The position numbers were made by a program, and so were the translations under genes. A DNA stretch of 64,000 nt from Micromonospora nigra. Lineage in GTDB: Bacteria; Actinomycetota; Actinomycetes; Mycobacteriales; Micromonosporaceae. How positions within the stretch are numbered: the first letter of the stretch is position 1; each line of letters begins with the position of its first letter. A model generated the notes under the pieces. It saw only the letters and a program-made list of their open reading frames with translations. It did no database searches and was not told the origin of the DNA. Location: the NCBI RefSeq assembly GCF_900091585.1, contig NZ_FMHT01000003.1, positions 3,959,501 to 4,023,500 on the forward strand, read 5' to 3'. Below are positions 1-64,000 of the stretch, one piece after another.

Positions 1-342
1 ACCGATCCGGAGCTGGCCACCGTGGGGGTCTCGCAGGACGAGGTGGACGCGGGCCGGACGCCGGCCCGGCAGGTCATGCTGCCGCTGTCGGGCAACGCCA
101 GGGCGAAGATGGACGAGGTGGTCGACGGCTTCGTCAAGCTGTTCTGTCGACCGGCCAGCGGCCAGGTCATCGGTGGAGTGGTGGTGGCTCCGAAGGCCAG
201 TGAGCTGATCCTGCCGATCACCATGGCGGTGGAGAACAACCTGACGGTCAACGAGCTGGCCCAGACCATCACCATCTACCCGAGCCTGTCGGGTTCGATC
301 ACGGAGGCGGCCCGCCAGCTCATGCTCCACGAACTGGAGTGA
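1..342 (+). CDS. lpdA: NAD(P)H dehydrogenase / flavoprotein disulfide reductase, C-terminal part
   Basis: An open frame enters from the left edge and ends at 342, so only the last 113 residues are visible. They match the dimerisation domain of pyridine nucleotide-disulfide oxidoreductases: the stretch VIGGVVVAPKASELILPI, then VNELAQTITIYPSLSGSITEAA. This closely resembles mycobacterial LpdA (Rv3303c type), an FAD enzyme that reduces quinones with NAD(P)H rather than a true lipoamide dehydrogenase. In this family the domain supplies the second face of the active site in the dimer. The FAD and NAD domains lie outside the window, so redox cysteines cannot be checked. The partner assignment rests on C-terminal similarity only. 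Confidence 0.8.
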   Translation, partial: TDPELATVGVSQDEVDAGRTPARQVMLPLSGNARAKMDEVVDGFVKLFCRPASGQVIGGVVVAPKASELILPITMAVENNLTVNELAQTITIYPSLSGSITEAARQLMLHELE

Positions 343-363
343 CCCCGCCTCCCGTCGGGCCGG

Positions 364-978
364 TCAGTCGGCCCGGGTCTCGACGGTGCTCCGCTGACTG
401 CGGGTGGCGACGAGGGTCATCGCCCAGCCGGCGGCGGCGAAACCGAGGGCGGCGACCCCCGCGATCAGCGCGAGCCGCCAGGCCGAGCTGGTCAGCGCCG
501 TCCCGCCCAGGTGACCGACCAACCCCCCGTACGTCGCCCAGCCCAGCGCCGCCGTGCCCTCGTACAGCAGGAACAGCCGGTACGGGTAGCGGCTGCGCCC
601 GGCGGCGAAGCAGGCCGCCATCCGGCCACCCGGCACGAAACGGCAGAGCAGGATGACCAGCGGCCCCGGACGGCGCAGGCCCCGGGTGACCCGGCCGGCG
701 ACCCGGCGGGCCCGGCCGACGGGGCCGGCTCGGGGCTCGCGTCGCCCCGGCGTCCCCCGCCCCAGCAGGTAGCAGGCCAGGTCGCCGGCGAACACGCCGA
801 CCGCGCCGACGGCTATGGTCAACGGCAGGTTCAGCCCGCCGTAGACGGTCAGGGCACCACCGGTGATCATCAGAAGCTGGGTGGGGATCACCGGCACGAA
901 GGCGTCGGCGATCAGCAGGCCGAGCAGCGCGAGGTACGCCCAGACCGGCGACGCGACCTCAGTGAGTAGTTCGGGCAC
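364..978 (-). CDS. DedA/SNARE-associated family membrane protein
   Basis: About 204 residues with several hydrophobic segments. An N-terminal helix (PVWAYLALLGLLIADAFVP) is followed by the DedA signatures: a proline-rich VIPTQLLMITGG segment, GDLACYLLGR, and the RFVPGGRMAACFAAG re-entrant motif. The family is thought to act as polyprenyl-phosphate or phospholipid flippases in the inner membrane; the substrate here is unknown. The frame stays open to 1095, but the GAGGTGG Shine-Dalgarno-like element favours a GTG at 978 (981 is an alternative). The residues upstream of it are arginine-rich and not family-like. The 3' end faces the end of the lpdA-like gene with 21 bases between them. Confidence 0.8.
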   Translation of the reverse strand: MPELLTEVASPVWAYLALLGLLIADAFVPVIPTQLLMITGGALTVYGGLNLPLTIAVGAVGVFAGDLACYLLGRGTPGRREPRAGPVGRARRVAGRVTRGLRRPGPLVILLCRFVPGGRMAACFAAGRSRYPYRLFLLYEGTAALGWATYGGLVGHLGGTALTSSAWRLALIAGVAALGFAAAGWAMTLVATRSQRSTVETRAD

Positions 979-1381
979 CACTGCCACCTCGCGGAATACG
1001 GCCGATCGGGCGTACGGAGCCTGACGGCATGTCCGGCGGCACCGGCGGCGACCCCGGCCCGTGGTGACCGTCGACACGGCGGGGGCCTCCCGCATCCGAC
1101 GAACCGGTGACGGTCGCGGGTCGGCGGGTGCGTCCCGTGATCAACGAGCCGAGGTGGGTGGTGGTTGCGGGTCGGTGGTCGCCGGATCGGCGTGGCTCGG
1201 CGTACCGTGGTCCTCGCGCGGCCCCACGACGTCGGGTCCCCGTTCCTGACGGCCGGGCCGCCGGGCCGCCGGCAGGTCCCGTGCCGGCGGCCCTTCCCCT
1301 GTCCGGGCTGGGTCGTCGTCCCCGTGCCGACGCCCCGTTAACCGGGTGCGGTGCGGGCCGCCGCGCCGGTACCGTCGCCGC
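979..1381. other. 403-base intergenic region with one strong hairpin
   Basis: No convincing gene lies between the DedA start and the threonine leader peptide. It contains a perfect 12-bp inverted repeat (arms 1263-1274 and 1282-1293, loop of 7) that could end transcription or act as a structural repeat. Just before the leader is a -10 hexamer (listed separately). I recognise nothing else. Confidence 0.5.
1370..1375 (+). promoter_or_regulatory. -10 hexamer TACCGT of the threonine leader
   Basis: TACCGT lies 6 nt before the ATG at 1382, the spacing of leaderless actinobacterial transcripts in which the start codon is also about +1. No convincing -35 element is seen. This would make the leader peptide the first thing translated from the transcript. 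Confidence 0.45.
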
Positions 1382-1435
1382 ATGCGCAGCGCGGCCGTGA
1401 CCACGACGTCGGGAGTCCCCGGCGCGCCGCACTGA
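1382..1435 (+). CDS. Putative threonine attenuator leader peptide, 17 aa
   Basis: The short frame reads MRSAAVTTTSGVPGAPH and then stops. Three consecutive threonine codons (ACC ACG ACG, 1400-1408) sit in a peptide upstream of a threonyl-tRNA synthetase homologue, with a strong hairpin between them. That is the classical layout of ribosome-mediated attenuation: a shortage of charged Thr-tRNA would stall the ribosome on the Thr codons and change the folding of the RNA downstream. The peptide itself probably has no other function. The assignment is by architecture; no expression evidence is available. Confidence 0.6.
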   Translation: MRSAAVTTTSGVPGAPH

Positions 1436-1449
1436 CACATCCGTCGACC

Positions 1450-1478
1450 AGGCCCCGGGGCGATCCGCCCCGGGGCCT
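1450..1478 (+). terminator. Attenuator hairpin before the thrS paralogue
   Basis: AGGCCCCGGGGCG (1450-1462) pairs perfectly with CGCCCCGGGGCCT (1466-1478) around the loop ATC, giving a 13-bp stem. It lies 14 nt after the stop codon of the leader peptide and 52 nt before the synthetase ATG. There is no U-tract, as is common for actinobacterial terminators. CCCCGG at 1417-1422 inside the leader can pair with 1455-1460 and might form part of an antiterminator; that alternative fold is inference. Confidence 0.6.
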
Positions 1479-1530
1479 CGCGCGTCCGGACCGGGTCGCC
1501 TTCGGGCCGTACCCGAACGAGGAGCGCGAC

Positions 1531-2745
1531 ATGATCGACCACCGGAGGCTCGGCCGCGAGCTGGAACTGTTCCTCTCCGACCCACTGGTCGGGGCGGGAC
1601 TGCCGATCTGGCTGCCGGCCGGCGCCGCGGCCCGGCACGCCGTCGAGGAGTACGTCCGCGAACTGGAGCGGCAGGCCGGTTATCAGCACGTCTACTCGCC
1701 TGCGCTGGGTCGGCGGGAGATGTACGTGCGCTCGGGACACCTGGAGTTCTTCGCCGACGACATGTTTCCGCCGATGTCCCTCGGTGGCGACGAGGTGATG
1801 CTGCGTCCTTCGCTGTGCCCGCACCACGCCCTGGTGTTCGCAGCGCGCGGGCGTTCCTGGCGGGAGCTGCCGTTGCGGGTGGCGGAGCTGGGCGGCATGT
1901 ACCGGGCCGAGCGGTCCGGCGTGCTCGGTGGGCTGTCCCGGGTGCGGGCCATCTCGCTCAACGACGCCCACACCTTCTGTGCCGTCGAGCAGGTGGGCGA
2001 GGAGGTCGAGGCCGTTCTCGGGCTGATCCGCGAGGCGCACGCCGCGCTCGGCGTACGCCCGGCCGGGTACCGGCTGTCGCTGCGCGGACCGGGCCGGCAG
2101 TACGTCGGCGACGAGGCCGGCTGGGCGCTGGCCGAGAAGCTGCTCCGGGCCGCGCTCGCCGGGCTCGACTACGCCGAGGCACCCGGCGAGGCGGCCTTCT
2201 ACGGTCCCAAGATCGACATACAGATCCGCGACGCGGCCGGGCGGGAGTCCACCATCTCCACCCTTCAACTCGACTTCGACAAGCCCGAGCGGTTCGACCT
2301 GTCGTACACCGGCCCGGACGGGGCCCGGCGGCGGCCGGTGATGGTGCACCGCAGCCTGGTGGGCAGCATGGAGCGGTTGTTCGCGTATCTCATCGAGGTG
2401 CACGAGGGAGCCTTTCCCGCCTGGTACGCCCCGGTGCACCTGCGGGTGCTGCCGGTCGACGACGGGCAGTCCGGCGCGGCGGCCGACCTGGTCCGTCGGG
2501 CGGTAATCGGTGGCCTGCGGGCCGAGGTCGACCGGGGCGGCTCGCTGGGCGCGCGGATCCGCGACGCCGCCCGCCGGAAGACCCCGTACGTCGCAGTGGT
2601 GGGCCCGCGCGAGGCGGCCCGGGGGGAGGTCTCCCTGCGCCTGCGCGGCGGGCGTGCCCTCGACCCGGTGCCGGTCGCGGAGGCGCTCGCGCTGATCGGA
2701 CGGGTGGTCGACACCCGCGCGGCGTCCCTGTTGCCGGCGGGCTGA
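1531..2745 (+). CDS. Short threonyl-tRNA synthetase paralogue (catalytic core plus anticodon domain)
   Basis: 404 residues, well below the roughly 640 of full-length ThrRS. The protein begins directly with the class II catalytic core and lacks the N-terminal TGS and editing domains. Zinc/threonine-binding residues are preserved: Cys96 (SLCPHH), His147 (NDAHTFC) and His273 (VMVHRSLVGS). Motif 2 is MYRAERSGVLGGLSRVRA at 123-140. The C-terminal part (from about 300) is the anticodon-binding fold. It should be able to charge tRNA-Thr but not hydrolyse Ser-tRNA-Thr in cis. The start ATG has a GAGGAG site. It follows the TTT leader and hairpin, so control by threonine supply is likely. A role as a resistant or stress-induced spare enzyme is inference. 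Confidence 0.85.
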   Translation: MIDHRRLGRELELFLSDPLVGAGLPIWLPAGAAARHAVEEYVRELERQAGYQHVYSPALGRREMYVRSGHLEFFADDMFPPMSLGGDEVMLRPSLCPHHALVFAARGRSWRELPLRVAELGGMYRAERSGVLGGLSRVRAISLNDAHTFCAVEQVGEEVEAVLGLIREAHAALGVRPAGYRLSLRGPGRQYVGDEAGWALAEKLLRAALAGLDYAEAPGEAAFYGPKIDIQIRDAAGRESTISTLQLDFDKPERFDLSYTGPDGARRRPVMVHRSLVGSMERLFAYLIEVHEGAFPAWYAPVHLRVLPVDDGQSGAAADLVRRAVIGGLRAEVDRGGSLGARIRDAARRKTPYVAVVGPREAARGEVSLRLRGGRALDPVPVAEALALIGRVVDTRAASLLPAG

Positions 2746-2799
2746 GCCGGGCGGTGCCGGGGCGGCGATCCGGGGCTGCTCCCCGCCGGCCAGGCCCGT

Positions 2800-2828
2800 C
2801 ACCCCGCCGGCCGGCGGTCGGCGGGGTG
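2800..2828. terminator. Bidirectional hairpin terminator
   Basis: A perfect 10-bp inverted repeat (CACCCCGCCG / CGGCGGGGTG, loop 9) lies between the convergent thrS paralogue and guaB1, and could stop transcription from both sides. Confidence 0.5.
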
Positions 2829-2911
2829 GCAGGCCCGGCGGGGGGTGGCGACGTCCATGACGTCAGGGTAGGCGCAGGACCGCCACGGACCCAGGGCAAC
2901 CGAGCACGGCG

Positions 2912-5070
<2,159 letters not shown>

Positions 5071-5076
5071 CAGCTT

Positions 5077-5973
5077 GTGACGGGACTGGACTTCACCCAG
5101 CTACGTACGCTCACCGCGGTCGTCACCGAAGGCAGCTTCGAGGCGGCGGCCCGGTTTCTGCACGTCACCCCGTCGGCCGTGAGCCAGCGGATCAAGGCGT
5201 TGGAGGAGACGGTCGGGCAGGTGCTCGTCCGACGGCACCACCCGTGCGAAGCCACCGAAGCCGGCCGCCCGCTGCTACGCCTCGCCGGGCAGCTCGCCCT
5301 CCTCGAGCGCGAGGCGCTGGCCGACGCGCGGGGCCCGCTCGGCGGCGGCCGGGGCCGCACGCGCGTCGCCGTGGTGGTCAACGCCGACTCGCTCGCCACC
5401 TGGTTCCCCGCCGCGCTGGCCCGCCTGCCCGCCCGGCCCGAGCTGTCCTTCGACATTCGGCAGGACGACCAGGAACACACCGCCGACCTGCTGCGCGCCG
5501 GATCGGTCACGGCCGCGGTGACCGCGCAGCGCGAGGCCGTGCAGGGCTGTCGGGTACGGCGGCTGGGCGCGATGCGCTACCGGGCGCTGGCCGCACCGGC
5601 ACTGGCGGACCGATGGTTCCCCGACGGGCCCACCCGCGCCGCGCTGACCACGGCACCGGTGATCGTCTTCGACCGCAAGGACCGGGTGCAACACCGGTTC
5701 ATCCGCTCGGTGACCGGGTGTGCGTTGGAACCACCGGTGCACTACGTGCCGTCGGTGCCGGCGTTCAGCGAGGCGGTGCGGCTCGGGCTCGGCTGGGGCA
5801 TGGTGCCGGACCAGCTCGCCGCCGCCGACCTGGCTGCCGGGCGCTGCGTCGACCTCGCACCGGGCCGGACGGTGGACATCCCGCTGCACTGGCAGCACTG
5901 GCGGCTCGACTCGCCGGTGCTGACCGCGCTGACCGCCGCCGTGTGCGAGGTCGCCGTCGACGCGCTCCACTGA
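5077..5973 (+). CDS. lysG: LysG/ArgP-type LysR family transcriptional regulator
   Basis: 298 residues. The N-terminal winged helix-turn-helix (about 5-62) reads FTQLRTLTAVVTEGSFEAAA and TPSAVSQRIKALEETVGQVL, and is followed by a periplasmic-binding-protein-like effector domain. Members of the ArgP/LysG branch sense lysine or arginine and activate the adjacent exporter. The start GTG at 5077 is supported by a -10 box 6 nt upstream and by the distance to the HTH; no Shine-Dalgarno site is seen. It is divergent from lysE. Its 3' end meets accA, which ends at 6002 on the opposite strand, with a small GAGCC/GGCTC hairpin between them. Confidence 0.88.
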   Translation: MTGLDFTQLRTLTAVVTEGSFEAAARFLHVTPSAVSQRIKALEETVGQVLVRRHHPCEATEAGRPLLRLAGQLALLEREALADARGPLGGGRGRTRVAVVVNADSLATWFPAALARLPARPELSFDIRQDDQEHTADLLRAGSVTAAVTAQREAVQGCRVRRLGAMRYRALAAPALADRWFPDGPTRAALTTAPVIVFDRKDRVQHRFIRSVTGCALEPPVHYVPSVPAFSEAVRLGLGWGMVPDQLAAADLAAGRCVDLAPGRTVDIPLHWQHWRLDSPVLTALTAAVCEVAVDALH

Positions 5974-6001
5974 CACCGCCCACGCGGCGGAGCCGTTCGG
6001 C

Positions 6002-7753
6002 TCAGGCGATGGTGCAGATCGCGGCACCGGCGGTGATCACCGCACCCACCTCGGCGGACAGGCCGCCGACCGTACCCGCCTTGTGGGCGTGCAGCGGCTG
6101 CTCCATCTTCATCGCCTCCAGCACCACCACCAGGTCACCCTCGGCCACCGTGTCCCCCTCGGCCACCGCGATCTTCACGATCGTGCCCTGCATCGGGGAG
6201 GTGAGGGCGTCTCCGCTGACCGCCGCGCCGGCCCGGGCCCCGCCGCCCCGGCGGGCCGGCTTACGCGCGGCGGGCGCCGCCGTGGTCGTACCCCCGCCGA
6301 AGCCGGTGGGCAGGCTGACCTCCAGCCGCTTGCCACCCACCTCGACCACCACGGTCTCGCGTTCGGCCGGACCCTCGACGGCGCCACCGGGCGCGGTGAA
6401 CGCCGGCACGGTGTTGTCGAACTCGGTCTCGATCCACCGGGTGTGCACGGTGAACGGCTCGGCGGTGAACGCCTCGTCGCGCACGACCAGCCGGTGGAAC
6501 GGCAGGGCGGTCGCCATCCCGTCGACGACCATCTCGTCCAGCGCCCGGCGGGCCCGCTCGATCGCCTCGGTCCGCGTCTCGCCGGTGATGATCACCTTGG
6601 CGAGCAGTGAGTCGAAGTTCCCGCCGATCACGTCCCCGGCGGAGATCCCGGTGTCCACCCGTACGCCCGGACCGGTCGGCAGCCGCAGCGCGGTGACGGT
6701 GCCCGGGGCGGGCAGGAAGTTGCGGCCCGGGTCCTCGCCGTTGATCCGGAACTCGATGGAGTGCCCGCGCGGCGTCGGGTCGTCGGTCAGCCGCAGCTTC
6801 TCCCCGGCGGCGATGCGGAACTGCTCGCGGACCAGGTCGATGCCGGCGGTCTCCTCGGTGACCGGGTGCTCCACCTGGAGCCGGGTGTTGACCTCCAGGA
6901 AGGAGATCGTGCCGTCCGCGCCGACCAGGTACTCCACCGTGCCGGCGCCGTGGTAGCCGGCCTCCCGGCAGATCGCCTTCGCGGACTCGTGGATCTGCCG
7001 GCGCTGGGCATCGGTGAGGAACGGCGCCGGGGCCTCCTCCACCAGCTTCTGGTGGCGGCGCTGGAGCGAACAGTCCCGGGTGCCGACCACGATCACGTTG
7101 CCGTGCTGGTCGGCGAGCACCTGCGCCTCGACGTGGCGGGGCTTGTCCAGGTAACGCTCGACGAAGCACTCGCCCCGACCGAACGCGGCGACCGCCTCCC
7201 GGGTGGCCGACTCGAACAGGTGCGGGATCTCCTCCATCGTGCGGGCCACCTTGAGACCGCGCCCGCCACCACCGAAGGCCGCCTTGATGGCGACCGGCAG
7301 GCCGTGGTCGACGGCGAAGGCCATCACCTCGTCGGCGTTGCCGACCGGGTCCGGCGTGCCGGGCACCAGGGGCGCGCCGGCGCGCTGCGCGATGTGTCGG
7401 GCGGTGACCTTGTCACCGAGGTCGCGGATCGCCTGCGGGGTCGGGCCGATCCAGGTCAGCCCGGCGTCGACGACGGCCTGGGCGAAGTCGGCGTTCTCCG
7501 AGAGGAAGCCGTAGCCCGGGTGCACCGCGTCGGCACCGGCCTTCGCGGCCACGTCGATCAGCTTGTCGATGCGCAGGTACGACTCGGCTGCGGTGTCGCC
7601 GCCCAGCGCGTACGCCTCGTCGGCGAGGGTGGCGTGCAGGGCGTCCCGGTCGGAGTCCGCGTACACGGCGACGCTGCCCAGACCGGCGTCGCGGCAGGCG
7701 CGGATGACGCGGACGGCGATCTCGCCACGGTTGGCGATGAGAACCTTACGCAC
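6002..7753 (-). CDS. accA: Acyl-CoA carboxylase alpha subunit (biotin carboxylase plus carrier domain)
   Basis: 583 residues. Residues 1-450 are the biotin carboxylase: N-terminal [21 protein letters not shown]-grasp loop [11 protein letters not shown], and [17 protein letters not shown]. After a basic Pro/Ala linker the C-terminal biotinyl domain carries EAMKMEQP with the biotin-accepting Lys at about 549. It carboxylates biotin with ATP and bicarbonate; the AccB transferase at 21036-22619 then makes malonyl- or methylmalonyl-CoA. The start is a GTG. A 12-bp palindrome CCTCCCGGGAGG (7764-7775) overlaps the ribosome binding site and might mask it. A -10-like TACACT is at 7793-7788. BirA is encoded 15 kb away. 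Confidence 0.92.
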
Positions 7754-7955
7754 CTTCGAGGCTCCTCCCGGGAGGTTACTGACCGGGAGTGTATCGGCCG
7801 CCCCGGTGACCCTAACGATCGCTCAGTGTGGGATGCCGCACTGTCACGCCACGCCCCGGAGGAACGCGCCCTGCCCCGGACGGAGTGGTGTCACACCGCT
7901 CTGATGGACTGGCAGCGACGATGGATGCCGACGACGGCGCGAGCGGGGAGCACGG

Positions 7956-8915
7956 ATGATCGAGACCAGAGGGTTGCGGAAGTCGTTCCGCTTCCGGGCC
8001 GGTCGGGAGACGAAGACCGTCGACGCGGTACGCGGCGTCGACCTGACGGTGGGGGCCGGGGAGATCTTCGGCTTCCTCGGGCCGAACGGTGCGGGCAAGA
8101 CGACCACCCTGCGGATGCTCGCCACGCTGATCGAGCCCGACGGTGGCGAGGCCACCATCGCCGGCGTCGACCTGCGCCGGGCCCCGGGTGAGGTGCGCCG
8201 CCGCATCGGCTACGTGCCCCAGGGCGGCAGCACCTGGGACGAGTCCACCGCCCGCGAGGAACTGGTGCTCCAGGCCCGGATGTACGGCATCGGCAAGGCC
8301 GACGCGCACCGCCGGGCCGCCCGCTCCCTGACGGCCTTCCAGCTCGCCGAGTTCGCCGACCGCAAGTGCAAGACCTACTCCGGCGGTCAGCGTCGGCGGG
8401 TCGAGATCGCCCTCGGCATCATCCACGAGCCGAAGATCGTCTTCCTGGACGAGCCCACCACCGGGCTCGACCCGCAGAGCCGGGCACACATGTGGGACGA
8501 GATCCGCCGCCTGCGCACCGACGGCATGACGGTCTTCATCACCACCCACTACCTCGACGAGGCCGACGCGCTCTGCGACCGCATCGCGATCATGGATCAC
8601 GGCGAGGTGGTGGCCGAGGGCACCCCGGCCGGTCTCAAGCGGGAGATCTCCGGCGACGTGGTGCTCGTCGGCCTCGACGCGGCCACCACCCCGCAGGCCG
8701 CGTCGCTGCTCGACGGCGAGGAGTTCGTCAACAAGCTGGAGACCTCCGACGCCGGTGGCGTACGGCTGTTCGTCGACGACGGTGCCACCGCCATCCCGCA
8801 GATCCTGCGCCGCATCGACAGCGCCGGGATCGACCTGCGCTCCATCGAGCTGCACCGGCCCAGCCTCGACGACGTCTTCCTCACCAAGACCGGCCGCTCG
8901 CTGCGCGAGTCCTGA
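7956..8915 (+). CDS. ABC transporter ATP-binding protein, DrrA-like
   Basis: 319 residues. Walker A GPNGAGKT is at 42-49, the signature YSGGQRRR and Walker B IVFLDEPTTGLDP follow, and the switch His lies in TTHYLDEAD. The C-terminal 80 residues are the extension typical of daunorubicin-resistance (DrrA) ATPases, ending LHRPSLDDVFLTKTGRSLRE. It would energise export together with the permease encoded 14 bases downstream. The natural substrate cannot be told from sequence; drug or lipid export is usual for the family. It is divergent from accA across about 200 bases. Confidence 0.9.
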   Translation: MIETRGLRKSFRFRAGRETKTVDAVRGVDLTVGAGEIFGFLGPNGAGKTTTLRMLATLIEPDGGEATIAGVDLRRAPGEVRRRIGYVPQGGSTWDESTAREELVLQARMYGIGKADAHRRAARSLTAFQLAEFADRKCKTYSGGQRRRVEIALGIIHEPKIVFLDEPTTGLDPQSRAHMWDEIRRLRTDGMTVFITTHYLDEADALCDRIAIMDHGEVVAEGTPAGLKREISGDVVLVGLDAATTPQAASLLDGEEFVNKLETSDAGGVRLFVDDGATAIPQILRRIDSAGIDLRSIELHRPSLDDVFLTKTGRSLRES

Positions 8916-8929
8916 CCGACGGAGCCCTG

Positions 8930-9685
8930 ATGAAACTCGCCCGCGACACCTGGCTGATCTTCCAACGGCAGCTTCACCTGCTGCTACGCAACCCCGTCTG
9001 GGTCATGGTCGGCATCTTCCAGCCGGTGATGTACCTGCTGCTGTTCGCCCCGCTGCTCAAGCCCGCCCTCGGCGCGGCCACCCAGGCCGAGGCCTACAAG
9101 ATCTTCGTGCCCGGCCTGCTGGTGCTGCTGGCCATCTTCGGTGGCCTGTTCCAGGGCTTCGGCCTGATCGCCGAGCTGCGCGCCGGGGTCATCGAACGAT
9201 CCCGGGTCACCCCGGTCAGCCGCCTGGCGCTGCTGCTCGGCCGCTCGCTGCGGGACGTGGTGTCGCTGCTCGTGCAGGCCGTGATCATCACCCTGCTGGC
9301 GTTGCTGTTCGAACTGCGGGTGTTCATCGGCGACCTGCTGCTGGCCTACCTGATGCTGGCCCTGATCGCGCTGATGACCTCCGCCGTCTCCTACGGTGTC
9401 GCACTCAAGGTCAAGAGCGAGGACGCGCTGGCCCCCCTGGTTAACACGGTCGCCCAGCCGGTACTGCTGCTCTCCGGGATCCTGCTTCCGCTCACCTTCG
9501 CCCCGGGCTGGCTCCAGGGCATCGCCAAGTGGAACCCCTTCTCCTGGGCCGTCGACGGCACCCGCGCACTCTTCTCCGGTGACCTCGGCAACGACCGGGT
9601 CTGGCAGGGGCTGGCCATCATCGCGGTGCTCGCCGCCGCCGGGGTGGTCTGGGCGGCCCGGCAGTTCGCCCACAGCATCCGCTGA
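8930..9685 (+). CDS. ABC-2 type transporter permease, DrrB-like
   Basis: 251 residues with about six membrane helices. The N-terminal amphipathic part TWLIFQRQLHLLLRNPVWV leads into the first helix, and the ABC-2 signature region FAPGWLQGIAKWNPFSWAVDG lies near the C terminus. The ATG at 8930 is 14 nt after the stop of the ATPase gene with GGAG in the gap, so the two form an operon. It should make the membrane channel of the exporter as a dimer with the DrrA-like ATPase. Only 14 bases separate its stop from the convergent methyltransferase gene. Confidence 0.88.
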   Translation: MKLARDTWLIFQRQLHLLLRNPVWVMVGIFQPVMYLLLFAPLLKPALGAATQAEAYKIFVPGLLVLLAIFGGLFQGFGLIAELRAGVIERSRVTPVSRLALLLGRSLRDVVSLLVQAVIITLLALLFELRVFIGDLLLAYLMLALIALMTSAVSYGVALKVKSEDALAPLVNTVAQPVLLLSGILLPLTFAPGWLQGIAKWNPFSWAVDGTRALFSGDLGNDRVWQGLAIIAVLAAAGVVWAARQFAHSIR

Positions 9686-9699
9686 CTGGTGGCCGGGCT

Positions 9700-10353
9700 T
9701 CAGTGCACCCGGGCCAACGTCAGCCCGTCGGCGATCGGCAGCATGACGGCCTCCACCCGCACGTCGGCCAGCACGTCGTCGTTGAACGCGGCGATCGCCC
9801 GGTCGTCGGCGTTCTGCGGCGCGATCACCCGGCCGTGGCGCAGCACGTTGTCCACTGCGATCACCCCGCCGGGGCGCATCCGTGGCACCAGCTCGGCCCA
9901 GTAGATCGGGTAGCCGGTCTTGTCGGCGTCGATGAAGGCGAAGTCCAGGTACCGCTCGTGCGGCAACTCCCGCAGGGTGTCGGCCGCCGGACCGATGCGG
10001 AGGTCGATCCGGTCGTCCACGCCCGCGCGGGCCCAGTAGCCCCGGGCGATGCCCGTGTACTCCGCTGAGATGTCGAAACAGGTCAACCGGCCGTCCTCCG
10101 GCAGCCCCCGGGCGATGGCCAGCGACGACAGCCCGGTGAACGTACCCACCTCCACCGCCTGACGAACGCCGAGCAGCCGGGTGAGGAAGGTCAGGAACGC
10201 GGCCTGCTCCGGGGCCACCTGCATCGTCGCCCGGTCGGGCAGCACGGCCAGCGTCTCCGCAGCGAGGTCACGAATGATCTCGTCGGGCGGGGAGCCGTGA
10301 GCCACCAGGTACGCGTGCAGGTCGTCGGTGAGCGGGATCGACTTGAGTGTCAT
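9700..10353 (-). CDS. SAM-dependent O-methyltransferase, caffeoyl-CoA type
   Basis: 217 residues. The family pattern is clear: VAPEQAAFLTFLTRLLGVRQAVEVGTFTGLSSLAIA contains the SAM-binding glycine loop (EVGTFTG), and FAFIDADKTGYPIYW holds the metal-binding Asp. These enzymes methylate catechol-type hydroxyls using a divalent cation. Substrate unknown. TAGCGT lies 6 nt before the ATG, inside the end of maf, suggesting a separate leaderless start in addition to read-through from maf, whose stop is 9 bases upstream. Confidence 0.88.
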   Translation of the reverse strand: MTLKSIPLTDDLHAYLVAHGSPPDEIIRDLAAETLAVLPDRATMQVAPEQAAFLTFLTRLLGVRQAVEVGTFTGLSSLAIARGLPEDGRLTCFDISAEYTGIARGYWARAGVDDRIDLRIGPAADTLRELPHERYLDFAFIDADKTGYPIYWAELVPRMRPGGVIAVDNVLRHGRVIAPQNADDRAIAAFNDDVLADVRVEAVMLPIADGLTLARVH

Positions 10354-10362
10354 GACCGGACG

Positions 10363-11055
10363 CTAGCCGAGCGGTTCGACCGTCTGGTTGCCGGGCGCGA
10401 CCTTCGTCCACAGATCGGTGATCCGCAGGCCGAGTTCCGCCAGCAGCCGCCGCAGCAACGGCAGGCTCAGGCCGACGACCGTCCCGTGGTCACCTTCGAT
10501 CCGCTCCACGAAAGCCCCACCCAACCCGTCGATGGTGAACGCACCGGCCACCGCGAGCGGTTCGCCCGTGCCCACGTACGTGGCGATCTCCGCATCGTCG
10601 ATGTCCGCGAAGTGCACCACCGTGGACGCCACCGCCTCGGCGCGATGGCCGGTCACCATGTCGATCAGGCAGTGCCCGCTGTGCAGCACACCGCTGCGTC
10701 CCCGCATCCGCTCCCACCGTCGAGTAGCGTCCGCCGCGTCGACCGGCTTGCCCAGGATCTCGCCGTCGAAGGCAAGCACCGAATCACAGCCCAGCACCAG
10801 CGTCTGTTGCACTCTGCCCGAGCCGCCGACGGGCGTCGCACCGTTCGCGGTGGGCGGCTGCAGCCGCGTCACCACCGCCTGCGCCTTGCGCCGAGCCAGT
10901 TCCAGGCACAGGTCCTCGGCCCGCTCGGTCACCACCAGCGATTCGTCCACCCCGCTGACCAGCACGTCCGGCTCGATGCCAGCGGCTTGAAGCGTCCTGC
11001 GACGAGCGGGGCTCGCCGAGGCGAGCACGAGACGGAGCGGCAGCGATTCGGACAT
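10363..11055 (-). CDS. maf: Maf family nucleoside triphosphate pyrophosphatase
   Basis: 230 residues. The N terminus RLVLASASPARRRTLQAAGI is the Maf signature, and LVLGCDSVLAFDGEILGKP carries the catalytic Asp region. Maf proteins hydrolyse dTTP, UTP or modified nucleotides and were first linked to septum formation. In many actinomycetes maf lies between the carboxylase alpha gene and accE/accB. Here accE is 3.2 kb away because the mycosin cassette stands between. The -10-like TAACGT (11068-11063) is 7 nt before the ATG. An insert of about 15 residues (TANGATPVGGSGR) interrupts the usual spacing. Confidence 0.9.
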   Translation of the reverse strand: MSESLPLRLVLASASPARRRTLQAAGIEPDVLVSGVDESLVVTERAEDLCLELARRKAQAVVTRLQPPTANGATPVGGSGRVQQTLVLGCDSVLAFDGEILGKPVDAADATRRWERMRGRSGVLHSGHCLIDMVTGHRAEAVASTVVHFADIDDAEIATYVGTGEPLAVAGAFTIDGLGGAFVERIEGDHGTVVGLSLPLLRRLLAELGLRITDLWTKVAPGNQTVEPLG

Positions 11056-11124
11056 GCCGCCGACGTTACCGGCTCACCCCTCGCGTCGGTCCCGCGCCAC
11101 CGCTGCCCTACGCCAGGAAGCCGG

Positions 11125-12291
11125 TCAACGACTGATCCGAGGTGGAGGATCATCCGCGCGGCGACGGCGGCGGGCGTAGAGGGCCCAGCCCCCACCCGCA
11201 GCCAGAACGACGCCGAGGGTGGCCCAGCCTCGTACCGTCCCACCGTCACCCCCGCCGTTCGAAGGCCCCGCCGCTGTGGTGGAGGTGGCAGCGGTGGCCG
11301 CTCCCGTCGGCGGTGACGTGAAACCCCTCGGCGGTACGTCCGCAGTCAACGCCGCCACCAGGTCGATGACGCCGTGGCCGTACTGGTCGTCGCGCCCGGG
11401 CGGTCCCTTGTCGATGGCTGTGGCGGTCAGGCGGTGTACGACCTCGTCTGCCGGCAGGTACGGATACTTCGCCCTGATCAACGCAACCGCCCCGGCAACA
11501 ATAGCCGCAGAGTTAGATGTTCCACTGCTCCTGCGGTACTTCGCGCCGGTGTTGGTGCTGTAGATGTTCACTGCTGGCGCGACCACGTCAATTTGTGGTC
11601 CAGTAACTGATATCTTTGCGTGGTTTCCGTGGCGGTCGATGCCTCCTACTCCTACTACGCCGTCAGCGGCTGCTGGGAAGATCACGGTCGAGTCTTCTGG
11701 TATGTTGCCGGCTGCTGCGACGACAACGACATTGGCTGCTCGGGCGGCCTGTAATGCGCGGAAAAGATGCGGGCTTCCTGCGCCTCCGCCGGAGACGCTG
11801 ACTACATCTGCACCCGCTGCAATGGCATACTCGATGGCGATTGCTAGACGGTCGGCATTTCCCTCGTTGGTGGCGGTGGAGGTCTTTAGTGGAATTATGC
11901 GCGCCTTAGGTGCTATCCCTAAGGCCCCGGTTTCGTCCGGTTGTCCATGAGCGCCTATGAGGCCAGCCATTGCTGTTCCATGTCCGTTTGGGTCCTTCAT
12001 GCCTTCCTTGGCATCTCCTGGCAGGAAGTTGGCGCCGGGAAGGAGATTCAACCGAAGGTCCGGATGGGCATCGACGCCCGTGTCGGGAAGTGCCACAACC
12101 ACACCTTCGCCCCGACTTATCTGATGAGCCTGCGCAAGCTTAAGAAACTGGAGATGCCATTGATCTCCACGAACCTGGCTGGTACCATGCGGTGCTGCCG
12201 CGTGGGCGCTTCCGCTGGCTGGCGTGGCAGTACAGACTGCGACAGCGAGAGTTAACAACACAAGGCTGCCCAACGCCCTGCGAATGGTCAC
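11125..12291 (-). CDS. mycP: Mycosin-type S8 serine protease (type VII secretion associated)
   Basis: 388 residues. A signal peptide (about 1-32) precedes a subtilisin domain with catalytic Asp70 (PDTGVD), His104 (NGHGTAMAG) and Ser259 (SSGTSNSAA). A Thr/Gly linker and a C-terminal membrane helix (VRGWATLGVVLAAGGGWALY) are followed by an arginine-rich tail, the mycosin layout. Mycosins sit on the outer face of the membrane and are needed by type VII secretion. It overlaps the upstream gene by GTGA, so translation is coupled. The gene is clearly less GC-rich than its surroundings and Leu13 is a TTA codon (12253-12255), which needs the rare bldA-type tRNA. No EccB, EccC, EccD or EccE gene is nearby. 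Confidence 0.87.
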   Translation of the reverse strand: MTIRRALGSLVLLTLAVAVCTATPASGSAHAAAPHGTSQVRGDQWHLQFLKLAQAHQISRGEGVVVALPDTGVDAHPDLRLNLLPGANFLPGDAKEGMKDPNGHGTAMAGLIGAHGQPDETGALGIAPKARIIPLKTSTATNEGNADRLAIAIEYAIAAGADVVSVSGGGAGSPHLFRALQAARAANVVVVAAAGNIPEDSTVIFPAAADGVVGVGGIDRHGNHAKISVTGPQIDVVAPAVNIYSTNTGAKYRRSSGTSNSAAIVAGAVALIRAKYPYLPADEVVHRLTATAIDKGPPGRDDQYGHGVIDLVAALTADVPPRGFTSPPTGAATAATSTTAAGPSNGGGDGGTVRGWATLGVVLAAGGGWALYARRRRRADDPPPRISR

Positions 12292-13655
12292 CTGTTAAAG
12301 CCGATAGCGGGACCGGGGTCGATGGGACCGTCGTCCTTAGGTGGACGAACCACGGGATCCACCCCTTGGTTGGTCTCCCAAGGATGATCAGGGTCCCAGG
12401 TGCGTGGTTCGTCATCTCTGCGTTCGGGCCTCAACGGTCGGCCGCTATTCAAGCCTACTCCTGTACTGCCGGGAAAACCGCCGATTGGCGGAATTGCCTG
12501 AGCTCCTGGAAAGGATCTTCCGCCACCAGGGCGGGAACCGGCTCCGCCGGTAGGCGCAGTGCCTGCGCCGCCGCCTCCAATCACTCCACCGATCGGATTG
12601 ACCCGACGCGGTTGAGGGCCCCCGGACGCAGGCTGGCCCAGGCCGGTGCCGGGGAGCCCACCGATTAATCCGCCCGGAGGCATCGCGCGAGACACATTCG
12701 TCCCTCGATGCGACGGATTATTGGCATCACCGACGGTAGGACGTCCGAGTGGGCCTGGGCCACTGCTGCTAGGCCTACCGCCTGTGCCGATCGGAGGGCT
12801 CGGCGGAACGCCTATGGCGGGCGGCGTGGTCGGCCCGGGCGGAGGAGGGCTAGGTAGGCCAGGATGGGTGGGTGCCGGAGCCAGGCCAGGGTTCGCGCCC
12901 CCAAGAACTGGGCCGACTGCAGGTGTTAGAGATGCGGGTACATGACGGGATGACTTCGGTCCAGTAGCTGAGGGGGATGCGACTGTCGGCAAGGGCACTG
13001 GCACAATGGGTGGAATCACCGGTATTGATGCGGCGCCATAAGGTTCTGAGAATTCAGGAGCGCGATCGAACTGTCGGGGTGATGTCGGGGGTTGGCGGAG
13101 CATTACTTGGGCTTGCTGAAGTTCACCGCTGAGCCCGTACATGATGCCGCGTGCCTGGACGTTCAACCGTTCCAGATCCGCATCCGTCACCGGCGGCTGG
13201 GAGGTCCGGCTTCCTGCGACCGCCTTCGGGTCCGCCGCCGTCTCCTCCCAGGCCAGCTTCTGTTGCCGCTTCGCGGCGTACTGGTCGAAGATCTCCCGGA
13301 GCTTGGCCCGGCTAGCGCTGATCGCCTGGACGGCCGCCGACAGGGCGGTGTAGTTGCTGGCGGCGGCGTCGTGCGTTTGCTGCACCTGTTCGATCAGCTC
13401 GTCCAGTTCCCGGATGTATGCGCGGGCCGCCTCGTTGGTGTCCGGTGGCCACGCGTCGGCGAGGCCACGGCGGTACTCCTTCAGGCGGCTCAGATGGGTG
13501 CCAGCCAGGTCGCAGATCTTGCGCCAGCCGGCCACCTGCCGCCACTGGTTCTCGGTCTCCTGGCCCTCCAGGCAGGCCCACATGCTGGCGACGTCCATCA
13601 GGTGCCAGTCGGTGCGGGCGGTGCCGCCGGTCCCGCCGACGCCCGGTTCCCTCAC
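12288..13655 (-). CDS. Proline/glycine-rich PPE-like protein
   Basis: 455 residues. The first 180 are helical and PPE/WXG-like (DWHLMDVASMWACLEG, then heptad-rich ARAYIRELDELIEQVQQTHDAAASNY). From about 185 to the end the chain is low-complexity Pro/Gly/Ser/Thr without hydrophobic segments. This resembles type VII secretion substrates: a helical hairpin to pair with a partner and a disordered passenger. It overlaps both neighbours by GTGA, giving a tightly coupled three-gene unit ending in mycP. Leu330 is a TTA codon (12666-12668). I cannot name the protein; substrate or chaperone of a type VII system is inference. Confidence 0.7.
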   Translation of the reverse strand: MREPGVGGTGGTARTDWHLMDVASMWACLEGQETENQWRQVAGWRKICDLAGTHLSRLKEYRRGLADAWPPDTNEAARAYIRELDELIEQVQQTHDAAASNYTALSAAVQAISASRAKLREIFDQYAAKRQQKLAWEETAADPKAVAGSRTSQPPVTDADLERLNVQARGIMYGLSGELQQAQVMLRQPPTSPRQFDRAPEFSEPYGAASIPVIPPIVPVPLPTVASPSATGPKSSRHVPASLTPAVGPVLGGANPGLAPAPTHPGLPSPPPPGPTTPPAIGVPPSPPIGTGGRPSSSGPGPLGRPTVGDANNPSHRGTNVSRAMPPGGLIGGLPGTGLGQPASGGPQPRRVNPIGGVIGGGGAGTAPTGGAGSRPGGGRSFPGAQAIPPIGGFPGSTGVGLNSGRPLRPERRDDEPRTWDPDHPWETNQGVDPVVRPPKDDGPIDPGPAIGFNR

Positions 13656-14107
13656 GGGAGCACCACCGGAGGCTCGTCGGGGCCGGTGGGATCACTGAGC
13701 ACCAGGGGCGCGGGGGTGGCTCGGGGGGTGCCCGGGTGGGCGAGCGCCCGTTCGACGTCGGCGACACGGGCGGCGGAGAAGGCGTCGGTACCCGCGTACG
13801 TGCTGGCGACCGTCTCGGCCGCGCCGGCGAGCCGGCCGGTGACCGCACCCACGCCCCAGACGGCGTTCGTCGCCGCCTGCTGGGTCTCCCAGTGGGCGCG
13901 GAGGAACTGCACCAGTTCGAGGAACGCGTCGGCGGGGTTGGGCACCGGGGCCTTCATGTCGTGCTCGATGTATCGCAGGTGGGGTGCGTAGTTGCGCTCC
14001 ACCTCGCCTCTGAGTCGGTCGGCGAACTCCCGCAACTGTCGGATGTCTGCCTCGATGCCACCGTAGCCGTGCAGCCAGGACGCTGGACGGTCCTCCTCGG
14101 GGATCAT
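13652..14107 (-). CDS. WXG100/ESX-like small helical protein
   Basis: 151 residues, first gene of the three-gene mycosin unit. Helical throughout, with IRQLREFADRLRGEVERNYAPHLRYIEHD near the N terminus and GRLAGAAETVASTYAGTDAFSAARVADVERAL in the middle. The latter resembles the C-terminal helix of actinobacterial WXG100-type proteins (ETVASTYxxTDxxSAA). A short Pro-rich tail follows. A GGGAGGG site precedes the ATG. It probably pairs with the PPE-like protein encoded next. No signal peptide is present. The family call is by pattern only. Confidence 0.6.
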   Translation of the reverse strand: MIPEEDRPASWLHGYGGIEADIRQLREFADRLRGEVERNYAPHLRYIEHDMKAPVPNPADAFLELVQFLRAHWETQQAATNAVWGVGAVTGRLAGAAETVASTYAGTDAFSAARVADVERALAHPGTPRATPAPLVLSDPTGPDEPPVVLP

Positions 14108-14238
14108 CGGCCCTCCCTACCTGTTACGGCGCCGTTTCCCTGAGTGAGGTTAGTGGCTGTCGCCCAACCCCGGCAGCCCTGCGTCCGTCGGTACTGGCCC
14201 CCGGGGCCGTCGACCAGCGGGTACGCGTACCCGAAAAG

Positions 14239-14448
14239 TCAGCGGGGCAGGCCAGAGGCGCGCCACGCGCCGGGACCGGCGGCGGAGCCCGCGCCGGCCG
14301 GGCGGCTGCTGCGGGCCCACGCGGACGCGGCGACCGGGGGGCGCGCGGCGGGACGGGACCGAACGATGACCGCGCCCACCAGCGCGGCCAGTTCCTCGGC
14401 GGTCGGTACGCCGCGGACGACCCGGAACAGCGGCTCTTCGGCAGACAT
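14239..14448 (-). CDS. accE: Acyl-CoA carboxylase epsilon subunit
   Basis: 69 residues starting MSAEEPLFRVVRGVPTAEEL. The PLFRVVRG-PTAEELAALV segment and the C-terminal W-RASGLPR are the two conserved parts of the small AccE subunits that bind and stimulate actinobacterial acyl-CoA carboxylases. A longer frame continues upstream, but TACCCT lies exactly 6 nt before this ATG, so a leaderless start is likely. accE usually follows the beta subunit gene directly; here accB is 6.6 kb upstream, and the kinase, lysozyme and sigma genes lie between. The middle of the protein is an Ala/Pro/Arg linker. Confidence 0.78.
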   Translation of the reverse strand: MSAEEPLFRVVRGVPTAEELAALVGAVIVRSRPAARPPVAASAWARSSRPAGAGSAAGPGAWRASGLPR

Positions 14449-14541
14449 GAGCCCAGGGTACGCGTCCCATGAGCTGGCCCACACCCACCGTGTGGCGTGC
14501 CGACGGTGTGAGCGTCGTGGCTGCCGGGTACGGTTCCAGCG

Positions 14542-16710
14542 ATGTCCGACGCGCTTCCCCAACTCGTCGCCGACCGGTACCGGCTCCTCGCGCCGCTCGG
14601 TCAGGGTGGCATGGGCAGGGTGTGGAGAGCGCGGGACGAGGTGCTGCACCGCGACGTCGCGATCAAGGAACTGGTTCCACCCCCCGGTCTCACCGACGAC
14701 GAGCGCCGGGAGATGCGCGAACGGTCGCTGCGTGAGGCGCGGGCCATCGCCCGGCTCAACAACATCAACGTCGTCCGCATCTTCGACGTGCTGCGCACCG
14801 ATGGCGACCCGTGGATCGTCATGGAGTACGTGGAGTCGAAGTCCCTCCAGGACACTCTCGCCGATGACGGGCCCGTGCCGGCGGCCCGGGCGGTCGAGAT
14901 CGGACTCGGGGTGCTCGGTGCGCTCAAGGCGGCGCACAAGGCCGGCGTGATGCACCGCGACGTCAAGCCGGGCAACGTGTTGCTCGGCACCGACGGCCGG
15001 GTGGTGCTGACCGACTTCGGCCTGGCCACCATCCCGGGCGACCCCAATGTCACCCGCACGGGCATGGTGCTGGGTTCGCCCGCGTACATCGCCCCGGAGC
15101 GGGCCCGCGACGGCACCGCCGGGCCGGAGGCCGACCTCTGGTCGCTGGGCGCCACCCTCTACGCGGCGGTGGAGGGCAAGTCGCCGTACGCCCGGTCCTC
15201 GGCGATCGCCACCCTCGCCGCGCTGGCCACCGAGCCGCTTCCGCCGGCCCGTAACGCGGGGCCGCTGAAGCCGGTGCTGAACGGGCTGCTGCGCAAGGAT
15301 CCGCAGGAGCGGATCACCGCCGAGGTGGCGGAACGCATGCTGCGCCGTGCGGGCGGCAAGCGGACCCGCACGATCCCCCTGCTTGACGGCGTACGCCGGC
15401 CGGGGCCGAACGGGCCCCGGGAGCCGCGCCCGCCGCTGGTGCCTGCTCCGCGTCCAGCGGGGGAGACATCGGCCGCGACCGCCACCCCGCCGGCACCCCG
15501 CGCGCCGCAGGCGTCGGTCGGCACGGCTGCGGCCTCAGCCGCCGACGAGACCAGGGCGGAGGCCACCGTCACGGACGCCGCGCCGGCGGGCGTTTCCGCG
15601 CCGGCCACCGACACCGACGCCACGAAGGCCATGGCCGGGCCCGCGCCCACCTCCGCCGAGTCCACCTCCGCCGGGGCCGAGCCCACCACCAAGCCCGAGC
15701 CGGCAGCGCAGGCCGAGCCCGCCACGCAGTCCGGGCCGGCAGGGCAGGCTGAGCCGGCGACCACGGTTGAGCCCGCCGCGAAGGGTGACACCGGCGGCGC
15801 GAAGGGCGGGCCGGCCACGGATTCGGAGCCCACCGCGAAGGGCGAGCCTGCCGCGAAGGCGGGGTCCGCCGCGCAGCCTGCCGCCGTGAAGAGCGCGCTT
15901 TCGAAGCCGGCCGCCACGTCGGTGCTGCCGCCGGCCGCGCCGGTGAGTCCCGCGCCCGAGCGGGGCAGGGTCTTCGCCTCCGGCACGTCGTCGCGGGGAC
16001 GACGCCACCGTCGGCTGATCCTGATCGGGGCGCTCGTCGGGGTGCTGTTGCTCGGGCTGGCCGTGGTCGTGCCGCTGCTGTCCGGCGGCGACGAGGACGA
16101 CGCGGGCGACACCCCGCAGGGCGCCCCCACCGCCCCCACCGCCGCCCCGACCAGCGCCGCGGCACCGCAGACCTCGCAGCCGGCCGCACCACCGCCCACC
16201 AGCGCCGCGCCCAGCCCCACTCCGTCGTCCACGCCCCCGGAGACCCCCTCCGCGCCGGCAGATGGTCTGCTCCCCGGCTGGGAGCTGCGCAGGGACCCGG
16301 TCGGCTTCTCCGTTCCGGTGCCGCCGAACTGGCGTCGCAGCGCGGGTGACACCTGGGTCAAGTACGAGGAGCCGGACGGCGTCCGCGAGTTGGTCATCGA
16401 CCGGACGGACAAGCCGCAACGGGACGCTGCCGCCGCCTGGCGGGCCATCGAGTCGGGCCGGAGCAGCATCGTCAACGACTACGAGTTGATCGGTATCCGG
16501 TCCGTCGACTGCGCCTGGCGGACGTGCGCCGACTGGGACTGGCGGGAGACCCGCGACGGGACGCGAATCCGGGTGCGCAACCGGGGCTTTGTCACCGCCA
16601 GCAACCGGGGGTTCGCCATCCGCTGGGAGGTCGCCGACAAGGACTGGAAGGCCAATCTCGACGAGTTCGAGATGATCTTCCGTGAGTTCGTGCCGGACCG
16701 CCGGGACTGA
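14542..16710 (+). CDS. Membrane-anchored serine/threonine protein kinase (PASTA-less)
   Basis: 722 residues. The cytoplasmic kinase domain spans about 12-275: G-loop LGQGGMGRV, Lys42 (VAIKEL), HRDVKPGN at 138-145, DFG at 158-160, activation-loop Thr171/173, APE at 184-186. A linker of about 200 residues is built of Ala/Pro/Glu/Thr with AEPAT-like repeats. One transmembrane helix (about 491-514) leads to a Pro/Ala/Thr-rich extracellular stalk and a C-terminal domain of about 140 residues with no PASTA repeats. It is probably a sensor of envelope state. TACGGT lies 8 nt before the ATG. accE is divergent across 93 bases. Confidence 0.9.
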   Translation: MSDALPQLVADRYRLLAPLGQGGMGRVWRARDEVLHRDVAIKELVPPPGLTDDERREMRERSLREARAIARLNNINVVRIFDVLRTDGDPWIVMEYVESKSLQDTLADDGPVPAARAVEIGLGVLGALKAAHKAGVMHRDVKPGNVLLGTDGRVVLTDFGLATIPGDPNVTRTGMVLGSPAYIAPERARDGTAGPEADLWSLGATLYAAVEGKSPYARSSAIATLAALATEPLPPARNAGPLKPVLNGLLRKDPQERITAEVAERMLRRAGGKRTRTIPLLDGVRRPGPNGPREPRPPLVPAPRPAGETSAATATPPAPRAPQASVGTAAASAADETRAEATVTDAAPAGVSAPATDTDATKAMAGPAPTSAESTSAGAEPTTKPEPAAQAEPATQSGPAGQAEPATTVEPAAKGDTGGAKGGPATDSEPTAKGEPAAKAGSAAQPAAVKSALSKPAATSVLPPAAPVSPAPERGRVFASGTSSRGRRHRRLILIGALVGVLLLGLAVVVPLLSGGDEDDAGDTPQGAPTAPTAAPTSAAAPQTSQPAAPPPTSAAPSPTPSSTPPETPSAPADGLLPGWELRRDPVGFSVPVPPNWRRSAGDTWVKYEEPDGVRELVIDRTDKPQRDAAAAWRAIESGRSSIVNDYELIGIRSVDCAWRTCADWDWRETRDGTRIRVRNRGFVTASNRGFAIRWEVADKDWKANLDEFEMIFREFVPDRRD

Positions 16711-16743
16711 CCTCTTCCCACCGCGACCACCCGTCCCCTCCGG

Positions 16744-16865
16744 GACTGATCCCGTCAGGTCAGGCCGGTCCGCGCCGGCCCGTACCTCCGAGACCGCCCG
16801 TGCCGTCCCGGACCGACCTCGTCGGGTCAGGCCGGTTCGCGCCGGCCCGTACCTGCGGAACCGCC
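16744..16865. repeat. Two tandem imperfect copies of a 67-bp unit
   Basis: Copy 1 begins at 16744 and copy 2 at 16811. The best conserved part is GTCAGGCCGG-T-CGCGCCGG followed by CCCGTACCT; the two copies differ by scattered substitutions. Each contains a CCGG-TYCGCG-CCGG hairpin. No gene is seen in this stretch between the kinase and a small membrane protein. Confidence 0.75.
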
Positions 16866-16958
16866 GTACTCCGGCCGAGGCCGTCCCGGCACCGCAAGGT
16901 GGGCATGCCCCGGCGGTGGACGGGGTACGTGCTCTTCCACGATGGAGGGAGGCGCGAC

Positions 16959-17222
16959 ATGGGTCACCGTTACCGGGACTCCCGGCCACGCCTGGCACTG
17001 TGGATGCTGGTCGCGTTCGGCGACGTCGTCCTGCTGCTCGTCAGCGTGGGCCTGTCGGTGCTGGCCGCGCTGGTGTCGGTCCTGGCCGTGACGGTCGCCG
17101 GGGTGGCCGGCTGGTGGCTCGCCCGCCGCGCCGCCGCGGTCGGCGGGCCCGCGCTGCCGGTCCCCGCCGGCCAGTCGGCACCGTCCGCCGTCGGTCGGCG
17201 GCCGAGCCCCCGGCGGGCCTGA
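16959..17222 (+). CDS. Small membrane protein, unknown function
   Basis: 87 residues from an ATG with a strong GGAGGGAGG site 8 nt upstream. The N terminus is basic (MGHRYRDSRPRLAL). It is followed by one long or two closely packed hydrophobic stretches (about 14-55, VAFGDVVLLLVSVGLSVLAALVSVLAV) and a positively charged Pro/Arg tail. No recognisable domain. It lies between two families of tandem repeats and downstream of the Ser/Thr kinase on the same strand, 248 bases away. Confidence 0.6.
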   Translation: MGHRYRDSRPRLALWMLVAFGDVVLLLVSVGLSVLAALVSVLAVTVAGVAGWWLARRAAAVGGPALPVPAGQSAPSAVGRRPSPRRA

Positions 17223-17305
17223 GCGCGGTACCGGCCGGCGTGGCACGCCGCCGGTGGCCCGTGTCGTCGATGTCCGGCTCCCGGGCTCCGGCACCATGGG
17301 CGGGC

Positions 17306-17389
17306 GGCGGCACCAGGTGGCTCGGCGAGGTGTTCGCCGCGACGGCCGGCGGCACCAGGTGGCTCGGCGAGGCGTTCGCCGCGACGGCC
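17306..17389. repeat. Two tandem copies of a 42-bp unit
   Basis: Copy 1 is 17306-17347 and copy 2 is 17348-17389; they are identical but for one base (GGTGTTCGCC versus GGCGTTCGCC). A third copy breaks off after GGCGGCA. It lies in the 213-base gap between the small membrane protein and the convergent lysozyme gene. 42 is a multiple of three, but no convincing gene covers it. Confidence 0.85.
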
Positions 17390-17435
17390 GGCGGCAGGCC
17401 CGGCCCGCAGGCCCGCCCCACCGCCGGCCACCGGG

Positions 17436-18191
17436 TCACCGCGTGTTGTTGGCCAGGGCGATCAGCCGGCTCCGGTCACCGTTCCAGTAGTTGCGGTCCA
17501 CGGGCCCGCTGATGCCCGAGACCCGCCCCGAGTCGGTGTACTGCCAGAAGCTCCACACCGATGCGCCGGCCGGCAGGGTGCCCGGCGTGCTCGACCAGCG
17601 GGCCAGCCACAGCGGGTGGTTGGCCCACGGGCCGGTCCACCGACCGGTGCACTGGTTCCACCAACTGGTGGTGGTGTAGATGACCGCGTACCGGCCGGTG
17701 CGGGAGCGGTAGGTGTTCAGGAAGTCCTGGATCCAGTTGCGCATGCCCGTGGTGCTCAGGCCGTAGCAGTAACCGCCGCTGTACGGGTTCCCTTCGATGT
17801 CCAGCGCCGCCGGCAGAGTGCGGCTGTCCGCCGACCAGGCACCACCGTTGGAGGCCAGGTAGTTGGCCTGGACCGCGCCGGAGGAGATGTTGGGTCGGGC
17901 GAAGTGGTACGCCCCTCGGATGACCCCGGCGTAGTAGGCGTTGGTGTAGTTCGAGTTGAAGTTGGGGTCCTTGTAGCTCGTTCCCTCGGTGGCCTTGATG
18001 AAGGCGAACTGGACGCCCGAGTTGCGGACGCTCGTCCAGTTGATGGTGCCCTGGTAGCGCGAGACGTCGATCCCCGGCACGGTGGCGGCGGCCGCCGGCC
18101 CGGTGGTCGCGACCAGGGTGGCCGCTGCGGTGGCGAGGGTGGCGAGGCCCGCGGCGAGCAGCCGGCGAAGCGACGATCTGGTACGGCTCAT
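17436..18191 (-). CDS. Secreted GH25 lysozyme (N-acetylmuramidase)
   Basis: 251 residues. A signal peptide (1-36, ending PAAAAT) precedes a single GH25 domain: PGIDVSRYQGTINWTSV holds the first catalytic Asp, FAFIKATEGTSYKDPNF, RGAYHFARPN, then ALDIEGN with the catalytic Asp/Glu pair, and WSFWQYTDSGRV near the end. The family cleaves the beta-1,4 bond of peptidoglycan. No separate cell-wall binding domain is present. GGGAGG precedes the ATG. An inverted repeat CTGTC-GATT-GACAG (18211-18224) lies 20 nt upstream of the start and could control the transcript. Confidence 0.92.
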   Translation of the reverse strand: MSRTRSSLRRLLAAGLATLATAAATLVATTGPAAAATVPGIDVSRYQGTINWTSVRNSGVQFAFIKATEGTSYKDPNFNSNYTNAYYAGVIRGAYHFARPNISSGAVQANYLASNGGAWSADSRTLPAALDIEGNPYSGGYCYGLSTTGMRNWIQDFLNTYRSRTGRYAVIYTTTSWWNQCTGRWTGPWANHPLWLARWSSTPGTLPAGASVWSFWQYTDSGRVSGISGPVDRNYWNGDRSRLIALANNTR

Positions 18192-18374
18192 GGCAGCCTC
18201 CCGAAGGTGTCTGTCGATTGACAGCCATCTTTGAAGGTGAATGCCTCTGCGCGCAAGAGCGATAGAGAAAACTTTCAGGGAGGGTGGGGTGGATGCTGCG
18301 GGCGGGTTCCGCCCGCCACCTGAACGAACGACGGCCGGGAAGCCGCCCCGAACAGCCCGGTAGGCTCCCCGCCC

Positions 18375-19118
18375 ATGGTGTCGATCGACGGGTTGACCGC
18401 ACTCTGGGACCGGCTGCTCGACGCGCAGCCCGATCCACCCCCGCTGCTGGTGGTGCTCACCGCGCTGGTCGCGCTGGTGGTGGTCGCCACCCGGCTGCCC
18501 TGGCAGATCGCCCGCAACGCGGTCACCATCGCCCACGAGGGCGGACACGCGCTGGCCGCCCTGCTGACCGGCCGCCGGCTGCACGGCATCCGGCTGCACT
18601 CGGACACCTCGGGGCTGACGCTGTCGGCCGGTCGGCCCACCGGGCCCGGCATGATCCTCACCCTGCTCGCCGGCTACCTCGCCCCGCCGTTGGTGGGCCT
18701 GGCCGGGGCCTGGCTGCTCGCCGGCAACCGGATCACCCTGCTGTTGTGGGTGGCCGTGGCGCTGCTGCTGGCCATGCTGGTCATGGTGCGTAACGCCTTC
18801 GGGGTGCTGTCGCTGGTGGTCACCGGAGGCGTGGTGCTGGTCGTCTCCTGGTACGCGACCCCGCAGGTGCAGGCCGCCTTCGCCTGGACCGGCGTGTGGT
18901 TCCTGCTGCTCGGCGGCGTACGGCCGGTGGTGGAGCTGCAACGGCTGCGCTCCCGGGGCCGGATGCCCGCCTCTGACGCCGACCAGCTCGCCGGCATCAC
19001 CCCGTTCCCGGCGTTCTTCTGGGTCGCCGTGTTCGCGCTGGCCAACCTGGCGGTGCTCGGCACCGGTGCGCTGCTGCTCGCGGGCCCGATCCTCACCGAG
19101 GCCGGGATCACCGGCTGA
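18375..19118 (+). CDS. M50-family-like membrane metallopeptidase
   Basis: 247 residues with about six transmembrane helices. HEGGH (His54, Glu55, His58) inside the second hydrophobic region matches the HExxH zinc motif of site-2-protease-like proteins. A further conserved stretch is GYLAPPLVGLAGAWLLAG. Proteins of this actinobacterial M50B group are integral membrane proteins whose substrates are unknown. It is divergent from the GH25 gene. TAGGCT stands 8 nt before the ATG and there is no Shine-Dalgarno site. Confidence 0.8.
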   Translation: MVSIDGLTALWDRLLDAQPDPPPLLVVLTALVALVVVATRLPWQIARNAVTIAHEGGHALAALLTGRRLHGIRLHSDTSGLTLSAGRPTGPGMILTLLAGYLAPPLVGLAGAWLLAGNRITLLLWVAVALLLAMLVMVRNAFGVLSLVVTGGVVLVVSWYATPQVQAAFAWTGVWFLLLGGVRPVVELQRLRSRGRMPASDADQLAGITPFPAFFWVAVFALANLAVLGTGALLLAGPILTEAGITG

Positions 19119-19136
19119 GGGTGGTGCCCGCCCGCA

Positions 19137-19286
19137 CTACTGCGCCCCGGTGCGGACCATGAGGTGCCCGGTTGCCGGGAAGTCCTCGTTCCCCTCCAGG
19201 CGACCGGTCTTCGTCTCCACGATCGTGAACCCCTCGGCCTGGTAGAGGGCGAGCGCGGCGTCGTTGCCGGCCAGGACATCCGTCTC
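19137..19286 (-). pseudogene. GNAT acetyltransferase, C-terminal remnant
   Basis: Only the last 49 codons or so are recognisable: ETDVLAGNDAALALYQAEGF is the final beta-alpha-beta element of GNAT acetyltransferases (N-x-x-A-LYxxxGF), followed by a short tail. Upstream in this frame the sequence turns into unrelated Arg/Pro-rich translation, and no acetyl-CoA binding motif is found. It looks like the debris of a gene cut off at about 19290 when the sigma-factor block was joined here. Confidence 0.55.
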
Positions 19287-19446
19287 GACCGGCCCGTCGC
19301 CGGCCGCGTCGATCGGCCCGGGAGACAACCCTGACGTTCCCGGTCCACGACGGGCCACGGGTGGTCGAGGTTCGGCTTCCGTCCGCAGTGGCTGGTCGTC
19401 CCGACGGGCTCCTCGGGCCAGCCGGCGCAACAGAAAGCTGTGGTGT

Positions 19447-19475
19447 GCAACCGGCGGGGCTCGCTGGCGCGTGTC
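19447..19475 (+). promoter_or_regulatory. Candidate ECF-type promoter of the sigma/anti-sigma operon
   Basis: GCAACC (19447-19452) and CGTGTC (19470-19475) are separated by 17 bp. The AAC core in the -35 box and a CGT-C -10 box are typical of group IV (ECF) sigma promoters, which are often autoregulated. It sits 29 bases upstream of the sigma gene start. Confidence 0.35.
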
Positions 19476-19504
19476 TTTTGGGACCGCCACGGGGGAGGTA
19501 GCAC

Positions 19505-20005
19505 GTGCCCGACGTCGACGGGTTCGACGAGTTCTACCGGGGCAGCCGGCAACGGCTGCTCGGATTCGTGTACGTGCTGACCGGGGACCTGACGGAGGCG
19601 CAGGACGCGGTGCAGGAGGCGTACATCCGGGCGTGGCAGCGGTGGTCCACCGTGGGCGGGTACGACGACCCGGAGGCGTGGGTGCGGGTGGTCGCCAGCC
19701 GGATCGCGGTGAGCCGCTGGCGCAGCCTGCGCAGTCGGGCCCGCGCCTACCTGCGGCACGGCGCCGTCGACAGCGTCCCCGGGCCGGGCACCGACACCGT
19801 CGAGGTGGTCGCCGCACTGCGCCAGCTGCCCGAGGAGCAGCGCGTCGCGATCGCGCTGTACTACCTGGTGGGCCTGCCCGTCGCCGAGGTGGCCCGGGAG
19901 ACCGCCGCGCCGGTGGGCACGGTGAAGGCCCGCCTGTCCCGGGGGCGCGCCGCGCTCGCCGGCCTGCTCGCCGTTTCCGACCTGGGGGAGGCCGCCGATG
20001 CCTGA
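19505..20005 (+). CDS. ECF RNA polymerase sigma factor, SigE family
   Basis: 166 residues from a GTG preceded by GGGGGAGG. Region 2 (about 6-70: DEFYRGSRQRLLGFVYVLTGD, EAQDAVQEAYIRAWQRW) binds core polymerase and the -10 box. Region 4 (about 108-158: LPEEQRVAIALYYLVGLPVAEVA then GTVKARLSRGRAAL) binds the -35 box. Region 3 is absent, as in all ECF sigmas. The gene overlaps the next by 8 bases, and that product is the likely anti-sigma factor. The signal it answers is unknown; the adjacency to wall-acting and membrane genes suggests envelope stress, by inference. Confidence 0.9.
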   Translation: MPDVDGFDEFYRGSRQRLLGFVYVLTGDLTEAQDAVQEAYIRAWQRWSTVGGYDDPEAWVRVVASRIAVSRWRSLRSRARAYLRHGAVDSVPGPGTDTVEVVAALRQLPEEQRVAIALYYLVGLPVAEVARETAAPVGTVKARLSRGRAALAGLLAVSDLGEAADA

Positions 20006-20903
20006 CGAGATGACCTTCGCCGAGCGGGTGCACCGGGAGCTGCGCGACGTCCGCTGGGCGGAACCCGCCGAGCTGCGGGTCCGCGCCCGCCGCCGGGGCC
20101 GGCGTACGGGGGCGGCGACGGCGCTGGCCGTCCTGGCGGTCTCGGTGGTGGTGGTCGTGACGCTGCGCCCGGCGGAGGACGCCCCGCGACAGTCCGCCGC
20201 CGGGGTGCCGGTCAGCGTGTTCGCCGAGGTGCCGAAGGACGTCCTGCTGGACCCGGCCGAACTGCCGGTGTCCAGCGACGTCCGGTTGGGCGAGGCCGGG
20301 CTGGGTGCGGCGGTACGGGTCGACATCCTGCTGGACGCCTGCGCGACGTCGAAGGGCCTTCCCCGGGTGGAGACGGTGTCGCGCTACTCCCGGTCGCAGA
20401 CCCTCCTGCAGAGCACCGCGATCACCGGGAACTCCGGCCAGTATCCGGTACTCAGCCAGGACGTGTACCGACTGTCGTCCGCCGCGGCGGCCGGCCGGTT
20501 CTTCGACGACCTCGACCGCAAGATCGCGGCCTGCGCGCAGTGGCGCACCGAGGAACGGCGGCTGGTCCGGATGGGCGTGACGGCGCAGGCCGAGGTGGTG
20601 CGCCACTGGCGGCCGGTCGTTCGTGACTTCGCCGGTGACCAGGCGGTGCTGTTGCGTCAGGCCACCGTTCAGCCGAGCGCGCTGACGACCGGCGAGCCGG
20701 TCGGCACGGCACCCGCAGCGGAGACGACGGTCGTCGTCCGGGTCGGGGACCTGGTCACCGTGATGAGGCCGGACGGGGAACTGGGCAGCGTCAGCCCCGG
20801 GCCGGAGAGGAAGGCTGCGCTGGCCCGGCAGGAAGAGGAACTGGTCAGCCTCAGCCGGAAGGCGGCGCAACGGATGTGTCCGGCTGCCAACCCGTCCTGC
20901 TGA
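19998..20903 (+). CDS. Probable membrane anti-sigma partner of the ECF sigma factor
   Basis: 301 residues. A short cytoplasmic N terminus (1-36, MPDEMTFAERVHRELRDVRW, then Arg-rich) leads into one transmembrane helix (about 37-56) and a large extracellular domain of 240 residues without a known family. It has three cysteines (DACATSK, IAACAQW, RMCPAANPSC) that could form disulfides. Its start overlaps the sigma gene by 8 bases, so the two are translationally coupled. No ZAS zinc motif (HxxxCxxC) is present in the N-terminal part, so binding to sigma would have to use another mode. Assignment as anti-sigma is by position and topology. Confidence 0.6.
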   Translation: MPDEMTFAERVHRELRDVRWAEPAELRVRARRRGRRTGAATALAVLAVSVVVVVTLRPAEDAPRQSAAGVPVSVFAEVPKDVLLDPAELPVSSDVRLGEAGLGAAVRVDILLDACATSKGLPRVETVSRYSRSQTLLQSTAITGNSGQYPVLSQDVYRLSSAAAAGRFFDDLDRKIAACAQWRTEERRLVRMGVTAQAEVVRHWRPVVRDFAGDQAVLLRQATVQPSALTTGEPVGTAPAAETTVVVRVGDLVTVMRPDGELGSVSPGPERKAALARQEEELVSLSRKAAQRMCPAANPSC

Positions 20904-20975
20904 GCGTCACCGGGCGGCCGGTGCGCCGCCTGTCAGCGGGGGCACCGGCCGCAGGGCCGTGGGCCGGGGCGGGCA

Positions 20976-21012
20976 GGCTGTCGCCGCCTCCCTGACGAGG
21001 GCGGCGACAGCC
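20976..21012. terminator. Bidirectional hairpin terminator
   Basis: GGCTGTCGCCGCC (20976-20988) pairs perfectly with GGCGGCGACAGCC (21000-21012) around an 11-nt loop, between the convergent anti-sigma and accB genes. Confidence 0.65.
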
Positions 21013-21035
21013 CCGACACCGGGATTCCCGGGCGT

Positions 21036-22619
21036 CTACAGCGGGATGTTGCCGTGCTTCTTCGGGGGCAGGGTCTCCCGTTTGGTACGCAGCACCCGCA
21101 GGGCCCGGACGATCTGGGTGCGCGTCTCGTGCGGCGGGATCACCGAGTCCACGTAACCCCGCTCTGCGGCGATGTACGGGTTGGCCAGGGTGTCCTCGTA
21201 CTCGGTGATCTTCTCGGCGCGGACGGCGGCCGGGTCGGCGGCGGCGGCCAGTTCCGAGCGGTAGAGGATGTTCACCGCGCCCTGCGCGCCCATCACCGCG
21301 ATCTGCGCGGTCGGCCAGGCGAAGTTCAGGTCCGCCCCGAGGTGCTTGGAGCCCATCACGTCGTACGCGCCGCCGTACGCCTTGCGGGTGATGACGGTGA
21401 CCTTCGGGACGGTGGCCTCGGCGTACGCGTAGATGAGCTTCGCGCCCCGGCGGATGATGCCGTCCCACTCCTGACCGGTGCCGGGCAGGAAGCCGGGAAC
21501 GTCCACGAAGGTCAGCACCGGAATGTTGAAGGCGTCGCAGGTGCGCACGAAGCGGGCGGCCTTCTCGCTGGCGGCGATGTCCAGGGTGCCGGCGAAATGC
21601 ATCGGCTGGTTGGCGACCACGCCGACCGGGCGGCCCTCGACCCGACCGTAGCCGACGACGAGGTTCTGCGCGTACAGCGGCTGGACCTCCAGGAACTCGC
21701 CGTCGTCGAGAACGTGCTCGATGACCCGGTGGATGTCGTACGGCTGGTTGGCCGAGTCCGGGATCAGCGTGTCCAGTTCCCGGTCGAAGTCGGTCACCGT
21801 CAGCTCGGCCGGGGCGTCGAACACCACCGGCTCGTCGAGGTTGTTCGACGGCAGGTACGACAGCAGCGCCTTGACGTAGTCGATGGCGTCCTCCTCGTCG
21901 GAGGCGAGGTAGTGGGCGTTGCCGCTGCGCGAGTTGTGGGTGCGGGCGCCGCCCAGGTCCTCCATCGCCACGTCCTCGCCGGTGACCGTCTTGATCACGT
22001 CGGGCCCGGTGATGAACATGTGCGAGGTCTGGTCGACCATCACCGTGAAGTCGGTGACCGCGGGGGAGTACACCGCGCCGCCCGCACAGGGACCCATGAT
22101 CAGGGAGATCTGTGGGATGACGCCGCTGGCCCGCACGTTGCGGAAGAAGATCTCGCCGTAGAGGCCGAGGGAGGCCACGCCCTCCTGGATGCGGGCTCCA
22201 CCGGAGTCGTTGATGCCGACGACCGGACAGCCGATCTTCATGGCCAGGTCCATCACCTTGACGATCTTCTCGCCGAAGACCTCGCCGAGGGAGCCGCCGA
22301 AGACGGTGAAGTCCTGCGCGAAGACGCAGACCTGCCGGCCGTCGACGGTGCCGTAGCCGGTGATCACACCGTCGCCGTACGGGCGGGTGCGGTCCAGGCC
22401 GAAGTTCGTGGACCGGTGCCGGGCCAGCTCGTCCAACTCGACGAAGGAGCCCTCGTCGAGCAGCAGCTCGATCCGCTCCCGGGCGGTCTTCTTGCCCCTC
22501 GCGTGCTGCTTCTCCACGGCGCGCGCCGACCCGGCGTGCACCGCCTCGTCGACCCGTCGCTCCAGGTCCGCCAGCTTGCCCGCCGTGCTGTGGATGTTGA
22601 TCCCGGTCTCGGTAGTCAC
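21036..22619 (-). CDS. accB: Acyl-CoA carboxylase beta subunit (carboxyltransferase)
   Basis: 527 residues, standard for AccB/PccB. The N-terminal half holds the acyl-CoA site ([20 protein letters not shown] and [16 protein letters not shown]) and the C-terminal half the carboxybiotin site ([34 protein letters not shown]). It transfers CO2 from biotin on AccA to acetyl- or propionyl-CoA, feeding fatty-acid and polyketide synthesis. The start is a GTG preceded at 6 nt by the -10 box TATATT, so a leaderless mRNA is likely. birA is divergent across 73 bases. The product ends KKHGNIPL, the usual end of the family. Confidence 0.93.
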
Positions 22620-22625
22620 CCAGGG

Positions 22626-22686
22626 AATATAACGATGGTTCAGGCCGCCGCCGCTGTGCAGTTCGCCTCAGTGCCGCCCGTAGGCT
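22626..22686. promoter_or_regulatory. Divergent leaderless promoters of accB and birA
   Basis: TATATT (22631-22626, minus) is 6 nt from the accB GTG, and TAGGCT (22681-22686, plus) is 6 nt from the birA ATG. Neither gene has a Shine-Dalgarno site. The roughly 50 bases between the boxes are shared control sequence for carboxylase and biotin ligase. Confidence 0.5.
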
Positions 22687-22692
22687 GGCGGG

Positions 22693-23568
22693 ATGCCGGG
22701 TTCCCCGTACACCGATCTGGACCGCCCGCCGCTGTCGGCGGCCCGGCTGCGCCGCGCGCTGGTCTTCCCCCACGGACCGTGGACCCGGCTGGAACTGCAC
22801 GCGGAGACCGCCTCGACCAACGCCGACGTGGCCGAGGCGGCCCGCTCGGGCGAGCCGGAGGGGCTGGTGGTGGTCGCGGAGCGACAGACCGCCGGTCGCG
22901 GCCGGCGGGGCCGGACCTGGCAGTCGCCGGCCCGGGCGGGCATCGCGACCAGCGTCCTGCTGCGGCCCGGGGAGGCGGTTGCGGAGCGTCGCTGGCCGGC
23001 GGTGCCACCCACCGGGTACGGCTGGCTGCCGCTGCTCGCCGGTGTCGCGCTGGTCGAGTCGGTGACCCGGCTGGCGGAGCTGGACGCCGCCCTCAAGTGG
23101 CCGAACGACCTGCTGGTGGGCGGCGCGAAGTGTGCCGGCATCCTCGCCGAGGCGGTGCCGGGGGGGTCACCGGCGCAGCCGCCCGCGATCGTGCTCGGCA
23201 TCGGGCTGAACGTCACGCTGCGCGTCCACGAGTTGCCGGAGAACCCGACGGGTCTGCCGGTCACCTCGCTGCACCTGGCCGGCGCGGCGGCCACCGACCG
23301 CGATCCCCTGCTGCGGGCCCTGCTCCGGTCGGTCGCCGACTGGTACGACCGCTGGCGAACGGCCGGCGGCGACGCGGTGGTCAGCGGCCTGCGGGACGCG
23401 TACCTGGCGGTGTGTGCCACGGTCGGCCGGGAGGTACGCGCGTTGCTGCCGGACGGCGGTGAGCTGACCGGCACCGCGACGGGCATCGACCCGGACGGCC
23501 AACTGCACCTGGTCACCCCGTCGGGCGAGCACCGCCTGGCCGCCGCCGACGTGGTGCACCTCCGCTGA
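22693..23568 (+). CDS. birA: Biotin--[acetyl-CoA-carboxylase] ligase
   Basis: 291 residues, a single-function ligase without the N-terminal HTH of E. coli BirA. TASTNADVAEAA and VVAERQTAGRGRRGRTWQSP (biotin/ATP loop, GRGRRGR) lead to ALKWPNDLLVGGAKCAGILAEA and IVLGIGLNV. A C-terminal SH3-like domain closes the protein. It forms biotinyl-AMP and biotinylates the Lys in the AccA carrier domain. Divergent from accB and probably leaderless. With no HTH, repression of biotin genes is not expected from it. Confidence 0.92.
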   Translation: MPGSPYTDLDRPPLSAARLRRALVFPHGPWTRLELHAETASTNADVAEAARSGEPEGLVVVAERQTAGRGRRGRTWQSPARAGIATSVLLRPGEAVAERRWPAVPPTGYGWLPLLAGVALVESVTRLAELDAALKWPNDLLVGGAKCAGILAEAVPGGSPAQPPAIVLGIGLNVTLRVHELPENPTGLPVTSLHLAGAAATDRDPLLRALLRSVADWYDRWRTAGGDAVVSGLRDAYLAVCATVGREVRALLPDGGELTGTATGIDPDGQLHLVTPSGEHRLAAADVVHLR

Positions 23569-23684
23569 CCCCGCCCGGTATCCGCCCGCTCCCCGCCGAC
23601 CGTACGGGTACGGCCGCGTGGCGGATCCCGCCACGAGCGTGGACCGGTTACGGTCTGCGCGTCCGTTGTCTGCTGGAGGTTGCC

Positions 23685-24251
23685 GTGGCGTTTCCCGAGG
23701 ACGTGCTCACCGAGGACGAGCACGTCGTACTGCACCTGCACCCGCACGGGAAGGCCCTGGTCCGGCCGGTGGCGGTGCTGGTGGTCGCGGTCGCGGCGGT
23801 GGTGGCCGGCGTCGTGTTGCTGCCCTCGGGGTCCGGTGGCCCGGTCGCCCTCGCGGTGATCGGCGGCCTGGCGCTGCTGGCGGTGCTCTGGCTGTCGCTG
23901 TGGCCGTTCCTGGTCTGGCGCACCACGCACTACGTGTTCACCAACGAGCGGGTGCTGCTCCAGCACGGGGTGTTCTCCCGGGACCGGCGTGACCTGCCCC
24001 TCAGCCGGATCAACGACCACGCCATGAACCAGCAGTTCGTCGAGCGGATGCTCGGCTGCGGCACGCTGACCATCGAGTCGGCGGGCGAGCGGGGCCGGTC
24101 GGTGCTGCACGACGTCCCCGGGGTGGACCGGGTGCAGACGACGCTCTACGAACTCGTCGAGGCCCACCACGACAAGCACTCGCTCGGTGACGGGGAGCTG
24201 AGCGAGATCATCGCCGAGTCGCGCGGGGCCGAGCCCGAGCCGAGATCCTGA
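23685..24251 (+). CDS. Bacterial PH-domain membrane protein
   Basis: 188 residues from a GTG preceded by a GGAGG site. An N-terminal acidic patch (FPEDVLTEDEHVVLHLHPHGK) is followed by two transmembrane helices (about 26-75). The C-terminal half is a bacterial PH/bPH2 domain: RTTHYVFTNERVLLQHGVFSRDRRDLPLSRIND. Function unknown. A gene of this type commonly follows the biotin ligase gene in actinomycetes, so this keeps the ancestral order. Confidence 0.82.
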   Translation: MAFPEDVLTEDEHVVLHLHPHGKALVRPVAVLVVAVAAVVAGVVLLPSGSGGPVALAVIGGLALLAVLWLSLWPFLVWRTTHYVFTNERVLLQHGVFSRDRRDLPLSRINDHAMNQQFVERMLGCGTLTIESAGERGRSVLHDVPGVDRVQTTLYELVEAHHDKHSLGDGELSEIIAESRGAEPEPRS

Positions 24252-24368
24252 CGGGCCGGGCCGACACCCCGCGCGGGCCCGTGCGACCCGCCGGTTGACG
24301 GCGGTGCTTCGGTGCCGGGTGGCCGGTCACGGCCGCGCGTCAGGTCCGTACCCGTGCCGGGTGGTCGG

Positions 24369-25088
24369 TCAGCGGCGGCGGGGACGGCGGGTGACGGCCT
24401 GGAGTTGGGCGGCCAGTTCCGCCTCCAGTTCCTTGTCCAGGTTCGCCGCGAGCCCCGCGTCGAGCGGCAACGGTCGCGGCTGTGGTGGCGTGGCGGCTGT
24501 CGGCTGCTGCCGGCCGGGTGCCGGCTGGGCCTCCTCCAGCTCGGACACCGACTCGGCGAGCTCCGCCACCGGGTCCATGCCGGCCATGGTGTCCCACTCG
24601 TCGCGCGGCAGTCCGTGCCAGGTCCTGCCGTCCGTGGCGGTCGCCGGCGCCGCCGGTGCGGCCTGGAAGACGAAGGTGCGGTACGACCAGAAGCGGAACA
24701 GCGTCGCCAGCAGCACGCCCCCGGTCTTCGCCACGTTGAGCGCGAGCAGGCTGGTCACGCCGAGGCCGTACTTGGCGGCGGCCAGGACGCCCAGCTCGAT
24801 CAGCAGCCCGGCCCCGTTGAACAGGAAGAAGAGGACGTATTCGCGCTGCATGGCCGATTTCGGCCGATCCCGGTACGTCCAGTGACGATTCATCAGATAC
24901 GACGTGATCGTCGCGACGATGGTCGCGATGACGGTCGCCTTCAACTGGCCGTCGACGAAAACGGTCAGTGCGAGCGCATTGAACACGGCGTAATTGATGA
25001 CGGTGTTGATGCCTCCCACAAGGCCGAATTTGAGCGCCTCGTGGACGAACTTCTGCCAGCGTTGCGGCAGCAGACGGACAAGACGCAT
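24369..25088 (-). CDS. GtrA family membrane protein with acidic C-terminal tail
   Basis: 239 residues. The GtrA domain (about 15-145) has four helices and the pattern FGLVGGINTVINYAVFNAL, RHWTYRDR, REYVLFFLFNGAGL, LFRFWSYRTFVF. Family members assist transfer of polyprenyl-linked sugars to the cell surface. The C-terminal 90 residues are an Ala/Glu/Pro cytoplasmic tail, unusual for this small family. TAAGGT is 7 nt before the ATG. A second GtrA gene lies 59 bases upstream on the same strand. Confidence 0.87.
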   Translation of the reverse strand: MRLVRLLPQRWQKFVHEALKFGLVGGINTVINYAVFNALALTVFVDGQLKATVIATIVATITSYLMNRHWTYRDRPKSAMQREYVLFFLFNGAGLLIELGVLAAAKYGLGVTSLLALNVAKTGGVLLATLFRFWSYRTFVFQAAPAAPATATDGRTWHGLPRDEWDTMAGMDPVAELAESVSELEEAQPAPGRQQPTAATPPQPRPLPLDAGLAANLDKELEAELAAQLQAVTRRPRRR

Positions 25089-25147
25089 GCGGAACACCTT
25101 AGGACAGGACGGGGCCGGCAGGTTCCGGCCGGACGGGGTGGGCGCGG

Positions 25148-25684
25148 TCACGCCCTGCGGTCCGGGTCGACGTCCGGAACGGGGGGAGTTCCCGCTTCGA
25201 CGAAGACGAACCGTCGGTAGGACCAGAACCGGAAGAGGGTCGCGAACCCGGTGCCGACGACGTAGCTGGCGATGTTGTCGGCCAGGCGCGTCTGGAAGAC
25301 CGCGGGCCAGATGCTGCCCAGCCCGTAGTAGCTGATGCCCAGGCAGGCGACGGTGATGCCGAGGCCGACGGCGTTGAAGAAGAAGAACAGGGCGTACTCG
25401 CGGGCCGGATGGGAGCGCTGCCGGTGGCGCCACGTCCAGAACCGGTTGCCGAGGAAGGCGAACGTCGCCGCGATGACGGTGGAGATCGTCTTCGCCGTGA
25501 TGCGCTCGACACCCTGTGTCGTCAGCACGTTGAAGATGGCGAAGTCGACGAGGAACGCGAAACCGCCGACGGTGGCGAACTTGCTCATCTCCCGTACGAG
25601 GTGGCCGAAGCGGTCGATCAGGGAGCGGACGAGACCTCCACGGGTCTGCCCGGCACCGGGCTTACCGGTCATCGTCGCGGCCAC
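25148..25684 (-). CDS. GtrA family membrane protein
   Basis: 178 residues with four helices: FATVGGFAFLVDFAIFNVL, FLGNRFWTWRHRQRS, EYALFFFFNAVGL, and LFRFWSYRRFVF at the end, the same skeleton as the neighbouring protein. The two genes are diverged tandem paralogues. The frame is open to 25717, but TACGCT lies exactly 6 nt before the GTG at 25684, so I take this leaderless start; an ATG at 25672 is the alternative. It is divergent from pckG across 423 bases. Confidence 0.85.
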   Translation of the reverse strand: MAATMTGKPGAGQTRGGLVRSLIDRFGHLVREMSKFATVGGFAFLVDFAIFNVLTTQGVERITAKTISTVIAATFAFLGNRFWTWRHRQRSHPAREYALFFFFNAVGLGITVACLGISYYGLGSIWPAVFQTRLADNIASYVVGTGFATLFRFWSYRRFVFVEAGTPPVPDVDPDRRA

Positions 25685-25953
25685 CCCGCGAGCGTACCGG
25701 CTGTCGGCATCGGGCACGGGTAGTGACGGCGGTCGGAGTCGTCACGGACGTCACGGACGGGCGGAAGGCTGATGAGCCGAGCGTAACCGGGCGGCTGCGG
25801 ATCCGGCGTGGATCGCCGTAACCGCCCACCGAGCCGCAGAACGCCGGCGGCTGTGCCGTGGGTCGCACGCCCACCGACCTTCCCCGAAGGATTTGCGTGA
25901 AACTGCGCGCGAAAGCGGGTATTAGCTCGTGATGCCGCAGCGTGGCCGGACCT

Positions 25954-25969
25954 TGTGCAGTTCTTCACA
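25954..25969 (+). promoter_or_regulatory. CRP-like operator upstream of pckG
   Basis: TGTGC-AGTTCT-TCACA matches the CRP consensus TGTGA-N6-TCACA at 9 of 10 positions. It lies just upstream of the pckG -35 box, centred about 53 bp before the expected transcription start. Confidence 0.5.
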
Positions 25970-25979
25970 ACCAGTACCA

Positions 25980-26008
25980 CTGACTGGCGAGGGCCACCGG
26001 TTTACGCT
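25980..26008 (+). promoter_or_regulatory. pckG promoter
   Basis: CTGACT (25980-25985) and TACGCT (26003-26008) are separated by 17 bp, a good match to the major sigma consensus. The expected start of transcription is near 26015, leaving about 90 nt of leader before the ATG. Confidence 0.5.
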
Positions 26009-26107
26009 GAGTTCAAATCCCAGGTTTCCACGAAGGCGACGCGCGACGCGCCGCTGAGACTCGTGCACTCCATAGACAGGTCAGCGTCGACCACAAGGAG
26101 ATGTGTC

Positions 26108-27955
26108 ATGGTTGCTCCGGCCACCGTTCGCGGTATCGATCAGGCCCCGACGTCCCACCCCGAACTCCTCGCCTGGGTCCGTGAGGTCGCTGAACTGACC
26201 ACGCCCGACCGGGTCGTCTGGGTGGACGGGTCCGACGAGGAGTGGCGTCGCCTCACCGACGAGCTGGTCGAGGCAGGCACCCTCGTGCGGCTGAACCCCG
26301 AGAAGAAACCCAACTCGTTCTACGCCCGCACCGACCCCACGGACGTGGCCCGCGTCGAGGAGCGCACCTACATCTGCTCGGTCGACGAGGCGGACGCCGG
26401 CCCCACCAACAACTGGATGGCACCGGCCGAGATGAAGCGGACGATGACGGAGCTGTACCGCGGCAGCATGCGCGGGCGCACCATGTACGTCATCCCGTTC
26501 TGCATGGGGCCGGTCGAGGCCGAGAACCCCATGTTCGGCGTGGAGATCACCGACAGCCCGTACGTGGTCGCCTCGATGCGCATCATGACCCGGATGGGCA
26601 CCGCGGTGCTGGAGGCGATGGGCGAAGACGCCGGGTTCGTGCACGCGCTGCACTCGATCGGCGCCCCGCTGGCCCCCGGCCAGCAGGACGTGGCCTGGCC
26701 GTGCAACGAGACGAAGTACATCTCGCACTTCCCGGAGACCCGGGAGATCTGGTCGTTCGGCTCGGGCTACGGCGGCAACTCGCTGCTCGGCAAGAAGTGC
26801 TACTCGCTGCGGATCGCCAGCGTCATGGGCCGGGACGAGGGCTGGCTCGCCGAGCACATGCTGATCCTCAAGATCACTTCGCCGGAGGGGCGGGTCTACC
26901 ACATCGCCGGGGCCTTCCCGTCGGCGTGCGGCAAGACCAACCTGGCCATGTTGGAGCCGACGATCCCCGGCTGGAAGGTCGAGACGATCGGCGACGACAT
27001 CGCCTGGATGCGCTTCGGCCCGGACGGCCGCCTCTACGCGGTGAACCCGGAGTACGGCCTGTTCGGTGTCGCGCCCGGCACCGACTGGAAGACCAACGCC
27101 AACGCCATGCGGACGCTGGACCGGGGCAACTCGATCTTCACCAACGTGGCCCTGACCGACGACGGGGACATCTGGTGGGAGGGCATGGGCGAGCCGCCGG
27201 CGCACCTGGTCGACTGGAAGGGCAACGACTGGACGCCGGAGAGCGAGAACCTCTCCTCGCACGCGAACAGCCGGTTCTGCACCCCGATCACCCAGTGCCC
27301 GATCCTCGCCGAGGACTACTACGACCCCAACGGCGTACCGATCGACGCGATCCTGTTCGGCGGTCGCCGTCGTGACACGATTCCGCTGGTGGCCGAGGCC
27401 CGCGACTGGGTGCACGGGGTCTACATGGGCGCGACGCTGTCCTCGGAGACCACCGCCGCCGCGTCCGGCGCGGTCGGGGTGGTGCGCCGCGACCCGATGG
27501 CCATGCTGCCGTTCATCGGCTACCACGCCGGTGACTACTTCCGGCACTGGATCGAGATGGGCAAGGGCGCCGACGGCGACGAGTCGAAGCTGCCGAAGAT
27601 CTACTACGTCAACTGGTTCCGCAAGGACGCCGAGGGCAACTTCCTCTGGCCGGGCTTCGGCGAGAACTCCCGGGTGCTCAAGTGGGTCATCGAGCGGATC
27701 GAGGGGCGCGCCGACGCCGTCGAGACCCCGGTCGGCATGGTTCCCACCCAGGACTCGCTCGACGTCGACGGACTGGACATGACCCCGGAGGACGTCCGGA
27801 TCGCGCTCAAGGTCGACGCCGAGGAGTGGCGCCGGGAGCTGCCGCTGGTGACCGAGTGGTTCGAGAAGTTCGGTGACAAGCTGCCCGGCGTGCTCTGGGC
27901 CGAGTTGGACGCCCTGCGCGCCCGGCTGGACGCGGAGCCCCAGAAGCAGGTGTGA
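26108..27955 (+). CDS. pckG: Phosphoenolpyruvate carboxykinase (GTP)
   Basis: 615 residues, normal for GTP-PEPCK. The P-loop/active-site segment [13 protein letters not shown] (about 269-281) includes reactive Cys274. Other family blocks are the metal-binding [21 protein letters not shown], and the Asn-rich [10 protein letters not shown] guanine site. It converts oxaloacetate and GTP to PEP and CO2, the gateway to gluconeogenesis. The ATG at 26108 is chosen because AAGGAG lies 7 nt upstream; the frame is open further but not conserved. A promoter and a CRP-like site lie upstream. The enzyme's opposite number, PEP carboxylase, is encoded at 51767-54553. Confidence 0.95.
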
Positions 27956-27986
27956 CGGTCGCCCGGCACGGGCACCATCGGATTCC

Positions 27987-28847
27987 ATGAGGACGGCCGC
28001 CGAAACCCGCATCCGGCGGCCGTCCGCCGTCCGGGCGCTGATCGCCCTGCTCGCCACCACGGCGGCGACCACCGTCGTGGTCGAGGTGCTCAACTGGTGG
28101 TACGCCCCGGAGCAGGGCCTCGCCCTCGCTGTCCGGACGGGCTGGGCGATGCTGCGCTCGCTCGGTTTCCTGTTGCTGATCGGGCACGTGCGGCGCGGCC
28201 GGACGGTGGCCCGCCCGTTCGGGCTGATCCTCGCCGTCACCACGGTCTTCGCGGTCGGCCGGCTGGTCGTACCGCGTCAGGGTGTGCCGCCGCTGCCCGG
28301 CCTGCTCGGGTTCGGGCTGCTCACCGCGCTCTGCGCGGCGGTGGTGTGGTTGCTGTACCGGTCCTCGGCGCTCGCCGGGCACCTGGTGCGGCACCGCGCG
28401 CGCCTGGTCATCGACAGGTCGGGAATCTCCTGGCAGGAAACCCCGCCCCGCCGACCGGAGGTCAGCGGCTGGCTGCTCACCAGCCGGGTGGCCGCCTTCA
28501 CCTACAGCCCGCTGATGCTGGTGCCCGCCCTGGTCGCGGGCGGCGAGATCCTGGACGGCCGGCTCGCGGCGGCGCCCGCTGTGCTGCTCTGGTTCGGCGC
28601 GGGCATCGCGACCAGCTACGCGGTGCTGTTCTGCACCGCCTTCCTGATGCGTGACAAGCGGTGGGCGCGCACCCTGCTCGTCGGGGTCACCGTCGTCGTG
28701 CTGGCCGTCGACCTGCCCCTGTGCTGGTGGCTGCTCGGCGTCGACGGCCTGGTCCGCGACGGTGCCCCGCTGGTGGCCGCCGCCGCCCTCACCGGCTACG
28801 GACTGTGGCGTGCCGCCCGTGCCGAACACGGCAACGCCCCGGTCTGA
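27987..28847 (+). CDS. Polytopic membrane protein, unknown function
   Basis: 286 residues with about seven hydrophobic segments, starting MRTAAETRIRRPSAVRALIALL. No family motif that I recognise. Basic residues between segments suggest an inside N terminus. It follows pckG by 31 bases on the same strand and could be co-transcribed. No Shine-Dalgarno site is evident; the ATG at 27987 is chosen as the first start before the first helix. Confidence 0.65.
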   Translation: MRTAAETRIRRPSAVRALIALLATTAATTVVVEVLNWWYAPEQGLALAVRTGWAMLRSLGFLLLIGHVRRGRTVARPFGLILAVTTVFAVGRLVVPRQGVPPLPGLLGFGLLTALCAAVVWLLYRSSALAGHLVRHRARLVIDRSGISWQETPPRRPEVSGWLLTSRVAAFTYSPLMLVPALVAGGEILDGRLAAAPAVLLWFGAGIATSYAVLFCTAFLMRDKRWARTLLVGVTVVVLAVDLPLCWWLLGVDGLVRDGAPLVAAAALTGYGLWRAARAEHGNAPV

Positions 28848-29185
28848 GCGCCGTCGTCGACCGACCGTCGTGCCGGTGCCCGCCCGGCCCGCGGCGCGGA
28901 TCGACGGTTCGGAGGTGACCACCGGCGGCAGCCGGGTGGGCACCCCGGTGCGCACGGGCTCCGCCCGCTGCGCTGCCGCGACCCACGCAACGAATCCGCG
29001 CCGATTGCGTTGCGCTGGTTGAGGCAGCGCGGAGGCATGCTGGGAGGGTCCGGGGGCCGGCCCGGCGTTGGCCCCCGGGGCGGCCCGACCCGCCCGGTGC
29101 GGCGGCACGGCGCGTGGCCTCGTCGGCACGGTGCGCAGCCCGGCAGCCGCCGCCGGGCAGTGGTGCAGGGCGAGGGGAGGACGCG
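28848..29185. other. 338-base gap with an inverted repeat
   Basis: No gene is seen. CGCAACGAATC (28986-28996) pairs with GATT-G-CGTTGCG (29003-29014) around CGCGCC: an 11-bp imperfect palindrome with one bulged base, more AT-rich than its surroundings and about 170 bases before the reductase gene. It could be an operator or part of a promoter. The last 20 bases hold a GGGGAGG ribosome binding site. Confidence 0.4.
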
Positions 29186-30337
29186 ATGACCGACGAGTTC
29201 GACGTGGTGGTGGTCGGAGCGGGGCCGGCGGGGTCCGCCGCCGCGCTGGCCGCCCGACGGGCCGGGGCCCGGGTGCTGCTGCTCGACCGGGCGGACTTCC
29301 CACGGGACAAGGCGTGTGGGGACGGGATCGCCGCACACGCGCTGGACGTGCTGGCCGACCTCGGGGTGCCGGACGCGGTCGACGGCTATCCGCCGCTGCC
29401 GGCGTTGCGGCTGGTCGCGCCCGGCGGTGGCGCGGTGGCGCGGGCGCTTCCCCGGCCCGCGTACACGGTGCCCCGGGCCGTGTTCGACGCCCGGCTGGTG
29501 GCGGCGGCGGTCGCGGCGGGCGTGGTGTTGCGCCGCCGGGCGGTGCGTCGGGTCGAGCCGGGCGCCCGTGTGGTGGTGCTCGACGGGGAGATCGCCGCGC
29601 GGGCCGTGGTGGGGGCGGACGGCGCGGGCTCCGTCGTGCGCCGCGTGCTGGGACACCGGCCGAACCCGGACCGCCACCTGGCGCTGGCCATCCGGGGGTA
29701 CGCCCCGGCACTGCCCGGACCGCCGGAGCAGCTCATCGTCACCTCGGCCGCCCGCTGGCCGGCGTACGCCTGGTCGTTCCCGATCGGTGACGGCCGCGCG
29801 AACGTCGGGTACGGGGAGGTGCTGCGGGGTGAGCCGCTGACGCGGGCGCACCTGGTGGAGCGACTGGGGGCGCTCCTGCCCGGCGGCGATCCGGCCACGG
29901 TCACCGGGCTGCGGGCGCACCACCTGCCGTTGTCCACCCACCGCCCGACACCCGGCCGGGGGCGGGTGCTGCTGGCCGGGGACGCGCTCTCGCTGATCAA
30001 CCCGTTCACCGGCGAGGGCATCTTCTACGCCCTGCTGTCCGGGGCGCTGGCCGGGGCGGCGGCGGCCGGGGCGCCGGAGCAGGCTGCCCGGCGGTACGCG
30101 GCGGCCCTGCGCCGCCGCCTCGGCACCCACCTGCGGCACAGCTCGGTCGCGGCCTGGCTGGCCCGGCGTCGTCGGGTGGTCGACGCGGCGGTCCGCGCGG
30201 CGCGGCGCGACGAGCAGGTCTTCGGCACGGTCGTTGAGCTGGGGTTGGGCGACGGCCGGCTCGACGCGCGGACGCTGGGCATGATCGGCGTCGGCCTGCC
30301 CGTGCGGGATCGGCCACCGCGACACCGGCCCGGTTGA
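29186..30337 (+). CDS. Geranylgeranyl reductase family FAD-dependent oxidoreductase
   Basis: 383 residues. The N-terminal FAD fold VVVVGAGPAGSAAALAARRAGARV and the adjacent DRADFPRDKACGDGI are hallmarks of the geranylgeranyl reductase/halogenase-like group. GRVLLAGDALSLINPFTGEGI is the second FAD motif. Members saturate double bonds of isoprenoid chains, for example of menaquinone or polyprenyl lipids. The next gene, 22 bases downstream, makes cis-polyprenyl diphosphates, so the two may act on the same lipid. The ATG has a GGGGAGG site 6 nt upstream. Confidence 0.85.
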   Translation: MTDEFDVVVVGAGPAGSAAALAARRAGARVLLLDRADFPRDKACGDGIAAHALDVLADLGVPDAVDGYPPLPALRLVAPGGGAVARALPRPAYTVPRAVFDARLVAAAVAAGVVLRRRAVRRVEPGARVVVLDGEIAARAVVGADGAGSVVRRVLGHRPNPDRHLALAIRGYAPALPGPPEQLIVTSAARWPAYAWSFPIGDGRANVGYGEVLRGEPLTRAHLVERLGALLPGGDPATVTGLRAHHLPLSTHRPTPGRGRVLLAGDALSLINPFTGEGIFYALLSGALAGAAAAGAPEQAARRYAAALRRRLGTHLRHSSVAAWLARRRRVVDAAVRAARRDEQVFGTVVELGLGDGRLDARTLGMIGVGLPVRDRPPRHRPG

Positions 30338-30359
30338 CAGGTCGTTACCCTGCAAGGTG

Positions 30360-31130
30360 ATGACTCTCCGGAACCTCCTCTACTCCGTCTACGAGCGCCG
30401 GCTGACGGCCCGGCTCGCGGGCCGGCCGGTGCCCCGGCACGTCGGCGTCATGTGCGACGGTAACCGCAGGTGGGCCCGGGAGATGGGCTTCGTCGACCCG
30501 AACGACGGCCACCGGATGGGCGCGGAGCGGATCAAGGAGCTGCTGCGCTGGTGCGACGCGGCCGGCGTGGGGCACGTGACGCTGTGGCTGCTGTCCACCG
30601 ACAACCTCTCCCGGCCGGCGGCGGAGCTGGATCCGCTGCTCCAGATCATCGAGGATCTCACCACCGAGCTGGCCGAGGAGGGCAACCCCTGGCGGCTGCG
30701 GATGGTCGGGGCGCTCGACGTGCTGCCGGCGCACCACGCGGTGGCCCTCAAGGCGGCCGAGGAGCGCACCCGGGACCGTAGCGGCGGGGCCCAGGTCAAC
30801 ATCGCCGTGGGGTACGGCGGCCGGCGGGAGATCGCCGACGCGGTGCGGTCGCTGCTGCTGGAGCACGCGGCCAAGGGCGGCACGATCGAGGAGCTGGCCG
30901 GCACCCTCGACGTCGACCACATCTCCGAGCACCTCTACACCCGGGGTCTGCCGGATCCGGATCTGATCATCCGGACCAGCGGCGAGCAGCGGCTGTCGGG
31001 CTTCATGCTCTGGCAGTCGGCGCACTCGGAGTTCTACTTCTGCGAGCTGAACTGGCCCGACTTCCGCCGGGTCGACTTCCTGCGGGCGCTGCGCTCGTAC
31101 GGCACCCGGCAGCGGCGGTACGGGGCCTGA
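30360..31130 (+). CDS. cis-Prenyltransferase (UPP synthase family, isoprenyl transferase)
   Basis: 256 residues. Family blocks in order: HVGVMCDGNRRWAREMG (catalytic Asp in MCDGNRRWA), TLWLLSTDNLSRP, VNIAVGYGGRREIADAV, LPDPDLIIRTSGEQRLSGFMLWQSAHSEFYF. It condenses IPP with an allylic diphosphate in cis to make the carrier of cell-wall precursors or a short Z-prenyl diphosphate; chain length cannot be set from sequence alone. GTG at 30357 is an alternative start; TACCCT at 30346-30351 lies close before both. Confidence 0.9.
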   Translation: MTLRNLLYSVYERRLTARLAGRPVPRHVGVMCDGNRRWAREMGFVDPNDGHRMGAERIKELLRWCDAAGVGHVTLWLLSTDNLSRPAAELDPLLQIIEDLTTELAEEGNPWRLRMVGALDVLPAHHAVALKAAEERTRDRSGGAQVNIAVGYGGRREIADAVRSLLLEHAAKGGTIEELAGTLDVDHISEHLYTRGLPDPDLIIRTSGEQRLSGFMLWQSAHSEFYFCELNWPDFRRVDFLRALRSYGTRQRRYGA

Positions 31131-31143
31131 CCGGTCGCCCCGG

Positions 31144-31968
31144 TCAGGCCAGCTGGTGGACGGCGCGGGTGAGGAAGTCGCCCAGCGCGGCGGGGGACTC
31201 GATGGTGAGGTCGGCTGCTTCGGCGACCTCGTGACCGGTCTCCGGGTTGGCGACGGCGACGCAGACGCCGACGAACTGCGGGTCGGCGTCGGCCCGGGCG
31301 CGCAGTGCCGCGAACGCCTTGATGTCGGAGACGTCGTCGCCGAAGTACCAGGCACCGGCCGCGTCCCGGACCACCTCGTCGATCACCATGCCCTTGTCCC
31401 GGTCGACGGGTGGTTTGATCTCCAGCACCATGCGGCCGCCCTGCACCCGCAGCCCGAGCTGGTCGGCCTGCGCCCGGCCCCACCGCTCGACCGGCTCGGC
31501 GAGCTGCGGTGCGGTGCGCCAGTGCAGCGCCACGGAGAGCCGCTTGTATTCCACCAGGGCACCGGGGGGCAGCTCGGCGCGGGCGCGGTCGGCCAGCTCG
31601 ACCATCGTGGGCATCCAGGGCAGCGCGGCGGGCTCGGTGACGGTGTCGCCACCGGAGTGCGAGTGCTCCAGCCCGTACAGGCCGTAGAGGTCGACGCCGG
31701 CGAGCGTGCCGAAGTGGGCACGCAGGAAGTCCACCGGGCGTGCGGAGACGATGGCGATGCGCCGTACGGCCGGAGCGAGCGCCTCGAGCGCGGCCAGCAC
31801 CTTGGGCGCGGGCTGCACGGCGGTGGGGTCGTCGTCGACCGGCGCGAGCGTCCCGTCGAAGTCGAAGAAGAGCACGGTTCTGGCCGCCCGGTCGGCGGTG
31901 GCCCGCCATGCCTGGTCGGCGTCCAACGGGGTCCTCGGCTGCTGGTTGCCCAGATTCAACGGCGGCAC
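31144..31968 (-). CDS. otsB: Trehalose-6-phosphate phosphatase
   Basis: 274 residues of the HAD superfamily. FFDFDGTLAPVDDDP contains the nucleophile and acid/base Asp pair (DxDGT). IVSARPVDFLRAHF, GLYGLEHS, MVLEIKPPVDRDKG and YFGDDVSDIKAF are the OtsB blocks. It removes phosphate from trehalose-6-phosphate made by OtsA, which is not in this window. The start is taken as the GTG at 31968 because TACGCT stands 7 nt before it; the frame is open to a TTG at 32001. Convergent with the prenyltransferase gene, 13 bases apart. Confidence 0.9.
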   Translation of the reverse strand: MPPLNLGNQQPRTPLDADQAWRATADRAARTVLFFDFDGTLAPVDDDPTAVQPAPKVLAALEALAPAVRRIAIVSARPVDFLRAHFGTLAGVDLYGLYGLEHSHSGGDTVTEPAALPWMPTMVELADRARAELPPGALVEYKRLSVALHWRTAPQLAEPVERWGRAQADQLGLRVQGGRMVLEIKPPVDRDKGMVIDEVVRDAAGAWYFGDDVSDIKAFAALRARADADPQFVGVCVAVANPETGHEVAEAADLTIESPAALGDFLTRAVHQLA

Positions 31969-32035
31969 GCGCGACAGCGTACCCCGCGCGGCGCGGCTCA
32001 ATCCCGGCGCGGAAGCGACGTGCGGCGGGCAGGGG

Positions 32036-32389
32036 TCAGCGTTCGGCGGCTCCTCGTCCCCGGCGCCCGAACGGCACCACGGCCGCGTCCTGGCCGTGGC
32101 TGAGCAGGTAGCCCTCCACGAACCCGGTGTTCCGGTCGCCGGCGCGCTCCTCGATCTCCCGCAGTCGCTCCACCAGGAACTCGGTGAGCGCGGTGACCCG
32201 GTTGTCGAGCCGGTCGTGCAGTTCGGCGACGACTGCCAGGACGACCGCGGTGCCGGCGGTGGTGAGCGCGAACAGGTTGACGAGCAGCGGTAGCTGCCCG
32301 CCGTTCACCGCGAGGGTGACCACGTTCCCCGTCGCGCACAGTGTCATCGAGACCGTGGCGACCACGACTGTCAACCATTTGAGGGTCAT
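32036..32389 (-). CDS. Small membrane protein with C-terminal helical region, unknown
   Basis: 117 residues. Two hydrophobic segments (about 5-25 and 33-57) are followed by a charged helix (ELHDRLDNRVTALTEFLVERLREIEERAG) likely to form a coiled coil, and a basic tail. No known family. The ATG follows AGGGGTCTGTCC, with AGGGG at a distance of 8. It lies 67 bases upstream of otsB on the same strand. Confidence 0.6.
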   Translation of the reverse strand: MTLKWLTVVVATVSMTLCATGNVVTLAVNGGQLPLLVNLFALTTAGTAVVLAVVAELHDRLDNRVTALTEFLVERLREIEERAGDRNTGFVEGYLLSHGQDAAVVPFGRRGRGAAER

Positions 32390-32548
32390 GGACAGACCCC
32401 TCCTTCTGTCCCGCAGGGCTGGGTTCGGCCTTGTCCCGTCCCCCCGCCGACGACGAGCCCAAGCAGTACGAACAGGACGCTAGCGCGCCCGTTCCGGCCC
32501 CGGAGCGAAACGAATGGGTCTGACCTGCCGTCTTTCGCCATCTGAGAA

Positions 32549-32986
32549 CTAGCCGGCCTGTTTGCCCCGCTTGCGGCTGTCGAGGGGCAGAGTCGGGCGG
32601 TACGCGAGATATCTGATTGTTTCCCGGATGTGGAACTTCTCCGCGTCGGAGACCTGCGGGTCCACCAGCCGGCGCAGCAGCGCCTCGACGTCGGGGTCCA
32701 TCGGGGGCGGAGCGGCGTCCCGTGGTGCGCCGGCCCGGTCCCAGCCCAGCGCGGCGAAGGCTGCCGTGGGACTCAGGCCGAGCCCCTCGCAGAAGGCGAC
32801 CACCCGCTCCGCCTCGGGATCGCTGGCCCAGTCCCCCCGGACCCAGCGGTTGATGGTCTGCCGCGAGACCCCGGTGCGTCGGGAGACCTCCGTGCCGCTC
32901 CAGGCCCGGGTCGCGCGGGCCTCGTCGAGGGCGCGGCGGACGAAGGTGGCGAAGGCGATCTTCCGTGCGTTGGTGGTCTCGGTCAC
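32549..32986 (-). CDS. XRE-family helix-turn-helix regulator
   Basis: 145 residues. The HTH spans about 8-70: ATFVRRALDEARATRAWSGT, EVSRRTGVSRQTINRWVRGDW. It continues into ERVVAFCEGLGLSPTAAFAALGWD, which is common in actinobacterial XRE regulators. The remaining 70 residues form a helical tail (PDVEALLRRLVDPQVSDAEKFHIRETIRYLAY). I start it at the GTG at 32986, which has TACCGT exactly 6 nt upstream; a longer frame to 33037 is less likely. Repeated GTGTCAC boxes upstream are its possible operators. Confidence 0.78.
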   Translation of the reverse strand: MTETTNARKIAFATFVRRALDEARATRAWSGTEVSRRTGVSRQTINRWVRGDWASDPEAERVVAFCEGLGLSPTAAFAALGWDRAGAPRDAAPPPMDPDVEALLRRLVDPQVSDAEKFHIRETIRYLAYRPTLPLDSRKRGKQAG

Positions 32987-33100
32987 CTCGTGACGGTACG
33001 ACCAGGCGGGTCCGCAGGGCTGCCCCGGCACGCCCATGTCACGCCTGCGGGACGGAGGGTGCGGTGGGCGGGTAAACGATCCAGCGGCGCTTCTGAGGGG

Positions 33101-33228
33101 GTGTCACCTGGTCAGGATAGCTGGACGTGGGGGTGGGAGAACCGGACGAAAAGCTGATACTGTAACGCTCGTGGGACAATCTACGGTGTGTCACGTGCAT
33201 GAGACGATCAGTGCTCACATGTGTCACG
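33101..33228. promoter_or_regulatory. GTGTCAC boxes between the XRE regulator and a small gene
   Basis: GTGTCAC occurs at 33101-33107, 33188-33194 and 33221-33227. The last two lie in the 9-bp direct repeat TGTGTCACG (33187 and 33220), 33 bp apart or about three helical turns, so two proteins would bind the same face. Candidate -10 boxes TACTGT (33158-33163) and GACAAT (33175-33180) lie between the boxes. Confidence 0.4.
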
Positions 33229-33250
33229 CTGCCGGTGCGAGGAGGGCGGG

Positions 33251-33592
33251 GTGACCGAACTGGCTACTCGTGCCCAGGCGTTCGGCCTGGTCGCGAAGGG
33301 GGTCGCCGCCGGGCTGAGCGCGCCGTGGCGCCTCTACCTCGCCCAGGGCTGCCGATTCCTCTCGCTCAGCGTCGCGGACCGGGCCGAGTGGGACGCCTGG
33401 CGCACCCACCTCGGCTGCCCGGAACTCAGCGTCCGGGTCTACGACGCCGGAGGTGAGATCCGCCGCGCCTCGGTGGCCGAGGTGGTGCTGGACAACTGCC
33501 GGATCAGCGTCGAACTGATCGAGGAGATCAGCACCGCCGACATCGACCGGCTCCTGGTCCCCGACCCGGTGGTCGGGCCGGAGGAGCGATGA
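33251..33592 (+). CDS. Small conserved-type protein, unknown function
   Basis: 113 residues from a GTG preceded by GAGGAGGGCGG. Soluble, mixed alpha/beta, no membrane segment: AFGLVAKGVAAGLSAPWRLYLAQGCRFLSLSVADRAEWDAW, later SVAEVVLDNCRISVELIEEIS. I do not recognise a domain. It is divergent from the XRE regulator and lies downstream of the GTGTCAC boxes, so it may be that regulator's target. Confidence 0.65.
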   Translation: MTELATRAQAFGLVAKGVAAGLSAPWRLYLAQGCRFLSLSVADRAEWDAWRTHLGCPELSVRVYDAGGEIRRASVAEVVLDNCRISVELIEEISTADIDRLLVPDPVVGPEER

Positions 33593-33620
33593 GTCGTCCG
33601 AGACCGGCCGGGGCCGCCGG

Positions 33621-33959
33621 ATGAGTCCCTTCCTCGCCCTCTTCCTCGTCCTGCTGCTGGGCGCGACGAGCTACGCCGCCGGCAGGCTGCACGGCCAGCT
33701 CAGTTACCGGATCGGCTACCGGTTCGGCTACCGGCAGGGCTACTTCGACGGCGACCGGGGCGCCTGGAACCGCCGCCGCCGCGACGCCCAGGCCGCCATC
33801 GCGACCGCCCTGTCGGTCACCGCCGCGCCGGCCTCCGCCCGGGTCACGGGCACGGTGGTGCGCGGTGGCACCACGTACACCGGATCGTCGTTCGCCACAC
33901 CCGCCGCCCCCGTCACCGGGCGGCACCCGGCTGGCGCCCTCGCCCGCCGGACCGGCTGA
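33621..33959 (+). CDS. Small membrane-anchored protein with GYR repeats
   Basis: 112 residues. One N-terminal hydrophobic segment (about 3-20) is followed by a short repetitive motif YRIGYRFGYRQGYFDGD (29-45), a basic patch, and an Ala/Thr/Gly-rich end. The aromatic-Gly-Arg repeat is unusual. It starts 28 bases after the previous gene on the same strand, so the two are probably one transcript closed by the hairpin at 34022-34062. Function unknown. Confidence 0.6.
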   Translation: MSPFLALFLVLLLGATSYAAGRLHGQLSYRIGYRFGYRQGYFDGDRGAWNRRRRDAQAAIATALSVTAAPASARVTGTVVRGGTTYTGSSFATPAAPVTGRHPAGALARRTG

Positions 33960-34021
33960 CGGGTCGGCCCGGCCCGGGAAGGCCCGGACCGGGCCACGCC
34001 GGATCGGTGACGAGATGGTCC

Positions 34022-34062
34022 ACCGGCCGGGATGCGCGCAGGGGGCATGCATCCCGGCCGGT
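34022..34062 (+). terminator. Hairpin terminator after the small-gene pair
   Basis: ACCGGCCGGGATGC (34022-34035) pairs perfectly with GCATCCCGGCCGGT (34049-34062) around a 13-nt loop: a 14-bp stem 62 bases after the stop codon. Confidence 0.6.
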
Positions 34063-34064
34063 CC

Positions 34065-34148
34065 CGTGCGGGTGGTGCCGCGGGGCGGTTCACGTGCGGG
34101 TGGTGCCGCGCGGCGGATCGCGTGCGGGTGGTGCCGCCCGGCCGGTGG
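34065..34148. repeat. Three tandem copies of a 28-bp unit
   Basis: CGTGCGGGTGGTGCCG recurs unchanged at 34065, 34093 and 34121; the 12 bases after each copy vary. It follows directly on a terminator hairpin in a 414-base gap without genes. The rest of that gap (34149-34373) shows no coding sequence and only a GGAGCAGG ribosome binding site for the phoH gene. Confidence 0.85.
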
Positions 34149-34373
34149 GACGCGCCGACCCCGGCTGCCCTGCCGTGCGCGCGGCGCACGACCACCCTCT
34201 AGTCGGGACGGGCTCCGGCGGCTAGCGTCTAGGCATGGCACGGGGTTGTCCCGGGCCAGCCGGCCCGCCCGGCCTGCGACCTCGCGCACGGGGCACGCAT
34301 CCGACCCCGTTCCGCCGGGCACCGGAGGAGGCGGACCGCGGGTGGCCGGGTGCCCATCCGCCGGAGCAGGCCT

Positions 34374-35786
34374 GTGACGACTCGTCGTACCAATGCCGGG
34401 GCCGACCAGACCCCGACCGCGACTGCCACCCGCCGGAGCGCCCGCAGCCGCCGCGCCGCGGCCGCAACGCCCGCGGACTCCCGGGAGCCTCGACCAGCCG
34501 GCCAGGCATTCGTCCTGGACACCTCGGTGCTGTTGTCCGACCCGGCGGCCTTCCACCGCTTCGCCGAGCACGAGGTGGTCCTGCCTCTCGTGGTCATCTC
34601 CGAGTTGGAGGGCAAGCGGCACCATCCGGAGCTGGGCTGGTTCGCCCGACAGTCCCTGCGCATGCTGGACGAGCTGCGGGTACGCCACGGCCGGCTGGAC
34701 CAGCCGGTTCCGGCCAACGAGGCCGGCGGCACCCTGCGGGTCGAGCTGAACCACACCGACGACGGGGTGCTTCCGCCCGGCTTCCGCACGGAGTCCAACG
34801 ACGCCCGGATCCTCTCGGTCGCCCTGAACCTGGTTGCCGAGGGGCACGACGTCACCCTGGTCAGCAAGGACATGCCGCTGCGGGTGAAGGCCGCCTCCGT
34901 CGGCCTGCGCGCCGACGAGTACCGGCACGGGCAGGCCAGCGACCCGACCTGGACGGGGATGTCCGAGCTGGAACTGGCCGAGGAGCAGATCGGTCGGCTG
35001 TACGCGGGCGAGTCGCTCGACGTGGACGCCGCCGCCGGCCTGCCCTGCCACACCGGGCTGGTGCTGCACTCCTCGCGGGGGTCGGCCCTGGGCCGGGTGC
35101 TGCCCGACAAGACCGTACGGCTGGTGCGCGGCGACCGGGAGGCGTTCGGACTGCACGGCCGTTCCGCCGAGCAGCGGGTGGCGCTGGACCTGCTGCTCGA
35201 CGAGTCGATCGGGATCGTCTCGCTCGGCGGCCGGGCGGGCACCGGCAAGTCCGCGCTCGCCCTCTGCGCCGGGCTGGAGGCGGTGATGGAGCGCCGCCGG
35301 CACAAGAAGGTGGTCGTCTTCCGTCCCCTGTACGCCGTGGGTGGCCAGGAGCTCGGCTACCTGCCCGGCTCCGAGTCGGAGAAGATGTCGCCGTGGGCCC
35401 AGGCGGTGTTCGACACCCTCGGCGCGGTGATCCACGAGAACGTCCTGGAGGAGGTGACCTCGCGGGGGCTGCTGGAGGTGCTGCCGCTGACCCACATCCG
35501 GGGTCGCAGCCTGCACGACGCCTTCGTCATCGTGGACGAGGCGCAGTCGCTGGAGCGGGGGGTGCTGCTGACGGTGCTGTCCCGGATTGGTCAGGGGTCC
35601 CGGGTGGTGCTCACCCACGACGTCGCGCAGCGGGACAACCTGCGGGTGGGGCGGCACGACGGCGTGACCGCGGTGATCGAGGCGCTGAAGGGCCATCCGC
35701 TCTTCGCGCACGTCACGCTCAGCCGTTCGGAGCGGTCCCCCATCGCCGCAATGGTGACGGATCTGCTGGAGGACATCCCGCTCTGA
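34374..35786 (+). CDS. phoH: PhoH family ATPase with N-terminal PIN domain (PhoH2)
   Basis: 470 residues. An Arg/Ala-rich leader (1-42) precedes a PIN ribonuclease domain (about 45-190: [13 protein letters not shown] with the first metal Asp at 49; [18 protein letters not shown]). The PhoH ATPase follows, with Walker [15 protein letters not shown] at about 285-298 and Walker [13 protein letters not shown]. Proteins of this PIN-PhoH type unwind and cut RNA. The GTG at 34374 is chosen because GGAG lies 7 nt upstream; another GTG in frame is at 34350. Confidence 0.9.
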
Positions 35787-35811
35787 TGCCCTTTTCGTGG
35801 GACTCCATGCG

Positions 35812-35836
35812 TATTATCTTAGTGACCCACATCACA
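35812..35836 (+). promoter_or_regulatory. -10 box and CRP-like operator upstream of the transglycosylase gene
   Basis: TATTAT (35812-35817) is the best -10 box in the 278-base gap. Immediately after it, AGTGA-CCCACA-TCACA (35821-35836) matches the CRP consensus TGTGA-N6-TCACA at 9 of 10 positions. If TATTAT is used, the site covers the transcription start and would repress; a downstream promoter would be activated. Further on are an inverted repeat TGAGGC/GCCTCA (35839-35866) and a hairpin CGTTCGTC-ACGC-GACGAACG (35921-35940). Confidence 0.45.
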
Positions 35837-36064
35837 AATGAGGCTCACCGTTTCCCAAGGGCCTCACTGTGCGCGATGGTGTCCTGCGGGCGCCCACGCA
35901 CCGGGCACACCACCGCTGATCGTTCGTCACGCGACGAACGGGACGCCGGTGCCGGTGCGTCGACGGTGACCGGTACGCCGGTCACGGGCGCCCGCAGCGC
36001 GCGTGCGGCCCGCTCTCCGGGCCGTCCCGCGCAGTGCCCATGCCCCCGACGAAGGGACCACTCC

Positions 36065-36748
36065 GTGAGTCGGCTCTCCCGCCGGTTCGCCGCCCGCGCG
36101 GCCGCCGTGGCGCTGCTCTCCGTGGGCGTCGCCGGCGGCTTCTACCTCGGCGAAGACGACCGCGAGTCAACCCGCCCGGGCCCGGCCGAGCACGTCGCCG
36201 GTGCCGTCGCGCAGGTGGACGTCGACTACCGCCAGGAACAGCGGGTCTCCCGCCAGGTGCGCACCGCCCGGCAGCAGGCCGCCGAGGTCCGCCAAGCCGC
36301 CCGAGCCGCTGCCGAGAAGGCCCGCAAGGCCGAGGTGGCCCGCAAGAAGGCGGCGGCGGAGAAGAAGGCCCGGGAGGCTGCGGCCAAGGCTGCGGCGGCT
36401 GCCAGCAAGCCGTACGACGGCCCGATCCCCGAGTCGTGCACCGAGTTCAGCGGCAACCGCGAGGTCGGCTGCGCGTTGATGCTCAAGGCCGGGTTCGGCA
36501 TCGACCAGTTCCCGTGCCTCGACAAGCTCTGGACCAAGGAGAGCGGCTGGAACCACAAGGCCCGCAACCCGTCGTCCGGGGCGTACGGCATCCCGCAGGC
36601 GCTGCCCGGCAACAAGATGGGCTCGGTCGGCAGCGACTGGCAGACCAACCCGGCCACCCAGATCACGTGGGGACTCGGCTACATCAAGGGCCGCTACGGC
36701 ACCCCCTGCAAGGCCTGGTCCCACTCACAGAACGTGGGCTGGTACTGA
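36065..36748 (+). CDS. Secreted transglycosylase-like protein
   Basis: 227 residues from a GTG with GAAGGGA upstream. A signal or anchor segment (about 9-28) is followed by a long Ala/Lys/Arg coiled coil (about 60-115) and a C-terminal lysozyme-like domain of 85 residues: FPCLDKLWTKESGWNHKARNPSSGAYGIPQALPGNKM contains the putative catalytic Glu (KESGW), ending WGLGYIKGRYGTPCKAWSHSQN. It resembles Rpf-related and Slt-like wall hydrolases of actinomycetes. The coiled coil may span the wall. A 278-base untranslated region with a CRP-like site lies upstream. Confidence 0.85.
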   Translation: MSRLSRRFAARAAAVALLSVGVAGGFYLGEDDRESTRPGPAEHVAGAVAQVDVDYRQEQRVSRQVRTARQQAAEVRQAARAAAEKARKAEVARKKAAAEKKAREAAAKAAAAASKPYDGPIPESCTEFSGNREVGCALMLKAGFGIDQFPCLDKLWTKESGWNHKARNPSSGAYGIPQALPGNKMGSVGSDWQTNPATQITWGLGYIKGRYGTPCKAWSHSQNVGWY

Positions 36749-36783
36749 GCCGGCCTGACTGCGATCGAGCCGGACCCGATCCG

Positions 36784-36824
36784 ACGGGGGCGGGGTGTGG
36801 ACGACGTCCACACCCCGCCCCCGT
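36784..36824 (+). terminator. Very strong hairpin terminator
   Basis: A perfect 19-bp stem (arms 36784-36802 and 36806-36824, loop GAC) starts 35 bases after the transglycosylase stop codon. No U-tract. Confidence 0.75.
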
Positions 36825-36914
36825 GTCGGAGGGCCAGCACACCGTCGCCACGTCGGGGACGACGGCCGCCGGCAGAAGTGGCGGTTGCGGCGGAATGCTG
36901 ATAGCTCTTGACGG

Positions 36915-37568
36915 GTGACCCTGCAACCCGGAAGCGGTGACCCGCACCGGTTCGGCACCGAGGCCTTCTACGGGTCCCTCGGCCGGGCCTTCGTCGCCAT
37001 GTGCGCCGTGGTGCCGGTCCTGTTCCTCATCGAGGCCGTCGACTACTGGCTGGGCGCCGGCTTCGACGCCGCTGCCGGCATCGCCCCCCAGCGCATCGAC
37101 GGGCTCGACGGGGTCTTCTTCTCACCGTTCCTGCACCACGGCTTCGACCACCTCTACAGCAACAGCATCCCGCTGATCCTGCTCGGCACCTTCGTCCTCG
37201 CCGCCGGTGCCCGCCGGTTCCTCTGGTCGACCCTGGTGATCGTCCTGGTCAGCGGGCTGGGTGTCTGGTTCACCGGGTCGCCCAACACCGTCGTGGTCGG
37301 CGCCAGCGGGGTGATCTTCGGCTATCTCGGCATCCTGCTCACCCGGGGCATCGTCGAACGCAGCTGGTGGAACTTCGCCGTGTTCCTGCTGGTGGGTCTC
37401 CTCTACGGCGGCCAGTTGGTCGGGGTCCTGCCGACCGACGCGCGCATCTCCTGGCAGGGGCACCTGTTCGGGCTGATCGGCGGCATCGTGGCGGCGGTCA
37501 TCTTCCGTCGCCGCCGCGACGACTCCGGGGGGCCCTACCGCTCGGAGTCCTCGCTCACCATGCCCTGA
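36915..37568 (+). CDS. Rhomboid family intramembrane serine protease
   Basis: 217 residues with six membrane helices. HHGFDHLYSN (74-83) supplies the oxyanion His/Asn, GASG with the catalytic Ser131 is in VVVGASGVIFGYLG, and His183 is in WQGHLFGLIGG, so the Ser-His dyad is intact. It cleaves membrane proteins within or near their helices; no substrate is apparent. The GTG at 36915 is taken as the start, just before the first conserved residues. Confidence 0.9.
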   Translation: MTLQPGSGDPHRFGTEAFYGSLGRAFVAMCAVVPVLFLIEAVDYWLGAGFDAAAGIAPQRIDGLDGVFFSPFLHHGFDHLYSNSIPLILLGTFVLAAGARRFLWSTLVIVLVSGLGVWFTGSPNTVVVGASGVIFGYLGILLTRGIVERSWWNFAVFLLVGLLYGGQLVGVLPTDARISWQGHLFGLIGGIVAAVIFRRRRDDSGGPYRSESSLTMP

Positions 37569-37670
37569 ACCACGCCGTACCGGGATGTCCTTGCCCCCGG
37601 GCAGGTGTCGGCCCTACTGTTCTGAAGATCAGCGCACGTTGATCCGTGGAGCGAAAGCGACGGTACGCCC

Positions 37671-38639
37671 ATGCGCGAGGTCGATGTCGCCGTGATCGGG
37701 GCCGGGCCGACCGGTCTCTTCGCCGCCTACTACGCCGGCTTCCGTGGGCTGTCCGTTGCCGTGGTCGACGCGCTGCCGGAGCCAGGTGGGCAGATCACCG
37801 CCATGTACCCGGAGAAGCTCATCCACGACGTGGCCGGGCTCCCCGCGGTCAAGGGGCGGGACCTGGTGGCCAACCTGGTCGCCCAGGCCGCCCCCTTCGA
37901 CCCCACCTACCTGCTCGGCACCCGCGCGGAGAAGCTCTCCCACGTCGACGGCCGCCCGGTGCTCGGGCTGGCCGGTGGTGAGCAGCTGACCTGCGGGGCC
38001 GTGATCGTCACGGGCGGGTTGGGCAGCTTCACGCCCCGACCGTTGCCCTGCGCCGACGGCGTTGCGGGCAGCAGCATCGTCTACTTCGTGCCCCAGCCGG
38101 CCGAACTCGCCGACCGGGACGTTTTGATCGTCGGCGGCGGCGACTCCGCCTTCGACTGGGCGGCCACGCTCGTGCCGATCGCCCGCTCGGTCACCCTGGT
38201 GCACCGGCGGGAGAAGTTCCGGGCCCATGCGGCGTCCGTGGCCCGCGTGCTGTCCATGCCGGTGCGGGTGGTGGTGAACGCCGAGGTGACCCGGCTGCAC
38301 GGCGAGGGCGAGATCACGGCCGCCGAGATCACCGTACGCGGTGGCGAGACCGAGACGCTGCCGGTCGACACGGTGGTGGCCGCGCTGGGCTTCACCGCCG
38401 ACCTCGGGCCGCTGGCCGAGTGGGGGCTGCGCCTGGACCGGCGGCACATCCTGGTGGACAGCGCGATGGCGACCAATCTGCCCCGCGTCTTCGCCGCCGG
38501 GGACATCACCGAGTACCCGGGCAAGGTGCGGCTCATCGCCACCGGCTTCGGCGAGGCCGCCACCGCCGTCAACAACGCGGCGGTGGCCATCGACCCGTCC
38601 GCGCACCTGTTCCCGGGGCACTCCTCCGACGGGACCTGA
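37671..38639 (+). CDS. Ferredoxin/flavodoxin--NADP reductase, thioredoxin-reductase type
   Basis: 322 residues. FAD fold VAVIGAGPTGLFAAYYAGFRG at the N terminus, PEPGGQITAMYPEKLIHDVAG, and a second Rossmann motif VLIVGGGDSAFDWA for NADPH. Thioredoxin reductase would have CxxC in that second domain; here none is present, which defines the TrxR-like ferredoxin-NADP reductases (YumC type). C-terminal AAGDITEYPGKVRLIATGFGEAATAVNNA binds FAD. It passes electrons between NADPH and ferredoxin. The ATG at 37671 is 102 bases after the rhomboid gene. Confidence 0.88.
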   Translation: MREVDVAVIGAGPTGLFAAYYAGFRGLSVAVVDALPEPGGQITAMYPEKLIHDVAGLPAVKGRDLVANLVAQAAPFDPTYLLGTRAEKLSHVDGRPVLGLAGGEQLTCGAVIVTGGLGSFTPRPLPCADGVAGSSIVYFVPQPAELADRDVLIVGGGDSAFDWAATLVPIARSVTLVHRREKFRAHAASVARVLSMPVRVVVNAEVTRLHGEGEITAAEITVRGGETETLPVDTVVAALGFTADLGPLAEWGLRLDRRHILVDSAMATNLPRVFAAGDITEYPGKVRLIATGFGEAATAVNNAAVAIDPSAHLFPGHSSDGT

Positions 38640-38737
38640 CGCCGACGACGGTGACCGGGCTTCCGGGCCGGCGAGGTGGCCTGCACAGCCGGGCCCGGCT
38701 GGGCGTCCGGAGCGTCGGCGACGGGCCGGTCGAGCGC

Positions 38738-39718
38738 TCAGCGGCGGATCCACCGGTGCCGGGGGCCGAGCGCCGCGATCGCGACGGCCATCAGGGTCAG
38801 GGCCGCGCCGAGCAGGGTCGTCGGCCCCGGGCGGGACGCTTCGGTGGGCAGGACGACGTCCAGCAGCACCGCGCCCACGATCTGCCCCGCGATGGTCGCC
38901 AGCCCCAGCAACAACACCCCGGTGAACCGGACGATCGCGGCGGCCACCGCGATGAACACGACGCCGATCGGCCCGCCCAGGTAGTACCAGAACTCGGGTG
39001 GCAGGCTGCCCGGCGGGCGGCCCCGGATCGCGAGGTCCACCGCGAACGCGACCAGCAGCGCCAGCGTACCGACGGTGAAGTTGACCAGCGTGGCGGTGAG
39101 CGCACTGCCGGCGGCCGCCCGCACCCGCCCGTTCACCGCCTGCTGCCAGGCGATCGCCACACCGGCCAGCAGCGGCAGTACGGCCAGCCCGAGGGTGCCC
39201 GGCTCGCCGAGGCGGTCACCCACGGCGAGCAGCACCGCCACCACGGTCAGCGCCGCGCCGGCCAGCCGCGATCCGGTGACCGGCTGGCGTCCCGCCGGAC
39301 CGATGCCGGCCCGGTCGACGGCCAGGCTGCTGCCCGACTGGCCGGCCACCACCGCGACGGTGAACACCGCCACGCCGAGGGTGCCGACCGTGACTCCCTG
39401 GGTCACCACCAGGAACGCGCCGCACATCCCACCGAGGCACTGCCAGGGGCGCAACGCACCCGAGACCAGCGCACGACGCAGGGTGAGCACGCCGCGTCGC
39501 CCGGCCGGCAGGGCGGGAACCAGCACCAGCAGCAGCACCAGGCCCACCCCGAACGAGATCACCGCGGTGGCGATGCCGTCGCCCAGGCGTACGCCCAGTG
39601 CGCCGTTGATCCGGGACTGCACGGCCACGGCCACCCCGGAGGCGAGGGCGACCGTCACGCCGGTCACCCGGCGGGCCGCCGACAGGGGCGGCAGGGCGGT
39701 CGTCCCGGCGGTGATCAC
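38738..39718 (-). CDS. DMT-superfamily membrane protein (DUF606/YdcZ-like, two repeats)
   Basis: 326 residues with about ten transmembrane helices in two homologous halves: [37 protein letters not shown] in the first and [32 protein letters not shown] in the second. The Gln-Ser/Ala-x-x-Asn-Gly motif is typical of the DUF606 branch of drug/metabolite transporters. Substrate unknown. Its GTG overlaps the stop codon of glpX (GTGA), so it is translated with glpX; that could point to a metabolite exporter linked to gluconeogenesis (inference). Confidence 0.82.
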
Positions 39719-40746
39719 TCCTGTTCGGCCAGGGGGCGGCCGTCGAAGTCGACAGCCGAGTAGAGGGCCAGCTTCTCCAGGCGGTGGTAGGAGTCGATCA
39801 CCCGGATGGTGCCGCTCTTCGAGCGCATGACGATCGACTGGGTGTACGCCCCACCGGCCCGGTAGCTCACCCCGCGCAGCAGGTCGCCGGAGGTGACGCC
39901 GGTGGCCACGAAGAAGCAGTTGTCCCCGGTGACCAGGTCGTCGGTGGTCAGCACGCGGTCGAGGTCGTGCCCGGCGGCCAGGGCCCGCTCCCGCTCCTGC
40001 GCGTCCTTCGGCCACAGCTTGGCCTGCAGCATTCCGCCCATGCACTTGAGGGCGCAGGCTGCGGTGATGCCCTCCGGGGTGCCGCCGATGCCCATCAGCA
40101 CGTCCACGTCCGACTCGCTCCGTGCGGTGGCGATCGCACCGGCGATGTCGCCGTCGGAGATGAACCGGATGCCGGCGCCGGTACGCCGGATCTGCGCCAC
40201 CAGGTCGTCGTGCCGGGAACGGTCGAGGACGCAGACGGTGACGCCCGACACGTCGGTGCCCTTGGCCCTGGCGATCCGCCGCAGGTTCTCGGTCGGCCCG
40301 GCCTCGATGTCGACCACGTCGGCGTACGCCGGACCCACGGCCAGCTTCTCCATGTAGAACACGGCGCTCGGGTCGAACATCGCACCCCGCTCGGCGACCG
40401 CGAGCACCGCCAGGGCGTTCGGCATGCCCTTGCTCATCAGCGTGGTGCCGTCGACCGGGTCGACCGCGACGTCGACCTCCGGGCCGGTGCCGTCGCCGAC
40501 CTCCTCGCCGTTGAACAACATCGGCGCGTTGTCCTTCTCACCCTCGCCGATCACCACCACGCCCCGCATCGGGATCGAGTTGATCAGCTTGCGCATGGCG
40601 TCGACGGCCGCCCCGTCGCCGCCCTCCTTGTCGCCCCGGCCGACCCAGCGGCCGGCGGCCATTGCCGCCGCCTCGGTGACCCGGACCAGGTCGAGGGCGA
40701 GGTTGCGGTCGAGATCCTGCGGGGTCCGCGTCGTGGTGTTCGTCAT
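39715..40746 (-). CDS. glpX: Fructose-1,6-bisphosphatase, class II
   Basis: 343 residues. GlpX blocks: [48 protein letters not shown] (metal-binding Asp residues), [20 protein letters not shown]. It removes the 1-phosphate of fructose-1,6-bisphosphate, the committed step of gluconeogenesis, and is the sole FBPase in many actinomycetes. GAGGAGG lies before the ATG. Together with pckG in this window it covers both ends of gluconeogenesis. A DMT transporter is translationally coupled downstream and a DUF4245 gene is divergent. Confidence 0.94.
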
Positions 40747-40907
40747 GACGGCTCCTCCTCGCGACGATGCGGGGTAGACCGGACCGGCGGGGCTCGGCGT
40801 CGCCCTGCCGGCTTTGTCGCTGATCCTCACACGATCGCCGACGCGGGGTGGGGGCGGGGCGGCGATGGCGTGGATACCGCCGGTCGGACGGCTGCCAGAA
40901 TGGCGAG

Positions 40908-41615
40908 GTGGAACCCGCACAGCCTGCCGACCGCGTACCCGCCGAGCACCCGTCGGCCGACGGCCAGCCGCCGGCCGACCGCCCGTCGCCGTCCGCGCCC
41001 GCCGACGGACCGGACCAGGCCGGCCCACCGGCCGCGCCCGGAGCGCTGCCGGTGGGCCCGGCGGAGACCGGCGAGTGGCCCGCGCCGCCACCCGCCGCCG
41101 ACCGCGGCAGGTCGGAACGGTCACCCAAGGACATGGCGATCTCGCTGCTGGTGCTGCTGATCCCGATCGCCCTGCTGCTCGCCTTCTACCGGGGCTTCCT
41201 CGGCGGAGACCAACCGACCACGGTCGACCCGGCACCTGCCGTCGACCAGGCCCGCTCGGCCGGGGCGTTCCCGGTGAGCGTGCCGAGCGGGCTCGGTGAG
41301 GACTGGCGCACCGTGCGGGCCGCCTACCGGACCGCAGACGGCGGCGCCATCCTGCGGATCGGGTACGTGACCCCGGAGGGGCGCGGCGCCCAGCTCGTGC
41401 AGAGCGACGTGCCGCCGGAGCAGCTGCTGCCCGCCGAGCTGACCGACGCGGCGCAGCCGCAGGGGCAGACCGACCTCGGTCCGCGCACCTGGCAGCGGTA
41501 CACCGCCCGGGGCAACGAACAGGCCCTGGTTCTCCTGGAGCCCGACCGTACCGTGATCGTGGTCGGTGACGCCCGGGACAACGAGCTGCGGGAGCTGGCC
41601 GGTTCCCTCGAATGA
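40908..41615 (+). CDS. DUF4245 family membrane-anchored protein
   Basis: 235 residues. A Pro/Ala-rich cytoplasmic leader of about 70 residues, a single transmembrane helix (about 79-95, [18 protein letters not shown]), and an extracellular DUF4245 domain of 130 residues ([44 protein letters not shown]). Function unknown; a DUF4245 gene is commonly divergent from glpX in actinobacteria, as here. The GTG has CAGAAT 6 nt upstream and no ribosome binding site, so a leaderless mRNA is likely. Confidence 0.8.
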
Positions 41616-41801
41616 GACACGGCCAGCGGGCTCCCGGGCCGGCCGGTGGCCGCCGTTGGCTGCCCCTGGGCGTTCCGACGCCGGGACGCCGACCGCGCGG
41701 ACCGGACGACGGGTGATTGCCCGACGGCCGGGCAGGGAACAACAGGAGGTGGCATTCTCCGGCGCCACCAGATGCGTCGGGTGACCTCCTTGGAGAAGCG
41801 C

Positions 41802-42650
41802 ATGAAGGTTCGACGGCTGAGCGCCGGCCTGATGGCCGCCGCACTGTTCACTCCCGGCCTGGCCGCCTGCACCGCCGCCGACGACGGTCCGGCGGGCAGT
41901 TCCGCCTCGCCCACCACCGCCGCGCCCGCGACCGCGCCCACGTCGGGCGGACCGGTCGACGGCTCGGCCGAGCAGGCGCTGCTCGACTCGACCCGGGAGA
42001 TCAGCAACGGCAACTTCCGGTTCACCATGTCGGCTCTGGGCTCCACCACCGAGGGGCAGGTGCACGAGCCGAGCCAGAGCGCCGAGATCACTGTCCGCAT
42101 CGGCGAGCCGGGCGACGACCTGGCGATGAACCTCGACCTGATCCACACCCGGTCGGACAGCTGGGTCAAGGTCGACCTCGGTGGCGCGGCGGCCGGCAGC
42201 GTACCCGGCCTCGACAAGCTGAACCTCGGCAAGTACCAGCACCTCGACCAGAGCCGGATCAAGGGCGACCGGAACCTCGGCTTCGACTTCGACAAGGTCG
42301 ACCCGGCCGGCAGCGACGTGCTGATCCAGGGCATCACCGAGGCGCGGCGGACCGGCGACGGCACCTACGCGGGCACACTGGACCTGTCGAAGGCCGCCGA
42401 GGCCGGCTCGCTGGACCCCGCCACGATCACGGCGCTCGGCGGGCAGGCACAGGCCGTCCCCTTCACCGCCGAGCTCGACCCGCAGGGTCGGCTCAGCGAA
42501 CTGGTGCTGGAGATCCCGGCTGCCGGCCAGGTGGCGGCCCAGCAGATCCGGATGACCTACAGCGACTACGGCAACGCCACCGCGGCCCGGAAGCCGCCCG
42601 CGGACCAGGTCGTCGAGGCCCCGCCGGAGCTGTACAGCCTGGTGGACTGA
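41802..42650 (+). CDS. LppX/LprAFG-like lipoprotein
   Basis: 282 residues. A lipobox (GLAAC, Cys23) follows a basic signal sequence. After a Ser/Ala/Thr/Pro linker the domain shows the LppX/LprG pattern: [62 protein letters not shown]. Relatives carry lipids between membrane and cell wall in a hydrophobic cavity. TGGAGAAG lies before the ATG at 41802; an earlier ATG at 41772 is less likely because the signal peptide would then be displaced. Confidence 0.82.
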
Positions 42651-42779
42651 TGCGTGTGGGCCGGCCGCCGACACAGCGCGGAGCGCCGGCGGGCCCGCAC
42701 CGGGCCCGTCAGGATGACCGGGCCCGTGAGGAGCACCGGGTTGCCGCTCGCGGCGGCGACCGACGCGGCGGGCGTGCCG

Positions 42780-43013
42780 TCAGGAGGCGGAACCCTGGCG
42801 GGCGGGGTCCTGGCGGGCGGCGTCGATCCGGGCCCGGGCGCCGTCGAGCCAGCCCTGACAGACGTCCGCCAGTTCCTCCCCGCGCTCCCACAGCGCCAGC
42901 GACTCCTCCAGCGAGGTGCCGCCCGCCTCCAGCCGCTCCACCACCGACGCCAGTTCGGCGCGGGCCTGCTCGTAACTGAGCCGCTCGTCCGGCCCGGCGT
43001 TCTTGTCGCTCAT
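42780..43013 (-). CDS. xseB: Exodeoxyribonuclease VII small subunit
   Basis: 77 residues. YEQARAELASVVERLEAGGTSLEESLALWERGEELADVCQGWLDGARARID is the standard XseB helical pair. It binds the C-terminal part of XseA and stabilises the nuclease. The start could also be an ATG 9 bases upstream (43022); MSDKN is preferred by length. It lies 36 bases downstream of xseA in the same operon. Confidence 0.9.
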   Translation of the reverse strand: MSDKNAGPDERLSYEQARAELASVVERLEAGGTSLEESLALWERGEELADVCQGWLDGARARIDAARQDPARQGSAS

Positions 43014-43049
43014 CCCACCCATCTCAGCACACCCGGCTCCAGGGCCGTG

Positions 43050-44273
43050 TCAGGCGTCGACGGTGGCGGTGAGTTCCCCGTCGGCGAGGCGTACCCGCAG
43101 GGAGTCGCCGGCCGCGACGTCGCCGGCCGCGCGGACGACGTCGCCGTCGGCGCGCTGGACGATGGCGTACCCCCGGTCGAGGGTCGCGGCGGGCGACAGC
43201 GCCCGCAGCCGGGCGAGGGTGTGGCGCAGGTCGTCGTCGGCGGCGGCGAGCCGGTGGTCGAGGCAGCGCCCGGCGCGCAGGCGCAGCCCCGTCACGTCGA
43301 CGGCCCGCTGTTCCACCATGACCTGGGGCCGGGCGAGCACCGGTCGGGAGCGCAGCGCGTCGAGACGGTGGGTCTCCCGGTCGACCAGGTGACGGACGGC
43401 CCGTTCCAGCCGGTGACGGGCGTGGCCGATGAGGCGTACCTCCTCGGTGAGATCCGGCACCACCCGCTTGGCCGCGTCGGTGGGGGTGGACGCGCGGACG
43501 TCGGCGACGTAGTCGAGCAACGGGGTGTCCGTCTCGTGGCCGATCGCGCTGACCACCGGGGTACGACAGGCGAAGACAGCCCGGCACAGGGCCTCGTCCG
43601 AGAAGGGCAGCAGGTCTTCGATCCCGCCGCCGCCCCGGGCAATGATGATCACGTCGACGCCCGCGTCGGCGTCGAGGACCTTCAGCGCGTCGACGATCTG
43701 CGGCACCGCGCCCGGCCCCTGCACGGCGACGTTCACGGTACGGAAGTCCACGGCGGGCCAGCGGCGGCGGGCGTTGGTGAGCACGTCCCGTTCGGCGGCG
43801 CTCGCCCGGCCGGTGATCAACCCGACGCGGCGTGGCAGGAACGGTGGCCGCCGCTTGCGCGCCCGGTCGAACAGCCCCTCCGCGGCGAGCAGCTTCTTCA
43901 GTTTCTCCAGCCGGGCCAGCAGCTCGCCCAGCCCCACCTGGCGGATCTCGTCGGCCCGTAGGCTCAGCGTGCCGCGTGCGGCGTAGAACTCGGGTTTGGC
44001 GTGCAGCACCACCCGGGCGCCCTCCCGCAGCTCGGGCGCGCCGGTGTCGAGGACGTCCCGGTTGGTGGTGACGGTGAGGCTCAGGTCGGCCGACGGGTCA
44101 CGCAGGGTGAGGAAGACAGTGCTCGCTCCGGGGCGGCGGCTGATCTGCGCCACCTGCCCGTCCACCCAGACCCATCCGAGCCGCGCGACCCAGGCGCCGA
44201 TCTTCTGGCTGACCACCCGCACCGGCCACGGCTCGTCGGAGCTGCTCTTCCCGCCCGTCTCCGCCACACTCAC
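43050..44273 (-). CDS. xseA: Exodeoxyribonuclease VII large subunit
   Basis: 407 residues. N-terminal OB-fold ([32 protein letters not shown]), then the catalytic domain: [38 protein letters not shown] and [26 protein letters not shown]. The C-terminal half is helical and binds XseB. It degrades single-stranded DNA from both ends. The GTG has TAGGGT 6 nt upstream, so a leaderless mRNA is likely. Divergent from ispH. Confidence 0.93.
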
Positions 44274-44279
44274 CCGCCC

Positions 44280-44391
44280 ACCCTACGGTCGCCGGCGGTG
44301 ATCAAGAAGTTCGCGTCTCCGGTGGGCGGGGCGGGCCGGGCTTGTGGTACCGGTCGCAGGCGCTGCCGACCGCGCGGGGGGCACGTACGAT
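44280..44391. promoter_or_regulatory. Divergent leaderless promoters of xseA and ispH
   Basis: TAGGGT (44285-44280, minus) and TACGAT (44386-44391, plus) each lie 6 nt before the GTG start of their gene. Between them is GATCAAGAAGTT (44300-44311), 11 of 12 bases identical to a repeat at the end of mfd (60656-60667). Confidence 0.5.
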
Positions 44392-44397
44392 GGGCGG

Positions 44398-45390
44398 GTG
44401 ACCCAGGCTGAAGCGACCCCACGGACCGGTAAGCGCGTGCTCCTGGCCAAGCCCCGCGGCTACTGCGCGGGCGTCGACCGGGCGGTGCAGACCGTGGAGG
44501 AGGCGCTGCGGCTCTACGGTGCGCCGATCTACGTGCGCAAGCAGATCGTGCACAACAAGCACGTCGTGCGGACGCTGGAGGCTCAGGGCGCGATCTTCGT
44601 GGAGGAGAACGAGGAGGTGCCCGAGGGCTCCACCGTGATCTTCTCCGCGCACGGCGTGGCCCCGGAGGTCTACGAGCAGGCGAAGCAACGGTCGCTGAAG
44701 GCGATCGACGCGACCTGCCCGCTGGTGACCAAGGTCCACCAGGAGGCCAAGCGCTTCGCCGCCGAGGACTACGACATCCTGCTCATCGGTCACGAGGGCC
44801 ACGAGGAGGTCGTCGGCACCGCTGGCGAGGCCCCCGCCCACATCCAGCTCGTCGACGGCCCGGAAGGTGCCGACAAGGTCACCGTCCGCGACCCGAACAA
44901 GGTCGTCTGGCTCTCCCAGACCACTCTGTCGGTCGACGAGACCATGGAGACCGTGGCCCGGCTCAAGTCCCGCCTGCCGCTGCTCCAGTCGCCGCCCAGC
45001 GACGACATCTGCTACGCCACCAGCAACCGGCAGCACGTGGTGAAGGAGATCGCTCCCGAGTGCGACGTGGTCATCGTCGTCGGCTCGCGCAACTCCTCCA
45101 ACTCCGTGCGCCTGGTGGAGGTGGCCCTCGACGCGGGAGCCCGGGCGGGTCACCTGGTCGACTTCGCCCACGAGATCGACGACGCGTGGCTGGATGGCGC
45201 GGCCACGGTGGGCCTGACCTCCGGCGCGAGCGTGCCGGACGAACTGGTCCAGGAGGTGCTCGCTCATCTCGCCGAGCGCGGTTTCACCGACGTGGACGAG
45301 GTGGTGACCGCCAACGAGCGGCTCACCTTCTCGCTGCCGCAGGAGCTCAAGCGGGACATGAAGGCCGCAGCCGCCGCTTCCGGCCGGTGA
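44398..45390 (+). CDS. ispH: 4-hydroxy-3-methylbut-2-enyl diphosphate reductase
   Basis: 330 residues. The three cluster cysteines are present: [10 protein letters not shown] (Cys23), [11 protein letters not shown] and [21 protein letters not shown] and [13 protein letters not shown] are further active-site blocks. It is the last enzyme of the non-mevalonate pathway and uses a 4Fe-4S cluster to make IPP and DMAPP, which feed the prenyltransferase encoded at 30360-31130. The GTG is taken as start since TACGAT is 6 nt upstream. Confidence 0.95.
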
Positions 45391-45431
45391 GCCGGCGGGA
45401 ACGGTTCGGGCCGGTCGTGCGTCTGAAGGGT

Positions 45432-45881
45432 ATGAGAAGCCTTCGTATCGCCGCCACCGCGCTGATCGTCTGCGCCGCGCTCGCGGCGTGCGGCGGTCAG
45501 GAAGCGGGTAACGGCCCCACCGACCCGACCCCGACTGGAGCGCCCACGGTGACCGACCTGCCCACCCCGGATCCGACCGGTTCGGTCACCCCGCCCACCG
45601 ACCCGGCCGACCCGGTCGACCCCACCGCGCCGGTGTCCCCGCCGGTCACCAAGCGGCCGGCGAGTCCGTCGGCCACGGCCGGCTCGATGCTGACCGGCAC
45701 CGTCGAGTCGGGCGTGGAGCCCGGCTGCCTGCTGCTCGACGGGTACCTGCTGCTGGGCGGACCACGCGACATCATCACCGAGGGTGCCCGGGTCACGGTC
45801 ACCGGCCGTCCCGAGCCCGGCATGTTGACCACCTGCCAGCAGGGCATCCCGTTCCTGGTGACGACCGCCAAGCGCGCCTGA
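45432..45881 (+). CDS. Small secreted lipoprotein, unknown
   Basis: 149 residues. Signal peptide with lipobox LAAC (Cys20), a Pro/Thr/Asp-rich linker (about 25-80), then a domain of 65 residues (MLTGTVESGVEPGCLLLDGYLLLGG, GARVTVTGRPEPGMLTTCQQGIPFLV) with two cysteines. It looks like a small beta domain of OB type. GAAGGG stands close to the ATG. It follows ispH by 41 bases on the same strand. Confidence 0.7.
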   Translation: MRSLRIAATALIVCAALAACGGQEAGNGPTDPTPTGAPTVTDLPTPDPTGSVTPPTDPADPVDPTAPVSPPVTKRPASPSATAGSMLTGTVESGVEPGCLLLDGYLLLGGPRDIITEGARVTVTGRPEPGMLTTCQQGIPFLVTTAKRA

Positions 45882-46108
45882 ACCCGGCCTGACCGCCCCG
45901 TCGCTGCCGCCGCGACCTGCTTGCTGCACGGCGTGCCCCTTCTTGGGCTGCACCGTGCGTGCGGCGGGTGCCGGCTGCTCCGTTTGTGCCCTCAGCTCGA
46001 CAGGGGCCACTGTGAGCACCCGGGGCCGGAACCCCCGCCGCCGGCGCCACACCTGCACCGCCACACCGGCGCACACGGCTGGCACCCGCGACCCCGGCCG
46101 TCCGATGG

Positions 46109-46146
46109 CAGGAGCCCGCCCCCGGCGGACCGGGGACGGGCTCCTG
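46109..46146 (-). terminator. Hairpin terminator of the large subtilase gene
   Basis: A 17-bp inverted repeat with one mismatch (arms 46109-46125 and 46130-46146, loop CGGA) lies 17 bases after the subtilase stop codon. The rest of the 281-base gap between convergent genes shows nothing recognisable. Confidence 0.65.
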
Positions 46147-46162
46147 GGGTGTTACCGAAGGG

Positions 46163-49100
46163 TCAGTTGACCGCGCCGATGGACACCGCGCCGCGGCCGA
46201 CGACCGCGCCCTCGGTGGTCACCACGGTCAGCTCGCCGTAGAGCTCCCGGCCCGCACCCGGGGTGGACAGGGCGGTCACCGCACCGGTGAGGGTGCCGGT
46301 GGCGCCGTGCGCCAGGGTGAGCGGGGTGGCCGACGCCGAGAGGGTGCCCAGCGACGGGGAGGAGAACGAGTCGCGGTAGTCGTAGGCGGTGCTGCCACCG
46401 GCCCCGTCGACCGCGTACGCGTCCACCACGACCCGGTAGGTGCCGGCAACCGGGTTGGTGACGGTCACCGCCTCCTCCGAGTCACCGTCGGCCTGCTGCC
46501 CGACCAGGGTGGCACCCCGGTAGACGAACAGGTCCAGGTCGGCGCTGGCGTTGGACGGGTTGCCGACGCGGGCGGTGAAGCTGGTCGCCCCCTCCGGCAC
46601 CTCGACGGTGAACTCCTGCTGCTCCAGCTCGACGATGGTCGGCCGCTCCGAGTTGACGCTGGACAGCGGGCCGCCCTGGCCGGTCACGGCGACCGGGCCG
46701 AAGGTGTTGGTCAGCGACCAGGTCACCGGGGTCGCCGCACCGGCGGCAACCGACGGCAGCTCGACGACGGCCGGCTCGACCGCGACGCCCTGCACCCGCG
46801 CCTGGAGCTGGAACGGGTTGTTCAGCGCCGGCGAGGTACGCCGCGACTCCACCTCGATCTCCCAGACCCCGGCGATCGGGTTCTGGTAGTCCCGCTCCTG
46901 CGGCTTGCAGGTGGCGGCGTTCGAGAAGTTGGTGAAGCAGACCAGGCTGGAGGTGCTCTCCACCGGGACGCCGTACGGGTTGAAGGCGATGAACCGGGTC
47001 TGCGACCCGGTGGCGATGCCGGAGAGGTTCACCTGCAGCGCACCGGCACCCGGGGGCACCGTCACGAAGTACGACGTGGTGCTGTTGCGGTCCACCGAGC
47101 CTTCGGCCGAGTAGGAGAAGGCCGGCTTCTTGACGTCGTTCGAGGCGATCACGACGGCGGACACCTCAAAGTCGATCATCGCGGTGGCCGGGTCGTCGAT
47201 CGTCACGATCGTGCTGTGCGCGCCCGTGGTCTTGGGCTTGGCGGTGACGTTGAGCGCGACGGTCTGGTTCAGCGGCAGCGAAATGGACTTCCGCGTCGAG
47301 AACGTGCCGTCGTTGCCCCGCAGGCCGACGTTGTGCCTGATGGTGCCGGCCGGACCGCTGGTGCGGGTCAACTTGACCTGGTAGGTCTTCGCCTGCTTGA
47401 CCTTGTGGCCGCCGTCGGCGGAGCCGCAGCGGTTGTAGATGCCGGTGCCCCGGTTCGGGGTGCCGAGCTGGCCCGACAGCACGGTGCAGACCGCCGCCTC
47501 GGAGGTGTACGACCGGGTGGTCAGGTCCTTGCGCAGCAGCTTCCAGGCACCCGGCACGTTGAACATGCCGTAGCCCTGGCCGTACGTCGGGACGTCCTTG
47601 ATCGGCTTGGCCGAGGAGTAGATCGCCCGGCGCAGTGCGGCCGGCGTGATGCCACGGTCGGTCGCCTTCGCGGCCGACAGCAGCAGTGCGGCGCCGCCGG
47701 CGGCCTGCGGGGAGGCCATCGACGTGCCGTTGAACATCGAGTAGCCCGGCGGGAGGGTGTACCCGGCCTCGGCGACCGGGCTGCCCGGCTGCCAGGTCAG
47801 GGTGGTGGAGATCGCGGAACCCGGCGCGGCGATGTTCGGCTTGGCGCCGCCGTCCTCACGCGGGCCGCGCGAGGAGAAGTTGAACAGGGCGTTCTTCTTC
47901 CGCACGGCCGAGCCGTAGTTGGCCAGCCAGGTGTCCTTGCTGACGCTCGCCGCGACGCTGACCACGTCGGTCGACGCCGACGGGTCGCCGATGGTGTTCA
48001 CACCCGGCCCGGAGTTGCCGGCCGAGATGAACATCTGCACACCGTAGGTGTTGATCAGGTTGTTGTAGAGCTCGGCGCGGGCGTTGTTGCCGTCGTTCAG
48101 GGCCGGCAGGCCACCGATCGACATGTTGATGACGTCCACACCGCGGTTGATGACCAGGTCGGCCATGCCGGTGGTGAGGGCGGCGTAGGTGCAGCCACCA
48201 CCCCACGAGCAGGCCCGGGCGGAGACCAGCTTCGCGCCGGGGGCCGCGCCGTCGAACGCGCCGTTGCCCAGCATGTCGTTGGCGGCGGTGATGCCGGCGA
48301 CGTGCGTGCCGTGCGCGCTCTCCACGAGGCCGATGTTGACGTAGTCGACCAGGCCCGGACCGCCGACCGGGGTGGTGTCCACGCCCTTGCGGTACTCGAC
48401 CACGAACGACATCCGCTCGGCGATCGCGGTCGCCGGGTCGTCGGTGCCGAAGTGGCCGATGTCGAACTTCTCCTTGTAGGGCCGCATCACGGCCTCGTCG
48501 GTGAAGTCGTTGTCCTGGTCGGTGTCGACCCAGATGTTGTTGGTGGCCGGGTCGAACAGGATGCCCCACGTGTCGGTCTTGTCACCGTCGCGGTTGACGT
48601 CGCCGGCGGCATCGCTGTTGTTCGTGACCGACTCGCTGAACCGGTTGAAGCGGTAGGTTCCGGCCGGGGCGGTCCAGGTGGCACCGGCGGCGCTGAAGGA
48701 CGGGCCGCTCACCTCGGTGATCATCGGACGCCAGGTGGCGTCCTCGAACGGGTCCGTCGCGGTGACCCAGTCGACGATCTTGCGCTCGCCGGTGGTGGTC
48801 TTCTGCAACGCCGGGTGTTCGAGGTCGACACCGGAGTCCATGATTCCGATGGTGACGCCGCGGCCGTCCCACTCCGGGTGCTGCTTGACGAACTTGACCG
48901 CGCCGATCTCGTTCGTCGGCATGTAGGGGTTGTTCGCCCTGGTGTCCTCGCCCGGACCGCTGAACGTGCGTCCCTGCTTGGCGCCCTTCCTGCCGCCCGG
49001 GGCGACCTCGGGCCTCGGCTCGGGCAGCTGGATCGTCTCGTCGAGGTCAGCCGCCGAGACGCCGGGCAGCGTCGCCGCCTTGACGGCCTTGCCGGTCGGC

Positions 49101-49429
49101 ACCTTGGCCAGGACGTACCCGATGGTGTCGTAGCGCTCGGTGACGGCGGCGCCGAGTCCCTTGAGGTCCTCCGCGACGTCCTTGGCCTCGCCCTTCTCGG
49201 TGGCGACGATCATGGTGACGGTCGGGGCCTTCTTGGCCTCCGCCTCGGCGAGCAGCTTGGCGTCGTGCGCGCCCAACGCCTCGGCGGGGGTGGCCTGCGC
49301 GGCGTCGGGGTTGGCGGGAGCGGCACTCGCGGTGGCGGCACCACCCGCCACGGTCACGGCGCTGGCTGCCATGACCGACGCGAAGAGCGCGGCGGAGGTA
49401 CGCCGGCTCAGGTTTCGGGGTTTACTCAC
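46163..49429 (-). CDS. Large secreted S8 serine peptidase (subtilase)
   Basis: 1088 residues. Signal peptide (1-37), an inhibitor-I9-like prodomain (TVTMIVATEKGEAKDVAEDL), then the protease domain with catalytic Asp in TIGIMDSGVDLEHP, His in SAHGTHVAGI and Ser in FNGTSMASPQAAGGAALLL. An insert of about 190 residues between Asp and His (GDVNRDGDKTDTWGIL, DTDQDNDFTDEA) is acidic and may bind calcium. The last 400 residues form beta-rich domains, including a pre-peptidase-C-like one (ADLDLFVYRGATLVGQQ). GAGGAAAGAG precedes the GTG at 49429. Probably an extracellular degradative protease. Confidence 0.9.
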   Translation of the reverse strand: MSKPRNLSRRTSAALFASVMAASAVTVAGGAATASAAPANPDAAQATPAEALGAHDAKLLAEAEAKKAPTVTMIVATEKGEAKDVAEDLKGLGAAVTERYDTIGYVLAKVPTGKAVKAATLPGVSAADLDETIQLPEPRPEVAPGGRKGAKQGRTFSGPGEDTRANNPYMPTNEIGAVKFVKQHPEWDGRGVTIGIMDSGVDLEHPALQKTTTGERKIVDWVTATDPFEDATWRPMITEVSGPSFSAAGATWTAPAGTYRFNRFSESVTNNSDAAGDVNRDGDKTDTWGILFDPATNNIWVDTDQDNDFTDEAVMRPYKEKFDIGHFGTDDPATAIAERMSFVVEYRKGVDTTPVGGPGLVDYVNIGLVESAHGTHVAGITAANDMLGNGAFDGAAPGAKLVSARACSWGGGCTYAALTTGMADLVINRGVDVINMSIGGLPALNDGNNARAELYNNLINTYGVQMFISAGNSGPGVNTIGDPSASTDVVSVAASVSKDTWLANYGSAVRKKNALFNFSSRGPREDGGAKPNIAAPGSAISTTLTWQPGSPVAEAGYTLPPGYSMFNGTSMASPQAAGGAALLLSAAKATDRGITPAALRRAIYSSAKPIKDVPTYGQGYGMFNVPGAWKLLRKDLTTRSYTSEAAVCTVLSGQLGTPNRGTGIYNRCGSADGGHKVKQAKTYQVKLTRTSGPAGTIRHNVGLRGNDGTFSTRKSISLPLNQTVALNVTAKPKTTGAHSTIVTIDDPATAMIDFEVSAVVIASNDVKKPAFSYSAEGSVDRNSTTSYFVTVPPGAGALQVNLSGIATGSQTRFIAFNPYGVPVESTSSLVCFTNFSNAATCKPQERDYQNPIAGVWEIEVESRRTSPALNNPFQLQARVQGVAVEPAVVELPSVAAGAATPVTWSLTNTFGPVAVTGQGGPLSSVNSERPTIVELEQQEFTVEVPEGATSFTARVGNPSNASADLDLFVYRGATLVGQQADGDSEEAVTVTNPVAGTYRVVVDAYAVDGAGGSTAYDYRDSFSSPSLGTLSASATPLTLAHGATGTLTGAVTALSTPGAGRELYGELTVVTTEGAVVGRGAVSIGAVN

Positions 49430-49577
49430 GTTCTCTTTCCTCCAGAGAACAGGGCCCTCAGATACAGGGCACGCGTGAGCGAAATACTTCGCGCTCCCGA
49501 CCTTCGATGTCACTACCGCTTGGTAGGTTGTGACCATCTCGTGATACGGGCAGGCGCGCATTGTCACATCGATAATG

Positions 49578-50776
49578 TTAGAAGAGTTGACCGGTTGACC
49601 GGCTTCGATCATCCATTTCGGACTCCGACCCGACCTCGACATCGTCGAGCAGCTCGGGGGCCTGCGGCTGCCGGGGCGCCAACTCCACCTGGGCCGGGCT
49701 CGCCAACTCCTGGTCGGAAACCCCCAGGTCGGCGAGCTTGCGGGCGCTGACCAGCACCCGAGCCTCCAACGACCCCACCGCCCGGTTGTACGCGGTCACC
49801 GCCCCGCCCAGCGACGCGCCCAACTTGCCGACGTGATCGCCGAGTGTGGACAGCCGCCCGTACAGCTCGCGGGCCAGGGAGTGGACGGCCACCGCGTTGC
49901 GGGCGAGGTGCTCCTGCCGCCACGACCACGCCACCGTGCGTAACAGGGCGACGAGGGTCGCCGGGGTGGCCAGCACCACATTACGCCGGAACGCGTGCTC
50001 AAGAAGCGTCGGATCACGTTGCAACGCGACGTCCAGAAACGGGTCGGCCGGGACGAACAGGACCACAAACTCCGGTGTGGAATCAAATGCCGCCCAGTAG
50101 GACTTCGCCGCCAGAGCGTCGACGTGTGCCCGCAGATGCCGGGCGTGGGCGTCGAGGTGACTGTCCCGACCCCGCTCGTCGCGGGCCTCCATCGCCGTCA
50201 GGTAGGCGTCGAACGGGGCCTTCGCGTCCACCACCACCGACCGGCCACCGTGCAGGCGTACCACCAGGTCGGGGCGTACCCCCGGTCGTCCGTGGCGGCG
50301 GTGACCTGCTCGTCGAAGTCGCAGTGCTCCAGCAGTCCGGCCGCCTCCACGATGCGGCGCAGCTGGTGTTCCCCCCACCGACCCCGCACCTGCGGGGCGC
50401 GCAGCGCCGCCACCAGCTGCTTGGTCTCCGTCCGCAGCTCACCCGAGACGGCACCCATCGCGCGGACCTGTTCGCGCAGCTCCGCGTACGCGTCCACCCG
50501 GTCGCGCTCCAACTCGGCGACCCGCTGCTCGTAACGGAGCAGCGTCTCGTGCAGCGGCGCCACCGCCCGCGCCACCGCCTCCTGCGACTGGGCGGTGGCC
50601 TCGTAGTTCAGGGCCCGCATCGACTGTTCCAGCCGACCCTCACCCGCGCGGGCGGCGCGCAGCGTGGCGTCCAGCCGGGCGATCTCGGCCGCCGCGCGGG
50701 ACCGGGCCGCCAGCCAGCCCACCGCACCACCGGCACCGAGGCAGACGACCACCACGGCCAGCGTCGAGAAGTCCAC
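49578..50776 (-). pseudogene. rmuC: DNA recombination protein RmuC, interrupted by a one-base frameshift
   Basis: Two frames together make one RmuC of about 399 residues. The first (from GTG 50776; ATG 50797 possible) has a membrane anchor (DFSTLAVVVVCLGAGGAVGWLA), a coiled coil and RGRWGEHQLRRIVEAAGLLEHCDFDEQV. After TAATDDRG it leaves the frame at a run of five C on the plus strand (50279-50283). The second frame resumes with VRPDLVVRLHGGRSVVVDAKAPFDAYL and runs through the nuclease-like core to the stop at 49578. One extra base in the run would restore the reading frame. It is either a real mutation or a sequencing error. Confidence 0.85.
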
Positions 50777-50881
50777 CCCCGGAGCTTGCCAGAACATGGC
50801 GTACGCCGCCGGGAGCGCCGGCCCGACCGGAGGCGATCGGTCGGCCGCGTACGCCCCACCCGCCCTGGGTACCGTCAGGCC

Positions 50882-51622
50882 ATGAGATATCTCCTGCCGC
50901 TCGTCCTCGTGGCACTGCTGGTGGGCGGGTTCGTCTGGTGGCGGCGGGAGAGCGCCGCCCGGCAGGCCCGGTCCCTGGCCGACGTGCGGGCCGACGCCCA
51001 GCGCTGGTACGAACGCCTCGGCGGGCAGGTGCTGAACCTGCACGGTGACGAGCCCGCCGTCCGTCAGGCGCTCGCCGACGCGGGTGAGCGGTACAACGCC
51101 GCCGGCGGCCAGCTTGAGCAGGCCCGGACGGTGCAGCAGTACCGGCTGGCTCGGGAGACGGCACTGGAGGGTCTCGTCTACGTTCGGGCGGCCCGGCTCG
51201 CCCTCGGCATCGACCCCGGTCCCGAACTGCCCCCGCTGGCGGCGGCACAGGGCGCCGGCGAGCTGACCGTGTCCCGGCAGGTCCAGGTGCAGGGGCAGAC
51301 CCTGCGGGCCGGTCCGCAGCCCGGCCGGGACACCCCGTACTACTACCCGGGCGGGCGGATCCAGGGTCGGCCGGTGCCGGCGGGTTGGTACTCGACGCCC
51401 TGGTGGAAGACCGCGTTGGGCACCGGCGCGGGGGTGCTCGGCGGAATGCTGATCGCCGACGCCCTGTTCTCGCCGGGCTCTGCCGATCCTGGCCACGACG
51501 CCGGTCAGCCGGGGGACTTCGCCGGCGGTACGGAGACCGGGGACCCGGGCGGGGACTTCGGCGGCGGCGACTTCGGCGGCGGGGACTTCGGCGGCGGCGA
51601 CTTCGGCGGCGGCGACTTCTGA
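50882..51622 (+). CDS. Membrane-anchored protein with C-terminal GGGDF repeats
   Basis: 246 residues. N-terminal helix (MRYLLPLVLVALLVGGFVWW), a helical middle (RSLADVRADAQRWYERLGGQV to LARETALEGLVYVRAARLALG), a Tyr/Gly/Pro stretch, a second short hydrophobic segment (about 176-193), and a tail of five (G)GGDF units. Related actinobacterial proteins of unknown function have a similar Gly-rich acidic end. TACCGT is 6 nt before the ATG, so leaderless translation is likely. It is divergent from rmuC. Confidence 0.7.
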   Translation: MRYLLPLVLVALLVGGFVWWRRESAARQARSLADVRADAQRWYERLGGQVLNLHGDEPAVRQALADAGERYNAAGGQLEQARTVQQYRLARETALEGLVYVRAARLALGIDPGPELPPLAAAQGAGELTVSRQVQVQGQTLRAGPQPGRDTPYYYPGGRIQGRPVPAGWYSTPWWKTALGTGAGVLGGMLIADALFSPGSADPGHDAGQPGDFAGGTETGDPGGDFGGGDFGGGDFGGGDFGGGDF

Positions 51623-51766
51623 CCCCGCCGTCGGGGCGAGGCGGCGGCGACCGTGGCGACGGTGGCGACGGCGACGGTGGCGACGGCACGGAGATGACCG
51701 GAGCCTGCGATCATCCCCGTGCCGCCGAACACCGATGGGCCACGGCGGGCCCGGGGCGGACGTCGG

Positions 51767-54553
51767 TCAGCCGGTGTTGCGCATGCCGGCGGCGATGCCG
51801 TTGACGGTGGTGAGCAGGGCCCGTTCCAGAGCCGTACCGTCGCTCGGGGCCCGCCGGCCGCCCGGAGCGGTGGCCACCGCCCGGCCCGCCGCCCCCGACT
51901 CGCGGTACTGCCGCAGCAGCGCCACCTGGAGGTGGTGCAGCGGCTCCAGGTAGGTGTCACGCACCGCGAGGGTGCGCTGGAGCACCGGAGAGTTGTCCAG
52001 CAGCTCGGGGGAGGCGGTCACCGCCAGCACCTCGCGCCGGGTCAGCTCGTACTCCTCCTCGATCTTCGCGAAGATCGGGTGCAGCTTCTTCGGCACCAGC
52101 GTGTCGACGTACCGGCGGGCGATCGTCAGGTCGGTCTTCGACAGCATCATCTCCACGTTCGACAGGAACGTGCGGAAGAAGTGCCAGTTGCGGTGCATCT
52201 CGGCCAGCACGTCGGCGTGGCCGGCCTCCCGCGCCGCGGCCAGCCCGGAGCCCACCCCGAACCAACCGGGGACGATCTGCCGGGTCTGCGTCCACCCGAA
52301 CACCCACGGGATGGCGCGCAGGCCGGCCAGGCCCGCCCCGGTGTTCGGTCGCTTCGCCGGCCGGGAACCGATGTTCAGCGCGCCGAGCAGCTCCGTCGGC
52401 GTCGACGCCCAGAAGTACGCCGGCAGGTCCGGATCCTCCACCAGCGACCGGTACGACCGGAACGCGGACTCGGACACCACGTCCATCGTCGCGTCCCAGC
52501 GCTCCAGCATCTCGGCCGGCTGCCGGGGCCCGGTGTGCAGCAGCGTCGCCTGGAGCACCGCCGCCACCGACAGTTCCAGGTTCTCCCGGGCCAGCGCCGG
52601 CAGCGTGTACTTGTCGGAGATGACCTCGCCCTGCTCGGTCACCTTGATCGCGCCGTCCAGCGTGCCGTACGGCTGGGCCAGGATCGCGTCGTGCGTCGGC
52701 CCGCCGCCCCGACCCACCGTGCCGCCCCGGCCGTGGAACAGCCGCAGCCGCACCCCGTGCCGGGCGGCCACGTCGCGCAGCGCCCGCTGGGCCCGGTGGA
52801 TCGACCACTGGCTGGTGGTGATGCCGGCCTCCTTGTTCGAGTCGGAGTAGCCCAGCATCACCTCCTGCACGTCGCCCCGCGCCGCCACCAGCGCCCGGTA
52901 CGCGGGCAGTGACAGCAGCTCGTCGAGCAGCTCACCGCCGGCGTTCAGCTCGGCCGGCGTCTCGAGCAGCGGCACGAAGCCGATCCGGGCCCGCCCGCTG
53001 TTCACGTCGACCAGGCCGGCCTCGCGGGCCAGCACCACCGCGGCGAGCACGTCGTCCACGCCCAGGGTCATCGAGATGATGTACGACTCGATCACCTCGG
53101 CGCCGAAGCGGTCCTGTGCCTCACGGATCGTGCCGAACACGTCGAACGTCTTGCGGGCGGACTCGCTCAGCGGGGTGTCGGCGGTGGACAGCGGTCGACG
53201 GCCGGCCAGCTCGTCGGCGAGCAGCTTGGTGCGCTCCAGCCGGCTCAGCGACGGGTAGTCGTCGACCTCGCCCACCGCCCCGTACAGCTGGGTGAGCACC
53301 TCGTGGTGCTTCTCGGCGTGCTCCCGCACGTCCATCGTCGCCAGGTGCAGGCCGAACGCGGACACGGTGCGGATCGTCGAGGCGAGCCGGCCCACGGCGG
53401 TGAGCTGACCGGAGTTGCGGGCCAGCGAGGCGCGCAGCAGCTCCAGGTCGGCGACCAGCTCCGCCGAGCCCTTGTAGTCGCGCCCCGGCACGTGCGGGGT
53501 GCCCTGGCGCAGCCGCGCCCGGGTGTTGGCCAGCTTCGCCCGTACGCAGCGGGCCTTGAGCCGGTACGGCTCCTCCGCGTTGACCCGGCGGAACCGGGGC
53601 GCCACCTCGGGCAGCGCGTCGAGGTCGGTGGCGAGGCTGGCGGACAGGTCCAACGACACCCCGCGCAGCCGGCGGGACACCGACACCTCGTTGATCAGCT
53701 CGTCCATCGCCGCCTCGGTGGCCGCGAGGCCGTGCTCGTGCTGGATCACCAGCACCTCGCGGGTCACCGAGGGCGTGACGAACGGGTTGCCGTCGCGGTC
53801 GCCGCCGATCCACGTGCCGAAGGTCAGCGGGCGGGCGGTGGGGGAGGTCTCCACGCCGAGGGTGCGCAGCGTCTCGGCCAGGTCGTCGAGCACCTGGGGC
53901 GCGGCTTCGGCGTACAGGTCACGCAGGTAGTAGATGGCGTTGCGGGCCTCGTCGGTCGGGTCGGGCCGGTCCAGTCGCAGCTCGTCGGTCTGCCACATCA
54001 GGTCGAGCAGTTCGGCGAGGCGGCGGTTGGCGGGGCCCTCGTCGCTGGCGCCGTAGAGGATCGCGTTGGCGGTCTCGGCGTCCAGCTCGTCGGCGATGGC
54101 GCGCAGCTTCGACAGGATCGACCGGCGGGCCGCCTCGGTGGGGTGGGCGGTGAAGACGGGACGTACGGCCAGGCGGCGGGCCGCGGCGGCGATCTCCTCC
54201 GCCGGCACCCCCCGCTCGGCGATCATCTTGGCGGCCTGGTCGAGCCAGCCGCCCTGGACCGCCCGGCGGCGACGCAGGTCACGGGCCCGGTGCACCTGCT
54301 CAGTGATGTTGGCCAGGTGGAAGTAGGTGGAGAAGGCCCGGGCCAGCTTCGTGCCGGTCGTCACGTCGAGCCCGCCGAGCCGCTGCGCGGCGGCCGGGGC
54401 GTCGGTGCGGACCTGGGCGCGGATCTCCTCGACGAGGTCGAGCAGCGGTCGGCCTTCCTGGCGGGCGAGGGTCTGCCCGAGGAGGGTGCCGAGGCGGCGG
54501 ATGTCGGCGCGAAGGGCGGCGTCGGGGCCGTCGTGGTCGTGCTGGTCGGTCAC
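51767..54553 (-). CDS. ppc: Phosphoenolpyruvate carboxylase
   Basis: 928 residues. Catalytic His in [16 protein letters not shown]-binding [12 protein letters not shown], the [20 protein letters not shown] loop, and the C-terminal GMRNTG. It carboxylates PEP to oxaloacetate to refill the TCA cycle, the reverse in flux of PckG in this window. The GTG at 54553 has AAGGAG 7 nt upstream; the frame continues to 54613 without conserved sequence. A sigma-type promoter and an operator-like palindrome lie just upstream. Confidence 0.95.
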
Positions 54554-54578
54554 GATGCGCTCCTTACGTGAGTACGAA

Positions 54579-54630
54579 GGACAGCGCTGTCCGACTCCCT
54601 CGATCGTATCCATGGTGACCCGGCTGTCAG
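54579..54630 (-). promoter_or_regulatory. ppc promoter with operator-like palindrome
   Basis: Reading the minus strand: -35 CTGACA (54630-54625), 16-bp spacer, -10 TACGAT (54608-54603), then the perfect 14-bp palindrome GGACAGCGCTGTCC (54592-54579), which would cover about +4 to +17 of the transcript. A repressor bound there would block ppc. The palindrome is 25 bases before the start codon. Confidence 0.5.
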
Positions 54631-54832
54631 GAGGGGCCCCGGGTTGTCGCCTTCGTCATGCCCCCAAGCGTTGACGCCGACTCCGTTCTGTGGGGGTGAT
54701 TCGCGCGGGCCCGCCAGTCCCGGACCGGCAGCGCCCGGTTCGTGGCGGTTTCCGGCCCGGTGAAGCGGCTGCTCCCACCGCTTCTACCGGGTGGACGCCG
54801 ACCCGAGGCGGCGGATCGGGTACGCGCTTCCG

Positions 54833-55744
54833 TCAGTCGACGACGGCGAAGGCGCGGACCGGGAAGGTGCCCATCCCGGCCACCCTCGGCGGGGCGGCGG
54901 TGAACCGGAACCCCTCCGGGGGCAGGGCGTCCAGCCCGGTCAGGTGCTCCACGATCGGGATCCCGGCCGCCAGCAGGATGCTGTGCGCGGGGCGCTCGCC
55001 GGCCGCGACCGGGCCCATGTCGTCGATGTTGATCGAGTCGATGCCCACCAGGGCGGCGCCCGCGTCGACCAGGGCACCGGCACCGGCACCGGTCAGGTAC
55101 GGAGCCTCGGGTGCGCCGTAGCGCTCGGTGCCGAAGTGCGCCGACCAGCCGGTGTGCAGCAGCACCGCCCTGCCGGCCACGTCGTACGGGGCCAGCAGCA
55201 GCCGGTCCACCGCGCGGACGTCGGCCGGCACCCGGACCACGACTCCGGGCAGTTCGGCGAGCCGGTCCAGCGGGGTGCCGGTGAGGTCGACGCCGTCGGC
55301 GTAGCGGTGTGCCGGGGTGTCCACGTACGTGCCGGTGTTGGCGATCATGTCGATCCTGCCGACGTGGAACTCGGTGCCCGGCGCGTAGTTCGCCCGGGAC
55401 GCCTCGAACGTCAGCCAGTCGGTGATCCGTGGCGCCGGCCACCCGGGCAGGGTGACCATCCCGTCGGTGACGGGGTGGCTCAGCTCGACCAGTCGAGGGG
55501 CTCCGCCGGGCGACCGGGTGCCGACGCCGCGACCGCCCTTGTGCGGTTCCTCGATGATCGTCCTGTTGCTGATCCGGACGTCGGCCACCATCAGCAGGCC
55601 GAGGTGCCGGACGAAGAGCGCGGCGAGGTCCGCCTCGTCGACGTCCCGCCCCGGGATGTCCAGCCGGAAGCCCTCGGTCCGCAGCCTGCCACCGTTGGCG
55701 AAGCTCACCTCCGCGTCGAACCGCGCGCGCCACTGTCCGCTCAT
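54833..55744 (-). CDS. Cyclase-family hydrolase (kynurenine formamidase-like) with N-terminal extension
   Basis: 303 residues. The cyclase domain begins near residue 82 (LVELSHPVTDGMVTLPGWP) and includes IANTGTYVDTPAHRYADG, HTGWSAHFGTERYG and GIDSINIDDMG. The usual metal motif HxGTHxDxPxH appears as NTGTYVDTPAH: two His are replaced by Asn and Tyr, a change that would alter metal binding. The first 80 residues (RARFDAEVSFANGGRLRTEGFRLDIPG) are an extra domain I cannot assign. Substrate unknown. Confidence 0.78.
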   Translation of the reverse strand: MSGQWRARFDAEVSFANGGRLRTEGFRLDIPGRDVDEADLAALFVRHLGLLMVADVRISNRTIIEEPHKGGRGVGTRSPGGAPRLVELSHPVTDGMVTLPGWPAPRITDWLTFEASRANYAPGTEFHVGRIDMIANTGTYVDTPAHRYADGVDLTGTPLDRLAELPGVVVRVPADVRAVDRLLLAPYDVAGRAVLLHTGWSAHFGTERYGAPEAPYLTGAGAGALVDAGAALVGIDSINIDDMGPVAAGERPAHSILLAAGIPIVEHLTGLDALPPEGFRFTAAPPRVAGMGTFPVRAFAVVD

Positions 55745-55919
55745 CCCGCCAGCGGATCATGGGACGGTGGCCTGGTCAAGGTCCGTTGCCGCAGGTCCAC
55801 CCGGGGAGCGGGGAGCTGCGGGCCTCCCCGAACAGGTCCGCCCACCCCCGGCCCTCCCGGGTCGACGTACCTCATTCTCGGGCTGGTCCGGAGCGTGGTC
55901 TTGAAGATCCTTGTTCGTT

Positions 55920-55934
55920 CCCCGAAGTTCGGGG
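55920..55934. terminator. Short hairpin before the AraC gene end
   Basis: CCCCGAA-G-TTCGGGG, a perfect 7-bp palindromic pair, lies 12 bases after the stop of the AraC gene, in the 202-base gap to the cyclase gene. With a one-base centre the real loop would be GAAGTTC inside a 4-bp GC stem. Terminator or operator. Confidence 0.35.
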
Positions 55935-55946
55935 GAGCAGCCGCGC

Positions 55947-56843
55947 TCAGGCGGTGAGCAGGGCGCGGAGGCGGGCGGGCGGGTGGCCCACGTGGTCACG
56001 GACGACCCGGGTCAGGTGGGCCTGGTCGGCGAAGCCGTACGCCGAGGCCAGCTCACGCAGCGGCGGCCCGTCCGCCTCGGCGAGCGTGTCGAGGACCGCC
56101 CGGACCCGCAGCCGGTTGCGGTAGGCGGTGAGGCTGCTTCCGGTGACCCGCTGGAAGACCCGGCTGAGGTGGTGCGGTGACGTGCCCAGCCGCTGTGCCA
56201 CGTCGTTCAGGCCCAGCGCGAAGTCGCCGGCGGTGAGCACCTCCCGCGCCCGGTCGGCCAGCTGGCGGTGGGCCGCCAGGGTGGCGGGCCGGCGCCGCAC
56301 CGTACGGTCCAGGGCCGCGTCGGGCGGTTCGCCGTCGCCGCTGCCGCCGCTGTGCTGCAGCAGCCGGTCGAGGAAGCGGTGCAACCGCTCGGCCATCTCG
56401 AAGCGGTCCACTCCGCGGCGCAACTCGGCGATCAGCAGGCGGTGCGCCAGGTCGAGCCGGTCGTCGGCGGACCCGTCCCAGCCGGTGCGGTGCAGCCAGC
56501 CGTCCGCGTCGGGCCGGGCGGCCAGCACCTCCGGGTCGACCTCCAGGCAGGTGTACGAGTCGCCGCAGCCCAGCGGATGGGCCACCGCCAACTCGTCGCC
56601 CGGTCTGAGCATCAGCACCGAGGTGGCGTCGGCGAACCGGGTGCGACCGTTGACCCGCCGCCGGTACGCGCCGGACCGACCCAGGACCACCTTGTGGCTC
56701 TCCTGCTCGGCGGGCTCGGACCAGCCGTGGTGCTCGACGATGCAGCGCACCTGGTAGGCCAGTATCCCGTCCGGGTGCCCCAGCACCCGCCAGCGGGCGG
56801 GGGTGGTGTTCTGGCGCGGGTCGCTGCCCACTCCCTCCGGCAT
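55947..56843 (-). CDS. AraC family transcriptional regulator
   Basis: 298 residues. An N-terminal cupin-like sensing domain of about 150 residues (RVLGHPDGILAYQVRCIVEHHGWSEP, FADATSVLMLRPGDELAVAHP) is followed by two HTH motifs (about 195-295: LNDVAQRLGTSPHHLSRVFQRVTGSSLTAYRNRLR, ELASAYGFADQAHLTRVVRDHVGHPP). The first part resembles regulators that sense small aromatic or sugar ligands; the ligand is unknown. GGGAGGCAGGA stands before the ATG at 56843. Its neighbour the cyclase gene, downstream on the same strand, may be a target. Confidence 0.85.
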   Translation of the reverse strand: MPEGVGSDPRQNTTPARWRVLGHPDGILAYQVRCIVEHHGWSEPAEQESHKVVLGRSGAYRRRVNGRTRFADATSVLMLRPGDELAVAHPLGCGDSYTCLEVDPEVLAARPDADGWLHRTGWDGSADDRLDLAHRLLIAELRRGVDRFEMAERLHRFLDRLLQHSGGSGDGEPPDAALDRTVRRRPATLAAHRQLADRAREVLTAGDFALGLNDVAQRLGTSPHHLSRVFQRVTGSSLTAYRNRLRVRAVLDTLAEADGPPLRELASAYGFADQAHLTRVVRDHVGHPPARLRALLTA

Positions 56844-57012
56844 TCCTGCCTCCCCGGGTCGTCGGTCGCGCGGCGACGTGTCGGTTCCACGCGGGTGGGG
56901 GTCACGCCGTGGACTGCGATGCGACGTCCCACCGGAGAGATAGTGTCGACCTTCGTGCCCCCCGTCCAGGCGGACGAGGGGCGATCGTCGTGTCCCCGCC
57001 TCGGAAGTGATC

Positions 57013-60000
57013 ATGACTGCGCTGATCGGACTGTTCGCCGCCGCCCTGGCCGATCCGGGTCTGGCCCGGGCGCGGGACCTGGCGCGCTCCGGCGCGGCCC
57101 AGGTCGACGGCCTCGACCTGACCGCCCCGCCGGCGCTGCGCCCGTTCGCGGTCGCCGCCGTCGCGGCGGATCCCGGCGACGCGGCGGGCGGGGGTGCGGG
57201 CCGCCCGGTGCTCGCCGTCACCGCGACCACCCGGGAGGCCGACGACCTCGCCGCCGCACTGGGCAGCCTGCTCCCACCCGGGCAGGTGGCGGTGTTCCCG
57301 AGCTGGGAGACGCTGCCCCACGAACGGCTCTCACCCCGGTCGGACACCGTCGGCCGGCGGCTGGCCGTGCTCCGCCGGCTGGCCCACCCGGACTCCGCCG
57401 ACTCGCACGGGCGCACCGGCCGGCTGCGGGTGGTCGTCGCCCCGGTCCGCTCGGTGCTGCAACCGCAGCTCAAGGGGCTCGGCGACTTGGAGCCGGTGCA
57501 GCTCGCCGCCGGCGAGGAAGCCGACCTGGAGGACGTGGCCCGCCAGCTCACCGGCATGGCGTACGCGCGGGTCGACCTGGTCACCAAGCGGGGCGAGTTC
57601 GCCGTACGCGGCGGCATCCTGGACGTCTTCCCGCCGACCGACGAGCATCCCTCCCGGGTCGAGTTCTGGGGCGACGAGGTGGAGGAGATCCGCACCTTCG
57701 CCGTGGCCGACCAGCGCACCATCGAGCAGGTCGCGCAGCTCTGGGCACCGCCGTGCCGGGAACTGCTGCTCACCCCGTCGGTGCGCCGGCGGGCCGCCGC
57801 GTTGGCGCAGGAACACCCCGAGCTGACCGAGATCCTCGACAAGCTGGCCGAGGGCATCCCCGTCGAGGGCATGGAGTCCCTGGCCCCGGCGCTGATCGGC
57901 GCGGACTCGATGGAGCTGTTGCTGGACTGCATGCCGGCGGGCACCCACGTGCTGTTGTGCGACCCGGAGCGCATCCGCACCCGGGCGCACGACCTGGTGC
58001 GTACCTCGGCGGAGTTCCTCGCGGCGAGCTGGGCCGCCGCCGCCGTCGGCGGCCAGGCCCCGGTCGACCTCGGCGCTGCCGCCTTCCGCACCCTGGCCGA
58101 GGTGCGCGCCGCCGCCGGGCGGCTGCGCCAGCCCTGGTGGACGCTGTCGCCGTTCGGTCTGGCCGAGCCCGACGCGGAGCCGACCCGGCAGCCCTGGGAG
58201 GACGAGCCGGAGACCGCCGACGTCATCCCCGACGACGCGGTCGCGGTGGCCCTGGCCGCCCAACCGGCTCCGCTCTACCACGGCGAGACCGCACGGGTGG
58301 TCGACGACCTCAAGCGGTGGACAGGCGAGGGCTGGTCGGTCGCGCTGGTCTTCGAGGGGCACGGCCCCGCCCAACGGGCCGTGGAGGTGCTCCGCGACGC
58401 CGGGCTGGGCGCCCGGCTGACCGAACAGGTGCCGACCGCCCCGGCCCCCGGTGAGGTGCTGGTCACCTGCGGCTCGCTGGCCAGCGGCTTCGTCGACGAG
58501 GCGTCCCGGTTCGTGCTGCTCACCGGCAACGACGTCACCGGCGGGCGGGGCACCTCCACCCGCGACATGCGCAAGATGCCCAGCCGGCGACGCAACACCA
58601 TCGACCCGCTGGAGCTGAAGGCCGGCGACCACGTGGTGCACGAACAGCACGGCATCGGCCGGTACGTCGAGCTGGTGCAGCGCGTCGTCAACGGGGCCAG
58701 CCGGGAGTACCTGGTCATCGAGTACGCCGCCAGCAAGCGCGGCCAGCCCGGTGACCGGCTGTTCGTGCCCACCGACCAGCTCGACCAGCTCTCCCGCTAC
58801 GTCGGCGGTGAACAGCCCACCCTGCACAAGATGGGCGGCTCCGACTGGCAGAAGTCCAAGGCACGGGCTCGCAAGGCGGTCAGGGAGATCGCCGCGCAGC
58901 TCATCCAGCTCTACGCGGCCCGCAAGGCGTCCAAGGGGCACGCGTTCGGGCCGGACACCCCGTGGCAGCGGGAGCTGGAGGACGCCTTCCCCTGGCAGGA
59001 GACCCCCGACCAGCTCGCCGCGATCGAGGAGGTCAAGGGGGACATGGAGCAGACCGTCCCGATGGACCGGCTGATCTGCGGCGACGTCGGGTACGGCAAG
59101 ACCGAGATCGCGGTGCGCGCGGCGTTCAAGGCGGTGCAGGACGGCAAGCAGGTCGCCGTGCTGGTGCCCACCACCCTGCTCGTGCAGCAGCACTACAACA
59201 CGTTCGCCGAGCGGATGAGCCAGTTCCCGGTGGAGATCAGGCAGCTGTCCCGGTTCCAGACGCCGAAGGAGGCCGAGCAGACCCTGGCGATGGCCGGCGA
59301 CGGCACCGCCGACATCGTCATCGGCACCCACCGGCTGCTCCAGGCGGCCACCCGGTTCAAGTCGCTGGGTCTGGTCATCGTCGACGAGGAGCAGCGCTTC
59401 GGCGTCGAGCACAAGGAACACCTGAAGTCGATGCGGGCCTCGGTGGACGTGCTGAGCATGTCGGCCACCCCGATCCCCCGAACGCTGGAGATGGCGATCA
59501 CCGGCATCCGGGAGATGTCCACCATCGCCACCCCGCCGGAGGAGCGGCACCCGGTGCTGACCGCCGTCGGGGCGTACGACGAGCGGCAGGTGGCTGCCGC
59601 GATCCACCGCGAGTTGCTGCGCGACGGGCAGGTGTTCTACCTGCACAACCGGGTGGAGTCGATCGAGCGGACGGCGCGGAAGCTGCGCGAGCTGGTGCCG
59701 GAGGCGCGGGTGGCGGTGGCGCACGGCCAACTGGGTGAGGAGGCGCTGGAGAAGGTCATGGTCGGCTTCTGGGAGAAGGAGTTCGACGTGCTGGTCTGCA
59801 CCACGATCGTGGAGTCCGGCATCGACATCCCGAACGCCAACACCCTGATCGTGGAGCGCGCCGACCTGCTGGGCCTGGCCCAGCTGCACCAGATCCGGGG
59901 CCGGGTGGGCCGTGGGCGGGAGCGGGCGTACGCCTACTTCCTCTATCCGCGGGACAAGCCGCTGACCGAGCACGCGCACGAGCGGCTCGCCACCATCGCC

Positions 60001-60663
60001 CAGCACACCGAGCTGGGCGCGGGCATGTACGTGGCGATGAAGGACCTGGAGATCCGGGGCGCGGGCAACCTGCTCGGCGGTGAGCAGTCCGGCCACATCG
60101 AGGGCGTCGGCTTCGACCTGTACGTGCGCATGGTGGGCGAGGCGGTGCAGGCGTTCAAGGGCGAACGCCCCGAGGAGGAGACGGACGTCAAGATCGATCT
60201 TCCGGTCGACGCGCACCTGCCGCACGACTACGTCGCCGTGGAGCGGCTGCGCCTGGAGATGTACCGCAAGCTCGCCGAGGCGCGCGACGAGGAGCGGCTG
60301 CGCGAGGTGGCCGCCGAGATGACCGACCGGTACGGCGAGCCGCCCGCTCCGGTGCAGAACCTGCTGGCGGTGGCCCGGTTCCGGCTGCTGGCCCGCTGCT
60401 ATGGCCTCACCGACGTCAGCATGCAGGGCAGGCACCTGCGGTTCGGCCCGCTGCCACTGCCGGACTCCAAGCAGCTTCGGCTCAAGCGTTACCACCCCGA
60501 CTCGGTCTACAAGGCGGCCCTCGACCAGGTCAGCGTGCCCCGTCCGACCACCCGCCGGGTCGGCGGCGAACCGCTGCGCGACCAGGCTCTCCTGGACTGG
60601 TGCGCCCAACTCCTGCACGACGTCCTGGGCTCCCCCACCCCCGCCGGCTCTCGTCGATCATGA
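57013..60663 (+). CDS. mfd: Transcription-repair coupling factor
   Basis: 1216 residues. UvrB-like N-terminal domain (VFPSWETLPHERLSPRSDTVGRR; TKRGEFAVRGGILDVFPPT), the RNA-polymerase interaction domain (GDHVVHEQHGIGRYVELVQR), and a RecG-like translocase with Walker A GDVGYGKTE at about 690-698, DEEQRFGVEHKE, SMSATPIPRTLEMA and GRVGRGRERAYAYF. The TRCF domain closes it. It frees stalled RNA polymerase and recruits UvrA. GGAAG 5 nt upstream favours ATG 57013 over the GTG at 57007. Confidence 0.96.
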   Translation: MTALIGLFAAALADPGLARARDLARSGAAQVDGLDLTAPPALRPFAVAAVAADPGDAAGGGAGRPVLAVTATTREADDLAAALGSLLPPGQVAVFPSWETLPHERLSPRSDTVGRRLAVLRRLAHPDSADSHGRTGRLRVVVAPVRSVLQPQLKGLGDLEPVQLAAGEEADLEDVARQLTGMAYARVDLVTKRGEFAVRGGILDVFPPTDEHPSRVEFWGDEVEEIRTFAVADQRTIEQVAQLWAPPCRELLLTPSVRRRAAALAQEHPELTEILDKLAEGIPVEGMESLAPALIGADSMELLLDCMPAGTHVLLCDPERIRTRAHDLVRTSAEFLAASWAAAAVGGQAPVDLGAAAFRTLAEVRAAAGRLRQPWWTLSPFGLAEPDAEPTRQPWEDEPETADVIPDDAVAVALAAQPAPLYHGETARVVDDLKRWTGEGWSVALVFEGHGPAQRAVEVLRDAGLGARLTEQVPTAPAPGEVLVTCGSLASGFVDEASRFVLLTGNDVTGGRGTSTRDMRKMPSRRRNTIDPLELKAGDHVVHEQHGIGRYVELVQRVVNGASREYLVIEYAASKRGQPGDRLFVPTDQLDQLSRYVGGEQPTLHKMGGSDWQKSKARARKAVREIAAQLIQLYAARKASKGHAFGPDTPWQRELEDAFPWQETPDQLAAIEEVKGDMEQTVPMDRLICGDVGYGKTEIAVRAAFKAVQDGKQVAVLVPTTLLVQQHYNTFAERMSQFPVEIRQLSRFQTPKEAEQTLAMAGDGTADIVIGTHRLLQAATRFKSLGLVIVDEEQRFGVEHKEHLKSMRASVDVLSMSATPIPRTLEMAITGIREMSTIATPPEERHPVLTAVGAYDERQVAAAIHRELLRDGQVFYLHNRVESIERTARKLRELVPEARVAVAHGQLGEEALEKVMVGFWEKEFDVLVCTTIVESGIDIPNANTLIVERADLLGLAQLHQIRGRVGRGRERAYAYFLYPRDKPLTEHAHERLATIAQHTELGAGMYVAMKDLEIRGAGNLLGGEQSGHIEGVGFDLYVRMVGEAVQAFKGERPEEETDVKIDLPVDAHLPHDYVAVERLRLEMYRKLAEARDEERLREVAAEMTDRYGEPPAPVQNLLAVARFRLLARCYGLTDVSMQGRHLRFGPLPLPDSKQLRLKRYHPDSVYKAALDQVSVPRPTTRRVGGEPLRDQALLDWCAQLLHDVLGSPTPAGSRRS

Positions 60664-60710
60664 AGTTGTTCCGGTCCCGCCCGACGTGTCGCGGTCACAA
60701 CTTCGTGGTC
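60656..60710 (+). terminator. Inverted repeat at the mfd stop codon
   Basis: GATCATGAAGTTGT (60656-60669) and ACAACTTCGTGGTC (60697-60710) form a 14-bp stem with two G-T pairs around a 27-nt loop. The left arm contains the mfd stop codon. It may end mfd transcription. Related sequence (GATCAAGAAGTT) occurs at 44300, which suggests a dispersed intergenic repeat. The following bases to 60807 are G-rich and show no gene. Confidence 0.5.
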
Positions 60711-60807
60711 AGTCGGGGCCGGGTGGGGCGGGATGGGAAGGGGCCGGGGTGGGCAGGTGGGCGGGGGCGGGGTGGGGGTGGGTGGGGGGCATGAGAGAGT
60801 GACGGGC

Positions 60808-61563
60808 ATGCGTGCTCGCCGTCTTGTCGCCGTCGCCAGCGTGGCGGTCGGCCTCGTCGCCCTCTCCGGTTGCCGTACCGAGCCCGGTGTCGCCGCGTAT
60901 GTCGGCGATCACCGCATCACCGAGGACGCGGTCACCGCCGTCCTCGACGACGCGCGGGCGAAGAACCCGGCACCGACGGCGGCTCCCGAGAACGGGCAGC
61001 CGCCCCAGCAGCCGGTTCTGCCGGGGCGCAGCCAGGTGGTGACCACGCTGGTGCTCGCCGAGGTGTGTGAGCGGGTGTCGGCGGAGGAGGGCTACCAGCC
61101 GCAGGGCCAGGCCCCTCCGGGGCAGATCGCCCAGCGCTTCGGCCTGTCGCCCGAGACCGACTACGTGCAGCTCCTCGCCGATCTCGGCACCTGCCTGTCG
61201 GGCATCCCGGCGGGCCAGCCGGTCGAGCCGACGCCGCAGGAGCTGGCGGATCTGGTGGCTGCCGGCAAGCGGGCCAGTCCCGAGCTGGCCGCGCAGCCCG
61301 ACGAGGCCGTGGCCCGGCAGCTCGACGTGCCGACCCTGCGCAACGCCCTGGGCAGCCGGGACTCCCTGGCCGCCGTGGTGGAGCGCTACGACGTCACCGT
61401 CAACCCGCGCTACCGTCCGCTGGAGTACCCGCTGCTCAACCTCACGGTGGACATCCCCGCGGTGACGGTGCCGCTGGGCGAGCCGGCGTCCGACGTCGTC
61501 ACCGACGTCTCCACCCCGGATCCGCTGCCGGCCGGCAGGGGAACCGGCCCGACCGACGGCTGA
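60808..61563 (+). CDS. SurA-N-like lipoprotein (putative chaperone/foldase)
   Basis: 251 residues. Lipobox LSGC (Cys22), then PGVAAYVGDHRITEDAVTAVLDDAR, the beginning of the SurA N-terminal chaperone fold, a Pro-rich loop, LVLAEVCERVSAEEGY, and a helical rest. No parvulin-type PPIase domain can be seen, so chaperone action only. C-terminal 40 residues are Pro/Val-rich. GAGAGAG lies 8 nt before the ATG; GTG at 60799 is possible. mazG follows after one base, so the two are coupled. Confidence 0.75.
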   Translation: MRARRLVAVASVAVGLVALSGCRTEPGVAAYVGDHRITEDAVTAVLDDARAKNPAPTAAPENGQPPQQPVLPGRSQVVTTLVLAEVCERVSAEEGYQPQGQAPPGQIAQRFGLSPETDYVQLLADLGTCLSGIPAGQPVEPTPQELADLVAAGKRASPELAAQPDEAVARQLDVPTLRNALGSRDSLAAVVERYDVTVNPRYRPLEYPLLNLTVDIPAVTVPLGEPASDVVTDVSTPDPLPAGRGTGPTDG

Positions 61564-61564
61564 G

Positions 61565-62545
61565 ATGACTCCCCGGATCGTCCTGCTGGTGACCTCGCCC
61601 CGGTTGCCGGCCGGCCTGCTGACGGCCGCCGCCTGGGACGTCGTCCGCGCCGCGGCGGTGTTCGCCGGCGAGGAGACCGAGCTGACCACGGCGGTACGGG
61701 CGGCGGGCGCGCAGGTCACCGTGCCCGACGGGCCGGCGGTCCCGGTGCTGCTCGACGCGGCCCGGGGGAGTGGCACGGCCGTGTGGCTGGCCGGGCCGGC
61801 CGGTGACGAGTCCCTGGCCCGGGAGTTGGGCCTGCGGTTGGCCCGGGAACCGGGGCTGGCCGAGCTGGAGTTGATGTACGGCTCCTGGGATCCGCCGGGC
61901 GCCCGGCTGCTCGACGCGGTGGCGGTGATGGACCGGCTCGCCTCTCCCGGCGGTGATCCGTGGAAGCGGGCGCAGACCCACCGCAGCCTCGCCGGCTTCC
62001 TGTTGGAGGAGTGCTACGAGGCGTACGACGCGATCAGCGCCGACGACACCGACGCGTTGCGTGAGGAACTGGGCGACGTGCTGCTCCAGGTGGTGCTGCA
62101 CGCGCGCCTGGCCGAGGAACTGCCCGAGGGCGCACGCTGGTCGATCGACGACGTGGCCGGCGGACTGGTCGACAAGATGGTGCGGCGCAATCCGCACGTC
62201 TTCGCCGACGACGCCGCCGACTCCATCGAGGAGATCGAGGCCAACTGGGAACGCATCAAGCGGTCCGAGAAGGCCCGCGACTCGGTGCTCGACGGCATCG
62301 CCCTGAGCCAGCCGGCCCTGGCCCTGGCCGCGAAGGTTCTCGACCGGGCGGCCCGGGTGGGTCTGGCGGTGCCGCCGCCACTGGCCGACTCCCAGGTTGA
62401 CGCGGAGGCTCGGCTCGGCGCGAGCCTGCTGGCGGCCGTCGCCGCCGCCCGCGAGGCCGGGCTGGACCCGGAGGCGGCGCTGCGTCGCACGACCCTGGCG
62501 TACGCCGACGCCGTCCGCGCCGTCGAGCGGGGCGACACCGGCTGA
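61565..62545 (+). CDS. mazG: MazG family nucleoside triphosphate pyrophosphohydrolase
   Basis: 326 residues. The N-terminal 115 residues are a degenerate domain (VLLVTSPRLPAGLLTAAAWDVVRAA). The MazG domain follows: DPWKRAQTHRSLAGFLLEECYEAYDAI with the metal-binding EExxE-like cluster and REELGDVLLQVVLHARLAEE. It hydrolyses NTPs to NMPs, cleaning up aberrant nucleotides. The usual CPWD start of the domain reads DPWK. The C-terminal half is a second, partly degenerate MazG-like helical part. Confidence 0.88.
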   Translation: MTPRIVLLVTSPRLPAGLLTAAAWDVVRAAAVFAGEETELTTAVRAAGAQVTVPDGPAVPVLLDAARGSGTAVWLAGPAGDESLARELGLRLAREPGLAELELMYGSWDPPGARLLDAVAVMDRLASPGGDPWKRAQTHRSLAGFLLEECYEAYDAISADDTDALREELGDVLLQVVLHARLAEELPEGARWSIDDVAGGLVDKMVRRNPHVFADDAADSIEEIEANWERIKRSEKARDSVLDGIALSQPALALAAKVLDRAARVGLAVPPPLADSQVDAEARLGASLLAAVAAAREAGLDPEAALRRTTLAYADAVRAVERGDTG

Positions 62546-62686
62546 GGCCGCGCACAGGCCTCGATCCGGCGGAGGTGCCGGCCGGGCGCTCGGGACGCTC
62601 GAGGACCTGCCCGCCGACGGCGGGGGCCCGCACGGGCCCTCGGCGGTACCGGAGCGCCGTGGCGTCGACACCGTTAAGGTCGGCGG

Positions 62687-64000
62687 ATGGAAGAGTTCGC
62701 CCCTCTTGCCGAGCGGATCGTCGAGGCGTTGCTGGCGTCCCGGCCGCGCCTGGCCGCCTCGGCGGGAGATCACCGGTGGGACGACCGGCTGCCGGACCTG
62801 TCCGTCGAGGCGGTGGCGGCGGACCGGGCGATGCTCGTCGACGCGTCCGACGCGCTCTCCGAGGTCGACCCCGATGCGCTGGACGTCGACGAGCGGGTGG
62901 ACCACGCCATGCTCAGCGCGCTCGTCGACCGGGAACTGTTCGAGGCGGACGAGATCCGGGCGTACGAGTGGGATCCGCTGGCGCACAACCCCGGCCCGCT
63001 GCTGCACGCGTTGGTGGCCCGGTCCTATGCGCCGCCCGACGAGCGCCTGGCCCGGCTCGCCGGTCGGCTGGCCGCCGTACCGGATGCTCTGGCGACCGCC
63101 CGGGCGACGCTGCGGGACATGCCGCGGGTGCACGCCGAGACGGCGGTGGGGCAGTTCACCGGCGCGGCGGCGCTGGTTCGCGACGAGGTACCGGCGCTGC
63201 TGGCCCAGGTGCCGGCGCTGTACGACCGGGTGGAGCCGGCGGCGACGGCGGCGATCGCCGCGTTGGAGGAGTTCGTGGCCTGGCTGGGTGCCGGCCTGGC
63301 GGCCGACGCGGGTCCCGGTCGTGACCCACGGCTGGGTCGGCGGCGCTGGGAGGCGCGGCTGTGGCACACCCTCGACACGGAGTTGGGGGCCGCCGAGATC
63401 CAGCGGCGGGCCTGGGCCAACCTGGACCGGGTCACCGGGGAGATCCGGGCGGCGGCCGTCGAACTGGTGGGCGGCCCGGCCGACGACGAGACGGTACGCC
63501 GCGCCCTGGGCCTGCTCGCCGCCGAGCATCCCGACGACCACACCATCGTGGAGTTGGCCTCGGTCACCCTGGACGAGGCGAGCGACTTCGTCCGCGCCCA
63601 CGACCTGGTGACGGTGGTCGAGGATCCGTGCGTGATCCAGGAGATGCCGCAGTTCGCCCGGGGCGTGGCGGTGGCGTACTGCGACGCGCCGGGCCCGCTG
63701 GAGACGGCTGACGTGCCGACGTTCTACTGCATTGCGCCGACCCCGGCGGACTGGCCGGCGCACCGGGTCGAGTCGTTCTACCGCGAGTACAACGACCACA
63801 TGATCCGCAACCTGACGGTGCACGAGGCGATGCCGGGGCACTTCCTCCAGCTCGCCCACGCCCGCCGGCACGCCGGCCCGACGCGGGCGCGGGCGGTGGC
63901 CCGTTCCGGCCCGTTCATCGAGGGCTGGGCGGTCTACACCGAGGAGCTGATGGCCGGGCTGGGCTTCGGCGGGCTGCCGGTGCGGTTGCAGCAGCTCAAG
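62687..64000 (+). CDS. DUF885 family protein, N-terminal part (cut by window end)
   Basis: 438 codons are visible and the frame is open at the right edge. Helical N terminus (FAPLAERIVEALLASRPRLAASAGDHRWDDRLPDLS), then FYCIAPTPADWPAHRVESFYREYNDHMIRNLTVHEAMPGHFLQ with the zinc-peptidase motif HEAMPGH (379-385) and FIEGWAVYTEELMAGLGF with the third ligand region. DUF885 proteins are predicted metallopeptidases. TAAGGT lies 6 nt before the ATG, so a leaderless mRNA is likely. Confidence 0.85.
   Translation, partial: MEEFAPLAERIVEALLASRPRLAASAGDHRWDDRLPDLSVEAVAADRAMLVDASDALSEVDPDALDVDERVDHAMLSALVDRELFEADEIRAYEWDPLAHNPGPLLHALVARSYAPPDERLARLAGRLAAVPDALATARATLRDMPRVHAETAVGQFTGAAALVRDEVPALLAQVPALYDRVEPAATAAIAALEEFVAWLGAGLAADAGPGRDPRLGRRRWEARLWHTLDTELGAAEIQRRAWANLDRVTGEIRAAAVELVGGPADDETVRRALGLLAAEHPDDHTIVELASVTLDEASDFVRAHDLVTVVEDPCVIQEMPQFARGVAVAYCDAPGPLETADVPTFYCIAPTPADWPAHRVESFYREYNDHMIRNLTVHEAMPGHFLQLAHARRHAGPTRARAVARSGPFIEGWAVYTEELMAGLGFGGLPVRLQQLK

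Follow-up and report, generated by a model that had tools for sequence, protein, structure and literature searches.

A conserved threonine leader ahead of short threonyl-tRNA synthetase genes of actinobacteria is a probable ribosome-mediated attenuator

What controls a short threonyl-tRNA synthetase (ThrRS) gene in Micromonospora nigra, and could a small threonine-coding frame just ahead of it be the switch? The window (the whole 64-kb stretch of DNA that was analysed) carries this gene, thrS, at 1531..2745 (ATG 1531, 404 aa; TIGR00418, PF00587, PF03129). Upstream of it lies a 17-codon frame of the thrL type, MRSAAVTTTSGVPGAPH (1382..1435; ATG 1382, TGA 1433-1435), in which the putative regulatory threonine codons ACC ACG ACG occupy 1400..1408. 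All features are on the plus strand unless marked otherwise. A GC hairpin (3:4), placed by folding and covariation at 1450..1478 (1450-1462 with 1466-1478), is presumed to be a terminator. It is a perfect 13-bp stem with a 3-nt loop that starts 14 nt after the leader TGA and ends 52 nt before the thrS ATG. An earlier note on this DNA had described the 17-codon frame, its three threonine codons, the stop, the 13-bp hairpin and thrS, and all of these are exact in the sequence, distances included.

The leader is preceded by a -10-like TACCGT (1370..1375) that ends 6 nt ahead of the ATG, in agreement with the leaderless spacing claimed in the same note. A -35-like GTGCGG (1346..1351), assigned from geometry alone, stands 18 nt before the -10 and 3 nt past a degenerate WblC/WhiB7-type box, GTTAAC (1337..1342). 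This box starts 33 nt upstream of the start of the -10 and is a poor match to GAAAWY (4/6). The published distance from the WblC box GAAAWY to the -35 downstream of it is 3 nt (PMC7157823). Among relatives, an exact GAAAWY 31-36 nt upstream of the -10 occurs in 51/174 regions, versus 1.4 in shuffled sequences and 0/170 at a control position, and 5 or 6 of the 6 positions match in 132/174 (8.8 shuffled, 3/171 at the control position). Streptomyces coelicolor thrS2 is among the WblC-activated genes, together with lysS, alaS2 and trpS (PMC7157823). SCO3778 is named threonyl tRNA synthetase (PMC10771440), and we infer that thrS2 is SCO3778 and encodes the short form.

Further structures are predicted around the leader. 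Hairpin 1:2 (1407..1424) pairs 1407-1413 with 1418-1424, and a small stem at the leader stop codon (1433..1446) pairs 1433-1436 with 1443-1446. An alternative helix, 3:5 (1458..1501), proposed from covariation and RNAalifold, pairs 1458-1465 with 1494-1501, two G-U pairs included. The putative thrS Shine-Dalgarno (SD) site GAGGAG lies at 1519..1524. The fold of 1436-1480 has an energy of -31.5 kcal/mol (z -4.57) and that of 1382-1480 an energy of -59.1 kcal/mol (z -3.86). Directly 3' of hairpin 3:4, positions 1479-1486 read CGCGCGTC and contain no U tract. The window has no match to the T-box or any other Rfam family at gathering score, and a known RNA family was rejected on this ground.

In the surrounding locus, a VTT-domain membrane protein (364-1002, minus strand) is divergent from the leader, and an IMPDH/GMP-reductase-like gene with CBS domains (2912-4348, minus strand) is convergent with thrS. 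Beyond these, a LysE-type exporter (4411-5007, minus strand) is divergent from a LysR-type regulator (5077-5973, plus strand).

A search of both strands of the 64-kb window for TAnnnT, 6-7 nt, ATG or GTG and 10-25 codons with TTT found no second frame. The same scan of 80 orthologous loci (both strands, 1,071,798 nt) gave 72 TTT matches. Since 72 of the 80 loci have leaders with TTT, the scan count equals the leader count, and the background is inferred to be zero matches. The features noted for the leader are exact and exceed chance expectation.

The leader is widely conserved. In a sample made up of the best 80 of 101 relatives plus further genomes, 175 of 180 regions upstream of short, editing-less thrS contain it (169 distinct, six being identical second copies), a count that includes one doubtful match, L116, and leaves out the unparsed L213 and L218. 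The five regions that lack it include L118 and L214, where thrS is full-length or similar to full-length, L221, which lies at a contig edge, and L230, where the gene has a long N-terminal extension and the stretch covered may be too short. Among the first upstream regions, 117/118 have the leader, and the exception is the full-length thrS of L118. The leader was found upstream of 0/20 full-length thrS genes, for which whole stretches were scanned (35,069 nt). The earlier note had proposed an alignment of orthologues as a check, and the leader, the threonine run, the leaderless spacing and the hairpin all recur there.

The plan of the leader is constant: TAnnnT/C, 6-7 nt, a start codon, 16-26 codons with Thr-Thr, a stop and a GC hairpin. 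The distance from the -10 to the start codon is 6 or 7 nt in 175/175 leaders, and the longest threonine run has three codons in 165 leaders, two in nine and five in one. The peptides (16-26 residues) are MRSAVVTTTPGIPGAPH-like in Micromonosporaceae and MQRA..TTTPESVPAR-like elsewhere; the window's core, TTTS..VPGAPH, is the Micromonosporaceae form of the family consensus TTP..VPAR. Hosts are Micromonospora, Salinispora, Nocardia, Streptomyces fumanus and Streptosporangiaceae, as well as genomes outside the class. Three genomes of the phylum that lie outside the class (L117, L119, L215) have the leader with a GTG start. One locus, L188, the fifth region that lacks it, keeps the hairpins and the SD region while a leader frame was not found; it counts against attenuation, and may serve as a natural control for the role of the leader. 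In another, L243 (genome G008), thrS has a large internal deletion, yet the leader, -10 and hairpin remain, which suggests a recent loss of the gene.

The short thrS itself is patchily distributed. At E 1e-115 it is present in at least 27/51 genomes of the genus of G083, which we take as Streptomyces, in at least 3/5 genomes of one family and in at least 8/35 of another; these counts are lower bounds, as a genome scored as lacking the gene (G428) has both leader and gene. A leader-core pattern, which misses the window's own leader (TCG for CCG), gave 32 matches over 148 genomes, 19 of them just upstream of short thrS by coordinates. The other 13 lie elsewhere, and the one inspected (L313) is a long frame unrelated to thrS. 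Because a backward control of the pattern gave 3 matches, these 13 need not all be chance.

The leader and the gene body divide the threonine codons between them. At each of the last two regulatory positions, 174/175 leaders have ACG; one codon earlier, 108 have ACG and 58 have ACC. Threonine accounts for 1.8% of residues in 146 short thrS genes (1047/58,631), with ACG for just 11 of these 1047 codons and in 10/146 genes. The six threonines of the window's thrS are all encoded by ACC. G-ending codons are common for other residues of the same 146 genes (Ala 38%, Pro 69%, Val 42%, Ser 45%, Gly 25%). In full-length thrS, the corresponding core (18/19 genomes parsed) has 4.3% Thr, with ACG for 62/313 and at least one ACG in each of the 18 genomes, and 30 neighbouring ORFs at Micromonosporaceae loci use ACG for 288/1148 Thr codons. 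Of the 49 tRNA loci in the genome, 30 were examined, and they include tRNA-Thr genes for the anticodons CGT, TGT and GGT. The ACG ACG pair might be kept as RNA sequence and not as codons, which would count against an attenuator. Hairpin 1:2 covers part of the last ACG and leaves the preceding one outside, so its pairing does not account for both.

Elf et al. (2003) are said to have found that needed enzymes avoid starvation-sensitive codons. In selective-charging theory, leaders favour the codon whose tRNA is the first to lose its charge and whose reading suffers most under starvation (PMC1183508). The split between leader and gene fits this theory and lends independent support to attenuation by uncharged tRNA-Thr. 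Such a split could be sought at alaS and trpS too, which have leaders in S. lividans (PMC8079986) and WblC activation (alaS2, trpS; PMC7157823).

The paired segments were compared in alignment A1, which holds 51 distinct sequences (51 of 61 cut fragments). Hairpin 1:2 is paired in 99.7% of cells and hardly varies. One C-G pair of this hairpin is replaced by T-A at L046 and at L247, a copy of it, and both amino acids differ as well. For hairpin 3:4, 91.7% of cells are paired and double changes number 26 versus 7.7 in shuffles, a test inflated by the relatedness of the rows, as are all shuffle tests on this alignment. The compensatory changes that the earlier note had hoped for are thus present in the hairpin stems. 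The motif CGCCGG/CCGGCG is kept in 151/175 leaders. The stem at the stop codon was found in 104 of the 173 leaders that could be parsed out of 175 (55.4 permuted, max 70); outside Micromonosporaceae the count (36/93 versus 24.2, max 39) lies inside what permutation yields and does not go beyond chance.

We conclude that the leader is very probably a ribosome-mediated attenuator of a spare ThrRS gene, driven by uncharged tRNA-Thr. The earlier note had proposed ribosome-mediated threonine attenuation, and conservation in 175/180 regions and the compensatory hairpin changes support it. Comparison across relatives supplies the parts (leader, codons, hairpins, helix 3:5, promoter box, codon split and substitutions), and stalling, termination, antitermination and induction can be fitted to them as follows. 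The promoter, which in most relatives has a WblC/WhiB7-type box, would start transcription at or beside the leader ATG. When Thr-tRNA is plentiful, the ribosome would reach the leader stop and cover segment 2, hairpin 3:4 would form and the downstream gene would be off. When tRNA-Thr is uncharged, chiefly the ACG-reading species, the ribosome would stall at ACG ACG and open hairpin 1:2. Once free, segment 2 could engage the 5' arm of 3:4, and transcription would continue into thrS; helix 3:5 would probably let translation of thrS continue too. The product would be a stripped-down, Thr-poor and nearly ACG-free ThrRS that can be made during a shortage of Thr-tRNA.

The weak point is the presumed termination step, because U tracts are rare and the antiterminator barely beats shuffles. 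Of 175 leaders, 12 have at least 4 T among the 8 nt that follow the stem, and 19 have a TTT run. An antiterminator is predicted in 168/173 parsed leaders and in 76-83% of shuffled ones, a small excess for which it was dropped as proof of attenuation.

These observations leave room for control that is mainly translational, with hairpin 3:4 as a switch arm instead of a working terminator, a reading that we regard as possible but doubtful. Without stalling, 3:4 would form and the tail (segment 5) would fold onto the flank of the SD site; with stalling, segment 2 would take part of segment 3 or 4, and helix 3:5 would free the start site. In a variant, 3:5 and the lower part of 3:4 would coexist as a pseudoknot. 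Such a role is suggested by helix 3:5 itself, which joins the terminator arm and loop to the tail preceding the SD site, is incompatible with the upper part of hairpin 3:4, and is the best-supported covarying helix, suggesting a translational layer. It is paired in 94.9% of cells versus 42-52% when slid, and has 36 double changes versus 11.4 shuffled, a number reached by 0/500 shuffles (inflated by related rows), although further pair types are not above shuffles (306/500). RNAalifold picked it and omitted hairpin 3:4. Two near relatives, L189 and L190, differ at this helix by GAGT/ACTC versus GGGT/ACCC. Outside Micromonosporaceae, where 82/95 rows were parsed, loop and tail of the same leader are complementary in 49/82 cases versus 24.5 permuted (max 35, 2000 permutations). 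The rarity of U tracts points the same way, as does tail/SD-flank pairing outside Micromonosporaceae (43/85 versus 23.3 permuted, 85/95 rows parsed). This latter pairing tells against the reading in other respects: within Micromonosporaceae it shows no excess (29/55 versus 30.4, 55/80 parsed), in the alignment it is paired in 75.9% of cells with little covariation, and in the window its fold is not unusually stable (z -0.18). An SD-sequestering hairpin as the main switch was rejected for its weak covariation and this window fold. Helix 3:5 would also be hard to reach in time, because the tail is transcribed after 3:4. Several loci outside Micromonosporaceae (L097, L146, L157, L164 and others) have CGTCGT after the GC hairpin, by eye complementary to the ACGACG of the threonine codons; this candidate pairing was set aside.

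Two further readings dispense with the sensing of charged tRNA. The leader might be an operator-like RNA element, comparable to that of Escherichia coli thrS, to which a protein or ThrRS binds, and the small frame would be incidental. It is indeed largely conserved as RNA, down to CGCCGG/CCGGCG, but its length changes in frame (16-26 codons) while the threonine run is kept, and both the fixed leaderless spacing and the near-absence of ACG from the gene body (11/1047) fit a translated sensor; with no Rfam family matched besides, we consider this improbable. That nothing is regulated, and that a constitutive leaderless small gene simply lies beside a bystander hairpin, would suit a termination step that is only presumed, and our search turned up no experiment in this genus. 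The leader in 175/180 regions versus 0/20 controls, the codon split and the covariation of both 3:4 and 3:5 speak so strongly against it that we give it hardly any credence. Attenuation by uncharged tRNA-Thr thus stays the preferred reading. Its fullest version would be a two-layer switch, in which a leaderless ACG sensor and a helix 3:5 that extends control to translation stand behind a WblC/WhiB7-type promoter and ahead of an ACG-purged spare ThrRS. We put this version forward tentatively, as a possibility that we would not yet favour as a whole.

The window's thrS matches TIGR00418 at 410.6 bits (cut-off 383.65) and has the catalytic (PF00587) and anticodon-binding (PF03129) domains only, with neither a TGS nor an editing domain. 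The class II core, the anticodon domain and the zinc ligands are all present in the short ThrRS. The second ThrRS match of the genome lies within a 691-aa open frame, which is taken for the housekeeping gene. In a subgroup (L112, L154, L161, L164, L166 and L230), the DNA read by eye shows additional N-terminal sequence ahead of the DHRRLGR with which the short ThrRS usually starts, and His, Asp and Pro codons abound in it. The extension is possibly metal-binding or an unstable repeat.

Residues at borrelidin-contact positions differ between the short and full-length enzymes. In human numbering, with L290 and L300 partly misaligned in this comparison, M411 is replaced by A/S in 133/137 short ThrRS and A592 by S in 135/137, and each is kept in 17/19 full-length enzymes. 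L567 (L489 in E. coli) is K/Q in 131/137 short enzymes; it is kept in 12/19 full-length enzymes and Q in 5/19, and this last count makes the change less telling. Q460 is L in 137/137 short ThrRS, but also in 2/7 further full-length controls (7 of 22 parsed). Mutations of L489 and H309 raise the Ki of borrelidin 300- to 1000-fold in E. coli ThrRS, and human ThrRS L567R is inactive (PMC4389257). We hypothesize that the short ThrRS may tolerate inhibitors such as borrelidin, and put the chances at about even.

Other organisms have second ThrRS genes tied to zinc or to inhibitors. ThrRS T2 of Anabaena answers zinc shortage (PMC4787780), and a zinc-sparing paralogue of this kind was rejected here, the zinc ligands being present. 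ObaO of obafluorin producers has Gly463 changed to Ser (PMC11252418); such a change was likewise rejected, as the Gly is kept in the window and in the motif of 134/149 short enzymes. S. parvulus, which produces borrelidin, likewise has an inhibitor-linked second ThrRS (PMC4389257). The drug-site residues altered here differ from those of these systems.

The closest precedent for the leader comes from S. lividans TK24, where thrL (SLIV_19412) lies upstream of thrS (SLIV_19410) and has a leaderless start determined from RNA-seq (PMC8079986). Like the family described here, it is a leaderless peptide, MKRVRPFLETTPGFVPAR, with the TTP..VPAR core, thrS downstream and one hairpin that lacks a U-rich stretch, and it is almost certainly the same element as the window's leader. 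On the strength of this leader, we infer that the S. lividans thrS is probably the short paralogue. Unlike the present comparison, that account concerns one genome and a leader with two threonines, and its available text contains no species comparison, pairing, codon analysis or promoter box; its authors state that termination at thrL is not clear (PMC8079986). The earlier note's description of the element as unusual therefore stands only in part: the kind is not new, a leaderless thrL before thrS having been reported in S. lividans (PMC8079986), while the breadth of the leader, the ACG codon split and the covarying helix 3:5 are apparently new. A literature search by title and start of abstract, in which subscription journals were thinly covered, found no further study of a thrL-type leader. 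Related elements are known for other amino acids. In Streptomyces, trpS and leuS are preceded by attenuators (PMC1262725), and S. lividans has the leaders alaL, trpL2 and leuL2 before synthetase genes for ala, trp and leu (PMC8079986); these too are short cognate-codon leaders, several of them leaderless, and differ in the amino acid. Seliverstov et al. (2005) report nothing conserved for threonine in the available text (PMC1262725).

Classical systems offer further parallels. The thr leader of E. coli controls a biosynthetic operon. Ribosome-mediated transcriptional attenuation reportedly controls the gene of an auxiliary, indolmycin-resistant TrpRS in S. coelicolor (Vecchione and Sello, 2010). 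This system is likewise reported to combine a spare synthetase, a cognate-codon leader and inducible tolerance to an inhibitor; it concerns tryptophan and is experimental, unlike the window's leader, which is known from sequence. The E. coli thr operon leader is a Thr-codon leader as here, with eight ACC codons (PMC1183508) instead of the ACG ACG end. On the features examined, the window's leader would belong with the classical leader-peptide attenuators.

The leader and short thrS offer a clean test case for selective charging, as the ACG split is almost complete over 146 genes. If the two-layer switch is true, a ThrRS would be made just when ACG is unreadable, and inducible tolerance to ThrRS inhibitors would extend across actinobacteria. 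The patchily distributed short ThrRS of actinobacteria is likely an inducible back-up against a shortage of Thr-tRNA or against ThrRS inhibitors.
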